Shown: piece after piece, positions 1-64,000 of the stretch
How the letters are laid out: every line of letters starts with the position of its first letter
Numbering within the stretch: position 1 is the first letter of the stretch
From: Betaproteobacteria bacterium GR16-43
Lineage (GTDB): Bacteria > Pseudomonadota > Gammaproteobacteria > Burkholderiales > Usitatibacteraceae
Length of the DNA stretch: 64,000 bases
Reading direction: 5' to 3'
Assembly: GCA_001953215.1 (NCBI GenBank)
Contig: CP019169.1
Span: 3,720,001-3,784,000 of the forward strand
Program-made: the position numbers and the translations under genes
Notes under the pieces: model-generated
What the model was told of the DNA's origin: nothing
Databases searched by the model: none
The model's input: only the letters and a program-made list of their open reading frames with translations

Positions 1-1473
1 TACGCGGAGGCCCTGGCGAATCGAGCGGCAACGCACGACGAGCTGAAGCGCCATGGCGAAGCCCGGGCCGACTACGAGCGCGCGATCGCTTTGGCGCCAA
101 CGCTGCCGCACGCCGCGGGCCACCTGCTGCACGCGAAGATGCACCTGTGCGACTGGTCGGGATTCGAGGAAGGCGTCGCCCGGATTCGCGGGGCGCTCGA
201 GAGGGGCGAACCGGCGGCGCAACCGTTCCACGTCCTGTCCGTGGACATCGCGCCCGCGCTGCAACGCGCTTGCTCGCGGATGTATGCGCGCACGCTCGAG
301 CGCACCACTCCGGTTGCGCCCCGGATCGCGCCCGCGCCTCGCCGCGGGAAGATCCGCATCGGGTACTTCTCGGCCGACTTTCGCAACCACCCGGTGGCGT
401 TCCTCGTGGCGCCACTCGCCGAGCACCACGACCGCGACCGGTTCGAGACCTTCGCGTTTTCGTACGGGCCGGATACGGGCGATGCGACGCGGAAGCGCCT
501 CGAAAGGGCCTTCGACCGCTTCGAGGACGTCCGGGCCATGGCCGACGCCGAGGTCGTGGCGCTCGCGCGCCGCCACGAGATCGACATCGCCATCGATCTC
601 ATGGGACACACGCGGGGCGCGCGCTTCGGCCTGTTCGCGCGGCGCGTGGCGCCCGTCCAGGCGCAATACCTCGGCTATCCGGGCACGATGGGAACGGCGG
701 CCATCGACTACCTCATCGCGGATGCCACCGTCGTGCCCGAGGAACACTTCCAGCACTACGACGAGAGTCTCGTGCTGCTGCCCGACACGTACCAGGTCAA
801 CGATCTCGCGCGCGAAATCGGAACATCGCCGGCAACGCGAGCCGAACTCGGGCTGCCCGCGGAGGGCTTCGTTTTCTGCTGCTTCAACAACAAGGCGAAG
901 ATCACGCCGGACGTTTTCGGCGTTTGGATGCGCCTGCTCATGAGAGTCCCCGGTAGCGTCCTCTGGCTGGTTCACAGCGACGATGTGGCATCGGCGAACC
1001 TGCGCCGCGAAGCCGCGGCGCGCGGCGTGGATCCGCAACGCCTGGTGTTCGCGCCGCGCGTCCCACTCGCCGATCACCTGGCCCGCGCGCGCCATGCCGA
1101 CCTTTTCGTCGACACCCTGCCCTACAACGGGCACGCGACGACGAGCGATACCCTGCTCGCCGGCGTGCCGGGCGTCGTGACCCTCGGCGAGGGTTTCGCG
1201 GGCCGCGTGTCGGCGAGCCTGCTTCAAGCCGTGGGCTTGCCGGAACTGGTGACCGGATCGCTGCCCGAATGCGAAGCCCTCGCGCACCGGCTCGCGACGC
1301 ACCCCGGTGAACTGGCCTCGATCCGGGAACGCCTTTCGCGCCAACGCGCGACGCACGCGCTTTTCGACGTGCGGCGTTTTGCCCGGCACCTGGAAGCGGC
1401 CTGCGAGGCCATGGATGCGCGCTGCCGGGCGGGCGAGCCCCCGGGGACGATCCGGATTCCGGCGACTCCCTAG
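1..1473 (+). CDS. TPR / O-GlcNAc-transferase-like (SPINDLY-type) glycosyltransferase, C-terminal part
   Basis: Frame 1 is open from the first base, so the 5-prime end lies outside the window and 490 codons are visible. Residues 1-40 read as the end of a TPR repeat (ADYERAIALAPTLPHAAGHL). From about residue 115 the protein matches the glycosyltransferase 41 catalytic half: GYFSADFRNHPVAFL near 120, DLMGHTRGARFGLF near 200, YLGYPGTMG near 223, FCCFNNKAKITPDVF near 290, and the nucleotide-sugar loop LPYNGHATTSDTLLAGVP near 373-390. Bacterial members of this family sit in the cytoplasm and are mostly inferred to transfer a sugar to protein. Target and sugar cannot be read here. The gene converges on the minus-strand membrane protein with only 19 bp between their stops, and I see no terminator there. 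The family call is firm; the specificity is unknown. Confidence 0.9.
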   Translation, partial: YAEALANRAATHDELKRHGEARADYERAIALAPTLPHAAGHLLHAKMHLCDWSGFEEGVARIRGALERGEPAAQPFHVLSVDIAPALQRACSRMYARTLERTTPVAPRIAPAPRRGKIRIGYFSADFRNHPVAFLVAPLAEHHDRDRFETFAFSYGPDTGDATRKRLERAFDRFEDVRAMADAEVVALARRHEIDIAIDLMGHTRGARFGLFARRVAPVQAQYLGYPGTMGTAAIDYLIADATVVPEEHFQHYDESLVLLPDTYQVNDLAREIGTSPATRAELGLPAEGFVFCCFNNKAKITPDVFGVWMRLLMRVPGSVLWLVHSDDVASANLRREAAARGVDPQRLVFAPRVPLADHLARARHADLFVDTLPYNGHATTSDTLLAGVPGVVTLGEGFAGRVSASLLQAVGLPELVTGSLPECEALAHRLATHPGELASIRERLSRQRATHALFDVRRFARHLEAACEAMDARCRAGEPPGTIRIPATP

Positions 1474-1492
1474 CGCAGGGAATGCGGTTTCG

Positions 1493-1804
1493 CTAGCGCA
1501 GCCAGGTCCGCGCGATGTGCACGCCGAGGCCGGCGCACAGCCCCGCCGCGAGGGGATGCACGTTCTTCAGGAACATGGGCGGGTGCTTGAGGAAGCGCAG
1601 CAGCCAGAACGTGGCCGCCACCGCGAGGCCCACCGCGAGCGACACCGAGAAGTGGCGCGGCATGAACTCGCGCAGCATCGCCTCCAGCACGACCGTGAGG
1701 AAGCCCGTCAGCAGGGAGCCCAGGACGAAAAACAACGCCCGCCGTACGAGGACGGTGGGCGTGATCTTTTCCTTGCGGGTCGATGCGGCTTTCTTGCGAG
1801 GCAA
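1493..1804 (-). CDS. small membrane protein (103 aa), unknown function
   Basis: The reading frame downstream of sucB encodes a basic N-terminus (LPRKKAASTRKEK) followed by hydrophobic stretches at about residues 21-42, 52-72 and 81-100, suggesting two or three membrane passes. No ATG is available. The first usable start after the sucB stop is TTG at 1804, 23 bases downstream of that stop, so the gene is probably translated from the same mRNA as the last member of the TCA operon. In many betaproteobacteria lpd occupies this position, but this protein is unrelated to Lpd. The frame also stays open upstream, antisense-free but overlapping sucB; that upstream part looks like arginine-rich shadow coding and was excluded. 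I do not recognise a named family. The hydrophobic pattern makes it likely to be real, while the exact start is uncertain. Confidence 0.6.
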   Translation of the reverse strand: MPRKKAASTRKEKITPTVLVRRALFFVLGSLLTGFLTVVLEAMLREFMPRHFSVSLAVGLAVAATFWLLRFLKHPPMFLKNVHPLAAGLCAGLGVHIARTWLR

Positions 1805-1827
1805 TTTCTCGTGACCCCGGGGCCGCG

Positions 1828-3081
<1,254 letters not shown>

Positions 3082-3206
3082 GTCTGTTCCTTGTTACGCG
3101 GCGGCGCCTCAGCACAACCGCGGCTCTTCAATGTGCTACGATTCGGCGCCCAGTCTGCATTCGGCTTGCCGTCGATCCCCGCAAGCGGGGCCCCTCGCCG
3201 GGTGCC

Positions 3207-6050
<2,844 letters not shown>

Positions 6051-6074
6051 CGAACTTCCTTTCGACTCACTTCG

Positions 6075-7379
<1,305 letters not shown>

Positions 7380-7406
7380 TCGATCGTTCTCCGGTTTCCG
7401 CGCCGT

Positions 7407-7646
7407 CTAGACGGCCTTCAGTTTTTCAACGAGGGCGGCGGACGCGGCATCCTTCGCGCGCGCCCGGCCCATCACCAGGTCCAGCAGGTCGTTGTCCGGA
7501 AGCAGCAGGAGCGCTTCGAGCACCTTTGCTTCCGCGGCGGCCATTTCGCCGCCGTTCAGTTTCCAGTAGCGCTCGAAGACGATGTCCAGCTCGAGCAGGC
7601 CGCGCCGCGAGCGCCACTTGAGCCGCTCGACGGCCCGTTCGTCCAA
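7407..7646 (-). CDS. sdhE: succinate dehydrogenase flavinylation/assembly factor SdhE
   Basis: This 79-residue acidic protein matches the SdhE/YgfY (SDHAF2-like) family, which promotes covalent FAD attachment to SdhA. The family signature RGxLE appears as RRGLLELD at about residues 14-21, with ERYWKLNGGE following as in homologues. The only start consistent with full length is a TTG at 7646, one base beyond the sdhB stop codon, so translation is probably coupled to sdhB. The position between sdhB and gltA is the usual one in beta- and gammaproteobacteria. Its small size and weak start could make automated annotation miss it. Confidence 0.92.
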   Translation of the reverse strand: MDERAVERLKWRSRRGLLELDIVFERYWKLNGGEMAAAEAKVLEALLLLPDNDLLDLVMGRARAKDAASAALVEKLKAV

Positions 7647-7647
7647 G

Positions 7648-8343
7648 CTACACCGCCCTTCGCACCATCATGTCCTTGATCTTGCCGATGGCCGACGTGG
7701 GGTTGAGGCCCTTCGGGCACACGTCGACGCAGTTCATGATGCTGTGACAACGGAACAGGCGATAAGGATCCTTGAGATCGTCCAGGCGCGCGTTGGCGGC
7801 CTGGTCGCGGCTGTCGGCGATGAACCGGTAGGCATTCAGCAGGCCGGCGGGGCCGACGAACTTGTCCGGGTTCCACCAGAACGACGGGCAGGACGTGGAG
7901 CAGCAGGCGCACAGGATGCACTCGTAGAGCCCGTCCAGTTCCGCGCGCTCGTGCGGCGACTGCAGGCGCTCGCGCTCGGGCGGGGGCTCGTCGTTGATCA
8001 GGTAGGGCTTGATCGAGTGGTACTGGGCGAAGAAGTGCGTCATGTCCACGATGAGGTCGCGGATGATCGGCAGGCCGGGGAGCGCGCGCAGCACCACGGG
8101 CTCCTTCAGGTCCACGATCTTCGTGATGCACGCGAGGCCGTTCTTGCCGTTGATGTTCATCGCGTCCGAGCCGCAGATCCCCTCGCGGCACGACCGGCGC
8201 AGGCTCAGCGTGTCGTCCATCATCTTGATGCGCACGAGCGCATCGAGGAGCATGCGGTCCGCGGGTTTCAGGTCGACGTCGTACTCCTTGAAGTACGGCT
8301 TGGCGTCGGTATCCGGATTGAAACGCTCGATTCGGAATTTCAT
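7648..8343 (-). CDS. sdhB: succinate dehydrogenase iron-sulfur subunit
   Basis: The 231-residue protein carries electrons from FAD in SdhA to quinone. Three cluster motifs are visible: the plant-type [2Fe-2S] set SCREGICGSD with C52 and C57, Asp at the third ligand position (D60) and C72; the [4Fe-4S] motif CILCACCSTSCP near 142; and the [3Fe-4S] motif CHSIMNCVDVCPKG near 199. Asp in place of the third cysteine is also known in E. coli SdhB. It starts with ATG one base after the sdhA stop and is followed immediately by sdhE. Confidence 0.97.
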   Translation of the reverse strand: MKFRIERFNPDTDAKPYFKEYDVDLKPADRMLLDALVRIKMMDDTLSLRRSCREGICGSDAMNINGKNGLACITKIVDLKEPVVLRALPGLPIIRDLIVDMTHFFAQYHSIKPYLINDEPPPERERLQSPHERAELDGLYECILCACCSTSCPSFWWNPDKFVGPAGLLNAYRFIADSRDQAANARLDDLKDPYRLFRCHSIMNCVDVCPKGLNPTSAIGKIKDMMVRRAV

Positions 8344-8344
8344 G

Positions 8345-10111
8345 TCAGTAGACCCGCGCCTTGGGAGGAATGGTTTCGACCGTGAGCGGCTTCAGGTTCA
8401 CGGCCTTGTACTCGAGCTTGTCGCCCTCCTTGTACCAGAGGGTGTGCTTGAGCCAGTTGTTGTCGTCGCGCTGGTGGAAATCGGCCCGGTCGTGGGCGCC
8501 GCGCGTTTCCTTGCGGGCTTCCGCCGAGATCATGGTCGCGCGGGCGGTCTCGTACAGGTTCTGCAGCTCCAGCGCCTCGATGCGCGCGGTGTTGAACACC
8601 TTGCTCTTGTCGCCGATCTCGAGGTTGGCGACCGAATCGGCGAGCGCCTTGATCTTGTCGACCCCCTGCACCAGCATGTCCGGGAAGCGGAAGACGCCGC
8701 AATGCGCCTGCATCGTCCGCTGGATCTCGCCGCGGGTCTTGTCGACGTTCGCGCCGCCCTTCTTGCCGTCCAGGGCCGCCACGCGCGACAGCGAGAAATC
8801 GCCCGCGTCCTTCGGCAGGTCGCGATGCTTCGGGCCTTCGGCCTTGATGTAGTCCAGCATCGAAAGCGCCGAGCTCTTGCCCATCACCAGCAGGTCGGTG
8901 AGCGAGTTGGTGCCGAGGCGGTTGGCGCCGTGGATCGAGGCGCAGCCGCACTCCCCCGCCGCATAGAAGCCGGGCACGACGGAGCTGGGGTTCCCGCCCT
9001 TCGGCACGACGACTTCGCCGTGGTAGTTGGTCGGGATGCCGCCCATCTGGTAGTGGCAGGTCGGCACGACCGGGATCGGCTCCTTCACCGGATCGATGTT
9101 GGCGAACTTGATCGCGCTCTCGCGGATGCCCGGCAGGCGCTTGTTGATGACATCGGCGCCGAGGTGGTCCAACTTGAGCAGGATGTAGTCGCCGTGCGGA
9201 CCGCAGCCGCGGCCTTCCTTGATTTCGGTGGCCATGGCGCGCGACACCACGTCGCGCGAAGCGAGGTCCTTCATGGTGGGCGCATAGCGCTCCATGAAGC
9301 GCTCGCCGTTCTTGTTCAGCAGGTAGCCGCCCTCGCCGCGCACGCCCTCGGTGATCAGCACGCCGGCGCCCGCGACACCCGTCGGATGGAACTGCCAGAA
9401 CTCCATGTCTTCCAGCGGGATGCCGGCGCGCGCCGTCATGCCCACGCCGTCGCCCATGTTGATGAACGCATTGGTCGACGAAGCGAAGATGCGACCGCCG
9501 CCGCCCGTGGCGAACAACGTTGCCTTGCCCTGGAAGATCACGATGTCGCCGGTCTCCATCTCGAGCGCGGTGACGCCCAGCACGCGGCCTTCGGCGTCGC
9601 GGATGATGTCCAGCGCCATCCACTCCACGAAGAACTGCGTCTTGGTGTGCACGTTGCGCTGGTAGAGCGCGTGGAGCATCGCGTGGCCGGTGCGGTCCGC
9701 CGCGCAGGAGCTGCGCTGCACGGGCTTTTCACCAAAGTTGGCCGTGTGGCCGCCGAACGGGCGCTGGTAGATGGTGCCGTTGTCGTTCCTGTCGAACGGC
9801 ATGCCGAAGTGCTCGAGCTCGATCACGACCTCGGGCGCCATGCGGCACATGAACTCGATCGCATCCTGGTCGCCCAGCCAGTCCGACCCCTTCACGGTGT
9901 CGTACATGTGCCAGTGCCAGCTGTCCTCGCCCATGTTGCCGAGCGCCGCACCCACGCCGCCCTGCGCCGCCACGGTGTGCGAACGCGTCGGGAAGACCTT
10001 CGAAAGGGCCGCGACCTTGAGGCCCGCCTTGGAGAGCTCGTACGACGCGCGCAATCCCGCGCCGCCCGCGCCCACGATCACTGCATCGAATTTACGTACC
10101 GGAAGCGCCAT
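8345..10111 (-). CDS. sdhA: succinate dehydrogenase flavoprotein subunit
   Basis: This is the 588-residue catalytic subunit that oxidises succinate to fumarate with covalently bound FAD. The N-terminal FAD-binding motif is [17 protein letters not shown] (about 11-27). The flavinylated histidine lies in [11 protein letters not shown] (about residues 41-51). Substrate-site motifs include [21 protein letters not shown] near 240-260 and the C-terminal [20 protein letters not shown]. The frame is open further upstream, but the ATG at 10111 gives the family N-terminus ([11 protein letters not shown]) and sits two bases past the sdhD stop. Its end is one base from the sdhB start. Confidence 0.97.
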
Positions 10112-10113
10112 GG

Positions 10114-10470
10114 CTATCGTCCCCAGAGGATGGCGACCGACCATGCGAAGCAGGCGATCAGGAAGAAACCGATGAGGAAGAGCGCGGTCATGCGCACGCT
10201 CGCGGGCTTGAGGTAGTCCATCACGATGTCGCGGATGCCGATCCACGCATGCCAGATGAGCGCCCCGAAGAAGAGGACGGTGGCCAGGCGCAGCAGCTGC
10301 GAGGAGAACATACCCTGCCATTCGTGGAACGTGCCGGGGCGATGCATCAGCAGGCACGCGACGATCACCGGCGTGTAGAGCGCGAGGACCACCGCCGTCA
10401 GGCGCTGCATCAGCCAGTCGGAGAGGCCGTAGCTCGCGCCGACGGCTTGTTTCTTGTAGGCGCTCACCAT
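10114..10470 (-). CDS. sdhD: succinate dehydrogenase membrane anchor subunit SdhD
   Basis: This 118-residue protein has three hydrophobic helices (about 23-45, 55-78, 91-115) and belongs to the SdhD anchor family, which with SdhC binds heme b and quinone. The motif [16 protein letters not shown] near residues 74-89 corresponds to the conserved heme/quinone region. ATG at 10470 overlaps the last seven bases of sdhC, so the two anchors are translationally coupled. The frame is open far upstream across sdhC and gntR, but nothing there resembles this family. Confidence 0.93.
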
Positions 10471-10862
10471 ATCAACGCTCCGAACGCCAGCGCCGAGGCG
10501 AGCCCCAGCACCAGCACGATGTACGCGGACATCCTCGACGGCTCCTTGGCGATGCCGATGTGCAGGTCGAGGAACAGGTAGCGGATGCCGGCGAAGAAAT
10601 GGTGGGCGTACAGGTACGCGAGCCCGATGGCCGCCAGCTTCACGAGCGGCATCGCGAAGAACGCCTTCAGGCGCGCGAAGTCCGACTCGGAGGTGAGCGA
10701 TCCGTTGAAGATGTACAGCAGGATCGGGATGGCGAGGAACAGGACCGCCCCGGAGATGCGGTGCAGGATGGAAACGATGCCGGGGGGAGGAAGGTGCGCT
10801 AGGTTGAGATCGTAGTACTTCGGTCTCGGGCGTGGCGACTTGCGCATGGGCGCAGAGCTCAT
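10464..10862 (-). CDS. sdhC: succinate dehydrogenase cytochrome b556 subunit SdhC
   Basis: The 132-residue first anchor subunit starts with a basic cytoplasmic tail ([16 protein letters not shown]) and has three membrane helices. [12 protein letters not shown] near residues 31-42 is the conserved SdhC signature, and [17 protein letters not shown] near 86-102 carries the candidate axial heme histidine. It is the first gene of the TCA operon. AAGGGA lies about nine bases before the ATG. gntR ends 78 bp upstream on the same strand, so readthrough from gntR cannot be excluded. Confidence 0.95.
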
Positions 10863-10940
10863 TTTTATATCCCTTGGGTGAAGACGCCTGGGTCTCGGGG
10901 AAGCCCGTGGATTTTAGCCCAAAACATCCGCCCCTATTTG
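10863..10940 (-). promoter_or_regulatory. leader / possible promoter of the sdh-gltA-suc operon
   Basis: The 78-bp gap between gntR and sdhC contains a minus-strand TAAAAT (10911-10916) that could be a -10 element, but no convincing -35 lies 16-18 bases upstream. No rho-independent terminator separates gntR from sdhC. The palindrome found in front of gntR is not repeated here. The sdh operon may therefore start here weakly or be co-transcribed with gntR. Confidence 0.3.
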
Positions 10941-11678
10941 TTAACTGAGCTCGTTGAAGTACGAAAAGCCCTCGGTCAGGCAAAGGCCTCTGCGCCATTC
11001 GACCGGCTTGTCGCCATAGGTGAAGGCAATGCGGTCGACGCACAGCAAAGCGGTGCCCGGCGCCACATTCAGGTGCGCGGCGGTGGCGGCGTCGGCGGAG
11101 ACGGCGCGCAGCCGCTCCTCGGCGCGGATCATCCGCAGGCCGTAGACCGTCTCGTAGAAGCTGTACATCGAGCCCTTGAACTCCTCCAGCCGCGGCAGGG
11201 TGAGGCCCGGGAACTGGCGGGCGGCCAGGGCGATCTCGTCGTGGATCAACGGCCGATTCTGGAAAAGCAGCACGCGCTTGATCGAATGGATCGCGGTGCC
11301 GGCCTTCAACCGGAGCGAGGCCGCCAGCTCCGTGCCAGCCTTCGCGCGCTTCAGTTCCAGGAAGAGGTTCTGCGGATGGAGCTTCTCGCCCGTGTCCGGC
11401 ATCACCCGCAGGAAGCGGTACTGGTAGGACGGCTCGCTGTGGGACGCGACGAACGTTCCTTTGCCTTGCCGGCGCACGAGAATATGCTCGGAGGCGAGCG
11501 CATCGATGGCCTTGCGCACCGTGCCCTGGCTCACCCGGTAGCGCGCGGCCAGCTCCAGCTCGGAGGGGATCGCCTCGCCGGGCTTCCACTCCCCCGCCAC
11601 CAGGCTCTGGGTGAGGAGGATGCGGATCTGCTCATAGAGCGGTCGGTACGAAGGCGTCGCGGCAGGCTTGGCGGGCAT
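10941..11678 (-). CDS. GntR-family transcriptional regulator, HutC/UTRA type
   Basis: The 245-residue protein has an N-terminal winged helix (about 10-78; PSELELAARYRVSQGTVRKAIDAL is the helix-turn-helix) and a C-terminal UTRA ligand-binding domain (about 95-240; FLELKRAKAG, LLFQNRPLIHDEIALAA, YGDKPVEWRRGLCL). UTRA regulators usually repress and are released by a small-molecule ligand. It lies between the TCA operon (same strand) and the acyl-CoA lyase/methylcitrate operon (opposite strand), so control of central C3/C4 metabolism is the natural inference. A perfect 14-bp palindrome 34 bp upstream of its start is the obvious candidate operator. The ligand is unknown; a TCA or methylcitrate intermediate or an acyl-CoA would fit the context. 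Confidence 0.9.
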   Translation of the reverse strand: MPAKPAATPSYRPLYEQIRILLTQSLVAGEWKPGEAIPSELELAARYRVSQGTVRKAIDALASEHILVRRQGKGTFVASHSEPSYQYRFLRVMPDTGEKLHPQNLFLELKRAKAGTELAASLRLKAGTAIHSIKRVLLFQNRPLIHDEIALAARQFPGLTLPRLEEFKGSMYSFYETVYGLRMIRAEERLRAVSADAATAAHLNVAPGTALLCVDRIAFTYGDKPVEWRRGLCLTEGFSYFNELS

Positions 11679-11711
11679 GGGCGCCGATGGTAGCAGAACG
11701 GCGTGTCCTAT

Positions 11712-11725
11712 GTCTTATATAAGAC
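11712..11725. promoter_or_regulatory. palindromic candidate operator GTCTTATATAAGAC
   Basis: This is a perfect 14-bp AT-rich palindrome in an otherwise GC-rich region, between divergent gntR and the HpcH/prp operon. It ends two bases before a consensus TTGACA (11728-11733), so a bound dimer would abut the -35 box. GntR-family dimers bind such short inverted repeats. I found no second copy in the window. Confidence 0.6.
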
Positions 11726-11727
11726 TG

Positions 11728-11757
11728 TTGACACTCCCGCGTCCCGCGCCGTAGCAT
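11728..11757 (+). promoter_or_regulatory. predicted sigma-70 promoter of the CoA-lyase/prp operon
   Basis: A consensus -35 TTGACA at 11728-11733 is followed after 18 bases by TAGCAT (11752-11757), a 4/6 match to the -10 consensus. The start codon of the first gene is 63 bases downstream. The adjacent palindrome at 11712-11725 supports regulated transcription from here. Confidence 0.45.
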
Positions 11758-11819
11758 GCTGCACGGCAGCAGGCGCCCGACCCGCCCGTTTACTCATTTC
11801 AATTCAACGACTTGGCACC

Positions 11820-12698
11820 ATGAACCCCTACTACCGCCCCCGCCGCTCGATGCTCTACGTCCCGGGCTGCAGCACCCGCTACCTGCACAAGGCCCGCACC
11901 CTCAAGGTCGACGCCGTGATCCTCGACCTGGGCGACCCGATCCTGGTCGAGGCCAAGGTGGAATCGCGCCGCAACGTCGTCGATGCCGTCCTGGCCGGAG
12001 GTTATGGCCGGCGCGAGGTCGTGGTGCGCGTGAACGACCTCGATTCGCCCTGGGGCGCCGAGGACGTGAAGGCCGTGGCGCGCTCGGGCACCGACGCGGT
12101 GCTCTTCCCCAACATCGAATCGACCGCCGACGTGCTGGAGGCGCTGTCGGCCCTCGATGCTGCAGGGGGCAGCCACCTGCCGATCATGCTGATGATCGAA
12201 AGCCCGCTCGGCGTGCTGCGGGCCGAGGAGATCGCCGCGGCCTCCGACCGCATCGCCTGCCTCGTGATGGCGACTTCGGACCTGCTGAACCAGCTCCACG
12301 GGCGCCGGACGCCCGACCGGATCGCGCTCGTCCACAGCCTCTCGCGCGTGCTGCTCGCGGGGCGCGCCTACGACCGCTCCGTGGTCGACGGCATCTCGAC
12401 GGATCTCAAGGACATGCAGTCGTTCGAATACGGCTGCCGCCTCGCCCGCGACCTGGGCTTCGACGGCAAGAGCCTCGTGCATCCCTTCCAGTTGCCCTAC
12501 TGCAACGATGCCTTCACACCGAAGCCGCACGATCTGGCTTCGTCCCTCGAAGTGATCGAGGCCCTCGAGCATGCGAACCGCGAAGGCCGCGGCACGGTGG
12601 TCGTGAACGGCCGCCTCGTGGAGGGGCACCACGTGAAGGCTGCGAAACGGATGCTCGCCCTGAACGACATGATCCAGAAGCTGGAAGCCGGCCAGTGA
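11820..12698 (+). CDS. HpcH/HpaI aldolase / citrate-lyase-beta-like CoA-ester lyase (first copy)
   Basis: The 292-residue protein belongs to the CitE/malyl-CoA lyase superfamily of Mg-dependent TIM barrels that cleave 3-hydroxy-dicarboxyl-CoA esters. The N-terminus RRSMLYVPGCSTRYLHKA is the typical CitE start; VDAVILDLGD near residue 38, VVVRVNDLDSPWGAEDV near 66, VLFPNIES near 95 and the metal-binding MIESPLGVL near 125 follow. Later motifs are DRIACLVMATSDL and LGFDGKSLVHPFQ. The frame is open 39 codons further upstream, but the ATG at 11820 gives the family length and leaves the promoter region free. Its stop overlaps the GTG of the MaoC gene. Likely substrates are malyl-CoA, beta-methylmalyl-CoA or citramalyl-CoA; sequence alone does not decide. 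Confidence 0.88.
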   Translation: MNPYYRPRRSMLYVPGCSTRYLHKARTLKVDAVILDLGDPILVEAKVESRRNVVDAVLAGGYGRREVVVRVNDLDSPWGAEDVKAVARSGTDAVLFPNIESTADVLEALSALDAAGGSHLPIMLMIESPLGVLRAEEIAAASDRIACLVMATSDLLNQLHGRRTPDRIALVHSLSRVLLAGRAYDRSVVDGISTDLKDMQSFEYGCRLARDLGFDGKSLVHPFQLPYCNDAFTPKPHDLASSLEVIEALEHANREGRGTVVVNGRLVEGHHVKAAKRMLALNDMIQKLEAGQ

Positions 12699-13780
12699 AC
12701 GACGCCGTTCCCGCCGGCCCCGGCCGACGTCCGACCGACGGCTGGTTCTTCGAGGACTACGCCCTCGGCCGGCGTTACGGCCACCCCACGCCGCGCACGA
12801 TCACCGCGGGCGATTGCGCGCTCTACCTGGCCCTCACCGGCTCGCGCGCGACCGTGCATTGCGCCGAACCGGTGGCGAAAGCCCTCGGCCATCCCGCCTG
12901 CCCCGTCGACGACCTGCTCGTCTTCCACATCGCCTTCGGCAAGACGGTGCACGACATCTCGTACAACGCCGTGGCCAACCTGGGCTACGCGAACCTGCGT
13001 TTCCTGGAGCCGGTGTACGTGGGCGACACCCTGCGTTCGCAATCCGAGGTGATCGGATTGAAGCAGAACTCCAACGGCCAGGCCGGCGTCGTGTACGTGG
13101 GCTCGCGCGCGCTGAACCAGCACGGCCGCGAAGTGCTCTCGTGGGGACGCTGGGTGATGGTCGCCAAGCGCGATCCCGCGGCGCCCGCCCCCGCGACGGT
13201 GATCCCCGCGCAGGCCCGCGAGGTACCGGCCTCCGCGCTCGTCGTGCCCGCCTTCCTGAAGCCCGGCGCGCTCGACCCGATGGCCACCGGCGGCACGCGG
13301 CTCTGGGACGACTACGCGACGGGCGAAGTCATCGACCACCCGGGCGGCATGACGCTCGAGGAGGCCGAGCACATGCTGGCCACCCGGCTCTACCAGAACA
13401 CCGCGCGGGTCCATTTCGACGCGCTGCAGGCGAAGGCGAACGCCTTCGGCAAGCGCCTCGTCTACGGCGGCCACGTGATCTCGATCTGCCGGGCCCTCTC
13501 CCATGACGGATTGGAGAACGCCTTCGCCATCGCCGCCATCAACGGGGGCACGCACGCCAATCCCACCTTCGCCGGCGACACCTTGTATTGCCGCCACGTC
13601 GTGCTGGACCGCTGGGCGATCCCCGGCCGCGAAGACGTGGGCGCCCTTCGCCTGCGGATGCTCGGGGCGAAGAACCTGGCGCTGAAGGACCTGCCGGCCC
13701 TGGCCGCCGGCGAACGCCACGACGCCGTCGTCCTGGACCTGGACTACACGGTGCTCATTCCCCGCCGCAAGGCGACGTAA
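12695..13780 (+). CDS. double MaoC-fold (hot-dog) hydratase, mesaconyl-CoA hydratase-like
   Basis: This 361-residue protein contains two MaoC-like hot-dog domains, about residues 10-155 (FFEDYALGRRYGHP, AGDCALYLALTGSR, LRFLEPVYVGDTLRSQSEVIG) and about 200-335 (LWDDYATGEVIDHPGGMT, LVYGGHVISICRAL, THANPTFAGDTLY). This duplicated layout is that of mesaconyl-CoA hydratase (beta-methylmalyl-CoA dehydratase). Translation starts with GTG at 12695 in a GTGA overlap with the upstream lyase stop, so the pair is coupled. With a lyase on each side it would interconvert an unsaturated acyl-CoA and the hydroxyacyl-CoA that the lyases cleave. The family is firm; the substrate is inferred from the neighbours. 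Confidence 0.83.
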   Translation: MNDAVPAGPGRRPTDGWFFEDYALGRRYGHPTPRTITAGDCALYLALTGSRATVHCAEPVAKALGHPACPVDDLLVFHIAFGKTVHDISYNAVANLGYANLRFLEPVYVGDTLRSQSEVIGLKQNSNGQAGVVYVGSRALNQHGREVLSWGRWVMVAKRDPAAPAPATVIPAQAREVPASALVVPAFLKPGALDPMATGGTRLWDDYATGEVIDHPGGMTLEEAEHMLATRLYQNTARVHFDALQAKANAFGKRLVYGGHVISICRALSHDGLENAFAIAAINGGTHANPTFAGDTLYCRHVVLDRWAIPGREDVGALRLRMLGAKNLALKDLPALAAGERHDAVVLDLDYTVLIPRRKAT

Positions 13781-13804
13781 AATAGACGACTTCACGGAGT
13801 GCCC

Positions 13805-14806
13805 ATGCTGACCCCCGTCTCGCAACGCCATCCCACCGAGGCTCTCTTCGCCGGCGAGAAGTCCCTGCCCGCCATCCCCGCCTGCGAGCATTTCGCCGGC
13901 AGCGAGAAGCTGATCCTGAAGGCGCTCGAGCTCCAGGACCGCCTCGGCTCGGTCTTCGACATCACCTGCGATTGCGAGGACGGCGCCGAAGCCGGCCGCG
14001 AGAAGGAACACGCGGAGATGATCGCCGCCCTGCTCGCCTCCGCGCGCAACGCGCGCAAGATGGCCGGGGCCCGCATCCACGACTACACGCACCCGCACTG
14101 GAAGAAGGACATCGACATCCTCGTGGGCGGCGCGGGCGGCGCGATCGCGTACGTGACCATCCCGAAGTGCACGTCGGTCGCGCAGGCCACGGAGATGGTG
14201 GCCTACATCCAGGAAACCGCGAAGAAGGCGAAGCACACGCGCGTGATCCCCGTGCACATCCTCATCGAGACCCACGGGGCCCTGCACGACGCGTGGGAAC
14301 TCGCGCAACTGCCGGGCGTGCAGGTGCTCGATTTCGGCCTGATGGACTTCGTGAGCGGCCACCACGGAGCGATCCACGCCTCCAACATGCGCTCGCCCGG
14401 CCAGTTCGAGCATCCGCTGGTGGTGCACGCGAAGATGCAAGTGGTCTCCGCGGCGCTCGCCCACGGGGTGATCCCGGCGCACAACGTCTCGCTCGACCTG
14501 AAGAATCCGTACAACGTGTTCCGCGATGCGTGGAAGGCCCGCAACGATTTCGGCTTCCTGCGCATGTGGAGCATCCATCCGTCGCAGATCCAGCCGATCG
14601 TCGACGCGATGAAGCCCGACCTCGGTGAAGTCGCCGACGGCGCGGCCATCCTGCTCGCCGCGCAGCGCGCCAACTGGGGACCGATCCAGTACGCCGGCGA
14701 GCTGCACGACCGCGCGACGTACCGCTATTTCTGGGAGCTGCTGCAGAAGGCGCGCGTCACCGGCGTCGCGATCCCCGAGGAAGCCGCGGCCACTTTCTTC
14801 CAATAG
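13805..14806 (+). CDS. HpcH/HpaI aldolase / citrate-lyase-beta-like CoA-ester lyase (second copy)
   Basis: The 333-residue product is a second, divergent member of the CitE/malyl-CoA lyase superfamily. Key stretches are [14 protein letters not shown] near residue 57, [15 protein letters not shown] near 93, [14 protein letters not shown] near 148-161 (metal-binding Glu), [16 protein letters not shown] near 178, and [17 protein letters not shown] near 255. The longer insertions and the ETHG motif distinguish it from the first copy. The ATG at 13805 is preceded by ACGGAG five bases away; an in-frame GTG two codons earlier overlaps that ribosome site and is less likely. It is followed by prpB after 8 bp. 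The exact acyl-CoA is unknown. Confidence 0.85.
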
Positions 14807-14814
14807 GACACTCG

Positions 14815-15690
14815 ATGACCCCAGGCGCAAGATTTCGCGCGGCCCTCGCGGCCGAAAAACCCCTGCAGATCCCCGGTGCGATCAACGCGTACCACGCCAC
14901 GCTCGCGAAGAACTCCGGCTACAAGGCGATCTATCTCTCCGGCGGCGGCGTCGCGGCCGGTTCGCTCGGCTTGCCCGACCTCGGCATCTCGAACCTGGAC
15001 GACGTGCTGGTGGACGTCCGGCGCATCACCGACGTCTGCGACCTCCCGCTGCTGGTGGACGTCGATACCGGCTTCGGGTCCAGCGCGTTCAACGTCGCGC
15101 GGACCGTGAAGTCGCTCATCAAGGCCGGCGCCGGGGCCATGCACATCGAGGACCAGGTGGGCGCCAAGCGCTGCGGCCACCGTCCCAACAAGGAGCTGGT
15201 CAGCCAGCAGGAGATGGTCGATCGCATCAAGGCCGCGGTCGACGCGAAGACCGACAAGGACTTCTTCATCCTCGCGCGCACCGACTCGCTCGCCAACGAA
15301 GGGCTCGAAGCCGCGATCGAACGCTCGCTCGCCTGCGTGGCCGCCGGCGCCGACGGCATCTTTCCCGAGGCCATCACGGACCTCGAGATGTATGCGAAAT
15401 TCAAGGCGGCCGTGAAGGTGCCGATCCTGGCCAACATCACCGAGTTCGGACAGACGCCGCTCTTCACGCTGAAGGAACTCGCGAGCGCCAACGTGGACAT
15501 CGCGCTCTACCCGCTCTCGGCCTTCCGCGCGATGAACAAGGCCGCGCTCAACGTCTACGCCACGCTTCGCAAGGAAGGCACGCAGAAGAACACGGTCGAC
15601 ACGATGCAGACGCGCGAGGAGCTCTACAAGCACCTCGGCTACCACGAGTTCGAGCAGAAACTCGACGCCCTATTCGCCAAAAGCAAGTAA
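14815..15690 (+). CDS. prpB: 2-methylisocitrate lyase
   Basis: The 291-residue TIM-barrel enzyme cleaves 2-methylisocitrate into pyruvate and succinate, the last step of the methylcitrate cycle. It carries [18 protein letters not shown] near 40-57, [20 protein letters not shown] near 80-99, and the flexible active-site loop with the isocitrate-lyase-family signature KRCGHR near 120-125 (catalytic cysteine). [13 protein letters not shown] near 150 is also conserved. Length is that of PrpB rather than the much longer isocitrate lyase. AGGA precedes the ATG. prpC follows after 10 bp. Confidence 0.96.
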
Positions 15691-15700
15691 ACGGAGAGAG

Positions 15701-16876
15701 ATGCCCATGAGTGCCGCGCCCGAAGTCGTCGCGAATCCGAACGCTCCCAAGCCGAAGAAGTCAGTCGCCCTGTCCGGGGTCACCGCGGGGAACACGGCCC
15801 TGTGCACGGTCGGCCGCAGCGGCAACGACCTCCACTACCGCGGCTACGACATCCTCGACATCGCGGAAACCTCGGAATTCGAGGAGATCGCCTACCTGCT
15901 GGTCCACGGCAAGCTCCCCAACAAGGCCGAGCTGAAGGGGTACAAGCAGAAGCTCTTCGCGCTGCGCGGCATTCCCGCGGACGTGCAGGACATCCTCGAG
16001 AGCATCCCGGCCAGCGCGCACCCGATGGACGTGATGCGCACCGCGACCTCGGCGCTGGGCTCGGTGCTGCCCGAAGGCGAGGCCCGGAAGGTCTCCGAGG
16101 CGAAGGACATCGCGGACCGGCTGATGGCCTCCCTCGGCTCGATGCTCCTTTATTGGTACCACTTCTCCCACAACGGCAAGCGCATCGACGTCGAGACCGA
16201 CGACGACTCCATCGGCGGCCATTTCCTCCACCTGTTGCACGGGAAGAAACCGTCGGACCTCTGGGTCCGGTCGATGCACACCTCCCTCATCCTCTACGCC
16301 GAGCACGAATTCAACGCGTCCACGTTCACCTGCCGGGTCATCGCCGGCACGGGTTCGGACATGTATTCGGCCATCACCGGGGGCATCGGTGCCCTGAAAG
16401 GCCCGAAACATGGCGGGGCGAACGAGTTCGCGTTCGATACCATCGGGAAGTACGACAACCCGGACGAAGCCGAAGCCGATACCGTGAAGCGCGTCGGCGA
16501 GAAGCAGATCGTGATCGGCTTCGGGCATCCGGTGTACACCATCGCCGACCCGAGGAACCAGGTGATCAAGGAAGTGGCCCGCAAGCTCTCGAAGGACGCC
16601 GGAAACATGAAGCTCTTCGACATCTCGGAGCGCGTCGAGACCGTCATGTGGCGCGAGAAGAAAATGTTCCCGAACCTCGACTGGTTCAGCGCCACGTCGT
16701 ACCACATGATGGGCGTGCCCACGGCCATGTTCACGCCGCTCTTCGTGATCTCGCGCACCTCCGGATGGGCCGCGCACGTGATCGAGCAGCGCATCGACGG
16801 CAAGATCATCCGCCCCTCCGCCAACTACACCGGCCCGGACGACCAGAAGTTCGTGCCGATCGCCCAGCGTCCATGA
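15701..16876 (+). CDS. prpC: 2-methylcitrate synthase
   Basis: The 391-residue enzyme of the citrate synthase family condenses propionyl-CoA with oxaloacetate. It is shorter than GltA at the N-terminus and carries [13 protein letters not shown] near 45, [22 protein letters not shown] near 200-220, [13 protein letters not shown] near 235, [14 protein letters not shown] near 273 and [18 protein letters not shown] near 325-342, as in PrpC. Its place between prpB and prpD supports methylcitrate rather than citrate synthase activity. GGAGAGAG precedes two in-frame ATGs (15701 and 15707) and either could be used. The stop overlaps the next gene (ATGA). Confidence 0.95.
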
Positions 16877-17418
16877 CCCGGACCCTCGCAGCCGCCTCCT
16901 GCCTCTGCGCCGCGCTGCTCGCGCCGGATGCGTCGGCAATCGTGAAGTGCGTCGACAAGGCGGGGAAGGTCACGTACCAGGACGAGAAGTGTCCGGACGA
17001 CTCGAAGTCGGCCGACGTGCGGATCATGTCCTCGCCGCCCCCGGAAGCGCCGACCGCCGGGACCGCCGGCGCCGAATCGAAGGGCCCGCCGCCTTCCACC
17101 GACGAGCGCCTCGGCGAAGCCGAGAAGACGATCGCCGGCTTCGAATCCTGCGCCGCGGCGTACCCGGAGTTTCTCCAGAAGTACTCCGACGCGTACGACA
17201 GCTGGAAACGCATGAACGATCGCCTCGTCCAGCGCACCCGCCGCAACGAAGGGTCGATCGACCGCATCAAGGCCGAAAAAGACGAAGCGAAGGCGAAACA
17301 GGCGACGTACACGCCCGAGCAGGCGAAGGCCCGGCTCGGCTACTGCGAGGCCGCCATTCCCGCTTTGCTGACGCGAGACATCGAGAAATTCCTCGCGCGC
17401 CCCAATTCACCCTCCTGA
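16873..17418 (+). CDS. DUF4124-domain exported protein
   Basis: This 181-residue protein starts in an ATGA overlap with prpC. It has a signal peptide (about 1-22, cleavage after DASA) and then [19 protein letters not shown], the DUF4124 signature with two cysteines, typical of small periplasmic proteins of proteobacteria. A Pro/Ala linker and a charged, probably coiled-coil segment (about 115-160; [26 protein letters not shown]) complete it. Function is unknown. Its insertion between prpC and prpD with tight coupling is unusual for a metabolic operon and may simply reflect co-transcription. Confidence 0.85.
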
Positions 17419-17434
17419 AGAAGAAACGAAACGC

Positions 17435-18886
17435 ATGTCCGCCCACATCAGCAACGTCCGCCCCAAGCCCGACCAGGTCCTGGTCGACATCGTCGACTAC
17501 GTGACGAAGTACAAGGTCTCCTCGAAGGACGCCTACGAAACCGCCCGCTATTGCCTGATGGATACGCTGGGCTGCGGCTTCGAGGCGCTGGAGTATCCCG
17601 CGTGCACCAAGATGCTGGGCCCGGTCGTGCCGGGCACGCTGGTGCCGAACGGCGCGAAGGTGCCGGGCACGTCGTTCCAGATGGACCCCGTAAAGGCGGC
17701 TTTCGACATCGGCTGCATGATCCGCTGGCTCGATTTCAACGACACCTGGCTCGCCGCCGAGTGGGGACACCCGTCGGATAACCTCGGAGGCATCCTCGCC
17801 ACGGCGGACTGGCTCTCGAGAAACGCAGTGGCCGCGGGCAAGAAGCCCCTCACCGTGCGCGACGTGCTCACCGCGATGATCAAGGCCCACGAGATCCAGG
17901 GCTGCATCGCGCTCGAGAACTCGTTCAACAAGGTGGGACTCGACCACGTCGTGCTCGTGAAGGTGGCCTCCACCGCCGTCGTGGCGCAGATGCTGGGCCT
18001 CGATCGCGAGGAGATCATCAACGCCGTCTCGCTCGCGTGGGTCGACGGCCAGTCGCTGCGCACCTACCGCCATTCGCCCAACACGGGATCGCGCAAGAGC
18101 TGGGCCGCGGGCGATGCGACCAGCCGCGCCGTGCGCCTGTCGCTCATCGCGAAGACCGGCGAGATGGGCTATCCCTCGGTGCTGACGGCCAAGACCTGGG
18201 GCTTCTACGACGTGCTCTTCAAGGGCAACGCGTTCAAGTTCCAGCGCCCGTACGGCAGCTACGTGATGGAGAACGTCCTCTTCAAGATCTCCTTCCCGGC
18301 CGAGTTCCACTCGCAGACCGCGGTCGAAGCGTCGATGACGATCCACGCCGAGCTCGCGAAGATCGGCAAGACCGCCGCCGACATCAAGAAGATCACGGTG
18401 CGCACGCACGAGGCGTGCATCCGCATCATCGACAAGAAGGGCCCGCTCGATAACCCGGCGGACCGCGACCACTGCATCCAGTACATGATGGCCGTGCCGA
18501 TCCTCTACGGCCGCCTGACCGCCCTCGACTACGAGGACGCCGTGGCGAAGGACCCGGCCATCGACAAGCTGCGCGACAGGATCGAGTGCGTCGAGGACAA
18601 GAAATTCACGAAGGACTACCACGACCCCGAGAAGCGCTCGATCGCGAATGCGGTTACCGTGGAGTTCACCGACGGCAAGAAGCTGAAGGAAGTGGTGGTC
18701 GAGTACCCGATCGGCCACAAGCGCCGCCGCAAGGAAGGCATGCCGGTGCTGGTGGAGAAGTTCAAGGTGAACCTCGCCCGCCGCTTTCCGTCGAAACAAC
18801 AGCAAGCGATCCTCGAGCTGTGCCTGGATCCCAAGCGCCTCGAGGCCACCCCGGTCCACGAGTTCGTGGACATGATGGCGATCTGA
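17435..18886 (+). CDS. prpD: 2-methylcitrate dehydratase (PrpD, MmgE/PrpD family)
   Basis: The 483-residue protein has the length and motifs of PrpD, an iron-sulfur-independent dehydratase that turns 2-methylcitrate into 2-methyl-cis-aconitate. Conserved stretches include [16 protein letters not shown] near 38, [24 protein letters not shown] near 93-116, [21 protein letters not shown] near 170 and DPENRSIANAV-like [15 protein letters not shown] near 405. With prpB and prpC it forms a complete methylcitrate route, provided an aconitase performs the final hydration. No prpE or prpR is visible. GAAGAAG lies upstream of the ATG. Confidence 0.95.
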
Positions 18887-18911
18887 AGCTGGTCGCCGGA
18901 AGGAGGTTTCC

Positions 18912-19358
18912 ATGAAACGAAACGCCATCCTCGCCTGTGCCGTCCTGCTGCTCGGCGGTTGCGCCACCACCTACGACATCACCCTCATGCCGCGCGACAG
19001 CGGGAAGCTCTACAAGGGCGTCCTCGAGAACGTCGGCGCGAGCGAGGGACGTGTCAGCGTCACGCTCGACGACAAGTCCTATTCCGGGACCTGGGTCAGC
19101 GTCGTCTCGGACCGATCCCACGGCTACGCCAGCGGTGGCTATTGGGGTCACCGGGGCTGGGGTGGCTGGGGCATGGGCGGCGTCGTGTCCGTGGACAATC
19201 CCGAAGGCGGCCTGGCCACCGCGCTGCTCCAATCGCCCGATGGCGCCGGCCTGCGCTGCGAGTTCCGCGGCCCGGGCTACGGCACCGGCGGCGGGCGCTG
19301 CCGCGACGACCGGGGACGCGAGTACGATGTGCAGCTCCGAGCCAAGGCAACCACTTAA
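18912..19358 (+). CDS. small lipoprotein, unknown function
   Basis: The 148-residue protein has a lipoprotein signal (MKRNAILACAVLLLGGC, lipobox LGGC with Cys17). The mature part has a glycine/tryptophan-rich loop (YWGHRGWGGWGMGG near 77-90) and a C-terminal GPGYGTGGGRCRDDRGREYDV segment. A strong AAGGAGG ribosome site precedes the ATG, so expression may exceed that of its enzymatic neighbours. It lies between prpD and acnA. I do not recognise a family. Confidence 0.82.
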   Translation: MKRNAILACAVLLLGGCATTYDITLMPRDSGKLYKGVLENVGASEGRVSVTLDDKSYSGTWVSVVSDRSHGYASGGYWGHRGWGGWGMGGVVSVDNPEGGLATALLQSPDGAGLRCEFRGPGYGTGGGRCRDDRGREYDVQLRAKATT

Positions 19359-19380
19359 ATAACCGAAAAAGAGCCCAGCC

Positions 19381-22098
<2,718 letters not shown>

Positions 22099-22108
22099 GG
22101 AAAGTCAA

Positions 22109-22245
22109 AGGCGAAAGGCGCTCTCCGCCGATAAACGCGGATAAACGCCGATGAAAGGTAGTAAGGGATTCAGCCTGGAAGCTCTTTGCTCTTCGAACTT
22201 CATCGGCGTGTATCTGTGTTTATCGGCGGAGGACGCCTTTCGCCT
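22109..22245. repeat. inverted-repeat element, copy A (no gene)
   Basis: Two 47-bp arms (22109-22155 and 22199-22245) are inverted copies with a few mismatches and enclose a 43-bp loop. The outer ends read AGGCGAAAGGCG and the inner ends CGCCGATGAA, with CCGATAAAC-type segments between. The same outer end occurs at 36969 and 38174. It lies directly after acnA, in the convergent gap with the hydroxylase-family gene. Confidence 0.85.
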
Positions 22246-22251
22246 GAAAAG

Positions 22252-22276
22252 AAAAGCCGCCCCCCGGGCGGCTTTT
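22252..22276. terminator. bidirectional rho-independent terminator
   Basis: AAAAGCCGCCC, a CCC loop and GGGCGGCTTTT form an 11-bp stem flanked by A-runs on one side and T-runs on the other, so it can stop transcription from both directions. It separates the convergent acnA operon (plus) and the fatty-acid-hydroxylase-family gene (minus), whose stop codon begins at the stem edge. Confidence 0.85.
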
Positions 22277-23133
22277 TACTCCTGTTTTGCGGAGATCGCC
22301 GCTGAGGCCTGCCTCACCGCCCGTTGCATGACCTGGACCTCTTCCGCGTCGAGCTTCGGCCCGTCCAGGGTGACCCGCTCATCCTGCGTCCTTGCTTCCC
22401 GGAACCGCGCGATCACCGGCTTCAGCTCCTCCTTGATGTACCGCTCGGAGTAGCCGTTGAAGAGGTGGCCCAGCAGGCCGCGATTCAAGTCGCTGGTATT
22501 CATCGCCCAATCCGCGACCGGAAAGGTGAGGTTCATGTTCACGTGCATCATGATCCCCATGTTGTGGTGCGCGGCGTGGTGGCGGCGGATCGTGTTCACG
22601 AAGGGCATGTTTCGCACGAACGCGTTGTCCGGCACGTGCGAGAGGAAATGGAACGTCTCGTACACGAGATATTGGCCGACCATCGTGATGAAGGTGACGT
22701 AGCCTGCGTTCGGCCCCAGCAGGAATCCCATCAGATACGACACGCCACCGCCGAAGAGCAACACCGCGATCAGCACGCGCCACGGGAAGAAGACGATCCG
22801 GAATTCCCGGATCGAGTGGATCGTGGGGTCGTTGTCGGTGAAGTACTGGTGGTGCTGGCGCGTGTGGCGGTCGTAGATCGCGCGGATGGCGAAGACGTCG
22901 CGCAGGCGATGCAGCACGAAGAGATGCATGCCCCACTCGATGAAGTTGCCCGCGATCGCCACCGGAACGACCAGCAGCCACTCCCACGTGGCGCCCAGCA
23001 GGTGCTGCGCGCACCACCAGATGCCCGCGATGCCCGCGCCGTACAAGACAGCGACGTGCAGCAGGCCGCTGTACCAGGGGCTGATCTGCGCGATGTATGC
23101 CTCGCGAAACCTACGCTGGCGCTCGGTCATCAT
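22276..23133 (-). CDS. fatty acid hydroxylase / sterol desaturase superfamily membrane protein
   Basis: The 285-residue protein has four or five hydrophobic segments (about 22-45, 50-72, 115-140, 145-165) and the histidine boxes of the membrane di-iron family: HLFVLHR near 71-77, HTRQHH near 90-95, HFLSH near 162-166 and HAAHHN near 185-190. Such enzymes use oxygen to hydroxylate or desaturate lipids in the membrane. The C-terminal 60 residues are soluble and charged. Substrate is unknown. It lies 57 bp after the stop of the minus-strand binding-protein gene and could be the last gene of that transcript. Confidence 0.85.
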   Translation of the reverse strand: MMTERQRRFREAYIAQISPWYSGLLHVAVLYGAGIAGIWWCAQHLLGATWEWLLVVPVAIAGNFIEWGMHLFVLHRLRDVFAIRAIYDRHTRQHHQYFTDNDPTIHSIREFRIVFFPWRVLIAVLLFGGGVSYLMGFLLGPNAGYVTFITMVGQYLVYETFHFLSHVPDNAFVRNMPFVNTIRRHHAAHHNMGIMMHVNMNLTFPVADWAMNTSDLNRGLLGHLFNGYSERYIKEELKPVIARFREARTQDERVTLDGPKLDAEEVQVMQRAVRQASAAISAKQE

Positions 23134-23190
23134 GTCGCGTGGGTGGGCTTTCTCAGGGGCCTCTGGGGTCTCTGCGGTTCAAGCTTTTCT

Positions 23191-23919
23191 TTACCCCGGC
23201 GGAGCGACAGCGACGTCCGTCTGCCCGCTGTCCTGGAGGGCCTTCGCGACGAAACCCGAAGCCTTCATCTCCTCGATGAATCTCGCGAGATACGCATGCG
23301 CCGCAGCGCGTCCCTTCGGAACGCCCGAAGCCTGCTTGATCACCATGAAGCTATCCGACATCACGCGAAAGCCCGGATTCTTCTTCGCCGCGCCATCGAG
23401 CGGCTGTCGGACCCCGGCGACCACATCGAGCTTCTCGTTCAGGAACTGCTCGATCGCGGCGACCGAACTCCCCGAGCGCACGAGCTCGGCATTCTTGATC
23501 TCGCGCGTGAGGTACAGGTCGTACGCGGTCTTCAATCCGACCGCGATCTTCACACCGGCGCGATCCACGTCGGCCACCGCTTTCAACGGCGAAGCGTCCG
23601 GGACCATGTACGTCCCTTCGATGTGCACGTAGGCCGCGGTGAAATCGATGTCGGTCGCCCGCGCCGGATCGATGGCGAGGAAGGCCACATCCCATTCACG
23701 GGCCTTCACCGCGTCGGCGAGCTTGCCGGCCGTCTCGTAGGTCGTGAACTTCACGTCGACGCCGAGGCGCCTCGCAAGCTCACGCGCGAGCGCGGCCCCC
23801 ACGCCCTTCGGGTCGCCGCCGTGCGGATCCTTCTGCGCGATGACCGGATTGCCCATGTTGATCCCCGCGCGCAGGAACCCGCTCGGCGTGAACTCGCGCT
23901 TCGCGTCGGCGTCGCTCAC
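23191..23919 (-). CDS. extracellular solute-binding protein family 3-like, without a signal peptide
   Basis: The 242 residues match the amino-acid-type (SBP_bac_3) binding fold: LRAGINMGNPVIAQKD at the N-terminus, GVGAALARELARRLGVDVKFTTYETAGKLADAVKAREWDVAFLAIDPARATDIDFTAAY in the first lobe, and the hinge into VKIAVGLKTAYDLYLTR. The start is a GTG in a four-base GTGA overlap with the upstream tctC stop, and the resulting N-terminus (MSDADAKREFTPSG) is not a signal peptide. It could act in the cytoplasm or have lost export. The ligand is unknown; coupling with TctC suggests an organic acid. Confidence 0.75.
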   Translation of the reverse strand: MSDADAKREFTPSGFLRAGINMGNPVIAQKDPHGGDPKGVGAALARELARRLGVDVKFTTYETAGKLADAVKAREWDVAFLAIDPARATDIDFTAAYVHIEGTYMVPDASPLKAVADVDRAGVKIAVGLKTAYDLYLTREIKNAELVRSGSSVAAIEQFLNEKLDVVAGVRQPLDGAAKKNPGFRVMSDSFMVIKQASGVPKGRAAAHAYLARFIEEMKASGFVAKALQDSGQTDVAVAPPG

Positions 23920-24896
23920 GCGGTGATCTTCGCGTCGTTGATGAGCTTCTGGTAGCGCGTCACTTCCGCGCGCCAGAAATCGCCGAACTGCTTCGGGCTT
24001 CCCGAGGACACCGTGGCGTCAAGCTCGTGGAAGCGCTTCTGCACGTCGGGCAACTTGAGGATGGCCTGCACCTCGGAGGCGATGCGATCGACGATCGCGG
24101 GCGGCAGGCCCTTCGGACCGGCGAGCCCATACCACGTCGCGATGTCGTAGCCCGGCAGCGTCTCGGCGATCGCGGGCGTGTTCGGGTAGTCGGCCAGGCG
24201 CTTCGGCGATCCCACCGCGAGCAGGATGAGCTTGCCGCCCTTGACCTGCGGCACGGCGGAGCCGGTCGAACTGAAGGTGAGGTCGACGTCGCCCGACAGC
24301 AGCGCGGCCATCGCCTCGCCCGTGCCCTTGAACGGGACATGCAGCATGTCCACGCCCGCCCGCAGCTTGAAGTCTTCCGCGGCGATGTGCTGGATGCTGC
24401 CCACGCCCGACGAAGCGAACGTGAGTTTTCCGGGGTTTGCCTTTGCATACGCGATCAGCGCCGGCACGTCCTTGAACTTGTGCTTCGGGTGGTGGCACAG
24501 CATCTGCGGCGTGATGCCGATCAGCGTGATCGGCGTGAAGTCGTCGATCGGATGGAACTTGCCCTTCGCGACCAGCAGCGGACCGATCGCATTCGAATTG
24601 ATGTGCGCGACCTGCAGCGTGTAGCCGTCCGGCGCCGCCTTCGCGACCATCTCCGAGCAGATCGTGCCCGTGGCCCCGGTGCGGTTGTCCACGATGACCG
24701 GCTGGCCGAGGCGTTCACCGAGCTTGGCGCCCACGAGCCGGCCCATCGCATCGGCTCCGCCCCCGGGTGGGAAGCCGATCATCAGCTTGATGGGCTTCGA
24801 CGGCCACTTGTCCTGGGCGAGCGCGCCGCGCACGCCGAGAAGGGGAAGGGTGGACAGGGCGGCGAGCAACTGGCGGCGGCGTGCGAGCGTTTTCAT
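23916..24896 (-). CDS. TctC/Bug-family tricarboxylate-type periplasmic binding protein
   Basis: The 326-residue protein has a signal peptide with a twin-arginine-like start (MKTLARRRQLLAALSTLPLLG, cleavage after ALAQ). The Bug fold follows: WPSKPIKLMIGFPPGGGADAMGRL, VDNRTGATGTICSEMVAKAAPDGYTL, VPFKGTGEAMAALLSGDVDL. These proteins bind carboxylates or their amides for tripartite tricarboxylate transporters. No TctA/TctB membrane components are near, as is common for orphan Bug genes of betaproteobacteria. It is transcribed divergently from the aconitase-paralogue operon across a 413-bp regulatory and repeat region. Confidence 0.9.
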   Translation of the reverse strand: MKTLARRRQLLAALSTLPLLGVRGALAQDKWPSKPIKLMIGFPPGGGADAMGRLVGAKLGERLGQPVIVDNRTGATGTICSEMVAKAAPDGYTLQVAHINSNAIGPLLVAKGKFHPIDDFTPITLIGITPQMLCHHPKHKFKDVPALIAYAKANPGKLTFASSGVGSIQHIAAEDFKLRAGVDMLHVPFKGTGEAMAALLSGDVDLTFSSTGSAVPQVKGGKLILLAVGSPKRLADYPNTPAIAETLPGYDIATWYGLAGPKGLPPAIVDRIASEVQAILKLPDVQKRFHELDATVSSGSPKQFGDFWRAEVTRYQKLINDAKITA

Positions 24897-24983
24897 GGAG
24901 TTCTTTTGGGATTTTTCCGGAGCGGAAACTGCAGGGTACCTTTCGACGGGCCTTCCGGGAACGGGAGGCGGGAACAGGGCTTG

Positions 24984-24993
24984 TTGTCGACAG
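24984..24993. promoter_or_regulatory. candidate operator TTGTCGACAG, site 1
   Basis: TTGTCGACAG lies 88 bp upstream of the minus-strand tctC start. Its exact reverse complement, CTGTCGACAA, occurs at 25266-25275 in front of the divergent aconitase-paralogue gene. A partial copy (TTGTCGACG) is at 25013-25021. FCD-type GntR regulators, one of which is encoded in this cluster, bind short GT/AC palindromes of this style. Confidence 0.4.
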
Positions 24994-25018
24994 TATGAAG
25001 ATCGGAGACGTCTTGTCG

Positions 25019-25223
25019 ACGCAGATGCCCACCCTTGGAAAGAGGAAAGCCGCCAGAAGGCGGCTCTCAGAATGCGGGTTATCGCAGATGAACACAGATA
25101 AAACCTTGCGAGGTGCCTCCGAAGAGACTCTGCCTGGGGTTATCTGCGTTCATCTGCGATAACCTGCCGTCTGGAGAGCCGCCCGTGGGCGGCTTTCTTC
25201 TTTCCAAGGGTGGGCATCTGCGT
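25019..25223. repeat. long compound inverted repeat, copy B, with nested hairpins
   Basis: Arms of 87 and 86 bp (25019-25105, 25138-25223) are inverted copies, identical over the outer 24 bases (CGCAGATGCCCACCCTTGG and following) and diverging mainly in the middle. Each arm contains its own GC hairpin: AGCCGCC/GGCGGCT at 25048-25065 and AGCCGCCC/GGGCGGCT at 25177-25194. The inner part (ATCGCAGATGAACACAGATAA) resembles the arms at 38174-38664, but the AGGCGAAAGGCG end is absent. With the flanking candidate operators it accounts for most of the 413-bp gap 24897-25309. Confidence 0.8.
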
Positions 25224-25265
25224 GGATAAACCTTCGCCGATCTCGAATCAGTCATTCACATCATT

Positions 25266-25299
25266 CTGTCGACAATCAGAGGATACCCCGTGCTAGCCT
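25266..25299 (+). promoter_or_regulatory. candidate operator site 2 and promoter of the aconitase-paralogue operon
   Basis: CTGTCGACAA (25266-25275) is the inverted copy of the site at 24984. TGTCGA could serve as -35 to an extended -10 TGCTAGCCT ending at 25299. That would leave a leader of only a few bases before the ATG at 25310, in keeping with the lack of a recognisable ribosome site. The operator would then overlap the -35 box. Confidence 0.3.
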
Positions 25300-25309
25300 G
25301 ACGTCCTTC

Positions 25310-27952
25310 ATGCACCTCGTCCCGCTCGCCATTTCCGGCGATCCGATTTCGTACTTCAGCGTCGATTCCTTCGCACGGGAAGCGGGCATCGACGTCCGTG
25401 CGATTCCCGGCTGCCTGCGCATCCTCGCGGAGAACGCGCTGCGCCACGTCGGCCACAACGGCGTCACGGCGAGCGACGTCGAAGGCCTCCTGCGGTGGAA
25501 CCCGGCGGCAACCGAATCGCTCGCCGTCCCCTTCCATCCCGCGCGCGTGTTGATGCAGGACTACACGGGCATCCCGTCCCTCGTGGACCTCGCGGCGCTG
25601 CGAGACGCCATGCAACGGCAGGGGCACGACCCGTCCCGGATCAATCCGCAGATCCCGGTCGACCTCGTGATCGACCATTCGCTCATCGTCGACACGGCCG
25701 GCCGGCCCGATGCGCTCTCGATGAACCTCGCGCGCGAATTCGAACGCAACGCCGAGCGCTACCAGCTCGCGCGCTGGGCACAACGCGCGTTCGACAACCT
25801 GCGCGTCGTGCCCCCGGGCAACGGAATCCTCCACCAGGTCAACATCGAGCGGATCGCGCAGGTCGTGCGGACGCAGACTCGCGACGGAACGACCCTCGCG
25901 TATCCCGACACGATGGTCGGCACCGACAGCCACAGCACGATGGTCAATGGCCTCGGCGTGCTCGGCTGGGGCGTGGGCGGCATCGAAGCCGAGGCGGCGA
26001 TGCTGGGCCTGCCGCTCGTCGTTCCCCTCGGGCGCATCGTCGGCGTGCGCCTCACCGGCGCGCTGCGCGAAGGCATCACGGCCACCGACCTCGTGCTCTC
26101 GCTCACGCAGGTCCTGCGCGCCTTCGGCGTGATCGACTCGCTGGTCGAGTTCTTCGGTCCGGCGCTGGCCTCGCTCCCGGTCTCGGATCGCGTCACGCTC
26201 GCGAACATGGCGCCGGAGTTCGGTTCGACGTGTGCCCTCTTCCCGATCGACGCAGCGGCGCTTCGGTACCTCGAGCTCACGGGCCGCGACGCACGCCAGG
26301 TGGCCCTCGTCGAAGCCTACGCACGCGCGCAAGGTTTGTGGCGCGAGCCGGGCCACGCCGATCCCGCCTTTAGCGCGGTCGTCGCATTCGACCTCTCGAG
26401 CGTCGAGCCGACCGTGGCGGGGCCGCGCAAGCCGCACGCGCGCGTGGCCCTCGGCGCGGTGGCGAAGAATTTCCGAGAGGAGATGAATCGGCCCGAGTCC
26501 GACGTGGCCGCCTTGTCCGACGGCGCGATCGTCATCGCCGCGATCACGAGTTGCACGAACACGTCGAACCCCGCGGTGATGCTCGCCGCGGGCCTGCTCG
26601 CGCGCAAAGCCGTGGCGCGCGGACTCACCGCGAAGCCCTGGGTGAAAACCTCCCTCACGCCCGGCTCGCTCGTGGTCGGACGCTACCTCGAGGCGAGCGG
26701 CCTGCAACGCGACCTCGACGCCCTCGGCTTCCACGTCGCGGGCTATGGCTGTGCCACGTGTGGCGGCATGTCGGGCGAACTCGATCCGGCGGTCGACCAG
26801 GCGATCCGCGAGCGCGACCTCGTCGCCTGCGCCGTGCTCTCGGGCAATCGCAACTTCGAGGCGCGCATCCATCCGCTCGCGCGCGCCAACTACCTCATGT
26901 CCCCGCCCCTCGTGGTCGCCTACGCGATCGCGGGCCACGTGGGCATCGACCTCACCTCGCAGCCGCTGGGCCTCGATCGCGACGGCAAACCGGTCTTCCT
27001 GGGTGACCTCTGGCCTTCGAACGCGGAAGTGGCCGAGCTCTCGGCAAGCGTGCTTTCTCCCGGTTTGTTCGAGAAGAGCTACGCCGCGCTCTTCGACGGC
27101 GGTCCCGAGTGGGCCGCGCTCGAAGCGCCGGTGGGCACGCTCTTTCCGTGGGCGCCCGACAGCACGTACATCCGCCGCCCGCCCTACCTCGACGCGTTCG
27201 AGCCCGTAGCCGCGTCGGTGGCGGACATCGTCGGTGCGCGAGCCCTGTTGATGCTGGGCGACGCGATCACCACCGATCACATCTCGCCCGTGGGCAGCAT
27301 CGCCGCCGGCTCGCCCGCGGCCTTGCACCTGCGTTCGCGTGGCGTGGCCTCTGTGGACTTCAATGCGTATGGCGCGCGCCGCGCGAACCACGAAGTAATG
27401 GTGCGCGGAACGTTCGCCAACATCCGCCTGAAGAACGAACTCGCCGGTGGACGCGAAGGCGGCATCACGCGCCACGTTCCGAGCGGCGAGGTGCAGAGCG
27501 TCTTCGATGCGGCCGAGCGCTACGCGGGCGAAGGCGTGCCGCTGGTCATCATCGCCGGCAGCGAGTACGGAGCGGGGTCCTCGCGCGACTGGGCCGCCAA
27601 GGGCTCGGCCCTCCTCGGCGTGCGCGCCGTGATCGCCGAGAGTTTCGAACGGATCCATCGCTCCAACCTCGTGATGATGGGCATCCTGCCGCTCGCGTTT
27701 CCCGAAGGCGTCACGCGCCAGTCGCTTCGCCTCGACGGCTCGGAGACCTTCGACCTTGCCCACCTCGCGCGCCACGTCGCACCGCGCGCGCCCATCCCCG
27801 TTCGCATCCGTCGCGCCGACGGCTCCACCGACACGATCGAATTCAGGTGCCGCATCGAGACGCCCAACGAGCACGTCGTGTGGGCTTCGGGCGGGATGAT
27901 GCCGTTCGTCCTGCGCCGGATCGGCGCCGCACCCCACCAGGAGGCTGCCTGA
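25310..27952 (+). CDS. aconitase-family hydratase (AcnA-like paralogue)
   Basis: The 880-residue protein has the full aconitase layout and the three cluster cysteines: C415 ([11 protein letters not shown]) and C481/C484 (GYGCATCGGMSGEL). LMQDYTGIPSLVDLAALRD near 85 and MVGTDSHSTMVNGLGVLGWGVGG near 202-224 are AcnA-like, as is [14 protein letters not shown] in the swivelling domain. It differs from the AcnA at 19381 in the second cysteine motif (CATCGGMSG instead of CTTCIGNAG). It is followed after one base by a PrpF-family gene. AcnD (the PrpF-dependent methylcitrate dehydratase) was considered, but the N-terminal third reads like AcnA. The substrate may be citrate/aconitate or a methylated analogue; the exact role is uncertain. 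Confidence 0.85.
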   Translation: MHLVPLAISGDPISYFSVDSFAREAGIDVRAIPGCLRILAENALRHVGHNGVTASDVEGLLRWNPAATESLAVPFHPARVLMQDYTGIPSLVDLAALRDAMQRQGHDPSRINPQIPVDLVIDHSLIVDTAGRPDALSMNLAREFERNAERYQLARWAQRAFDNLRVVPPGNGILHQVNIERIAQVVRTQTRDGTTLAYPDTMVGTDSHSTMVNGLGVLGWGVGGIEAEAAMLGLPLVVPLGRIVGVRLTGALREGITATDLVLSLTQVLRAFGVIDSLVEFFGPALASLPVSDRVTLANMAPEFGSTCALFPIDAAALRYLELTGRDARQVALVEAYARAQGLWREPGHADPAFSAVVAFDLSSVEPTVAGPRKPHARVALGAVAKNFREEMNRPESDVAALSDGAIVIAAITSCTNTSNPAVMLAAGLLARKAVARGLTAKPWVKTSLTPGSLVVGRYLEASGLQRDLDALGFHVAGYGCATCGGMSGELDPAVDQAIRERDLVACAVLSGNRNFEARIHPLARANYLMSPPLVVAYAIAGHVGIDLTSQPLGLDRDGKPVFLGDLWPSNAEVAELSASVLSPGLFEKSYAALFDGGPEWAALEAPVGTLFPWAPDSTYIRRPPYLDAFEPVAASVADIVGARALLMLGDAITTDHISPVGSIAAGSPAALHLRSRGVASVDFNAYGARRANHEVMVRGTFANIRLKNELAGGREGGITRHVPSGEVQSVFDAAERYAGEGVPLVIIAGSEYGAGSSRDWAAKGSALLGVRAVIAESFERIHRSNLVMMGILPLAFPEGVTRQSLRLDGSETFDLAHLARHVAPRAPIPVRIRRADGSTDTIEFRCRIETPNEHVVWASGGMMPFVLRRIGAAPHQEAA

Positions 27953-27953
27953 C

Positions 27954-29117
27954 ATGCCCCAAACCGCCATCCGCGCCGTCTACATGCGAGGGGGAACGAG
28001 CCGCGCGATCCTGTTCCGCGCCGAGGACCTTCCCGCCGATCCGAAACAGCGCGACGCGATCTTCGCGCTCGCCATCGGCAGCCCCGATCCGGGCAAGCGC
28101 CAGCTGGACGGCCTGGGCGGCGGCATCTCGTCGCTGTCGAAAGTCGCCATCGTCGGAAAGTCCTCGCGCCCCGATGCGGACGTGGACTACACCTTCGGCC
28201 AGGTCGCCGTCGATGCGCCGATCGTCCAGTACAAGGCCAACTGCGGAAACATCTCGTCGGCCGTCGGTCCCTTCGCCGTGGATGAAGGCCTCGTCGATGC
28301 GAGCGGCGATACCGCGACCGTGAGGATCTTCAACACCAACACGAGCAAGGTCATCGTCGCGCGCTTCGCGCTCGACGGCGGCAAGGCCGCGGTCGATGGC
28401 GACTTCGTGCTGCAGGGTGTGGCGGGCACCGGCTCGCCGATCCGCCTCGCGTTCCTCGATCCGGGCGGCGCGGGAACCGGAAAGCTCCTGCCCACCGGCA
28501 ACGCCCGCGACGTACTCGACGTTCCCGGCCTGGGCCAGATCGAGGTGTCGTTCGTCGACGCCGCGAATCCCGTGGTCTTCGTCTCCGCGAAGGATCTCGG
28601 CCTGCAAGGCACCGAGCTGCCCGCGGACCTCGAAGCCGATGCGGCGATGATCGCGCGCTTCGAGGAGATCCGCGTGGCCGCCGCCGTGCGCATGGGGATC
28701 GTGAAGGCGCCGGAAGAGGCGCGCACCAAGGTGCGCAACATGCCGCAGGTCGGCGTTCTCTCGACGCCGCGCGACAACCCGATGCTGAGCGGAAAGATTC
28801 TCGCCGCCTCCGACGTCCACATCACGGTGCGCTCCATTTCCGCGGGCCAGCCCCACCGCGCCTCGCCGCTCACGGGTGCCATGTGCCTCGCCTCCGCGAT
28901 GCGCATTCCCGGCACGATCGCCGCGGAACTCGCACGCCTTCCCGACGACCCGAACGCCGACCTCATGATCGGCCACCCGTCCGGCCGCCTGCCCGTGGCC
29001 GCGCGCGTCACCGGCGGCGCCACGCCGCATGTCGAGGAAGCCGTCGTCTACCGCACCGCACGGCGCCTGATGGAAGGCTCGGTGCTGGTGCCCACGCGCC
29101 GCCTGCTCGCCGCATGA
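27954..29117 (+). CDS. prpF: PrpF/GalD-family (DUF453) proton-shuffling isomerase
   Basis: This 387-residue protein matches the PrpF fold family (two diaminopimelate-epimerase-like domains), which moves double bonds in unsaturated di- and tricarboxylates. Characteristic stretches: YMRGGTSRAILFRAEDLP near 8-25, LDGLGGGISSLSKVAIV near 44-60, YKANCGNISSAVGPFAV near 92-108 (candidate catalytic Cys), RIFNTNTSKVI near 123, and HPSGRLPVAARV near 341. Known members isomerise 2-methylaconitate, 4-oxalomesaconate or methylitaconate; Shewanella PrpF has been crystallised with trans-aconitate. It is one base downstream of the aconitase paralogue and overlaps the GntR start by ATGA, so it probably feeds substrate to that aconitase. 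Confidence 0.88.
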   Translation: MPQTAIRAVYMRGGTSRAILFRAEDLPADPKQRDAIFALAIGSPDPGKRQLDGLGGGISSLSKVAIVGKSSRPDADVDYTFGQVAVDAPIVQYKANCGNISSAVGPFAVDEGLVDASGDTATVRIFNTNTSKVIVARFALDGGKAAVDGDFVLQGVAGTGSPIRLAFLDPGGAGTGKLLPTGNARDVLDVPGLGQIEVSFVDAANPVVFVSAKDLGLQGTELPADLEADAAMIARFEEIRVAAAVRMGIVKAPEEARTKVRNMPQVGVLSTPRDNPMLSGKILAASDVHITVRSISAGQPHRASPLTGAMCLASAMRIPGTIAAELARLPDDPNADLMIGHPSGRLPVAARVTGGATPHVEEAVVYRTARRLMEGSVLVPTRRLLAA

Positions 29118-29821
29118 GCGCCCGCGCCGCACTGGTGAATGCCGACGAAGCCTGGGAGCCGGTCTCGGACAGCGTGCTGTCGCGCTTGTCCGAAGCCATC
29201 CTCAGCGGGGACCTGAAGCCGGGCACCAAGATCAGCGAGCCCGAAGTCTCGAAACGCTACGGCATCAGCCGGGCCCCGCTGCGCGAAGCGATCCGCCGCC
29301 TCGAGGAACGCAACCTCGTCTCGCGCATCCCGCGCCAGGGCGCGCGCGTGGTCGTGCTCTCGCCCGCACGCATCGAGCAGATCTTCGTGATCCGCGAAGC
29401 CATCGAAGGCATGGCGGCGCGCGAGGCAGCCGCGCGCATCACCGATGCCGAAGTCGCGGCCCTGAAGGCGAGCCTCGAGCGCCAGCGCGAAGCGTCGCGC
29501 GAAACCGGCAGCCTCGCCTATCCGTTCAAGTCGCTCGACACCGACTACCACTCGGCCATCGTGCACGCGAGCCGCAACGAGTTCCTCGTGAAGTTCCTGT
29601 GCGAGGACTATTACGCGCTGGTCGAGCTCTGCCGCCGCCAGCAGCGCCGCCGCCCCGAGCGCGTGCACCGCTCGCTGATCGAACACGGACAGATCGTGGA
29701 AGCGCTGGCCCAGCGCGACCCCGACCTTTCCGAAATGCTCATGCGCCGGCACGTCGCTGCCGCGCGCAAGGATGTCCTTGCCCACCTCGACCCGCACCCG
29801 CCGAAGGAGAAGAAGAAATGA
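29114..29821 (+). CDS. GntR-family regulator, FCD (FadR-type) domain
   Basis: The 235-residue protein has an N-terminal winged helix (about 15-80; AILSGDLKPGTKISEPEVSKRYGISRAPLREAIRRLEERNLV) and an all-helical FCD effector domain (about 90-225). The FCD metal-ligand pattern is recognisable around DTDYHSAIVHAS near 137-148 and the late SLIEHGQIVEAL and MLMRRHVAAA segments. FCD regulators commonly sense small carboxylates. It overlaps prpF (ATGA) and tctC (ATGA), so the regulator is translated inside the operon it presumably controls. The TTGTCGACAG pair at 24984 and 25266 is a candidate binding site. Confidence 0.9.
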   Translation: MSARAALVNADEAWEPVSDSVLSRLSEAILSGDLKPGTKISEPEVSKRYGISRAPLREAIRRLEERNLVSRIPRQGARVVVLSPARIEQIFVIREAIEGMAAREAAARITDAEVAALKASLERQREASRETGSLAYPFKSLDTDYHSAIVHASRNEFLVKFLCEDYYALVELCRRQQRRRPERVHRSLIEHGQIVEALAQRDPDLSEMLMRRHVAAARKDVLAHLDPHPPKEKKK

Positions 29822-30801
29822 AAGTGTTCCACCGCGCCCGCGTCCGCATCGCCCTTGCGATGGCCGCGCTGATGACCCTGCCCGCGTTCGCGCAGTCCCC
29901 GGCGAGCGACTGGCCCAACAAGCCCGTTCGCATCGTCGTGCCGTTCGCACCCGGCGGCGGCTCCGACTTCATCGCGCGCTACATCGCCCGGCGCCTCTCC
30001 GAAGAATTGAAGCAACCGTTCATCGTGGAGAACAAGCCCGGGGCCGGCGGCAACATCGGCACCGAGCAGGGCATCAAGTCGCCTCCCGACGGATACACCC
30101 TCACCCTCATCGCGTCGAGCTACACGGTGAATCCGAGCGTCTACAAGATCAACTTCGATCCCGTGGCCGACATGACGCCGATCGTGCAGATCTCGCAGGG
30201 GCCGCTGCTGATCGTCACCAACCCGAACGTCCCCGCGAAGACGCTGGGCGAGCTCGTGGCGCTGTCGAAAGCGAAGCCCAACGAGATCTACTTCGCGAGC
30301 TCCGGCTCGGGCAGCATCGTCCATGCCGCCTCGGAGTACTTCAACCTCAAGGCCGGCACGAAGATGACGCACGTCCCGTACAAGGGCAGCGGCCCGGCGA
30401 TGACCGACACCATCTCGGGCCAGACGCAGGTCTTCTTCAGCAGCGCCTCGACGGCGATGCCGCAGATCAACGCGGGCAAGCTCCGCGTGCTGGCGGTGAC
30501 CACCTCGAAGCGGATCCCCGCCCTGCCGAACACGCCCACGGTGATCGAGGCCGGCGTGGCCGGCTACGACGTGACGCTGTGGCACGGCCTCATCGGACCG
30601 AAGGGCATGCCGCCGGAAATCGTGGCCAAGATCAACGGCGCGGTGGTGAAGGCGTTGAAGCTCAAGGAGACCGAAGACCAGCTCCAGAACGACGGCGTCG
30701 CCCCGGCCGGCGGCACGCCGGAGCAATTCGGCAAGACCATCCGGACCGAGATCGACATGTGGCGCAAGGTCGTCGCCGACGCCAACATCAAGGCCGACTG
30801 A
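29818..30801 (+). CDS. TctC/Bug-family tricarboxylate-type periplasmic binding protein (second)
   Basis: The 327-residue protein starts in an ATGA overlap with gntR and has a signal peptide (MKVFHRARVRIALAMAALM, cleavage after AFAQ). Bug-family motifs follow: WPNKPVRIVVPFAPGGGSDFIARYIA, VENKPGAGGNIGTEQGIKSPPDGYTL, VPYKGSGPAMTDTISGQTQVFF. It is the last gene of the aconitase-prpF-gntR operon, and its presence argues that the module handles an imported carboxylate. No TctAB partners are nearby. A 56-bp perfect palindrome three bases after its stop is a likely transcription end. Confidence 0.92.
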   Translation: MKVFHRARVRIALAMAALMTLPAFAQSPASDWPNKPVRIVVPFAPGGGSDFIARYIARRLSEELKQPFIVENKPGAGGNIGTEQGIKSPPDGYTLTLIASSYTVNPSVYKINFDPVADMTPIVQISQGPLLIVTNPNVPAKTLGELVALSKAKPNEIYFASSGSGSIVHAASEYFNLKAGTKMTHVPYKGSGPAMTDTISGQTQVFFSSASTAMPQINAGKLRVLAVTTSKRIPALPNTPTVIEAGVAGYDVTLWHGLIGPKGMPPEIVAKINGAVVKALKLKETEDQLQNDGVAPAGGTPEQFGKTIRTEIDMWRKVVADANIKAD

Positions 30802-30803
30802 AC

Positions 30804-30859
30804 CGAAATCGGGGTCAGGGTAGAAATATCTAGATATTTCTACCCTGACCCCGATTTCG
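30804..30859. repeat. 56-bp perfect palindrome (palindrome family 2, copy 1)
   Basis: The sequence from CGAAATCGGGGTCAGGG to its mirror CCCTGACCCCGATTTCG is a perfect inverted repeat with no unpaired loop (centre TCTAGA). It fills the whole gap between the convergent tctC and PPOX genes. The core AAATCGGGGTCAGGGTAGAA is repeated at 35208-35278, so this is a dispersed element and not only a terminator, though it could act as one in both directions. Confidence 0.9.
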
Positions 30860-31360
30860 TCACTGGACGTGGTGCATCTTCCCGATGTTGGGCTCGGTGC
30901 CGGTGATCCAGCCCTTCACCATCTCGTAGAGGACCACCGGCTGCGGCTTGTCCACTTCGAGGAATACCGCCGAGTGGACCTGGACCCCGATCAGCACGAT
31001 GCGCGGGTCGTCGGGCGTGCCATGGCGCGCATCGCCACCGGTGCCGAACCACATCTTCCAATCCTCGCTGAAGAGCTGCGCGATGATCTCCCGGTCCTGC
31101 GAGACCTCGGCGAGTCCCGACACGGAGATCCATTCCCGCGTACGGTCCTTGTAGTACGCGAGGTTCACGTGCGGATCCTCGAGCACCTCGTCCAGCTTGC
31201 GCGTCGCATTGGAGGTCACGAACCAGAGGTCCGCGCCGTGAGCGTGCTTCTGCGTGGACATGGCGCGCGAGACCAGGTGCCCGTCCTTGCGGCGCGTGGT
31301 CATCATCGCGATGTCGAGGTCCTCGATCATCTCGTAAAGTTTGCCGATTTCGTCGCTCAT
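30860..31360 (-). CDS. pyridoxamine-5-phosphate-oxidase-fold (general stress protein 26-like) protein
   Basis: The 166-residue protein has the FMN-binding split-barrel pattern of the GSP26/PPOX family: IAMMTTRRKDGHLVSRAMSTQ near 17-37, DLWFVTSNATRKLDEVLEDPHVNLAYY near 44-70, WISVSGLAEVSQDREI near 77-92, DWKMWFG near 99 and a C-terminal barrel strand ending in YEMVKGWITG. Members bind FMN or F420 and many are of unknown reaction; stress association is reported for homologues. It is monocistronic, and its stop abuts the palindrome at 30804-30859. Confidence 0.85.
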   Translation of the reverse strand: MSDEIGKLYEMIEDLDIAMMTTRRKDGHLVSRAMSTQKHAHGADLWFVTSNATRKLDEVLEDPHVNLAYYKDRTREWISVSGLAEVSQDREIIAQLFSEDWKMWFGTGGDARHGTPDDPRIVLIGVQVHSAVFLEVDKPQPVVLYEMVKGWITGTEPNIGKMHHVQ

Positions 31361-31428
31361 GGCCTTCCCTTTCGCACATTCGAAAAGGGGTAGGCCCTGC
31401 GAACGGCGAAAGGTTCGCTATGGACGAA

Positions 31429-31878
31429 CTACTTCGTGCCGTACTTCTTTTCCATGTCGCGGCTGAAGGCGTTCATCTCGGCATCGCTCATCTTGTTGAT
31501 GTCGGTGAGCGACTTGCCGGTCATGCCCTTCATCGCGCCGTCCATCTGAGCCTGCTGCTCCGGCGTGAGGCCCTGCATCTGCGCGCGGGCTGCCGGGTCG
31601 CCCTTCCCGGCACGCTGGATGACGGCCATCTTCTCGGCGTACAGGCGCTTCACCTCGGCATCGGACTTGCCTTGCGCGGCCGGGCCCAGGTAGGCCTTGG
31701 CGGCCCTCAGTTCGGCGTCGCTGCGCAGGCGGTCGGCCTCCGCCTTCTTGCGCGCGGACTCGGCGGCCGCAGCCTGCCGTTGGGCCGCGTCGCGCGCTTC
31801 GGCCGCGGCGTCGTAATCGGCCAGCACGGGGGGCGCGGCCAGTGCCGCGAGCAGGAACACCAGGGGAAGTTTTCGCAT
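31429..31878 (-). CDS. small exported protein, unknown function
   Basis: The 149-residue product has a clear signal peptide (MRKLPLVFLLAALAAPPVLA) followed by a charged, Ala-rich, probably helical segment (about 25-60; EARDAAQRQAAAAESARKKAEADRLRSDAEL) and a Met/Gln-rich tail (LTPEQQAQMDGAMKGMTGKSLTDINKMSDAEMNAF). It is likely periplasmic. It lies downstream of pit but is separated from it by a terminator-like hairpin. I recognise no named family. Confidence 0.75.
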   Translation of the reverse strand: MRKLPLVFLLAALAAPPVLADYDAAAEARDAAQRQAAAAESARKKAEADRLRSDAELRAAKAYLGPAAQGKSDAEVKRLYAEKMAVIQRAGKGDPAARAQMQGLTPEQQAQMDGAMKGMTGKSLTDINKMSDAEMNAFSRDMEKKYGTK

Positions 31879-31938
31879 CCTCGCCTCCGACCGCGCCCGG
31901 AATGGGGGGCGCTCAACCGGTAGAACGCAATCGCGGGG

Positions 31939-31962
31939 AAAAAGGCGCCAGCCGGCCTGGCG
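31939..31962 (-). terminator. rho-independent terminator after pit
   Basis: On the minus strand CGCCAG, a five-base loop and CTGGCG are followed by CC and five Ts. It starts 11 bp beyond the pit stop codon and would end the DUF47-pit transcript before the small exported-protein gene. Confidence 0.65.
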
Positions 31963-31972
31963 AGCCCGGCGT

Positions 31973-32980
31973 CTAGAGGATCAGCCGGCCGATCGTCCAG
32001 CCGAGCGCGGCCATCAGCGCCGCGGCCGGGATCGTGAAGATCCAGGCCCAGACGATGGTGCCCGCCACGCCCCATCGGACCGTGTTGATGTTGCGCGTGG
32101 ACCCCACGCCGACGATGGCGCCGGTGATGGTGTGCGTCGTGGAAACGGGCACGCCCAGGAAGCTCGCGAGGAAGAGCGTGATCGCGCCGCCGGTCTCCGC
32201 GCAGAAACCGTGGATCGGCTTCAGCTTCGTGATCCTCTGGCCCATCGTCTTCACGATGCGCCAGCCGCCGAACATCGTGCCCGCGGCGATCGCCACGTAG
32301 CAGCAGATCACGACCCAGTAGGGCACCTGCTCCTTGGCGCCCTCCACGTTCGCGGCGATGAGCAGCAGCCAGATCACGCCGATCGTCTTCTGCGCATCGT
32401 TGCCGCCGTGGCCCAGTGAATACAGGCCCGCGGAGACGAGCTGCAGGCGACGGAACCAGCGGTCGACCCGCGACGGGGTCAGCCTTCGCACGATCCACGA
32501 CACGAGGACCAGCAGCAGCCCGCCGAAGAGGAACCCCAGCGCCGGCGACAGGAAGATGAAGATGATCGTCTTGGCGACGCCCGATTCGACGATGGCCCCA
32601 AAGCCGGACTTGGCCGCGGCCGCGCCCACGAGCCCGCCGATCAGCGCGTGCGACGAGGACGACGGAAGCCCCCACCACCACGTGATCAGGTTCCAGGCGA
32701 TGGCGCCGCACAGGGCCCCGAAGATCACGTACTGGTCCACCACCATCGGGTCGACGATGCCCTTGCCCACCGTCGCGGCGACTTTCAGGTGAAAGATGAA
32801 GAGCGCCACGAAGTTGAAGAACGCGGCGAAGGCCACCGCGTGGTGCGGCCGCAGCACGCCGGTGGAGACGACCGTGGCGATGGAGTTCGCCGCGTCGTGG
32901 AAGCCGTTCATGAAGTCGAACGCGAGCGCCAGCACGACGAGCAGGACGAGCGTGCCGAGGCCGATCTCGAGTCCGGTCAT
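31973..32980 (-). CDS. pit: PiT-family low-affinity inorganic phosphate transporter
   Basis: The 335-residue integral membrane protein has two PHO-4/PiT signature motifs: FDFMNGFHDAANSIATVVSTG near residues 22-42 and SLGHGGNDAQKTIGVIWLL near 212-230, with about ten hydrophobic helices. PiT carriers take up metal-phosphate by proton or cation symport. It lies 18 bp downstream of the DUF47 gene, the conserved arrangement in which the PhoU-like protein adjusts the carrier. Confidence 0.93.
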   Translation of the reverse strand: MTGLEIGLGTLVLLVVLALAFDFMNGFHDAANSIATVVSTGVLRPHHAVAFAAFFNFVALFIFHLKVAATVGKGIVDPMVVDQYVIFGALCGAIAWNLITWWWGLPSSSSHALIGGLVGAAAAKSGFGAIVESGVAKTIIFIFLSPALGFLFGGLLLVLVSWIVRRLTPSRVDRWFRRLQLVSAGLYSLGHGGNDAQKTIGVIWLLLIAANVEGAKEQVPYWVVICCYVAIAAGTMFGGWRIVKTMGQRITKLKPIHGFCAETGGAITLFLASFLGVPVSTTHTITGAIVGVGSTRNINTVRWGVAGTIVWAWIFTIPAAALMAALGWTIGRLIL

Positions 32981-32998
32981 GGGGAGCGTCCGCCGGGC

Positions 32999-33625
32999 CT
33001 AGGAGTTCTCGAGGACGATGCCCTCGGCCAGGTTCGCGAGGTCCATGCAACGGTCGCTGATCTCCTCCAGCAGCTCGTAGATCGCCTTCAGCTTGATGAT
33101 CTCGCGTGCGTCCTGCTCCTCGCGGAAGAGGCGCGAGAGCGCCGAGCGCATCACGCGGTCGGCATCGCTCTCCAGGCGGTCGATCTCCTCGCAGGTCTTC
33201 AGCAGCGCCTCGGATTGCTCGGGCTTGCCGATGAGGTCCACCACGTCCTTCACGCGCTCGCAGCACTTCACCGCGATGTCGGCGAGGCGCTCGGTCTCGG
33301 GCGTGATCTTCTTGATGTCGTAGAGGGTGATCGACTCGGCCGTGTCCTGCATCAGGTCGCAGATGTCGTCCATCGTGTTCACGAGGCCGTGGATCTGGTC
33401 GCGGTCGAGCGGCGTGATGAAGGTCTTGTGCAGCATGCGGATCGTCTCGGCCGTGATCCGGTCCGCGGCGTGCTCCGCTTCGTCGATGGCTTTCGCGTAT
33501 TTCTCGCGGTTCTCGAAGTCGCGCATCAGCTCCTGGAGCTGGCGCGCCGCGATGACGACCTGGTCCGCGTGGGCGTTGAAGAGCTCGAAGAAACGCCCTT
33601 CCTGGGGTAGCAGCCGGCCGAACAT
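32999..33625 (-). CDS. DUF47 (PhoU-like) phosphate transport accessory protein
   Basis: This 208-residue protein is all alpha-helical, with PhoU-like repeats (FELFNAHADQVVIAARQLQELM near 17-38; EAEHAADRITAETIRMLHKTFITPLDR near 51-77; MDDICDLMQDTAESI near 87-101; KLKAIYELLEEISDRCMDLANLAEGIVLENS at the end). It belongs to the TIGR00153/DUF47 family that is regularly encoded with PiT carriers. The frame stays open 29 codons upstream, but the ATG at 33625 gives the family start MFGRLLPQEGRFFELF. It is co-transcribed with pit. Confidence 0.92.
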   Translation of the reverse strand: MFGRLLPQEGRFFELFNAHADQVVIAARQLQELMRDFENREKYAKAIDEAEHAADRITAETIRMLHKTFITPLDRDQIHGLVNTMDDICDLMQDTAESITLYDIKKITPETERLADIAVKCCERVKDVVDLIGKPEQSEALLKTCEEIDRLESDADRVMRSALSRLFREEQDAREIIKLKAIYELLEEISDRCMDLANLAEGIVLENS

Positions 33626-33660
33626 GGGAAAGCCTCGTGGCTTTGGATTGGCGCGAAGTA

Positions 33661-33885
33661 TATAATGGCCGCACGAATTCCCCACCCGGATATTGAACCC
33701 ATGCGAACCCACGACCTCCCGGTCATTGCCTCCAGCGCGCTGCGCGGCGGCATTCGCATGGCCGATTCGGCGTGGTTCGGGAATTCCGTCCTCCGCCGCC
33801 GTTGACCCCCTAGCCCGACAAGTCTTCGAGTGTCGCGCTGGATTCGCGACACAGGTCGCGCTATTGGACGAAGGACAAGAACAAG
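33661..33885 (+). promoter_or_regulatory. leader of the MFS gene: TATAAT, 34-codon open frame and 8-bp hairpin
   Basis: A perfect TATAAT lies at 33661-33666, but only a weak -35 (TGGCTT, 17-bp spacing) precedes it. Downstream, ATG 33701 opens a 34-codon frame (MRTHDLPVIASSAL...) ending at 33805. A perfect GTGTCGCG/CGCGACAC inverted repeat with a seven-base loop lies at 33830-33852. The MFS start is 34 bases further on. The arrangement resembles a leader-peptide or operator region, but no function can be assigned. Confidence 0.3.
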
Positions 33886-35205
33886 ATGGCTACCCTGATC
33901 AAATCGTTGCACCCCCGCCTGTGGTTCACGGGCCTTTGGCTCCGGCCGGACTTCCGCAAGCTGTGGATCTCGCTGACCATGACCCACTTCGGCGGCCAGA
34001 TCACGTTCCTCGCACTGCCGCTCACGGCTGCGCTGGTGCTGAACGCGTCGCCCTTCGAAGTCGGCGTGCTGACCGCGCTGGAAGCCCTGCCCTTCCCGCT
34101 CTTCGGCCTGTTCGCGGGCGTGATCGTCGACCGCATGCCGAAGCTGCCGATCATCATCGCTTCCGACATCGGGCGCGCGCTGGCGCTGGCGTCCGTGCCG
34201 GTTTGCGCCTGGATGGGCGTGCTGTCCATGCCGGTGCTCTATCTCGCGGGCTTCCTCGTGGGCACCGGAACCGTGCTCGGCTGGCCGGCGTACCAGGTCT
34301 TCATGACCGAGCGCGTCGGGCGTGAGAACCTCGTGGAGGCCAATGCGAAGATCGGCATCGCGGACTCGGCCGCGCAGCTGATCGGCCCGGGCCTCGCGGG
34401 AGCCATGATCGCGTGGCTCACGGCGCCGTTCGCGATCCTGCTCGATGCGTTCTCGTTCCTGTTCTCGGCGTGGATGCTGCGCGGCATCCCGCCGAAGGCG
34501 AGCGATGCACCGAAGGCCCACCCGCAATCGGTGAAGGCCGAGATCCTCGAAGGGCTTTCGACGATCTGGCATACGCGAACCTTGCGCGCGCTCGTGTGGA
34601 CGCTCGCCACGTGGCAGGTCTTTCGCCACGCGTTCATCGCGATCGTGGTGCTCTACTGCGCGCGCGAGCTGGGCTTCTCGGCCGGCCAGGTGGGCGCCAC
34701 GTTCATGGCGGCGGGCATCGGTTCGCTCGCGGCGGCGAGCTTCACGTCGCGCCTGAACGCGCACTACGGCATGGGTCCCACCATGCTGGTCGGCATCACC
34801 GGCACGGGCGTGGCGTGGATCGTGATGGGCTGCGCGATGGGGCCGTTCTGGCTCTCGATGGCGATCTTCGCCACGGGGATGTTCGTGCTCGACCTCACGG
34901 CGATGGTGTTCTTCATCAACTATCTCACCCTGCGCCAGGCCGTGACGCCCGATCGCCTGCTGGGCCGCGTGACCGCCTCGATGATCTGCCTTTCGGTCGC
35001 CACGGCTCCGCTGGGGGGCCTGGTGGGCGGCTGGATCGGGGAGCACTACGGCCTGCGGGCCGCGATGCTCTTCGCCGGCGTGGGCGCGCTGGTGCTCGGC
35101 CCGTTGGTGGCGAAGTACTCGCCGCTCTCCTCGATGCGGGAGCTCCCGAAACCCCAGGAGCCCACCACCACCGAGAGCGTCACCGAGGAACTCGCGGGGG
35201 ACTGA
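33886..35205 (+). CDS. major facilitator superfamily transporter (MFS_3 / EntS-like exporter)
   Basis: The 439-residue protein shows about 12 hydrophobic helices. The N-terminal half carries the MFS loop 2-3 motif as GVIVDRMPKLPIIIASDIGRA near 81-101, and the second half an equivalent stretch around ASFTSRLNAHYGMGPTML. The TMS1 region LWISLTMTHFGGQITFLALPLTAALVL and AYQVFMTERVGRENLVEANAKIG near 135-157 are characteristic of the MFS_3 (enterobactin-exporter-like) branch. It probably exports a small molecule; the substrate is not evident. A dispersed palindrome follows its stop by two bases. Confidence 0.87.
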   Translation: MATLIKSLHPRLWFTGLWLRPDFRKLWISLTMTHFGGQITFLALPLTAALVLNASPFEVGVLTALEALPFPLFGLFAGVIVDRMPKLPIIIASDIGRALALASVPVCAWMGVLSMPVLYLAGFLVGTGTVLGWPAYQVFMTERVGRENLVEANAKIGIADSAAQLIGPGLAGAMIAWLTAPFAILLDAFSFLFSAWMLRGIPPKASDAPKAHPQSVKAEILEGLSTIWHTRTLRALVWTLATWQVFRHAFIAIVVLYCARELGFSAGQVGATFMAAGIGSLAAASFTSRLNAHYGMGPTMLVGITGTGVAWIVMGCAMGPFWLSMAIFATGMFVLDLTAMVFFINYLTLRQAVTPDRLLGRVTASMICLSVATAPLGGLVGGWIGEHYGLRAAMLFAGVGALVLGPLVAKYSPLSSMRELPKPQEPTTTESVTEELAGD

Positions 35206-35207
35206 AG

Positions 35208-35278
35208 AAAATCGGGGTCAGGGTAGAAATAAGTGCTGGGCAACGCGCAGCATTTATTTCTACCCTGACCCCGATTTT
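35208..35278. repeat. palindromic repeat (palindrome family 2, copy 2)
   Basis: Two 31-bp arms (35208-35238 and 35248-35278) with one mismatch and a nine-base loop share AAATCGGGGTCAGGGTAGAA with the palindrome at 30804-30859; the central part differs. Again it fills most of a convergent gap (MFS gene plus, lipoprotein gene minus) and would fold as a strong terminator hairpin. Confidence 0.9.
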
Positions 35279-35295
35279 TCGCCTTTGACTTTGCC

Positions 35296-35577
35296 CTACT
35301 TCAAGGCGTTGTCGCAGTTCCGCAGGGCGTCTTCGACGTTGTTGTTGAAGAGCCCATTGCGGTTCAGTTGCTGCATCCGGTACTGGGTGGCGGAGAGGTC
35401 CATCTCGGCCTCGCGCTGGCGGATCGACGAGACGGGTTTCTTCGCGCTCGTGTCCGTGGCGCTGGCCGTGGTGATCGGGGCGACCTTGCAGGTGACGGGG
35501 GCCTGGGCGACCTGCACGTCCTGGGAGGCGCATCCGGCGGCGAGCAGGGCGGCGGCGAGGAGGGAGAAGGCTTTCAT
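35296..35577 (-). CDS. small lipoprotein, unknown function
   Basis: The 93-residue protein starts at an ATG preceded by GAGGAAA. It has a lipoprotein signal MKAFSLLAAALLAAGC (Cys16). The mature part contains QAPVTCKVAPITTASATD and ends in VEDALRNCDNALK with two further cysteines. The frame is open 20 codons upstream, but the lipobox fixes the start. No family is recognised. Confidence 0.75.
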   Translation of the reverse strand: MKAFSLLAAALLAAGCASQDVQVAQAPVTCKVAPITTASATDTSAKKPVSSIRQREAEMDLSATQYRMQQLNRNGLFNNNVEDALRNCDNALK

Positions 35578-35731
35578 GGGGGTTTCCTCGGGGTTGGACA
35601 GGTCCATTCTACTGTCGGCCGCGGGCCTCCGGGGCACCCCCGCAAGCAGCCGTTACAAATCCATCCGGGGCTCCGGGTGCGTCCTAGGGGCATGGTAACG
35701 TTGGCCGCCCTCAGGCCCTCTGGAGAGTCGG

Positions 35732-36091
35732 ATGCAATCGAACGAAACGCTGGTCGCGATCGTGGGCATGGTCGTGACCTTCGGCCTGCCTGTGCTCCTG
35801 GTGGGCCTCATCCTGTGGTTCAAGCACCGCAAGCTGCGGATGATCCACGAGACCATCGGGAAGCTGGCCGAGAAGGGGCTGCCGGTTCCGCCGGAGCTGC
35901 TCGATCCCCCGTCGCGGAACCGCAACGCGGCCCTGCGGGGCGGGCTGGTGCTGGTGGCACTGGGCGTGGCGCTGGCGGTGTTCTTCAGCCAGACCCAGGG
36001 GCCGTGGTCGATCGGCCTGATCCCCGGCCTGATGGGGGTCGCCCTGTTGATCGCCTGGCGGGTGGAACGCCGCGACGCCAAGAACCCCTAG
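35732..36091 (+). CDS. small membrane protein (DUF6249-like)
   Basis: The 119-residue protein has an N-terminal helix (about 7-29, IVGMVVTFGLPVLLVGLILWF), a basic stretch KHRKLRMIHETIGKLAEKGLPVPPELLDP, and two more helices (about 69-85, 92-108). The motif of a short cytoplasmic IxKLAEKGxPVPPELL segment after TM1 is typical of a family often encoded next to ECF sigma factors. It lies 8 bp before the sigma gene, so it is probably co-transcribed. Function is unknown. Confidence 0.82.
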   Translation: MQSNETLVAIVGMVVTFGLPVLLVGLILWFKHRKLRMIHETIGKLAEKGLPVPPELLDPPSRNRNAALRGGLVLVALGVALAVFFSQTQGPWSIGLIPGLMGVALLIAWRVERRDAKNP

Positions 36092-36099
36092 CCCCCTCG

Positions 36100-36657
36100 A
36101 TGCCCCCGGACGCGTCCCAGACGGACGCCGACCTGATCCTGGCCGTCCTCGAACGCGACGACCGGCGAGCCTATGGACAACTGGTGCTGCGCCACCAGTC
36201 GCTGGTGCGCACGGTGCTCCGCCGCCTCACGAAGGGCGACCACGCCCTGGCCGACGACATCGCGCAGGAAACCTTCGTGCTCGCCTGGCGGAACCTCAAG
36301 CACTTCCGCTTCGAGGCGCGCTTCTCGACGTGGCTCTACCGCATCGCGTTCAACGCCTGGCAGAGCGAGGCCCGCAAGAAGCGCGAGGTGCTGCTGGACG
36401 ACCCGGATGACGCGCCCATGCTCGAGGACGTCTCGGCGGACCTGCCCGACACCGCTTCGCGCATCGACCTCGAACGCGCCCTCGCCACGCTGAGCGACGG
36501 CGAACGCTCGGCCATCGCGGCCTGCTACTACGGCGACCTCTCGCACGAGGAAGCCGCCAAGACGCTCGGCATCCCGCTGGGCACCGTGAAGACGCACATC
36601 CTGCGCGCCAAGGCCAAGCTGCGCGCACGCCTCACCGGAGCGAAGGAAACGCCATGA
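36100..36657 (+). CDS. ECF-type RNA polymerase sigma factor
   Basis: The 185-residue protein has the sigma-2 region (about 22-92; YGQLVLRHQSLVRTVLRRLTKGDHALADDIAQETFVLAWRNLKHFRFEARFSTWLYRIAFNAWQ) and the sigma-4 region (about 125-178; ALATLSDGERSAIAACYYGDLSHEEAAKTLGIPLGTVKTHILRAKAKLRARL). Spacing and size fit RpoE-like ECF factors. The ATG at 36100 is chosen because upstream sequence in this frame overlaps the preceding gene and lacks similarity. The stop overlaps the next gene (ATGA), the usual sigma/anti-sigma coupling. Confidence 0.92.
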   Translation: MPPDASQTDADLILAVLERDDRRAYGQLVLRHQSLVRTVLRRLTKGDHALADDIAQETFVLAWRNLKHFRFEARFSTWLYRIAFNAWQSEARKKREVLLDDPDDAPMLEDVSADLPDTASRIDLERALATLSDGERSAIAACYYGDLSHEEAAKTLGIPLGTVKTHILRAKAKLRARLTGAKETP

Positions 36658-36965
36658 AGACCCTCGAACAATTGCTGGTGGACGACGCGCACGCGACGAT
36701 GCCCGACGACGGTTTCTCCGCGCGCGTGCTGCATACCCTGCCCCGCCGCGCGCCGCGACACCTGCCGTGGAAGGCCGCCCTCATCCTCGGATCGACGGCG
36801 CTGGGATCCGTGCTGGCGGCCCTCCTCGCCCCGTCGGGAACGACCGCGATGCAGGGGGTGCTGGACCTGGCGACGGCGCGCTACTTCACGCCGGGTGCGC
36901 TCGCCGTGCTCGGCACCGCCATCACGCTCGCCGTCGCGGGAGCTGTGCTCGCCGCGGATGAATGA
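36654..36965 (+). CDS. putative membrane partner (anti-sigma-like) of the ECF sigma factor
   Basis: The 103-residue protein begins in an ATGA overlap with the sigma gene. The N-terminal 38 residues are soluble (MKTLEQLLVDDAHATMPDDGFSARVLHTLP), followed by two hydrophobic helices (about 40-60 and 80-99). Position, coupling and a short cytoplasmic segment before the membrane suggest a sigma-sequestering partner, but there is no recognisable zinc-binding (ZAS) motif HxxxCxxC. The role is inferred from context only. Confidence 0.7.
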   Translation: MKTLEQLLVDDAHATMPDDGFSARVLHTLPRRAPRHLPWKAALILGSTALGSVLAALLAPSGTTAMQGVLDLATARYFTPGALAVLGTAITLAVAGAVLAADE

Positions 36966-36968
36966 AGA

Positions 36969-37127
36969 AAAGGCGAAAGGCGTCCTCCGCAGATAAACGC
37001 AGATACACGCCGATGAATCCCTCCAGCAAGAACGAAAATCTGGGTTAAACCCAACGTCCTTTCGGTTTGCTTGAGGAAATCATCGGCGTGTATCTGCGTT
37101 TATCTGCGGAGGACGCCTTTCGCCTTT
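36969..37127. repeat. inverted-repeat element, copy C (perfect 48-bp arms, no gene)
   Basis: Arms 36969-37016 and 37080-37127 are perfect inverted copies of 48 bp, starting AAAGGCGAAAGGCG and ending ACGCCGATGA, around a 63-base loop. The loop contains a short TGGGTT/AACCCA hairpin. It occupies the convergent gap between the sigma operon and mdh and is probably also their terminator. It is the best preserved copy of the family also seen at 22109 and 38174. Confidence 0.92.
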
Positions 37128-37138
37128 GACCTTCCTTA

Positions 37139-38122
37139 CTACTTGAGGAGATGCGCGATCGCAGCCCGCTCCTCTTCGAGCTCCTTCTGCGTGGCCGCGA
37201 TCTTCGCCTTCGCGAAGTCGTTGTGCTCGATGCCCTTCACGATCGTGTACTGGCCGTTCGCGGTCGTGCAGGGATAGCCGAAAATGATGCCCTCGGGAAT
37301 GCCGTAGCTGCCGTCCGACGGCACGCCCATCGACACCCATTCCGTGGAACCCAGCACCCAGTCGCGCACGTGGTCGATGGCCGCGTTGGCCGCCGAAGCC
37401 GCTGACGAAAGGCCGCGCGCATCGATGATGGCCGCGCCGCGCTTCTGCACCGTCGGGATGAACGTGCCCTCGATCCAGGCCTGGTCGTTGATGGTCTGCG
37501 CGGCGTTCTTGCCCGCGACTTCCGCATGGAAGACATCCGGATACTGCGTGGCCGAGTGGTTGCCCCAGATCGACATCTTCTTCACGTCGGTCACGGCCTT
37601 GCCGGTCTTCTGCGCCACCTGCGTCAGCGCCCGGTTGTGGTCGAGGCGCATCATCGCCGTGAACTGCTGGGGCTTCAGGCCCTTCGCGTTCTTCATCGCG
37701 ATGAGCGAGTTCGTGTTGGCCGGGTTGCCCACGACCAGCACCTTCACGTCGCGCGAGGCCACTTCGCCCAGCGCCTTGCCCTGCGGCACGAAGATGGCGC
37801 CGTTGGCTTCGAGGAGGTCCTTCCTTTCCATGCCCGGGCCGCGGGGACGCGCGCCCACGAGGAGGGCCACGTCCACATCGCGAAACGCAGCCGTGGCATC
37901 CGACGTGCCCACCATGGACTGCAGCAACGGGAACGCGCAGTCGTCCAGCTCCATCATCACGCCCTTCAGCGCCTTCTGGGCCTTCTCGTCGGGGATCTCC
38001 AGCAGCTGGAGGATGACGGGCTGGTCCTTGCCGAGCATCTCGCCGCTGGCAATGCGGAACAGCAGGCTGTAGCCGATCTGGCCTGCGGCGCCGGTGACGG
38101 CGACGCGCATGGGCTTCTTCAT
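37139..38122 (-). CDS. mdh: malate dehydrogenase
   Basis: The 327-residue NAD-dependent enzyme interconverts malate and oxaloacetate. [21 protein letters not shown] near 7-27 is the dinucleotide-binding loop. [22 protein letters not shown] near 88-109 carries substrate-binding arginines, [16 protein letters not shown] near 127 and MRLDHNRA near 154 follow, and the catalytic histidine is in [12 protein letters not shown] near 187. This is the 325-330-residue type common in betaproteobacteria. The ATG at 38122 is preceded by GGAGAAAG; an earlier in-frame GTG/ATG would add 13 unlikely residues. A TATAAT (38161-38166, minus strand) lies 39 bp upstream at the edge of an inverted-repeat element. 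Confidence 0.95.
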
Positions 38123-38160
38123 GGTTTCTTTCTCCGAGGGAATGAGAGCGCTGACGCGCA

Positions 38161-38166
38161 ATTATA
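38161..38166 (-). promoter_or_regulatory. putative -10 element of mdh
   Basis: The minus strand reads TATAAT here, 39 bases before the mdh ATG. The matching -35 position falls inside the left arm of the inverted-repeat element at 38174 and shows no good consensus. The element may therefore have replaced or altered the original upstream promoter half. Confidence 0.4.
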
Positions 38167-38173
38167 AAAGACT

Positions 38174-38664
38174 AAGGCGAAAGGCGTTTGTCCGCAGATG
38201 AACACAGATGAACGCAGATAACCCCACCGCTAGAAGTCCCAGACGACGCGCCGGTACTCGAGCTTTGGCATCCCGAAGTTCAGCAGCAATCCCAGGTTCA
38301 GCCTTGTGACACGCAAGTAGTTCATGCACTGAGCAAGGTGCGGATCATCCAGAGCACGAATCGCCTTGATTTCAATGAGGACCACCTCGTCGACGATGAT
38401 GTCCGGACAGTACTGACCTACGAGACGCCCGCGATAGGTGACGTCGAAGGCCCTTTGAATGGCCACAGAATGTCCCGCCTCCTCCAGTTCAATGGCCAAC
38501 GCATTCTCGTATACCTTTTCCAGGAAACCGTGACCCAGTGACCTGCCGACCTTGAACGCGCATGCGAGCACACTTCCGGTGGTCTCGTTCAATCTGGCCC
38601 GCTCGAGTTCGCTTTTCATCTGCGTTCATCTGCGTTCATCTGCGGACAAAACGCCTTTCGCCTT
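38174..38664. mobile_element. inverted-repeat element, copy D, carrying a GxxExxY gene
   Basis: A 46-bp left arm (38174-38219) and a 47-bp right arm (38618-38664) are inverted copies with one mismatch and one single-base indel. Both have AAGGCGAAAGGCG at the outside and CAGATGAACGCAGAT-type segments inside. They share the outer end with copies at 22109 and 36969. The interior is almost entirely one gene (38230-38619) on the minus strand, whose ATG is part of the right arm. I classify it as a putative small mobile element; transposition is not shown. Confidence 0.7.
38230..38619 (-). CDS. GxxExxY protein, PD-(D/E)XK nuclease-like
   Basis: The 129-residue protein carries the family signature GFLEKVY (G31, E34, Y37) that names the GxxExxY group. 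It also has a clean PD-(D/E)XK arrangement: P72-D73, then E83-I84-K85 (PDIIVDEVVLIEIK), followed by QCMNY (Q97, Y101), the QxxxY motif of several nuclease-fold families. Function is unknown; a nuclease role is inferred from these residues. The start ATG lies within the right inverted-repeat arm (CGCAGATGAAAAGC), so the arm supplies its leader. The coding DNA looks less GC-rich than the neighbours, consistent with acquisition. Confidence 0.88.
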   Translation of the reverse strand: MKSELERARLNETTGSVLACAFKVGRSLGHGFLEKVYENALAIELEEAGHSVAIQRAFDVTYRGRLVGQYCPDIIVDEVVLIEIKAIRALDDPHLAQCMNYLRVTRLNLGLLLNFGMPKLEYRRVVWDF

Positions 38665-38675
38665 TGTTTTGTTGA

Positions 38676-39575
38676 CTAACCCTTCTTCTGAAGGGTGATC
38701 GCAAGCACGCCGGCAAGAACCAAAGCCGCGCCAGCGAGCTGGATCGCGGTAATCGCTTCATCGAGAAACCAATACCCGAAGAAGATCGTCGCCACCGGCC
38801 CCACCGCCCCGATCATCGCGGCATGGCTCGAGCCGATGCGGCGGATACCCTCGGCGGTGAGCACGATCGGGATCACCGTCGAGACCAGCGCCATGGTCAG
38901 CGCGAGGCCGTAAACCGCGGTGGGTTGGGAGAACAGCAGCGCGGCATTGTTCGTCACGAAGAAATGCCCCACCACGCCCACGCACGAAACCAGCGCTGCG
39001 TAGCAGGCGAAGCGCATGCTCCCCAGCCGCTCCACGTAGCGACCACTGCCGAGCAGGTAGCCCGCGTAGAAGAGCGCCGAAAGGAAAACCCAGAACGCAC
39101 CCAGCGCCACGTTGGAGCCGGTGAGCGAAAAGTCGTGCGCCACCACCAGCACGATCCCGCCATACGAAAGCCCGAGTGCCAGGACGTCGCGGCGAGTGAC
39201 CTTGCGCTTGAAGAAGATCGCGGCGAGCAACAGCACCATCGTCGGATACAGGAACAGCACCAGCCGCTCGAGCGCCGCGGTGATGTACTGCAGCCCGATG
39301 AAATCGAACAGGCTCGCGAGGTAGTAGCCCATCATCCCGAGCAGCACGACCGCGCGCCAGTCGGGGCGCGAGAGCGGCATCACGTGCTCGCCGCGCGCCG
39401 ACCACAGGCCCAGGGCGAGGAAGAACGGCGCGCTGATCAGCATGCGCAACGCGAGCAGCGTGACGGGATCGACGCCGTGCCGGTACGCGAGCTTGATGAT
39501 GACCGCCTTGGCGGAAAACGCGACGGCCGCGACGGTGACGAGGATGGCGCCGGTGAGGCGCGCGGAGGAAGCCAT
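38676..39575 (-). CDS. EamA/DMT-family transporter
   Basis: The 299-residue protein has ten hydrophobic helices in two EamA repeats (about 10-140 and 150-290). Motifs include AVIIKLAYRHGVDPVTLLALRMLISAPFF near 25-53, YITAALERLVLFLYPTMVLLLAAIFFKRKVTRRDVLALGLSYGGIVLV near 97-144, and in the second half RRIGSSHAAMIGAVGPVATIFFGYWFLDEAITAIQLAGAALVLAGV. Members move amino acids or other metabolites; the substrate is unknown. It ends 11 bp from the inverted-repeat element and starts 13 bp after the GGDEF gene, so it may belong to the transcript of the giant protein and the GGDEF gene. Confidence 0.9.
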   Translation of the reverse strand: MASSARLTGAILVTVAAVAFSAKAVIIKLAYRHGVDPVTLLALRMLISAPFFLALGLWSARGEHVMPLSRPDWRAVVLLGMMGYYLASLFDFIGLQYITAALERLVLFLYPTMVLLLAAIFFKRKVTRRDVLALGLSYGGIVLVVAHDFSLTGSNVALGAFWVFLSALFYAGYLLGSGRYVERLGSMRFACYAALVSCVGVVGHFFVTNNAALLFSQPTAVYGLALTMALVSTVIPIVLTAEGIRRIGSSHAAMIGAVGPVATIFFGYWFLDEAITAIQLAGAALVLAGVLAITLQKKG

Positions 39576-39588
39576 TCCCCCGATTTTA

Positions 39589-40614
39589 CTAGGCCGTCCC
39601 GGAAATGCGCCCGGTGGAGAGCGATTTGGCCGCGGTGAGGCCGCTGTCGGCGGCCATCAGGAGCGAGTCGATGCCGTGGGAATCCCTCGGGTAGATCGAG
39701 AACCCCACCGCGGCCGTGACCGAGACGCCCGCATGCTGGAACGTGAGCGCCTCCGAGACGCGCCGGGCGACATCGCGAGCACCCTCCTCGCCGGCCACGT
39801 CCTCCAGCAGCGCGAATTCGTCGTCGCCCATGCGGGCCAGCAACGCGCGCGGGAACGCGGCGGTGAGGCGGCGCGTGGCTTCCACCAGGATGCGGTCGGC
39901 CGCGGAATGGCCCACCACGTGGTTCACGCGCCGGAAGTTGTCGAGGTCGGCCAGCACGAGCACGCCGGACTCGTCCGAATCCGCGCCCCGGATGCGCGAA
40001 GAAGCCGTCACGAGGAATCGCTGGCGATTCGAGAGTCCGGTGACCGGATCCTTGATCGCGCTTTGCTGCGCATCGCCGAGGCTGCCGAAGAGGATCTCCG
40101 AGACCACGCGCCCGATCCCGCCGACCATGCCCGTCACGAGCAGGAAATCGAACAGCGCGGGCCAGCCCGTCCGGTTGCCCATCTGGCTGTTGGTGAGGCC
40201 CATGAATTCGAGCACGAAGACGGCGACGGCCGGCACCAGGGTCGCGATCGACATCCACACGAACGACTTGCGCGTCAGCAGCAGCGCGGTGAACAGCAGG
40301 ATGCCTGCGTAGGCGATCACCGCGTGGTCGTGGATGCCCGTCGGGCTGAGATAGAGGGTGAGCGTCACCACGGCCACGAGCACCATGGACAGCAGCACCA
40401 CGGCGGCTTCGTAGTAGCCGGCGCGCGCGAAGCCCCAGGCCGAGATGCCGAGGGGTGCCGCGAGCGCGAACACCACGGCGACGTCGCGGTGACCCATCAG
40501 CACGTTGAACGTCGACCCGCAAACCAGGGCGACCGTGACCGCGATCACCGCGATGCGCACGATCCGCCCCATGGGCCCCACGGGGGGCCGGCGGATGAAC
40601 TGCGTGCTGTCCAT
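39589..40614 (-). CDS. membrane GGDEF-like protein with degenerate signature
   Basis: The 341-residue protein has about six hydrophobic helices in the first 175 residues and a GGDEF-type domain (about 180-335; KDPVTGLSNRQRFLV, VLVLADLDNFRRVNHVVGHSAADRILVEATRRL). The active-site loop reads RMGDDEFALL: the second glycine of GGDEF is aspartate, and no RxxD inhibitory site precedes it. It may be a weak diguanylate cyclase, a c-di-GMP or GTP sensor, or inactive. The ATG overlaps the stop of the giant repeat gene (TGATG), so the two are translationally coupled. Confidence 0.85.
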   Translation of the reverse strand: MDSTQFIRRPPVGPMGRIVRIAVIAVTVALVCGSTFNVLMGHRDVAVVFALAAPLGISAWGFARAGYYEAAVVLLSMVLVAVVTLTLYLSPTGIHDHAVIAYAGILLFTALLLTRKSFVWMSIATLVPAVAVFVLEFMGLTNSQMGNRTGWPALFDFLLVTGMVGGIGRVVSEILFGSLGDAQQSAIKDPVTGLSNRQRFLVTASSRIRGADSDESGVLVLADLDNFRRVNHVVGHSAADRILVEATRRLTAAFPRALLARMGDDEFALLEDVAGEEGARDVARRVSEALTFQHAGVSVTAAVGFSIYPRDSHGIDSLLMAADSGLTAAKSLSTGRISGTA

Positions 40615-43600
40615 CAGGGCTGGACTCGGACCTGGTAGGTGACGGTGCCGGTGCTGCCGGGTTGCAGGGTGCCCGTGAGGGTCCAGACGATCGGGCCCGT
40701 GCCGTTGACGGCCGGTTGCGAGGTGACGCTGCAACCGGTGAGCGAGGCCGGCAGCGGCCCGCCGCCGCAGGTCGCATTCAGGAATTGCGTGAAGGAAGGC
40801 GTCGCGTCGTTCACGACGACGGCGGTGACCACGCCCGCGCTCGGGTTGCTGTACGTGATCGTGTACTCGAGCACGTCGTTCGGGCGCGCGTTGCCGGTGA
40901 CGCCGGTCGCGCTGCCTTGCGTCACGTTGCGCACGGCCTTGGAGAGGACCAGCGACGAGGCGATCGCCGCACCCACCGTCGTCGTGTCGGTGCGCGTGAT
41001 GGTCTGCACGCCGTTGAACGTCGAGGTGACCGAGATCACGTCCTGCGCGCTGAGCGGCGCGGCGGCCGGAATGTTGTCGCGCACGATGATGCAGACCTGG
41101 TCGCCCGGCACCACCGCCACCGGCGCAGCCAGCACCGCCGCGCCTTCGGCGCCGTCGAGCGTGCCGTTGCAATTGGTGTCGCGGTAGATCTGCTGCGTCC
41201 AGCCCGCGATCGCCGGCGTCGCCACGTTCGAAGTGGAGAAGGCGACGTTGCCCGCGAGGCTCGCGTTGAAGGTGTGCGGATAGAGCACGAAGCTGCCCGG
41301 CGCGCCGGTGGCGGCGTTGTCAGGGGCGAAGGTGTTCGCGGCCGCCGACACCACGATGGTGTTGTCCGTGGCGCCGTTGTTGGCGTTGTTGGCCGCCGGT
41401 TCGTTGCCGCCGGAGACCGTGGCCGCGTTCATCACCGAGGGCACCGCGATGGAGGCCACCGCGACGGTCAGCGTGATCGGCGTCGCGCTCGCCGCGGCGT
41501 TGATCACCGCCGCCGACGTGCACGTCACTTGCGGGGGCGCGCTCGCGCACGCCCAGCCGGCGCCCGTGGCGCTGACGAAGGTGAGGCCCAGCGGCAGCGT
41601 GTCGACCACGGTGACGACGCCGCTCGTGGCCGCGGTGCCCGCGTTGGTGGCCGTGAGCGTGTAGACGCCGTTCACGCCGACCGTGAAGTTGCCCGCGTGC
41701 GTCTTCGTGAGCGTGAGGTCCGGCGCCAGGATCGTGGTGTTCGCCGTGGACGTGTTGTTGCCCGGCGTCGGATCGGTCACGCCGCCCGGGGTCGCGACGG
41801 TCGCGGTGTTGGACAACGTGCCCACGCCGCCGGCCGTGCCGGTGATGGTGATCACCACGGAGCCGCCCGAGGGCAGCGTGGTCACGGTGCCCGTCACGTT
41901 GTTGCCGGCCACGTTCACCGCGCCGCAGACCGCGCCGCCCAGCGGCGTGCCGCAGGCGCCGGCCACGCCGGTGACCTGCGCCGGCACGGCATCGGCGAAC
42001 GTCGCGCCGTTGGCCGCATCCGGGCCCGCGTTGGAGATCGTGAGCGTGTAGGTGATCGGCGCACCGGTGACGATGGTGGCCGGCGCGGACTTCACGATCG
42101 CGAGGTTGGCCACCGGCGAGACGGTGAGGGTCGCGCTGGCCGGCGCCGCGTTCGCGCCCGCGCTCGTCGTGAGTGCGCCCGCCGCGATCGTATTCACGTA
42201 GGAACCGTTGGTCGCCGCCGTGACGTCTACCTGGAATGTGCACGAGCCGTTCGCCGGCACCGTGCCGCCGGTCAGCGTGACGCTGCCCGCCGTCGAGGTG
42301 ACCACGCCGCCCGCGCAGCTCGTCGCGAGCGCCGGGGTGGCCGCGCGCACGAGGCCCGCACCCGGCGCGACCGGGAACGTATCCGTCACGCTCGTCACCG
42401 TGATGGCCGAGGCGTTCGGGTTGGTGATCGTCACCAGCAGCGTCGAGACTCCGCCGGAGTTGATGGCCGCGGGCGTGAAGGACTTCGTGAGCGTCGGCCC
42501 GCCGAGGACCGTGATCGATTGCGGCAGGACGCCGTTCACCAGGCCGGAGACCGGGGTCACGTCCGCGGCCGCGTTGGGGGCCACGCCCGCCGAGACGCCA
42601 CGGACCGTGAGCGTGATCGTGCAGGTCTGGCCCGCGTTCACGCTGATGGCCGAGGCCGTGAACGGTTGGGTCGCATCGACCGCCGTGATCACGGGCGCGC
42701 CGCACTGGCCGTTGTTCGTCGGCGCCGCCGGGTTGGCGATGTTGATGCGCGCCTGGAGCGTGTCCGTGAACGACAGGCCCGCACGGTTCACCGCGAACGG
42801 CGCGGTGTTGGCGATCGTGAAGGTGAGCGTCGAGGTCCCGCCGATCGCGACCGTGGCCGCGCCGAACGCCTTGGTGAGCACCGGCAGCGGCTGCACCGCG
42901 AGGGTCGCCGTGAGGCCCACCGTGCCGATGTTCGCCGGGCCGCTGATGTTGGTCGTGTTGTTCGTGTAGTTGCCCGCGACCGCCGAGGTCACGTTGACGC
43001 GCACTTCGCAGCTCGCCACGGCCGCGTTCATCGCCGCGCCCACCACGGTGATCGACGTCGCGGTCGTGGAGACGAAGGCCGGGTTGTTGACCAGCGCGCC
43101 GCCCGCCGGGCAGTTCGACTGCACGTTCGGCGTGCCGGAGACCGTGACGTTGACCGGCAGCGTGTCGGTGAACCCGATGCCCGACTGCGGCGGGTTCGAG
43201 CCCGTGTTCGCGATCGTGAAGACCAGCGTCGAGGTGCCGCCCACGTCGATGGCCGCCGGCGTGAACACCTTGGAGAGGTTCGCCGCCGTGGCCGTGACCA
43301 CGAGGCAGCGGTCCACGGATGCGTTGGTCGCGTTCGTCGCCGTGACGGCCGTCGAGAGGTTCGTGAACGCAGCCGGGTTCGCCGCGCACGAGGCGTTCAC
43401 CTGGCCCGCCTGGTTCGTCACACCCGCGACCGTGATCGTGCAGCTCGCGGTACCGACCGTCATCGTGACGCCGGTGATGCCGGAGAGGACGCGCGTGCCG
43501 GCGTTGTAGGCGGCGGTGGCCGGACCCGCGCAACCCGCGGAGTACGCGACGGCCGGGGTGGCGCTGTTCAGGCGCAGGCCGGTGGGCAGCGTGTCGCCCA

Positions 43601-46600
43601 CGGCGATGCCCGCCTGCGCCGGGTTCGATCCGCTGTTGTTCAGCGTGAACACGAGCGTCGTCGTGGCGCCGTCCGCGATGGTGGCGGCGCCGAAGGTCTT
43701 CGCCACGGTCGGCGTGCCCGCGGTCACCACGAGGCAGACGTCGGTGGAGGTGTTGTTGGCGCCGGTGGTCGTCACGGCAGCGGCGGCGTTCGTGAACGCG
43801 GCCGGGTTCGCGGCGCAGGAGGCGTTCACCTGCCCCGCCTGGTTCGTCACACCCGCGACCGTGACCGTGCAAGACGCCGTGCCGGCCGTCATCGCGACAC
43901 CGGTGAGGCCGGACAGCACGCGCGTTCCGGCGTTGTACGCGGCGGTGGCCGGGCCCGAGCAACCGGCGGAGTACGCGACCGCCGGTGTGGCGCTGTTCAG
44001 CTGCAGGCCCGTCGGCAGCGTGTCGCCGACCGTGATCGCCGACTGCGCCGGATTCGTGCCGGTGTTGGTCAGCGTGAAGACGAGCGTCGTGGCGCCGCCG
44101 TCGGCGATGGCCGCCGCGCCGAAGGTCTTCGCGACGTTCGGGACGGTCGAGGTCACCACGAGGCAACGGTCGAGCGAGGCGTTCGTGGCGCCCGTGGTGG
44201 TCACGGAGGTCGCGAGGTTGGTGAAGGCGGCCGGATTCGCGGCGCACGAGGCATTCACCTGCGTCGCGGTGTTGGTCAGGCCGGCGACCGTTACCGTGCA
44301 GGAGGCCGTGCCGACGGACATCGAGACACCCGTGAGGCCGGAGAGCACGCGCGTGCCGGCGTTGTACGCGGCCGTCGCGGGTCCGGCGCAACCGGCGGAG
44401 TACGCCACGGCCGGTGTCGCGCTGTTCAGGCGCAGGCCCGTGGGCAGCGTGTCGCCCACGCTGATGCCGGACTGCGCGGGGTTCGTTCCACTGTTGTTCA
44501 GCGTGAACACCAGCGTGGTCGTCGCGCCATCGGCGATCGTGGCGGCACCAAAGGTCTTGGCGACCGTGGCTCCAGCGCTCGTGACCACGAGGCACTGGTC
44601 GGTCGAGGTGTTGTTCGCACCCGTCGTCGTCACGGCGGCCGAAGCGTTCGTGAACGCGGCCGGGTTCGCGGCGCACGAGGCGTTCACCTGCCCCGCCTGG
44701 TTCGTGAGGCCCGAGACGGTGACCACGCACGAGGCCGTGCCGGCGCTCATCGTGACACCCGTGATGCCGGAGAGAACGCGCGTGCCGGCGTTGTACGCGG
44801 CCGTCGCGGGACCGGCGCAACCGGCGGAGTACGTGACGGCCGGTGTAGCGCTATTCAGTTGCAGGCCCGTGGGCAGCGTGTCGCCGACCGTGATGCCCGA
44901 TTGGGCCGGATTCGTCCCGGTGTTGGTCAGCGTGAAGAGCAGCGTCGTGGCCGCGCCGTCGGCGATCGTGCCCGCGCCGAAGGTCTTCGCGACATTCGGG
45001 TTCACGCGATTGACGACCAGGCACACATCGACCGACGCGTTGGTTGCGGCCGTCGTGGTGACGGAGGCCGCGAGGTTCGTGAACGCAGCGGGGTTCGCCG
45101 CGCAGGAGGCATTCGTCTGCGTGGGCGCGTTCGTGAGGCCCGCAACCGTGATGGTGCAGGAGGCCGTCCCGAGCGACATCGTCACGCCGGTGATGCCGGA
45201 GAGCACGCGCGTGCCGGCGTTGTAGGCCGCCGTGGCCGGGCCCGCGCAACCCGCCGAGTACGCGACGGCCGGCGTCGCGCTGTTCAATTGCAGGCCCGTG
45301 GGCAGCGTGTCGCCCACCGCGATGCCCGACTGCGCCGGGTTCGTGCCGGTGTTCGCCAGCGTGAAGACGAGCGTGGTCGCGGCGCCATCGGTGATCGTGC
45401 CCGTGCCGAAGGTCTTGGCCACGCTCGGGGCGACACTGGTGACAACCAGGCATTGATCCGTCGAGGCGTTCGCCGCACCGGTGGTCGTCACGGATGCCGA
45501 CGCGTTCGTGAAGGCGGCCGGGTTCGCGGCGCAGGAGGCGTTCACCTGCCCCGCCTGGTTTGTGACGCCCGAGACCGTGACCGAGCAGCTCGCGGTGCCC
45601 GCGGTCATCGCCACACCCGTGATGCCCGACAGCACTCGCGTGCCGGCGTTGTACGCCGCCGTCGCGGGACCCGAGCAGCCGGCCGAGTACGCGACCGCCG
45701 GCGTGGCCGAGTTGATCGCGAGGCCCGAGGGCAGCGTGTCGCCGACGGTGATGCCCGCCTGCGCCGGGTTGGAGCCCGAATTCGTGAGCGTGAAGACCAG
45801 CGTGGTCGCCGCGCCATCCGCGATCGTGCCCGCACCGAAGGTCTTGGCCACGCTCGGATTCACGCGGTTCACCACGAGGCACTGGTCGAGCGACGAGTTG
45901 GTAGCGCCCGTCGTCGTCACGGAGGCCGAGAGGTTTGTGAATGCGGCCGGGTTCGCGGCGCACGAGGCATTCGTCTGCGTCGCGGTGTTCGTGAGGCCGG
46001 CGACCGTGACCGTGCAGCTCGCCGTACCGGCGGTCATCGCGAGGCCGGTGAGGCCCGAGAGCACGCGCGTGCCGGCGTTGTAGGCCGCCGTGGCCGGGCC
46101 CGAGCAGCCGGCGGAGTACGCCACGGCCGGCGTCGCGCTGTTCAGGCGCAGGCCCGTGGGCAGCGTATCGCCGACCGTCACGCCCGACTGCGCCGGGTTC
46201 GAGCCCTGGTTCGAGAGCGTGAAGACGAGCGTGGTGGTCGCGTTGTCGTTGATCGACGCGGCGCCGAAGGTCTTGGCGACCGTCGGGCCCATGTTGCTCA
46301 CGACCAGGCACTGGTCGGTCGAGGCGTTGGTCGCGTTGGTCGTGGTGACCGAAGCCGAAGCGTTGGTGAAGGCGGCCGGATTCGCCGCGCACGAGGCGTT
46401 CACCTGCCCCGCCGCGTTCGTGAGGCCTGCGACCGTGATCGTGCAGCTCGTCGTCCCCGCCGTCATCGCCACACCGGTGATGCCGGAGAGCACGCGCGTG
46501 CCGGCGTTGTAGGCGGCCGTGGCCGGTCCCGAGCAGCCCGCGGAGTACGCGACCGCCGGCGTGGCGCCGTTGAAGCGCAGGCCCGTGGGCAGCGTGTCGC

Positions 46601-49600
46601 CCGCGGCGATGCCCGACTGCGCCGGGTTCGTCCCGCTGTTGGTGAGCGTGAAGATGAGCGTGGTCGTGGCATTGTCGGCGATCGCCGCGGCGCCGAAGGT
46701 CTTCGCGAGCGACGCATTCGTCGAGGTCACGACCAGGCAGCGGTCGATCGACGTGTTGGTCGCGCCCGTCGTGGTCACCGAGGCCGTCGCGTTGGTGAAC
46801 GCGGCCGGGTTCGCCGCGCACGACGCATTCACCTGCGTCGGCGTGTTGGTGAGGCCGGAGACCGTGATCGTGCACGCGGCCGTCCCCGCGCTCATCGTGA
46901 CGCCGGTGATTCCCGAGAGGACGCGCGTGCCGCCGTTGTAGGCCGCCGTGGCCGGACCCGAGCAGCCGGCCGAGTACGCGACGGCCGGCGTGGCCGACGA
47001 AAGTTGCAGGCCCGTGGGCAGCGTATCGCCCACCGTGATGCCCGACTGGGCCGGGTTCGAGCCGCTGTTGGTGAGCGTGAAGACCAGCGTGGTCGCCGCG
47101 CCATCCGCGATCGTGCCCGCGCCGAAGGTCTTGGCCACGCCCGGGTTCACGGCGTTCACGACCAGGCAGCGGTCGATCGACGCGTTCGTGGCACCCGTGG
47201 TCGTGACCGAAGCCGCCGCGTTCGTGAACGCAGCCGGGTTCGCCGCGCAGGAAGCATTCGTCTGCGTCGCCGCGTTGGTGAGGCCGGCGACGGTGACCGT
47301 GCACGAGGCCGTGCCCGCGCTCATCGTGACCCCGGTGATGCCGGAGAGCACGCGCGTGCCGCCGTTGTATGCGGCCGTCGCAGGACCCGCGCAACCCGCC
47401 GAGTACGCGACGGCCGGCGTCGCGCTGTTCAGTTGCAGGCCCGTGGGCAGCGTGTCGCCGAGCGCGATGCCGGACTGCGCCGGGCTCGAGCCGCTGTTGG
47501 TGAGCGTGAAGACCAGCGTGGTCGTGCCGCCGTCGGTGATCGTGCCCGTGCCGAAGGTCTTCGCGGCCGTCGGCGTGCCCGCGGTGACCACGAGGCAGAC
47601 GTCGGTGGACGTGTTGCTCGCACCGGTGGTGGTCACCGAAGCCGAGAGGTTCGTGAACGCAGCCGGATTGGCCGCGCAGCTCGCATTGGTCTGCGTGGCC
47701 TGATTCGTCAGGCCGGCCACGGTTGCCGTGCAGCTCGCCGTGCCGGCGGTCATCGTGATGCCCGTCAGGCCCGAGAGGACGCGCGTGCCGGCGTTGTACG
47801 CGGCGTTGGCCGGACCCGCGCAACCGGCGGAGTACGCGACGGCCGGCGTGGCGGAGTTGAGCGCCAGGCCCGTGGGCAACGTATCGCCGACCGTGATGCC
47901 CGCTTGCGCCGGGTTCGTGCCCTGGTTCGTGAACGTGAACACGAGCGTGGTGGCGCCGCCGTCGGCGATCGTGCCCGCGCCGAAGGTCTTCGCGACGTTC
48001 GGGTTCACGCGGTTCACGACGAGGCAGCGGTCGATCGAGGCGTTCGTGGCGCCCGTGGCCGTCACGGAAGCCGCGAGGTTGGTGAAGGCGGCCGGGTTCG
48101 CGGCGCAGCTCGCGTTGGTCTGCGTGGCCGCGTTGGTGAGGCCGGAGACCGTGACCGTGCAGCTCGCGGTACCCACCGTCATCGTGACGCCGGTGATGCC
48201 CGAGAGGACGCGCGTGCCGGCGTTGTACGCGGCCGTGGCGGGGCCTGCGCAACCGGCGGAGTACGCGACGGCCGGCGTGGCGCTGTTCAATTGCAAGCCC
48301 GTGGGCAGCGTGTCGCCCACGCTGATCCCGGACTGCGCCGGATTCGTGCCGGTGTTGGCCAGCGTGAACACGAGCGTGGTCGTGGCGCCGTCGGTGATCG
48401 TGGCCGCGCCGAAGGTCTTGGCCACCGTCGGCGTGCCGGAGGTGACCACGAGGCACTGGTCGGTCGAGCCATTCGAAGCCCCCGTCGTCGTGACGGAAGC
48501 CGACAGGTTCGTGAACGCGGCCGGATTCGCGGCGCACGAGGCATTCACCTGGCCGGACTGGTTCGTCACGCCCGCGACCGTGACCGTGCAGCTCGCGGTG
48601 CCCGCGGTCATCGCGAGGCCCGTCAAGCCCGAGAGCACGCGGGTGCCGGCGTTGTACGCGGCGGTGGCCGGACCCGAGCAACCCGCGGAGTACGCGACCG
48701 CCGGCGTGGCCGACGAGATCTGCAAGCCGGTGGGCAGCGTGTCGCCGACCGTGATCGCCGATTGCGCCGGGTTCGTGCCGGTGTTGGTGAGCGTGAACAC
48801 GAGCGTGGTGGCCGCGCCGTCGGCGATGGTGCCCGCGCCGAAGGTCTTCGCGACGTTCGGGTTCACGCGGTTCACCACGAGACACTGGTCGGTCGAAGTG
48901 TTGTTCGCGGCTGTTGTTGTCACGGCTGCCGCCGAATTCGTGAACGCAGCCGGGTTCGCGGCGCAGCTCGCGTTGGTCTGCGTCGCGGCGTTGGTGAGGC
49001 CGGCCACCGTGATCGTGCAGCTCGCGGTACCCGTGGTCATCGTGACCCCGGTGATGCCCGAGAGCACGCGCGTGCCGGCGTTGTAGGCGGCCGTGGCCGG
49101 GCCCGCGCAACCGGCGGAGTACGCGACGGCCGGCGTGGCGGAGTTGATCGCGAGGCCCGTGGGCAGCGTGTCGCCGACCGTGATGCCGGACTGCGGCGGA
49201 TTCGTGCCGGTGTTCGTGAGCGTGAAGAGCAACGTCGTCGCGTTGCCGTCCGTGATCGCGGCCGCCCCGAAGGTCTTGGCGACGTTGGGCGGCGCGGAGG
49301 TGACCACGAGGCAACGGTCGACCGAGGCGTTGGTCGCAACCGTCGTGGTGACGGACGTTGCGAGGTTCGTGAAGGCGGCGGGCGTCGCCGCGCACGAGGC
49401 GTTCACCTGGCCCGACTGGTTGGTCACGCCGGCGACGGTCACCGTGCACGAAGCCGTGCCGACCGTCATCGCGATGCCTGTGAGGCCCGAGAGCACACGC
49501 GTGCCGGCGTTGTACGCGGCCGTGGCCGGGCCCGAGCAACCTGCGGAGTACGCGACGGCCGGCGTGGCGGAGTTGATCGCCAGGCCCGTCGGCAGCGTGT

Positions 49601-52600
49601 CGCCGAGCGCGATGCCCGATTGCGCGGGGTTCGTGCCGGTGTTGGCCAGCGTGAAGACCAGCGAAGTCGTGCCGCCGTCGGCGATGGACACCGCACCGAA
49701 GGTCTTGGCCGCGGTCGGCGCGCCCGTCGTCACCACGAGGCAGCGGTCGATCGAGGTGTTGTTCGCACCCGTCGTCGTCACGGACGCCGCGAGGTTTGTG
49801 AATGCAGCCGGATTCGCGGCGCACGAGGCGTTCACCTGCCCCGCCTGGTTCGTGAGGCCGGCGACCGTCACCGTGCAGGAGGCCGTGCCGGCCGTCATCG
49901 CGACACCCGTGAGGCCCGAGAGCACGCGCGTGCCGGCGTTGTACGCGGCCGTGGCCGGACCCGAGCAGCCCGCCGAGTACGTCACCGCCGGCGTGGCGCT
50001 GTTCAGTTGCAAGCCGGTGGGCAGCGTGTCGCCGGCCGTGATGCCCGACTGCGCCGGGTTCGTGCCCTGGTTCGTGAGCGTGAACACGAGCGAGGTCGAA
50101 GCGCCGTCGGCGATCGTGCCCAGGGCGAAGGTCTTCGCCACGTTCGGGTTCACCGAGTTGACGACCAGGCAGCGGTCGATCGAGGTATTCGTGGCGCCGG
50201 TCGCCGTGACGCCGGCCGCGAGGTTGGTGAAGGCCGCCGGATTCGCGGCGCACGAGCCATTCACCTGCGTGGCCTGGTTCGTGAGACCCGCGACCGTGAT
50301 CGTGCAGCTCGCCGTGCCCGTGGCCATCGTGACGCCCGTGATGCCCGAGAGGACGCGCGTGCCGGCGTTGTAGGCGGCCGTGGCCGGTCCCGCGCAACCC
50401 GCGGAGTACGCGACGGCCGGCGTGGCGGACGAAAGTTGCAGGCCCGTCGGCAGCGTGTCGCCCACGCTGATGCCCGACTGCGGCGGGTTCGTGCCGGTGT
50501 TCGTGAGCGTAAAGACCAGCGTCGTCGCGTTGCCGTCCGTGATCGTGGCGGCGCCGAAGGTCTTGGCGACGCCGGGCGGCGTGGACGTGACCACGAGGCA
50601 GCGATCGACCGACGCGTTGGTCGCGACCGTGGTGGTCACGGAAGCCGCGAGGTTCGTGAAGGCGGCCGGGTTCGCGGCGCACGAGGCATTCACCTGGCCC
50701 GACTGGTTGGTCACGCCGGCGATGGTCACCGTGCACGAGGCCGTGCCCGAGGTCATCGCGATGCCGGTGAGGCCCGAGAGGACGCGCGTGCCGGCGTTGT
50801 ACGCGGCGGTGGCCGGGCCCGAGCAACCCGCGGAGTACGCGACGGCCGGCGTGGCGCTATTCAGTTGCAGGCCCGTCGGCAGCGTATCGCCCAGGGCGAT
50901 GCCCGATTGCGCCGGGTTCGTGCCGTTGTTGGCCAACGTGAAGACCAGCGACGTCGTGCCGCCGTCGGCGATGGAAACCGCACCGAAGGTCTTCGCGGCC
51001 GTCGGCGCGACGGTGGTGATCACGAGGCAGACGTCGGTGGACGTGTTGGTCGCACCCGTTGTTGTCACGGCTGCCGCCGAATTGGTGAACGCAGCCGGGT
51101 TCGCGGCGCACGAGGCATTCACCTGCCCTGCCTGGTTCGCGAGGCCCGCGACGGTCACCACGCACGAAGCCGTGCCCGCGCTCATCGTGAGGCCCGTGAG
51201 GCCGGAGAGCACGCGCGTCCCTGCGTTGTAGGCCGCGGTCGCAGGTCCTGCGCAACCGGCGGAGTACGCGACGGCCGGCGTGGCGCTGTTCAGTTGCAAA
51301 CCGGTGGGCAGCGTGTCGCCCACGGTGATGCCTGATTGCGCCGGATTCGTTCCGCTGTTGGTCAGCGTGAAGAGCAAGGTGGTCGAGCTGCCGTCGGCGA
51401 TCGTGCCGGCGCCGAAGGTCTTGGCCACGCCCGGGTTCGCGCGCGTCACCACGAGGCACTGGTCGGTCGACGTGTTGGTCGCGTTGGTCGACGTGACCGA
51501 CGCGGAAAGGTTGGTGAACGCCGCCGGATTGGCCGCGCACGAGGCATTCACTTGCGTGGCCTGGTTCGTGAGACCCGAGACGGTGACCGTGCACGAGGCC
51601 GTGCCCGCGGACATCGTGACGCCGGTGATGCCGGAGAGGACGCGCGTGCCCGCGTTGTAGGCCGCCGTGGCCGGGCCCGCGCAACCCGCGGAGTACGCGA
51701 CGGCCGGCGTGGCGCTGTTCAGTTGCAGGCCCGTCGGCAGCGTATCGCCCACCGTGATCCCCGACTGCGCCGGGTTCGAGCCCGAGTTGGTCAACGTGAA
51801 GACGAGCGTCGTGGCCGCGCCGTCGGCGATCGTGCCCGCGCCGAAGGTCTTGGCCACCGACGGCGCCACCGTGTTCACCACGAGGCACTGGTCGGTCGCC
51901 GCATTGGTCGCGTTCGTCGCCGTGACCGAAGCCGCGAGGTTCGTGAACGCCGCCGGGTTCGCGGCGCAGGACGCATTGGTCTGCGTCGCGATGTTGGTGA
52001 GGCCGGCGACGGTCACCGTGCAGCTCGTCGTGCCCACCGTCATCGAGATACCGGTGAGGCCCGAAAGGACTCGCGTGCCGGCGTTGTAGGCCGCGGTAGC
52101 CGGTCCCGCGCAGCCTGCGGAGTACGCGACGGCCGGCGTGGCACTGTTCAGGCGCAGGCCCGTGGGCAGCGTGTCGCCGACCGCGATGCCCGCTTGCGCC
52201 GGGTTCGTGCCCTGGTTCGCGAGCGTGAAGACCAGTGTGGTCGTCGCGTTGTCGTTGATCGACGCGGCCCCGAAGGTCTTCGCCACGGTCGGCACGACGG
52301 CGCCGACCACGAGGCAGACATCCCCGGAGGTGTTGTTGACGCCCGTCGTGGTGATGGACGCAGCGAGGTTCGTGAAGGCGGCGGGGTTCGCGGCGCACGA
52401 GGCGTTCACCTGGCCCACGGCGTTGGTGAGGCCCGCCACCGTGACCGTGCAACCCGCGGTGCCCGCGGTCATCGCGAGGCCCGTGAGGCCCGAGAGCACG
52501 CGCGTGCCGGCGTTATACGCCGCGGTCGCCGGGCCCGAGCAACCCGCGGAGTACGCCACGGCCGGCGTGGCGCTGTTCAGTCGCAGGCCGGTCGGCAGCG

Positions 52601-55600
52601 TGTCGCCCACCGTGATGCCTGCCTGCGCCGGGTTCGTGCCGCTGTTCGTGAGGCTGAACACGAGCGTGGTGATGCCGCCGTCGGCGATCGATCCCGTGCC
52701 GAAGGTCTTGGCGACGTTCGGATTCGCGCGCGTCACGACGAGGCACTGGTCGGTCGAGGTGTTCCCGGCACCCGTCGTGGTGACGGAAGCCGAGAGGTTC
52801 GTGAACGCCGCCGGATTCGCGGCGCAGCTCGCGTTGGTCTGGGTGGCCGCGTTGGTGAGGCCGGCGACCGTGACCGTGCACGAAGCCGTCCCCGCGGTCA
52901 TCGCGATGCCCGTAAGGCCGGAGAGCACGCGCGTGCCGCCGTTGTAGGCCGCCGTGGCCGGGCCCGAGCAACCGGCCGAGTACGCGACCGCCGGCGTGGC
53001 GCTGTTCAGCAGCAGGCCGGTGGGCAGCGTGTCGCCGACCGTGATGCCGGCCTGCGCCGGATTCGTGCCGGTGTTGGTGAGCGTGAAGACGAGCGTCGTG
53101 GCCGCGCCGTCGGCGATGGTGCCGGCACCGAAGGTCTTCGCGACATTCGGGTTCACGCGATTGACGACCAGGCAAACATCGGTCGACGCGTTGGTGGCGC
53201 CGGTCGTCGTGACCGAGGCCGAAAGGTTCGTGAACGCAGCCGGGTTCGCGGCACACGAGGCATTCACCTGCGTGGCGGCGTTGGTGAGGCCGGCGACCGT
53301 GACCGTGCACGAAGCCGTCCCGACCGTCATGGCCACACCCGTGATGCCCGAGAGCACGCGCGTTCCGGCGTTGTACGCGGCGGTGGCCGGGCCCGAGCAA
53401 CCGGCGGAGTACGCGACGGCCGGCGTGGCGGAGTTGATCGCGAGGCCGGTCGGGAGCGTGTCGCCCACGCTGATGCCCGATTGCGCCGGGTTGGTTCCGG
53501 AGTTGGTGAGCGTGAAGACCAGCGTGGTCGCCGCGCCGTCCGTGATCGTGCCTGCGCCGAAGGTCTTCGCGACCGTCGGCGTGCCGGCGGTCACCACGAG
53601 GCAGCGGTCGATCGACGTGTTGGTGACACCGGTGGTCGTGACCGAGGTCGCCAGGTTGGTGAACGCGGCCGGGTTCGCGGCGCACGAGGCATTCACCTGC
53701 CCGGCCTGGTTCGTGAGGCCCGCGACGGTGACCGTGCACGAAGCCGTCCCGGCGGTCATCGCAACACCCGTGAGTCCGGACAGGACGCGCGTGCCGGCGT
53801 TGTAGGCCGCCGTGGCCGGACCCGAGCAGCCCGCGGAGTACGCGACGGCCGGCGTGGCGGAGTTGAGCGCCAGGCCCGTGGGCAGCGTATCGCCGAACGT
53901 GAGACCCGATTGCGCCGGGTTCGTGCCGCTGTTGGTCAGCGTGAAGACGAGCGACGTGGACGCGCCATCGGCGATCGTGCCCGCCGCGAACGTCTTGGCG
54001 ACATTCGGCGTTCCCGGGTTCACGACCAGGCAGCGGTCGATCGAGGCGTTGGTGGCGTTCGTCGTCGTGACCGAAGCCGAGAGGTTCGTGAACGCGGCCG
54101 GGTTCGCGGCGCAGGACGCATTCGTCTGCGTCGCCGCATTGGTGAGGCCGGAGACGGTGATCGTGCAGCTCGCCGTGCCCACCGACATCGTGACGCCGGT
54201 GATGCCCGAGAGGACGCGCGTGCCGGCGTTGTACGCGGCGGTGGCCGGACCCGCGCAGCCCGCGGAGTACGCAACCGCCGGGGTCGCGCTGTTCAGTTGC
54301 AGGCCGGTCGGGAGCGTATCGCCGACGGCGATGCCCGCTTGCGCCGGGTTCGTGCCCTGGTTCGTGAGCGTGAAGACGAGCGTTGTTGCGGCAGCATCCG
54401 TGATGGACGCCGCGCCGAAGGTCTTCGCGACCGTGGGCGCGATCGTGGTGACCACGAGGCAGCGGTCGATCGAGGTGTTGCCGGCCCCGGTCGTCGTGAC
54501 CGACGCCGCGAGGTTGGTGAACGCAGCCGGGTTCGCGGCACACGACGCATTCACCTGGCCGGTCTGGTTGGTGAGGCCCGAGACCGTGGCCGTGCAGCTC
54601 GCCGTGCCCGCGGACATCGTGACGCCGGTGATGCCGGAGAGGACGCGCGTGCCGGCGTTGTAGGCCGCCGTGGCGGGACCCGCGCAACCGGCGGAGTACG
54701 CGACGGCCGGCGTGGCGCTGTTCAGTTGCAGGCCCGTCGGCAGCGTGTCGCCGAAGGTAATGCCCGACTGCGCCGGATTCGTGCCGGTGTTGGTGAGCGT
54801 GAAGACCAGCGTGGTGGTGCCCGCATCGGCGATCGAAACCGCGCCGAAGGTCTTCGCCACGTTCGGGTTCGCGCGCGTCACGACCAGGCACTGGTCGGTC
54901 GAGGCGTTCGTGACACCCGTGGTGGTCACGGACGCCGAGAGGTTCGTGAAGGCGGCCGGATTCGCCGCGCACGACGCGTTCACCTGCGTCGCCTGGTTCG
55001 TGAGACCCGCGACGGTGATGGTGCAAGAGGCCGTGCCGACCGTCATCGTGACGCCGGTGATGCCGGACAGGACGCGCGTGCCGGCGTTGTAGGCGGCCGT
55101 GGCCGGTCCTGCGCAACCGGCGGAGTACGCGACGGCCGGCGTGGCGCTGTTCAGTTGCAGGCCCGTCGGCAGCGTGTCGCCCGCCGTGATGGCCGACTGC
55201 GCCGGGTTCGAGCCCGAGTTCGTGAGCGTGAAGACGAGCGTCGTGGCGGCGCCGTCGGCGATCGTGCCCACGCCGAACGTCTTGGCCACGCTCGGGTTCA
55301 CGCGATTGACCACGAGGCACTGGTCGGTCGACGTGTTGTTCGCGTTGGTGGTGGTGACCGAGGCGGAGGCGTTCGTGAACGCAGCGGGGTTCGCGGCGCA
55401 CGACGCGTTCACCTGCCCGGCCTGGTTCACGAGGCCGGCGACCGTGACCGTGCACGAAGCCGTGCCCGAGCTCATCGTGATGCCGGTGAGGCCCGAGAGC
55501 ACGCGCGTGCCGGCGTTGTACGCCGCGGTGGCCGGACCCGCGCAACCCGCGGAGTACGCGACCGCCGGCGTGGCGCTGTTCAGCTGGAGGCCCGTGGGCA

Positions 55601-58600
55601 GCGTGTCGCCGACCGCGATCCCCGACTGCGCCGGGTTCGTGCCGGAATTCGTGAGCGTGAAGACCAGCGTCGTGGGGACGTTGTCGTTGATCGCCGCGGC
55701 GCCGAAGGTCTTCGCGACGTTCGGGCTCGAGGCGTTCACCACGAGGCAGCGGTCGATCGAGGCGTTGGTCGCGTTCGTCGTCGTGACGGAGGCCGCGAGG
55801 TTCGTGAACGCGGCCGGGTTCGCGGCGCACGAGGCATTCACCTGCGTCGCCTGGTTCGTGACACCCGAAACCGTGACCGTGCAGCTCGCGGTACCCGCGG
55901 TCATCGTGACGCCGGTGAGACCGGAAAGGACGCGCGTGCCTGCGTTGTAGGCCGCCGTCGCGGGGCCTGCGCAACCGGCCGAGTACGCCACCGCGGGCGT
56001 CGCGCTGTTCAGTTGCAAGCCCGTGGGCAGCGTGTCGCCGAGCGCGATCCCCGACTGCGCCGGGTTCGTGCCCTGGTTCGTGAGCGTGAAGACGAGCGTG
56101 GTCGTGGCGCCGTCGGCGATCGAAGCCGCGCCGAAGGTCTTGGCCGCGGTCGGCGCGACCGTGTTGACCACGAGGCACTGGTCGGTGGACGTGTTGTTCG
56201 CGTTGGTCGTCGTGACCGACGCGGAGGCGTTCGTGAACGCAGCCGGGTTCGCGGCGCACGACGCGTTCACCTGCGTCGCCGTGTTCGTGAGGCCCGCCAG
56301 CGTGACCACGCATGAAGAAGTCCCTGCGGTCATCGTGAGGCCCGTGATGCCCGAGAGGACGCGCGTGCCGGCGTTGTAGGCGGCGGTCGCGGGACCCGCG
56401 CAACCGGCCGAATACGCCACCCCCGGCGTCGCGCTGTTGAAGCGCAGGCCCGTGGGCAACGTGTCGCCCACTACGATGCCCGACTGGGCGGGGTTGGATC
56501 CGGAGTTGGTGAGCGTGAAGACGAGCGTGGTCGCGGCAGCATCATTGATGGAAGCCGCGCCGAAGGTCTTGGCGACGTTGGGCGCGGTCGCGTTCACGAC
56601 GAGGCACTGGTCGGTGGCGGCATTGGTCACGCCCGTGGTCGTGACCGAGGCGGACAGGTTCGTGAACGCAGCCGGGTTGGCCGCGCACGAGGCGTTCGTC
56701 TGCGTGGCGGCGTTCGTGAGGCCGGAGACGGTCACCGTGCAGCTCGCGGTACCCGCGGTCATTGCCAAGCCGGTGAGGCCCGAGAGGACGCGCGTGCCGG
56801 CGTTGTACGCCGCCGTGGCCGGTCCCGAGCAGCCTGCCGAGTACGCGACGGCCGGGGTCGCGCTGTTCAGGCGCAGGCCGGTAGGCAGCGTATCGCCGAC
56901 CGTGATTGCCGATTGCGCCGGGTTCGTGCCGCTGTTGGTGAGCGTGAAGACCAGCGTGGTGGTGGCGTTGTCGTTGATCGACGCGGCGCCGAAGGTCTTC
57001 GTCACGCTCGCGTTCACGCGGTTCACGACGAGACACTGGTCGGTCGAGGTGTTGGTCGCGTTGGTCGACGTGACCGACGCTCCGAGGTTCGTGAAGGCGG
57101 CCGGGTTCGCCGCGCACGAGGCATTCACTTGCGTGGCCTGGTTCGTGACGCCCGAAACCGTAACCGTGCAGCTTGCCGTGCCCGCCGTCATCGTGACGCC
57201 GGTGATGCCGGAAAGGACTCGCGTGCCCGCGTTGTACGCGCCCGTCGCAGGTCCGGCGCAACCGGCCGAGTACGCGACCGCCGGCGTGGCGCTGTTCAGT
57301 TGCAGGCCGGTCGGCAGCGTGTCGCCCACCGCGATGCCCGCCTGGGCCGGATTCGAGCCGCTGTTGGTCAGCGTGAACACCAGCGTGGTCGTGGCGCCGT
57401 CGTTGATGGCCGCGGCACCGAAGGTCTTGGCCACGCTCGGCGCGACCGTGTTCACCACGAGGCAGCGGTCGATCGAGGTATTGGTGACCCCTGTCGTGGT
57501 GACGGAGGCCGAAAGGTTGGTGAACGCGGCCGGAGTCGCCGCGCACGACGCATTCGTCTGCGTCGCCGTGTTCGTCAGGCCCGCGACCGTGACCGTGCAG
57601 CTCGCGGTGCCTGCCGTCATCGTGACACCGGTGATGCCGGAAAGGACTCGCGTGCCGGCGTTGTACGCGGCCGTGGCCGGTCCGGCGCAACCCGCGGAGT
57701 ACGCAACCGCAGGCGTGGCGCTGTTGAGGCGCAACCCGGTGGGCAGCGTGTCGCCGAAAGTAATACCCGACTGCGCCGGGTTCGTTCCGCTGTTGGTCAG
57801 CGTGAAGACCAGCGTTGTTGCGGCAGCATCATTGATGGAAGCCGCGCCGAAGGTCTTCGCGACCGACGGGGTGCCCGGGTTCACGACCAGGCAACGGTCG
57901 ATCGATGTGTTGGTCGCATTCGTCGTCGTGACCGAAGCCGCGGCGTTCGTGAAGGCGGCCGGCGTGGCGGCACAGGAAGCATTCGTCTGCGTCGCCGCGT
58001 TGGTGAGGCCGGAGACCGTGATCGTGCAGTTCGCGGTGCCCGCGGTCATCGTGACGCCCGTGATGCCCGAGAGGACGCGCGTGCCGGCGTTGTAGGCCGC
58101 CGTCGCGGGACCCGCGCAACCGGCCGAGTACGCGACCGCCGGCGTGGCGCTGTTCAGTTGCAGGCCGGTCGGGAGCGTGTCACCGACCGCGATACCCGAT
58201 TGCGCCGGGTTCGTGCCGCTGTTCGTCAGGGTGAAGACGAGCGTTGTTGCGGCAGCATCGACAATTGTCGCCGCGCCGAACGTCTTCGCGACCGACGGCG
58301 TGCCCGGGTTCACGACCAGGCAACGGTCGATCGAGGTGTTGGTGGCATTCGTCGTCGTGACGGAAGCCGCGAGGTTCGTGAACGCAGCCGGCGTCGCCGC
58401 GCAGGAGGCATTCGTCTGCGTCGCCGCGTTGGTGAGGCCGGAGACCGTGATCGTGCAGCTCGCCGTCGCGGCCGCCATCGTGACGCCGGTGATGCCGGAG
58501 AGGACGCGTGTGCCGGCGTTGTAGGCCGCCGTCGCCGGGCCCGCGCAACCCGCGGAGTACGCAACCGCAGGCGTGGCGCTGTTCAATTGCAGGCCCGTCG

Positions 58601-61600
58601 GGAGCGTGTCGCCCACGGCGATGCCCGACTGGGCCGGGTTCGTGCCGCTGTTCGTGAGCGTGAAGACGAGGGTCGTCGTGCCGGCGTCGGTGATCGACAC
58701 CGCACCGAAGGTCTTCGCCACGGACGGCGCGACCGTGTTCACCACGAGGCACTGGGCGGTCGAGGTGTTGGTGGCGTTCGTCGTCGTGACCGAGGCGGCC
58801 GCGTTGGTGAACGCGGCCGGGGTCGCCGCGCAAGAGGCGTTGACCTGCGTGGCCTGGTTCGTGACACCGGAGACGGTGACCGTGCAGCTCGCGGTGCCCG
58901 CGGACATCGTGACGCCGGTGATCCCCGAGAGAACGCGAGTGCCGGCGTTGTACGCGGCGGTGGCCGGTCCTGCGCAACCGGCGGAGTACGCAACGGCCGG
59001 TGTTGCGCTGTTCAGTTGCAGGCCCGTCGGGAGCGTGTCGCCCACCGCGATGCCCGCCTGGGCCGGATTCGAGCCGCTGTTGGTCAACGTGAAGACCAGC
59101 GTCGTCGTCGCGGCATCGTTGATCGAGGCGGCACCGAAGGTCTTGGCCACGCTCGGGGCCACGGTGTTCACCACGAGGCAGCGGTCGATCGAGGTGTTGG
59201 TGGCGTTGGTCGTGGTGACCGAAGCGGCGGCGTTCGTGAACGCGGCCGGCGTGGCGGCGCAGCTCGCATTGGTCTGCGTCGCTGCGTTGGTGAGACCCGA
59301 GACGGTGATCGTGCACGACGCGGTGCCCGAGCTCATCGTGACGCCCGTGATTCCGGAGAGAACACGCGTGCCGGCGTTGTAGGCGGCCGTGGCCGGTCCC
59401 GCGCAACCTGCGGAGTACGCAACGGCCGGCGTCGCGCTGTTCAGTTGCAGGCCCGTGGGCAGCGTGTCGCCGACCGCGATGCCCGACTGGGCTGGGTTCG
59501 TTCCGCTGTTGGTCAGCGTGAAGACCAGCGTGGTCGTCGCGTTGTCGTTGATCGACGCGGCGCCGAAGGTCTTCGCCACGCTCGGCGCCACCGTGTTCAC
59601 CACGAGGCAGCGGTCGATCGAGGTGTTGGTGGCGTTGGTCGTGGTGACCGAAGCGGCGGCGTTCGTGAACGCGGCCGGCGTGGCGGCGCAGCTCGCATTG
59701 GTCTGCGTCGCTGCGTTGGTGAGACCCGCGACCGTGACGGTGCACGAGGCGGTACCCGAGCTCATCGTGATGCCGGTGAGGCCCGAGAGCACGCGCGTGC
59801 CGGCGTTGTAGGCGGCGGTCGCCGGCCCTGCGCAGCCGGCGGAGTACGCGACGGCCGGGGTAGCGCTGTTCAGTTGCAGGCCGGTGGGCAGCGTGTCGCC
59901 GACCGCGATGCCGGATTGCGCCGGGTTCGAACCCTGGTTCGTGAGCGTGAAGACGAGCGTGGTCGTCGCGGCATCGTTGATCGAGGCGGCGCCGAAGGTC
60001 TTGGCCACGGTCGGGGCCACCGTCGTCACGACCAGGCACTGGTCGGTGGACGTGTTGGTCGCGTTCGTCGTCGTGACCGACGCGGCGGCGTTCGTGAACG
60101 CGGCCGGGGTCGCGGCGCACGAGGCATTCACCTGCGTGGCCTGGTTCGTGAGGCCGGCCAGCGTGACCACGCACGAAGAAGTCCCGGAGCTCATGGTGAT
60201 GCCGGTCAGGCCCGAAAGGACGCGCGTGCCGGCGTTGTAGGCCGCCGTGGCGGGCCCTGCGCAACCGGCGGAGTACGCGACGGCCGGGGTGGCGCTATTC
60301 AGTTGCAGGCCCGTCGGGAGCGTGTCGCCCACCGCGATGCCCGATTGCGCCGGGTTCGTCCCGCTGTTGGTCAGCGTGAACCGGAGCGTGGTCGTCGCCG
60401 TATCCGCGATCGAGGCGGCGCCGAAGGTCTTCGCCACGCTCGGCGCGACCGTGTTCACCACGAGGCACTGGGCGGTCGAGGTGTTGGTCGCGTTCGTGGT
60501 CGTGACCGAGGCCGCCGCGTTGGTGAAGGCCGCCGGAGTGGCCGCGCAGGACGCGTTCACCTGCGTGGCCTGGTTCGTGAGGCCCGAGACGGTGATCGTG
60601 CACGAAGCCGTGCCCGAGCTCATCGTGACGCCGGTGATGCCCGAGAGAACGCGCGTGCCGGCGTTGTACGCCGACGTGGCCGGGCCCGCACAACCGGCCG
60701 AGTACGCGACCGCCGGGGTGGCGCTGTTCAACTGCAGGCCGGTGGGCAGCGTGTCGCCGACCGCGATGCCCGATTGCGCCGGGTTCGTCCCGCTGTTGGT
60801 CAGCGTGAACACCAGCGTTGTTGCGGCAGCATCATTGATGGAAGCCGCGCCGAAGGTCTTCGCCACCGAGGGCGCTACCGTGTTCACCACGAGGCACTGG
60901 TCGGTCGAGGTGTTGGTGGCGTTGGTCGTCGTGACCGAAGCCGAGGCGTTCGTGAACGCCGCCGGAGTGGCCGCGCACGACCCATTGACCTGCGTCGCGG
61001 CGTTCGTGAGGCCGGAGACCGTGACCGTGCAGGATGCCGTGCCGGCCGTCATCGTGACGCCCGTGATGCCCGAGAGGACTCGCGTGCCGGCGTTGTAGGC
61101 GGCGGTGGCCGGGCCCGCGCAACCGGCGGAGTACGCGACGGCCGGTGTTGCGCTGTTCAGGCGCAGGCCCGTGGGCAGCGTGTCGCCGACCGCGATGCCC
61201 GCCTGGGCCGGGCTGGAGCCCGAATTCGTGAGCGTGAAGACCAGCGTGGTCGTGGCGTTGTCGTTGATCGAGGCCGCACCGAAGGTCTTGGCCACGCTCG
61301 GCGCAACGGTGTTCACCACGAGGCACTGGGCGGTCGAGTTATTCGTGGCATTCGTCGTCGTGACCGAGGCCGCCGCGTTGGTGAAGGCGGCCGGCGTGGC
61401 GGCGCAGCTCGCATTCGTCTGCGTCGCCGTATTCGTGAGGCCGGAGACCGTGACCGTGCAAGACACGGTGCCCGAGCTCATCGTGACGCCGGTGATGCCG
61501 GAGAGGACGCGCGTGCCGGCGTTGTACGCCGCAGTCGCCGGACCCGCGCAGCCCGCGGAGTACGCGACGGCCGGCGTGGCGCTGTTCAGGCGCAGGCCCG

Positions 61601-64000
61601 TGGGCAGCGTGTCGCCCACCGCGATGCCGGATTGCGCCGGATTCGTGCCGCTGTTGGTCAGCGTGAAGACCAGCGTGGTCGTCGCGTTGTCGTTGATCGA
61701 GGCCGCGCCGAAGGTCTTGGCCACGCCGGGCGCCACCGTGTTCACCACGAGGCACTGGGCGGTCGAAGTATTGGTGGCGTTGGTCGTCGTGACCGAGGCC
61801 GCCGCGTTGGTGAAGGCCGCCGGCGTTGCCGCGCACGAGGCATTCACCTGCGTCGCCTGGTTCGTGACCCCCGAGACCGTGACCGTGCAGCTCGCCGTGC
61901 CCGCGGTCATCGCCACGCCCGTGATGCCCGACAGGACCCGCGTGCCCGCGTTGTACGCCGCCGTGGCCGGGCCCGAGCAACCGGCCGAGTACGCGACGGC
62001 CGGCGTGGCGCTGTTCAATTGCAGGCCCGTCGGCAGCGTGTCGCCCACCGCGATGCCGGACTGCGCCGGGCTCGAACCGCTGTTGGTCAACGTGAACACC
62101 AGCGTGGTCGTCGCGGCATCGTTGATCGCCGCCGCGCCGAAGGTCTTGGCCACCGAAGGCGCGACCGTGTTCACCACGAGGCACTGCGCCGTCGAGGTGT
62201 TGGTGGCGTTGGTCGTCGTGACCGAGGCGGCCGCGTTGGTGAAGGCCGCCGGCGTCGCGGCGCAGGAGGCATTCGTCTGCGTCGCCGTGTTGGTGAGTCC
62301 GGAGACCGTGATCGTGCACGACGCGGTGCCCGAGCTCATCGTGACGCCGGTGATGCCGGAAAGGACGCGCGTGCCGGCGTTGTACGCGGCCGTCGCGGGA
62401 CCGGCGCAGCCTGCGGAATACGCAACCGCCGGCGTGGCGCTGTTCAGGCGCAGGCCCGTCGGCAGCGTGTCACCGACCGCGATGCCCGCTTGCGCCGGAT
62501 TGGTCCCGCTGTTGGTCAGCGTGAAGACCAGCGTGGTTGTCGCGTTGTCGTTGATCGAGGCCGCGCCGAAGGTCTTGGCGACCGACGGCGCAACGATATT
62601 CACCACGAGGCACTGGGCCGTCGAAGTGTTGGTGGCGTTGGTCGTCGTGACCGAGGCCGCCGCGTTGGTGAAGGCCGCGGGAGTCGCCGCACACGAGGCG
62701 TTGACCTGCGTGGCCTGGTTCGTGACGCCCGAGACGGTGATCGTGCAGCTCGCGGTCCCCGCGGTCATCGCGACACCCGTGATGCCCGAAAGCACGCGCG
62801 TGCCGGCGTTGTACGCCGCGGTCGCGGGGCCCGAGCAGCCGGCCGAGTACGCGACCGCCGGCGTGGCGCTGTTGAGTTGCAGGCCCGTGGGCAGCGTGTC
62901 GCCGACGGCGATGCCGGACTGCGCCGGGCTCGTGCCGCTGTTCGTGAGCGTGAAGACGAGCGTCGTCGTCGCGGCGTCGTTGATCGAGGCGGCGCCGAAG
63001 GTCTTGGCCACGCTCGGGTTCACGCGGTTCACGACGAGGCAGACATCGGCCATGCCGGTCGTGGCCACGCGCGTGAGGCCACCGAGGTCGGCCGCGCCGT
63101 TGGTGAAGTTCGCGGCCGGACAGGCGGCGTTCACCTGCGTCGCGGCATTGGTCATGCCCGCCACGGTCACCGTGCAGCTCGCGGTGGCATTGGCGATCGC
63201 GATGCCGGAGAGCGTGAGCACGCCGGTGCCGGCCACGTAGGCAGCGGTCGCCGGGCCGGAGCAACCGGCCGAATACGTGAGCGCGGGCGTGGCGGAGTTG
63301 ATCGCCAGGCCGCTGCGCAGCGTGTCGGTGAAGCCGATGCCGGCCTGGGCCGGGTTGCCGGCGCCGTTGGTGAACGTATAGATGAGCGTCGTCGCGGCGC
63401 CGTCGTTGATCGAGGCGGCGCCGAAGGCTTTCGCGACGGTCGCCTGCACGACGGTGAGCGTCGCACCGGCCGCGGTGGCGGTTCCGGCGTTCGCGGTGGT
63501 CACCGAACCGGTCGAGTTGACGTAGCTGCCCGCGGTGGGCGCGGAGACGTTGACGGTCACCGTGCACGATCCGCTGGCGGGAACCGTGGCGCCCGAGAGC
63601 GAAACGCTGGTGCCGTTGTTCGCCGCGGTGAGGGTCGGACCGCCGGCGCACGTCGTGGCGCCACTCGCGGCCGCGGTGTTGACCATGCCGGCCGGATACG
63701 TGTCGGAGAAGGCCACGCCGGTGACAGCAGTCGCGTTCGAGTTCGTGAGCGTGATCGTGAGGACCGAGGTCTGGTCCACGCCGACCGTGGTGGGCGCGAA
63801 CGCCTTGGCCACCGTGATCAGGTTCAGGACCGTGAGCGTGCCGCTGGCCGAGGCGCCGGTGCCGGAGTTGCTCGTCGTGACGGTGCCGGTGTTGTTGAGC
63901 TTGGCGCCGCCCGTCGTCGCGGTGACGCTCACCGAGACCACGCAGCTTCCGCCCGCGGGAATGGTGCCGCCCGTGAGCGCCAGGGTATTCCCGCCCGCGG
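40614..64000 (-). CDS. giant tandem-repeat secreted/surface protein (DUF11-like repeats), N-terminus outside window
   Basis: One frame runs from the right edge to a TGA at 40614, giving 7,794 complete codons. Upstream of a GTG at 63941 it still reads repeat-like sequence (NTLALTGGTIPAGGSC), so the true start lies beyond the window. From N to C: two divergent beta-sandwich repeats (63012-64000); 46 units of 143 residues (43278-63011); then 887 residues of divergent repeats, including LSKVFTPAAI, LTKAFGAATV, LTKSFTPAAI and DUF11-like units (LAIVKSAPATIVTG, LTLTKTHAGNFTVG, LVLSKAVRNVTQG), ending TVTYQVRVQP. The repeats are rich in Ala, Thr, Asn, Ser and Gly, nearly free of glutamate, and have four cysteines each. 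No LPXTG, PEP-CTERM or autotransporter barrel is visible at the C-terminus. An extracellular, disulfide-stabilised fibre or adhesin is the likely role, but this is inference. Confidence 0.9.
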   Translation of the reverse strand, partial: AGGNTLALTGGTIPAGGSCVVSVSVTATTGGAKLNNTGTVTTSNSGTGASASGTLTVLNLITVAKAFAPTTVGVDQTSVLTITLTNSNATAVTGVAFSDTYPAGMVNTAAASGATTCAGGPTLTAANNGTSVSLSGATVPASGSCTVTVNVSAPTAGSYVNSTGSVTTANAGTATAAGATLTVVQATVAKAFGAASINDGAATTLIYTFTNGAGNPAQAGIGFTDTLRSGLAINSATPALTYSAGCSGPATAAYVAGTGVLTLSGIAIANATASCTVTVAGMTNAATQVNAACPAANFTNGAADLGGLTRVATTGMADVCLVVNRVNPSVAKTFGAASINDAATTTLVFTLTNSGTSPAQSGIAVGDTLPTGLQLNSATPAVAYSAGCSGPATAAYNAGTRVLSGITGVAMTAGTASCTITVSGVTNQATQVNASCAATPAAFTNAAASVTTTNATNTSTAQCLVVNIVAPSVAKTFGAASINDNATTTLVFTLTNSGTNPAQAGIAVGDTLPTGLRLNSATPAVAYSAGCAGPATAAYNAGTRVLSGITGVTMSSGTASCTITVSGLTNTATQTNASCAATPAAFTNAAASVTTTNATNTSTAQCLVVNTVAPSVAKTFGAAAINDAATTTLVFTLTNSGSSPAQSGIAVGDTLPTGLQLNSATPAVAYSAGCSGPATAAYNAGTRVLSGITGVAMTAGTASCTVTVSGVTNQATQVNASCAATPAAFTNAAASVTTTNATNTSTAQCLVVNTVAPGVAKTFGAASINDNATTTLVFTLTNSGTNPAQSGIAVGDTLPTGLRLNSATPAVAYSAGCAGPATAAYNAGTRVLSGITGVTMSSGTVSCTVTVSGLTNTATQTNASCAATPAAFTNAAASVTTTNATNNSTAQCLVVNTVAPSVAKTFGAASINDNATTTLVFTLTNSGSSPAQAGIAVGDTLPTGLRLNSATPAVAYSAGCAGPATAAYNAGTRVLSGITGVTMTAGTASCTVTVSGLTNAATQVNGSCAATPAAFTNASASVTTTNATNTSTDQCLVVNTVAPSVAKTFGAASINDAAATTLVFTLTNSGTNPAQSGIAVGDTLPTGLQLNSATPAVAYSAGCAGPATSAYNAGTRVLSGITGVTMSSGTASCTITVSGLTNQATQVNASCAATPAAFTNAAASVTTTNATNTSTAQCLVVNTVAPSVAKTFGAASIADTATTTLRFTLTNSGTNPAQSGIAVGDTLPTGLQLNSATPAVAYSAGCAGPATAAYNAGTRVLSGLTGITMSSGTSSCVVTLAGLTNQATQVNASCAATPAAFTNAAASVTTTNATNTSTDQCLVVTTVAPTVAKTFGAASINDAATTTLVFTLTNQGSNPAQSGIAVGDTLPTGLQLNSATPAVAYSAGCAGPATAAYNAGTRVLSGLTGITMSSGTASCTVTVAGLTNAATQTNASCAATPAAFTNAAASVTTTNATNTSIDRCLVVNTVAPSVAKTFGAASINDNATTTLVFTLTNSGTNPAQSGIAVGDTLPTGLQLNSATPAVAYSAGCAGPATAAYNAGTRVLSGITGVTMSSGTASCTITVSGLTNAATQTNASCAATPAAFTNAAASVTTTNATNTSIDRCLVVNTVAPSVAKTFGAASINDAATTTLVFTLTNSGSNPAQAGIAVGDTLPTGLQLNSATPAVAYSAGCAGPATAAYNAGTRVLSGITGVTMSAGTASCTVTVSGVTNQATQVNASCAATPAAFTNAAASVTTTNATNTSTAQCLVVNTVAPSVAKTFGAVSITDAGTTTLVFTLTNSGTNPAQSGIAVGDTLPTGLQLNSATPAVAYSAGCAGPATAAYNAGTRVLSGITGVTMAAATASCTITVSGLTNAATQTNASCAATPAAFTNLAASVTTTNATNTSIDRCLVVNPGTPSVAKTFGAATIVDAAATTLVFTLTNSGTNPAQSGIAVGDTLPTGLQLNSATPAVAYSAGCAGPATAAYNAGTRVLSGITGVTMTAGTANCTITVSGLTNAATQTNASCAATPAAFTNAAASVTTTNATNTSIDRCLVVNPGTPSVAKTFGAASINDAAATTLVFTLTNSGTNPAQSGITFGDTLPTGLRLNSATPAVAYSAGCAGPATAAYNAGTRVLSGITGVTMTAGTASCTVTVAGLTNTATQTNASCAATPAAFTNLSASVTTTGVTNTSIDRCLVVNTVAPSVAKTFGAAAINDGATTTLVFTLTNSGSNPAQAGIAVGDTLPTGLQLNSATPAVAYSAGCAGPATGAYNAGTRVLSGITGVTMTAGTASCTVTVSGVTNQATQVNASCAANPAAFTNLGASVTSTNATNTSTDQCLVVNRVNASVTKTFGAASINDNATTTLVFTLTNSGTNPAQSAITVGDTLPTGLRLNSATPAVAYSAGCSGPATAAYNAGTRVLSGLTGLAMTAGTASCTVTVSGLTNAATQTNASCAANPAAFTNLSASVTTTGVTNAATDQCLVVNATAPNVAKTFGAASINDAAATTLVFTLTNSGSNPAQSGIVVGDTLPTGLRFNSATPGVAYSAGCAGPATAAYNAGTRVLSGITGLTMTAGTSSCVVTLAGLTNTATQVNASCAANPAAFTNASASVTTTNANNTSTDQCLVVNTVAPTAAKTFGAASIADGATTTLVFTLTNQGTNPAQSGIALGDTLPTGLQLNSATPAVAYSAGCAGPATAAYNAGTRVLSGLTGVTMTAGTASCTVTVSGVTNQATQVNASCAANPAAFTNLAASVTTTNATNASIDRCLVVNASSPNVAKTFGAAAINDNVPTTLVFTLTNSGTNPAQSGIAVGDTLPTGLQLNSATPAVAYSAGCAGPATAAYNAGTRVLSGLTGITMSSGTASCTVTVAGLVNQAGQVNASCAANPAAFTNASASVTTTNANNTSTDQCLVVNRVNPSVAKTFGVGTIADGAATTLVFTLTNSGSNPAQSAITAGDTLPTGLQLNSATPAVAYSAGCAGPATAAYNAGTRVLSGITGVTMTVGTASCTITVAGLTNQATQVNASCAANPAAFTNLSASVTTTGVTNASTDQCLVVTRANPNVAKTFGAVSIADAGTTTLVFTLTNTGTNPAQSGITFGDTLPTGLQLNSATPAVAYSAGCAGPATAAYNAGTRVLSGITGVTMSAGTASCTATVSGLTNQTGQVNASCAANPAAFTNLAASVTTTGAGNTSIDRCLVVTTIAPTVAKTFGAASITDAAATTLVFTLTNQGTNPAQAGIAVGDTLPTGLQLNSATPAVAYSAGCAGPATAAYNAGTRVLSGITGVTMSVGTASCTITVSGLTNAATQTNASCAANPAAFTNLSASVTTTNATNASIDRCLVVNPGTPNVAKTFAAGTIADGASTSLVFTLTNSGTNPAQSGLTFGDTLPTGLALNSATPAVAYSAGCSGPATAAYNAGTRVLSGLTGVAMTAGTASCTVTVAGLTNQAGQVNASCAANPAAFTNLATSVTTTGVTNTSIDRCLVVTAGTPTVAKTFGAGTITDGAATTLVFTLTNSGTNPAQSGISVGDTLPTGLAINSATPAVAYSAGCSGPATAAYNAGTRVLSGITGVAMTVGTASCTVTVAGLTNAATQVNASCAANPAAFTNLSASVTTTGATNASTDVCLVVNRVNPNVAKTFGAGTIADGAATTLVFTLTNTGTNPAQAGITVGDTLPTGLLLNSATPAVAYSAGCSGPATAAYNGGTRVLSGLTGIAMTAGTASCTVTVAGLTNAATQTNASCAANPAAFTNLSASVTTTGAGNTSTDQCLVVTRANPNVAKTFGTGSIADGGITTLVFSLTNSGTNPAQAGITVGDTLPTGLRLNSATPAVAYSAGCSGPATAAYNAGTRVLSGLTGLAMTAGTAGCTVTVAGLTNAVGQVNASCAANPAAFTNLAASITTTGVNNTSGDVCLVVGAVVPTVAKTFGAASINDNATTTLVFTLANQGTNPAQAGIAVGDTLPTGLRLNSATPAVAYSAGCAGPATAAYNAGTRVLSGLTGISMTVGTTSCTVTVAGLTNIATQTNASCAANPAAFTNLAASVTATNATNAATDQCLVVNTVAPSVAKTFGAGTIADGAATTLVFTLTNSGSNPAQSGITVGDTLPTGLQLNSATPAVAYSAGCAGPATAAYNAGTRVLSGITGVTMSAGTASCTVTVSGLTNQATQVNASCAANPAAFTNLSASVTSTNATNTSTDQCLVVTRANPGVAKTFGAGTIADGSSTTLLFTLTNSGTNPAQSGITVGDTLPTGLQLNSATPAVAYSAGCAGPATAAYNAGTRVLSGLTGLTMSAGTASCVVTVAGLANQAGQVNASCAANPAAFTNSAAAVTTTGATNTSTDVCLVITTVAPTAAKTFGAVSIADGGTTSLVFTLANNGTNPAQSGIALGDTLPTGLQLNSATPAVAYSAGCSGPATAAYNAGTRVLSGLTGIAMTSGTASCTVTIAGVTNQSGQVNASCAANPAAFTNLAASVTTTVATNASVDRCLVVTSTPPGVAKTFGAATITDGNATTLVFTLTNTGTNPPQSGISVGDTLPTGLQLSSATPAVAYSAGCAGPATAAYNAGTRVLSGITGVTMATGTASCTITVAGLTNQATQVNGSCAANPAAFTNLAAGVTATGATNTSIDRCLVVNSVNPNVAKTFALGTIADGASTSLVFTLTNQGTNPAQSGITAGDTLPTGLQLNSATPAVTYSAGCSGPATAAYNAGTRVLSGLTGVAMTAGTASCTVTVAGLTNQAGQVNASCAANPAAFTNLAASVTTTGANNTSIDRCLVVTTGAPTAAKTFGAVSIADGGTTSLVFTLANTGTNPAQSGIALGDTLPTGLAINSATPAVAYSAGCSGPATAAYNAGTRVLSGLTGIAMTVGTASCTVTVAGVTNQSGQVNASCAATPAAFTNLATSVTTTVATNASVDRCLVVTSAPPNVAKTFGAAAITDGNATTLLFTLTNTGTNPPQSGITVGDTLPTGLAINSATPAVAYSAGCAGPATAAYNAGTRVLSGITGVTMTTGTASCTITVAGLTNAATQTNASCAANPAAFTNSAAAVTTTAANNTSTDQCLVVNRVNPNVAKTFGAGTIADGAATTLVFTLTNTGTNPAQSAITVGDTLPTGLQISSATPAVAYSAGCSGPATAAYNAGTRVLSGLTGLAMTAGTASCTVTVAGVTNQSGQVNASCAANPAAFTNLSASVTTTGASNGSTDQCLVVTSGTPTVAKTFGAATITDGATTTLVFTLANTGTNPAQSGISVGDTLPTGLQLNSATPAVAYSAGCAGPATAAYNAGTRVLSGITGVTMTVGTASCTVTVSGLTNAATQTNASCAANPAAFTNLAASVTATGATNASIDRCLVVNRVNPNVAKTFGAGTIADGGATTLVFTFTNQGTNPAQAGITVGDTLPTGLALNSATPAVAYSAGCAGPANAAYNAGTRVLSGLTGITMTAGTASCTATVAGLTNQATQTNASCAANPAAFTNLSASVTTTGASNTSTDVCLVVTAGTPTAAKTFGTGTITDGGTTTLVFTLTNSGSSPAQSGIALGDTLPTGLQLNSATPAVAYSAGCAGPATAAYNGGTRVLSGITGVTMSAGTASCTVTVAGLTNAATQTNASCAANPAAFTNAAASVTTTGATNASIDRCLVVNAVNPGVAKTFGAGTIADGAATTLVFTLTNSGSNPAQSGITVGDTLPTGLQLSSATPAVAYSAGCSGPATAAYNGGTRVLSGITGVTMSAGTAACTITVSGLTNTPTQVNASCAANPAAFTNATASVTTTGATNTSIDRCLVVTSTNASLAKTFGAAAIADNATTTLIFTLTNSGTNPAQSGIAAGDTLPTGLRFNGATPAVAYSAGCSGPATAAYNAGTRVLSGITGVAMTAGTTSCTITVAGLTNAAGQVNASCAANPAAFTNASASVTTTNATNASTDQCLVVSNMGPTVAKTFGAASINDNATTTLVFTLSNQGSNPAQSGVTVGDTLPTGLRLNSATPAVAYSAGCSGPATAAYNAGTRVLSGLTGLAMTAGTASCTVTVAGLTNTATQTNASCAANPAAFTNLSASVTTTGATNSSLDQCLVVNRVNPSVAKTFGAGTIADGAATTLVFTLTNSGSNPAQAGITVGDTLPSGLAINSATPAVAYSAGCSGPATAAYNAGTRVLSGITGVAMTAGTASCSVTVSGVTNQAGQVNASCAANPAAFTNASASVTTTGAANASTDQCLVVTSVAPSVAKTFGTGTITDGAATTLVFTLANTGTNPAQSGIAVGDTLPTGLQLNSATPAVAYSAGCAGPATAAYNAGTRVLSGITGVTMSLGTASCTITVAGLTNAPTQTNASCAANPAAFTNLAASVTTTAATNASVDVCLVVNRVNPNVAKTFGAGTIADGAATTLLFTLTNTGTNPAQSGITVGDTLPTGLQLNSATPAVTYSAGCAGPATAAYNAGTRVLSGITGVTMSAGTASCVVTVSGLTNQAGQVNASCAANPAAFTNASAAVTTTGANNTSTDQCLVVTSAGATVAKTFGAATIADGATTTLVFTLNNSGTNPAQSGISVGDTLPTGLRLNSATPAVAYSAGCAGPATAAYNAGTRVLSGLTGVSMSVGTASCTVTVAGLTNTATQVNASCAANPAAFTNLATSVTTTGATNASLDRCLVVTSTVPNVAKTFGAAAIADGGATTLVFTLTNTGTNPAQSAITVGDTLPTGLQLNSATPAVAYSAGCSGPATAAYNAGTRVLSGLTGVAMTAGTASCTVTVAGVTNQAGQVNASCAANPAAFTNAAAAVTTTGANNTSTDVCLVVTAGTPTVAKTFGAATIADGATTTLVFTLNNSGSNPAQAGIAVGDTLPTGLRLNSATPAVAYSAGCAGPATAAYNAGTRVLSGITGVTMTVGTASCTITVAGVTNQAGQVNASCAANPAAFTNLSTAVTATNATNASVDRCLVVTATAANLSKVFTPAAIDVGGTSTLVFTIANTGSNPPQSGIGFTDTLPVNVTVSGTPNVQSNCPAGGALVNNPAFVSTTATSITVVGAAMNAAVASCEVRVNVTSAVAGNYTNNTTNISGPANIGTVGLTATLAVQPLPVLTKAFGAATVAIGGTSTLTFTIANTAPFAVNRAGLSFTDTLQARINIANPAAPTNNGQCGAPVITAVDATQPFTASAISVNAGQTCTITLTVRGVSAGVAPNAAADVTPVSGLVNGVLPQSITVLGGPTLTKSFTPAAINSGGVSTLLVTITNPNASAITVTSVTDTFPVAPGAGLVRAATPALATSCAGGVVTSTAGSVTLTGGTVPANGSCTFQVDVTAATNGSYVNTIAAGALTTSAGANAAPASATLTVSPVANLAIVKSAPATIVTGAPITYTLTISNAGPDAANGATFADAVPAQVTGVAGACGTPLGGAVCGAVNVAGNNVTGTVTTLPSGGSVVITITGTAGGVGTLSNTATVATPGGVTDPTPGNNTSTANTTILAPDLTLTKTHAGNFTVGVNGVYTLTATNAGTAATSGVVTVVDTLPLGLTFVSATGAGWACASAPPQVTCTSAAVINAAASATPITLTVAVASIAVPSVMNAATVSGGNEPAANNANNGATDNTIVVSAAANTFAPDNAATGAPGSFVLYPHTFNASLAGNVAFSTSNVATPAIAGWTQQIYRDTNCNGTLDGAEGAAVLAAPVAVVPGDQVCIIVRDNIPAAAPLSAQDVISVTSTFNGVQTITRTDTTTVGAAIASSLVLSKAVRNVTQGSATGVTGNARPNDVLEYTITYSNPSAGVVTAVVVNDATPSFTQFLNATCGGGPLPASLTGCSVTSQPAVNGTGPIVWTLTGTLQPGSTGTVTYQVRVQP
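43278..63011 (-). repeat. 46 tandem repeats of exactly 429 bp (143 codons)
   Basis: Measured at the Val codon of the SVAKTFG motif, unit 1 starts at 63011, and the equivalent Leu codon of the first divergent unit (NLSKVFTP) is at 43277. The distance, 19,734 bp, equals 46 x 429 with no remainder; spot checks at 57434, 50999 and 49712 fall on phase. The consensus order in each unit is VAKTFGAASIND..TTLVFTL, NPAQSGI.VGDTLPTGL, NSATPAVAYSAGC, GPATAAYNAGTRVLSG, MTAGTASCTVTV, NASCAA(T/N)PAAFTN, and QCLVVN. Changes are substitutions only. Confidence 0.95.
48426..50999 (-). repeat. higher-order duplication of three repeat units within the array
   Basis: Units 29-31 (49713-50999) and units 32-34 (48426-49712) form a 2 x 1,287-bp duplication. 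Units 29 and 32 share AAKTFGAVSIADGGTTSLVF and TTVATNASVDRCLVV; units 30 and 33 share ITDGNATTL and TGTNPPQSG, combinations found nowhere else in the array. Confidence 0.75.

Follow-up and report, generated by a model that had tools for sequence, protein, structure and literature searches.

The window analysed here, a stretch of 64,000 nucleotides from Betaproteobacteria bacterium GR16-43, holds at positions 38168-38670 an element of ~500 bp, in which a single gene of the GxxExxY/PDDEXK_3 family lies between two inverted arms. The left arm (38168..38219, + strand) carries the outer end AAGGCGAAAGGCG at 38174-38186, followed by three units of 10 bp (CGCAGAT/CACAGAT/CGCAGAT, beginning at 38193, 38203 and 38213 on the + strand), and the right arm (38618..38670, - strand) presents the inverted arrangement, with units starting at 38618, 38628 and 38638 followed by CGCCTTTCGCCTT at 38652-38664. 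Each arm is therefore an array of three CRCNGAT+3 units at 10-bp spacing inside the outer AAGGCGAAAGGCG. Pairing between the arms covers 33 nt on the inner side (38187-38219 with 38618-38650, 97% complementary) and 22 nt on the outer side (38168-38189 with 38649-38670, 91% complementary). Aligned as one, the arms measure 52 and 53 nt, so that the initial annotation of this DNA, which had described inverted arms of 46-47 bp, was right about the inversion and fell short on the length. Treated as single-stranded DNA, the element has a predicted fold that beats 100 of 100 shuffles (z -5.58), and a search of the window against Rfam returned no match.

The gene itself (38230..38619, - strand) encodes a protein of 129 amino acids with the residues of a PD-(D/E)XK nuclease, and its ATG at 38619-38617 lies across the inner boundary of the right arm; both the lone 129-codon gene between the arms and the start codon inside the right arm had been noted in the initial annotation. 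The opposite strand of the gene contains a mechanical ORF of 67 amino acids. Two neighbouring ORFs run in the same direction as the gene, at 37139-38161 (- strand) and 38676-39575 (- strand), and from our own reading of their translations they are taken to be malate dehydrogenase-like (mdh) and EamA-like, respectively. Further along the window, an ORF of 7775 amino acids (40614-63941, - strand) consists mostly of near-identical tandem repeats of ~140 residues.

Profile searches placed the window protein in Pfam PF13366 PDDEXK_3 (128.3 bits, cut-off 22) and in NCBIfam TIGR04256 GxxExxY (129.3 bits, cut-off 35). The name-giving motif, counted along the sequence, is G31xxE34xxY37, and the active-site residues P72-D73 and E83-x-K85 are present together with Q97xxxY101, in agreement with the PD-(D/E)XK residues and QxxxY pointed out beforehand. 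No Y1 domain was found in the profile search, and because the protein is a PDDEXK_3 member, the element contains no transposase of a known class. The AlphaFold model has a mean pLDDT of 97, and its best VIA matches were SSO0001 (Z 10.1), presumably a Cas4, AF1548 (8.3) and R.SwaI (8.0), the three shown at Z >=8; Hjc followed at 7.7, within the range below 8 that may reflect a common arrangement only. The top VIA rows were mostly restriction-endonuclease-like folds, and several of the nearest structures act on branched or single-stranded DNA. Foldseek returned nothing at E <=0.001 (best E 1.8e-3), a PDB sequence search gave one chance-level match (E 0.23), and PADLOC and PHROGs searches gave weak matches only.

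Little has been written on this family in the literature searched, which held few subscription papers and did not extend to bioRxiv. There, GxxExxY occurs as a passing gene name with no described function, and PF13366 is mentioned. TIGR04256, IPR026350 and PDDEXK_3 had no mention in the same literature, twelve unit strings were absent from it, and queries by name, topic and DNA string retrieved no description of the element.

The arms are far more abundant than the gene. Within the window, AAGGCGAAAGGCG occurs six times with at most one mismatch, five of them exact, against a chance mean of 0.11 and a count of six reached by 0 of 100 shuffles. Some of these belong to gene-less hairpins, listed without strand: one at 36970..37126 has 3+3 units and the same outer ends as the gene-bearing element, and another at 22108..22246 has arms (22109-22155 and 22199-22245) that are 89% complementary. 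These are the two gene-less copies already reported, and both are real; a third, with 2+2 units and other outer ends (25068..25173, within a longer inverted repeat at 24999-25243), had been overlooked. A hairpin of another kind, AAAATCGGGGTCAGGGTAGAAATA..., lies at ~35208-35278, and its core recurs in the inverted repeats that flank L318, a Y1 (RAYT-type) gene from the same genome, so that this one window contains both a REP-like copy of the classical sort and hairpins of the new kind.

Across the 4.81-Mb single-contig genome (G000), the outer-end 13-mer has 31 exact occurrences (16+15; reversed-pattern control 0+0), and the unit pattern with at most two mismatches has 68 + 65 matches. A whole-genome search for such palindromes, as proposed in the initial annotation, thus yields many outer ends, and the window element is the sole gene-bearing copy of its own arm type. 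Other gene-bearing copies do exist in the genome, with other arm sequences. At least 58 paired-arm elements were recognised among the matches listed, and further copies are present; 46 of the 58 have 3+3 units, 56 are gene-less, and the two that exceed 400 bp are the window element and a GxxExxY element at 801371-801823 with CGCCGATCCC-type arms. Read by eye, the gene-less copies fall mostly into two subfamilies, a CGC-type (many with AAGGCG ends) and a CAC-type (GGAC ends). The arms of a GxxExxY gene at 3691155 resemble this second type, and those of a gene at 3851988 are RAG-type. In the fifth GxxExxY match of this genome (L041, G000:C1:2927041), the catalytic D and K appear by eye to be replaced and the flanks are unpaired (score 20), and in its syntenic sister (L036, G002:C1:2753612) D and K are intact and the arms pair (score 60).

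The two arms of a copy evidently evolve together. Among the 46 full-arm copies of the genome, left and right arms differ at 1.33 positions on average, compared with 1.91 when right arms are re-dealt within a subfamily, a value as low as the observed one being reached in 0 of 5000 deals. The same test in G004, a relative with 15 usable copies, gave a like trend that was not significant (307/5000). The hairpins of that genome (L247-L266), in which no GxxExxY gene was detected, have arms that are near-identical between copies and spacers of 48-92 nt that vary from copy to copy, a pattern not accounted for by plain duplication of entire hairpins.

Association of inverted arms with GxxExxY genes was examined in loci drawn from relatives, from a 397-genome sample of the phylum, of which only matches given as loci entered the analysis, and from a scan of GTDB contigs. 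The GTDB scan used GFLE-type patterns, and the best 80 of at least 568 relatives were taken, so that GLLE-type loci came only from the whole-genome searches for the protein family. Scanning of 137 loci gave 135 with a full domain (136 domains), of which 131 domains in 130 loci had flanks of sufficient length; five loci that repeat places of the genome of the window (L013, L016, L031, L035 and L038) were excluded, and duplicates between collections (L033/L120, L155/L175) remain in the counts. An inverted-flank score of at least 30 within 250 nt was found for 113 of the 131 domains and for 8 of 740 control ORFs from the same loci. Against shuffles of their own downstream flanks, 124 of 131 domains reached p <=0.05, 119 of them scoring above every one of the 100 shuffles, and the two sampling routes agree at the score of 30 (65/76 and 48/55). 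An earlier null, in which upstream flanks were joined to downstream flanks of other loci (134/776 at >=30), was set aside as weak because unit sequences are common to different loci. Host records, many of them metagenome-assembled, include Cyanobacteriota, Planctomycetota, Acidobacteriota, Myxococcota, Thermodesulfobacteriota, Chloroflexota, Spirochaetota, Bacteroidota, methanogenic archaea and others, the single spirochaete locus being not significant against its own-flank shuffles.

These loci define a common architecture, in which the coding sequence of a small PD-(D/E)XK (GxxExxY) protein is, on sequence evidence, enclosed by a pair of inverted arrays, each of about three short units. The 113 strongly inverted loci have a median element length of 479 bp. 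Of 265 pairs of adjacent RAT units, 242 have a spacing of 10 bp, which is one helical turn; of 101 pairs of RAG units, 90 have a spacing of 8 to 10 bp. The sole in-frame start codon falls in the arm or further out in 34 of the 113, and a start is available between arm and domain in 63. The physical unity of arm and gene seen in the window therefore holds widely, as does the remark, made in the initial annotation, that CAGATGAACGCAGAT-type repeats accompany GxxExxY genes in other genomes. That the arms are static intergenic hairpins, such as terminators, which adjoin an unrelated gene by chance, would agree with their short paired form and with the intergenic position of the few sites viewed closely. 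The proportions just given (113/131 against 8/740, with 119/131 beating all of their own shuffles), together with the match between protein clade and unit type described below, leave this explanation extremely improbable, and chance or terminator origin of the arms was rejected on the control-ORF and shuffle tests.

The flanks of the 131 domains were classified as RAT (GAT or AAT; 83), RAG (33) or unlabelled (15). On a protein tree of 128 rows, 14 of them unlabelled, from which L039 and L041 were left out and in which the two L124 domains stand under one name, the label switches between RAT and RAG once among the 114 labelled rows, although this was a quick tree with many weak forks. Residue 32 of the window protein, within the GxGF/GxGL motif, is F in 81 of 81 RAT rows and L in 33 of 33 RAG rows, and eleven alignment columns separate the unit types almost fully (residues 25, 32, 35, 39, 68, 69, 71, 100, 104 and 116, and one insertion). 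Both types occur together in G000, G002, G010, G024 and G049, where each labelled gene has its matching arms, so that the type of arm is tied to the protein rather than to the genome. Because protein clade and unit match, recognition of the arms by the nuclease is strongly implied. The two unit types part at a single deep point of the tree, and the match could therefore also stem from joint descent.

Gene-less repeats are numerous mainly where the genome has the gene. Among 61 relatives, two-unit RAT counts are related to presence of the gene (Mann-Whitney p 1.2e-7), which was found in 12 of 15 genomes with at least 10 RAT matches and in 2 of the 46 others, one sub-cut-off match (G055) being scored as gene absent. 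RAG matches minus their reversed control likewise track the gene (p 1.4e-6). For the Spearman correlation of RAT units with the GxxExxY gene, rho was 0.81 within the family (28 genomes) and 0.67 across the full set of 61. There are exceptions to this relationship. Repeats lack a detected gene in G004 (99% complete, one contig), which has 109 two-unit RAT matches and no GxxExxY match, in G006 and G008 (11 and 10 RAT matches) and in G041, where 76 RAG matches (41+35; control 1+2) and nine Y1 matches occur with no TIGR04256 match. Genes accompanied by hardly any dispersed units, as counted with these patterns, were seen in G054 (both patterns) and G049 (RAT, 2 matches), and the RAT-rich drafts G001, G005 and G022 (81-90% complete) yielded only a GLLE-type gene or a gene fragment.

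Y1 transposase genes, which are proposed to move REPs, occur in 43 of the 61 genomes, and one alternative is that the hairpins are ordinary REPs moved by RAYT (Y1) transposases, with GxxExxY as a passenger. G000, G002 and G004 have 3, 5 and 3 Y1 matches, respectively, and G004 combines hairpins and Y1 genes with no GxxExxY gene; the correlation of RAT units with Y1 transposases over all 61 genomes, rho 0.23 (p 0.069), also leans in this direction. Within the 28 genomes of the family, however, RAT units do not track Y1 genes (rho 0.12, p 0.55), and the drafts G007 and G012 carry 13 and 33 units with no Y1 match. Inspection of 31 Y1 loci, two of which are the same place, found a RAT pair at none and a single RAG pair at four; for 20 of these loci the comparison was limited to the 250 nt adjoining the domain, which makes it a poor test of their own inverted repeats. 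Among the 11 Y1 loci of G000, G002 and G004, 10 have inverted repeats of their own, and GGGTCAG occurs in six of the seven listed. Y1 counts and Y1-locus flanks do not support a RAYT as the mover of these hairpins, and this alternative is very unlikely.

Comparison of orthologous loci, which the initial annotation had recommended, revealed presence and absence of the element. At the mdh-EamA site of the window, it is found in G000 and G002 and is missing from the same-genus genomes G004 and G005 (the site is unreadable in G001 and G003), so that relatives do not all carry it at the same syntenic position. The G002 gene at this site has 26 bases missing in the alignment, which would break the frame. 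In G004 the gap between the flanking genes (L200) contains a different palindrome, GTCATCCTGAGGGTCG.... For a second site, in the genus of G085, 23 species were searched and 14 of them read by eye: the full element is present in G085 and G077, truncated or decayed forms in G108, G454 and G200, other hairpins or remnants in G182, G100, G188 and G452, unrelated sequence in G453, and no element in G104, G069, G081 and G171. None of the loci compared showed a transposition event, a target-site duplication or an empty site exact to the base, the flanks of the relatives being too diverged for exact boundaries. Of the suggestion of a minimal mobile or self-propagating element, the unity of arms and gene is supported, and mobility with self-propagation goes beyond this evidence.

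A third site bears on how occupancy arises. At the junction of two genes that are presumably livH and livM, named from our own reading of the flanking sequence, the element was found in 9 of the 22 family genomes that could be resolved (28 searched, 25 matched); the 13 without it have a short spacer (10) or a longer one (three), and four of these 13 are weak alignments. With two betaproteobacterial MAG records, eleven loci have the element at this junction, and in each of them its gene runs the same way as its neighbours. In G016 and G018 (L022 and L026), the flanks are 96.1% and 96.5% identical and the proteins 56% identical, and the arms differ as well (CACGGATGAA versus CGCCGATGAA), gene and arms having been swapped as a set. 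Several of the eleven loci share, by eye, a leader like TGCGTTATCGAGTTA, which makes it probable that descent explains part of the shared occupancy, with gene and arms probably replaced together thereafter.

Repeated occupancy of the livH-livM junction would be explained by a homing-type element, whose nuclease cuts element-free sites and is copied in by homologous repair. The eleven occupied loci, with the gene in one direction, and the existence of sisters with an empty junction are what such an element would produce. Homing is nevertheless rather unlikely: many unrelated sites are occupied, gene-less copies are dispersed along the chromosome, the conserved DNA is that of the arms and not of a target, and the leader points to descent for part of the pattern.

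Searches elsewhere were nearly empty. With the window protein, tblastn matched 3 of 72,556 records from plasmids and none of 50,697 from phages. Viral contigs, scanned with a GFLE-type pattern, yielded one locus, with weak arms of its own (score 33), and the window element as DNA had no match in E. coli. Near-absence from plasmids, phages and viral contigs is more in keeping with a low-copy partner gene on the chromosome than with an insertion sequence. It would also suit a hairpin- or cruciform-processing chromosomal nuclease that does not move arrays and for which the arms are binding sites, serving autoregulation or a host role, and the low copy number of the gene, persistence of the element at syntenic sites and the frequent position of the start codon in the arm point the same way. 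This is the strongest of the alternatives, albeit a doubtful one, since a static role does not readily account for arms on both sides of a gene that is their sole cargo, for dispersed gene-less arm pairs whose numbers differ among sister species, or for sites that are filled in one sister and empty in another.

The reading preferred here, and the one that is probably correct although well short of certain, is that the window element belongs, as the member that encodes the nuclease, to a widespread class of hairpin repeats of the chromosome that works like a REPIN-RAYT system with a PD-(D/E)XK enzyme. From the combined observations, we infer that the nuclease moves the repeats. Several protomers would bind along the helical-turn array of their own arm units, probably when an arm pair is extruded or exists as a single-stranded hairpin, and the nuclease would then nick or cut at the arm. 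Repair or replication of the broken hairpin would copy arm pairs to new intergenic sites. Gene-less hairpins would use the nuclease in trans, so that the gene could stay at low copy number while hairpins multiply. More broadly, there is about an even chance that GxxExxY nucleases constitute a second, independently evolved REPIN-RAYT-like system of bacteria and archaea, in which the PD-(D/E)XK enzyme reads a two-letter code of RAT (GFLE-type) or RAG (GLLE-type) arms and spreads gene-less hairpins, many CGCAGATGAA, CACGGAGAA and CGCAAAGGA intergenic repeats being its products.

If these proposals are true, a widespread family with no described function in the literature searched gains a substrate, a common class of dispersed palindromic repeats is explained, and a nuclease fold unrelated to the RAYT transposase joins the enzymes that sustain small chromosomal repeats. 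The clade-specific unit code, with its eleven separating columns, offers a ready problem in DNA recognition. Together, the findings suggest that a class of chromosomal repeat elements equipped with a nuclease of their own has been overlooked.

Among known systems, PD-(D/E)XK nucleases such as SSO0001, Hjc, R.SwaI and alkaline exonuclease resemble the window protein in predicted fold and active-site residues, whereas the window gene stands alone inside repeat arms. IS200/IS605 transposons have a small nuclease-type gene and structured ends, features common to the GxxExxY element, but the window protein has no Y1 domain and the arms are long, inverted and built of units. MITEs are gene-less copies that share ends with a gene-bearing parent IS, as gene-less GxxExxY hairpins share ends with a gene-bearing copy; the GxxExxY element differs in having no known transposase and in arms that are unit arrays, with spacers that vary between copies in G004; at the diverged flanks compared, no target duplication was seen. 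A chromosomal nuclease gene present in few copies, alongside many gene-less hairpins, is closer to REPIN-RAYT than to a transposon. REPINs are described as inverted doublets with a spacer that are dispersed in the chromosome and can form hairpins, and RAYTs (TnpA_REP) as low-copy genes near their cognate repeats, distinctive where several coexist, with evidence of enzyme-repeat co-evolution (PMC3116915, PMC8266576). The GxxExxY system likewise has dispersed hairpin-forming doublets (at least 58 elements in the genome of the window) and a repeat abundance that, with exceptions, tracks the gene. Its enzyme, in contrast, is a PD-(D/E)XK protein unrelated to the HUH/Y1 enzyme of REPIN-RAYT, the place of the REP is taken by an array of about three 8-11-bp units (CRCNRAK), and the gene itself sits between its two arms.
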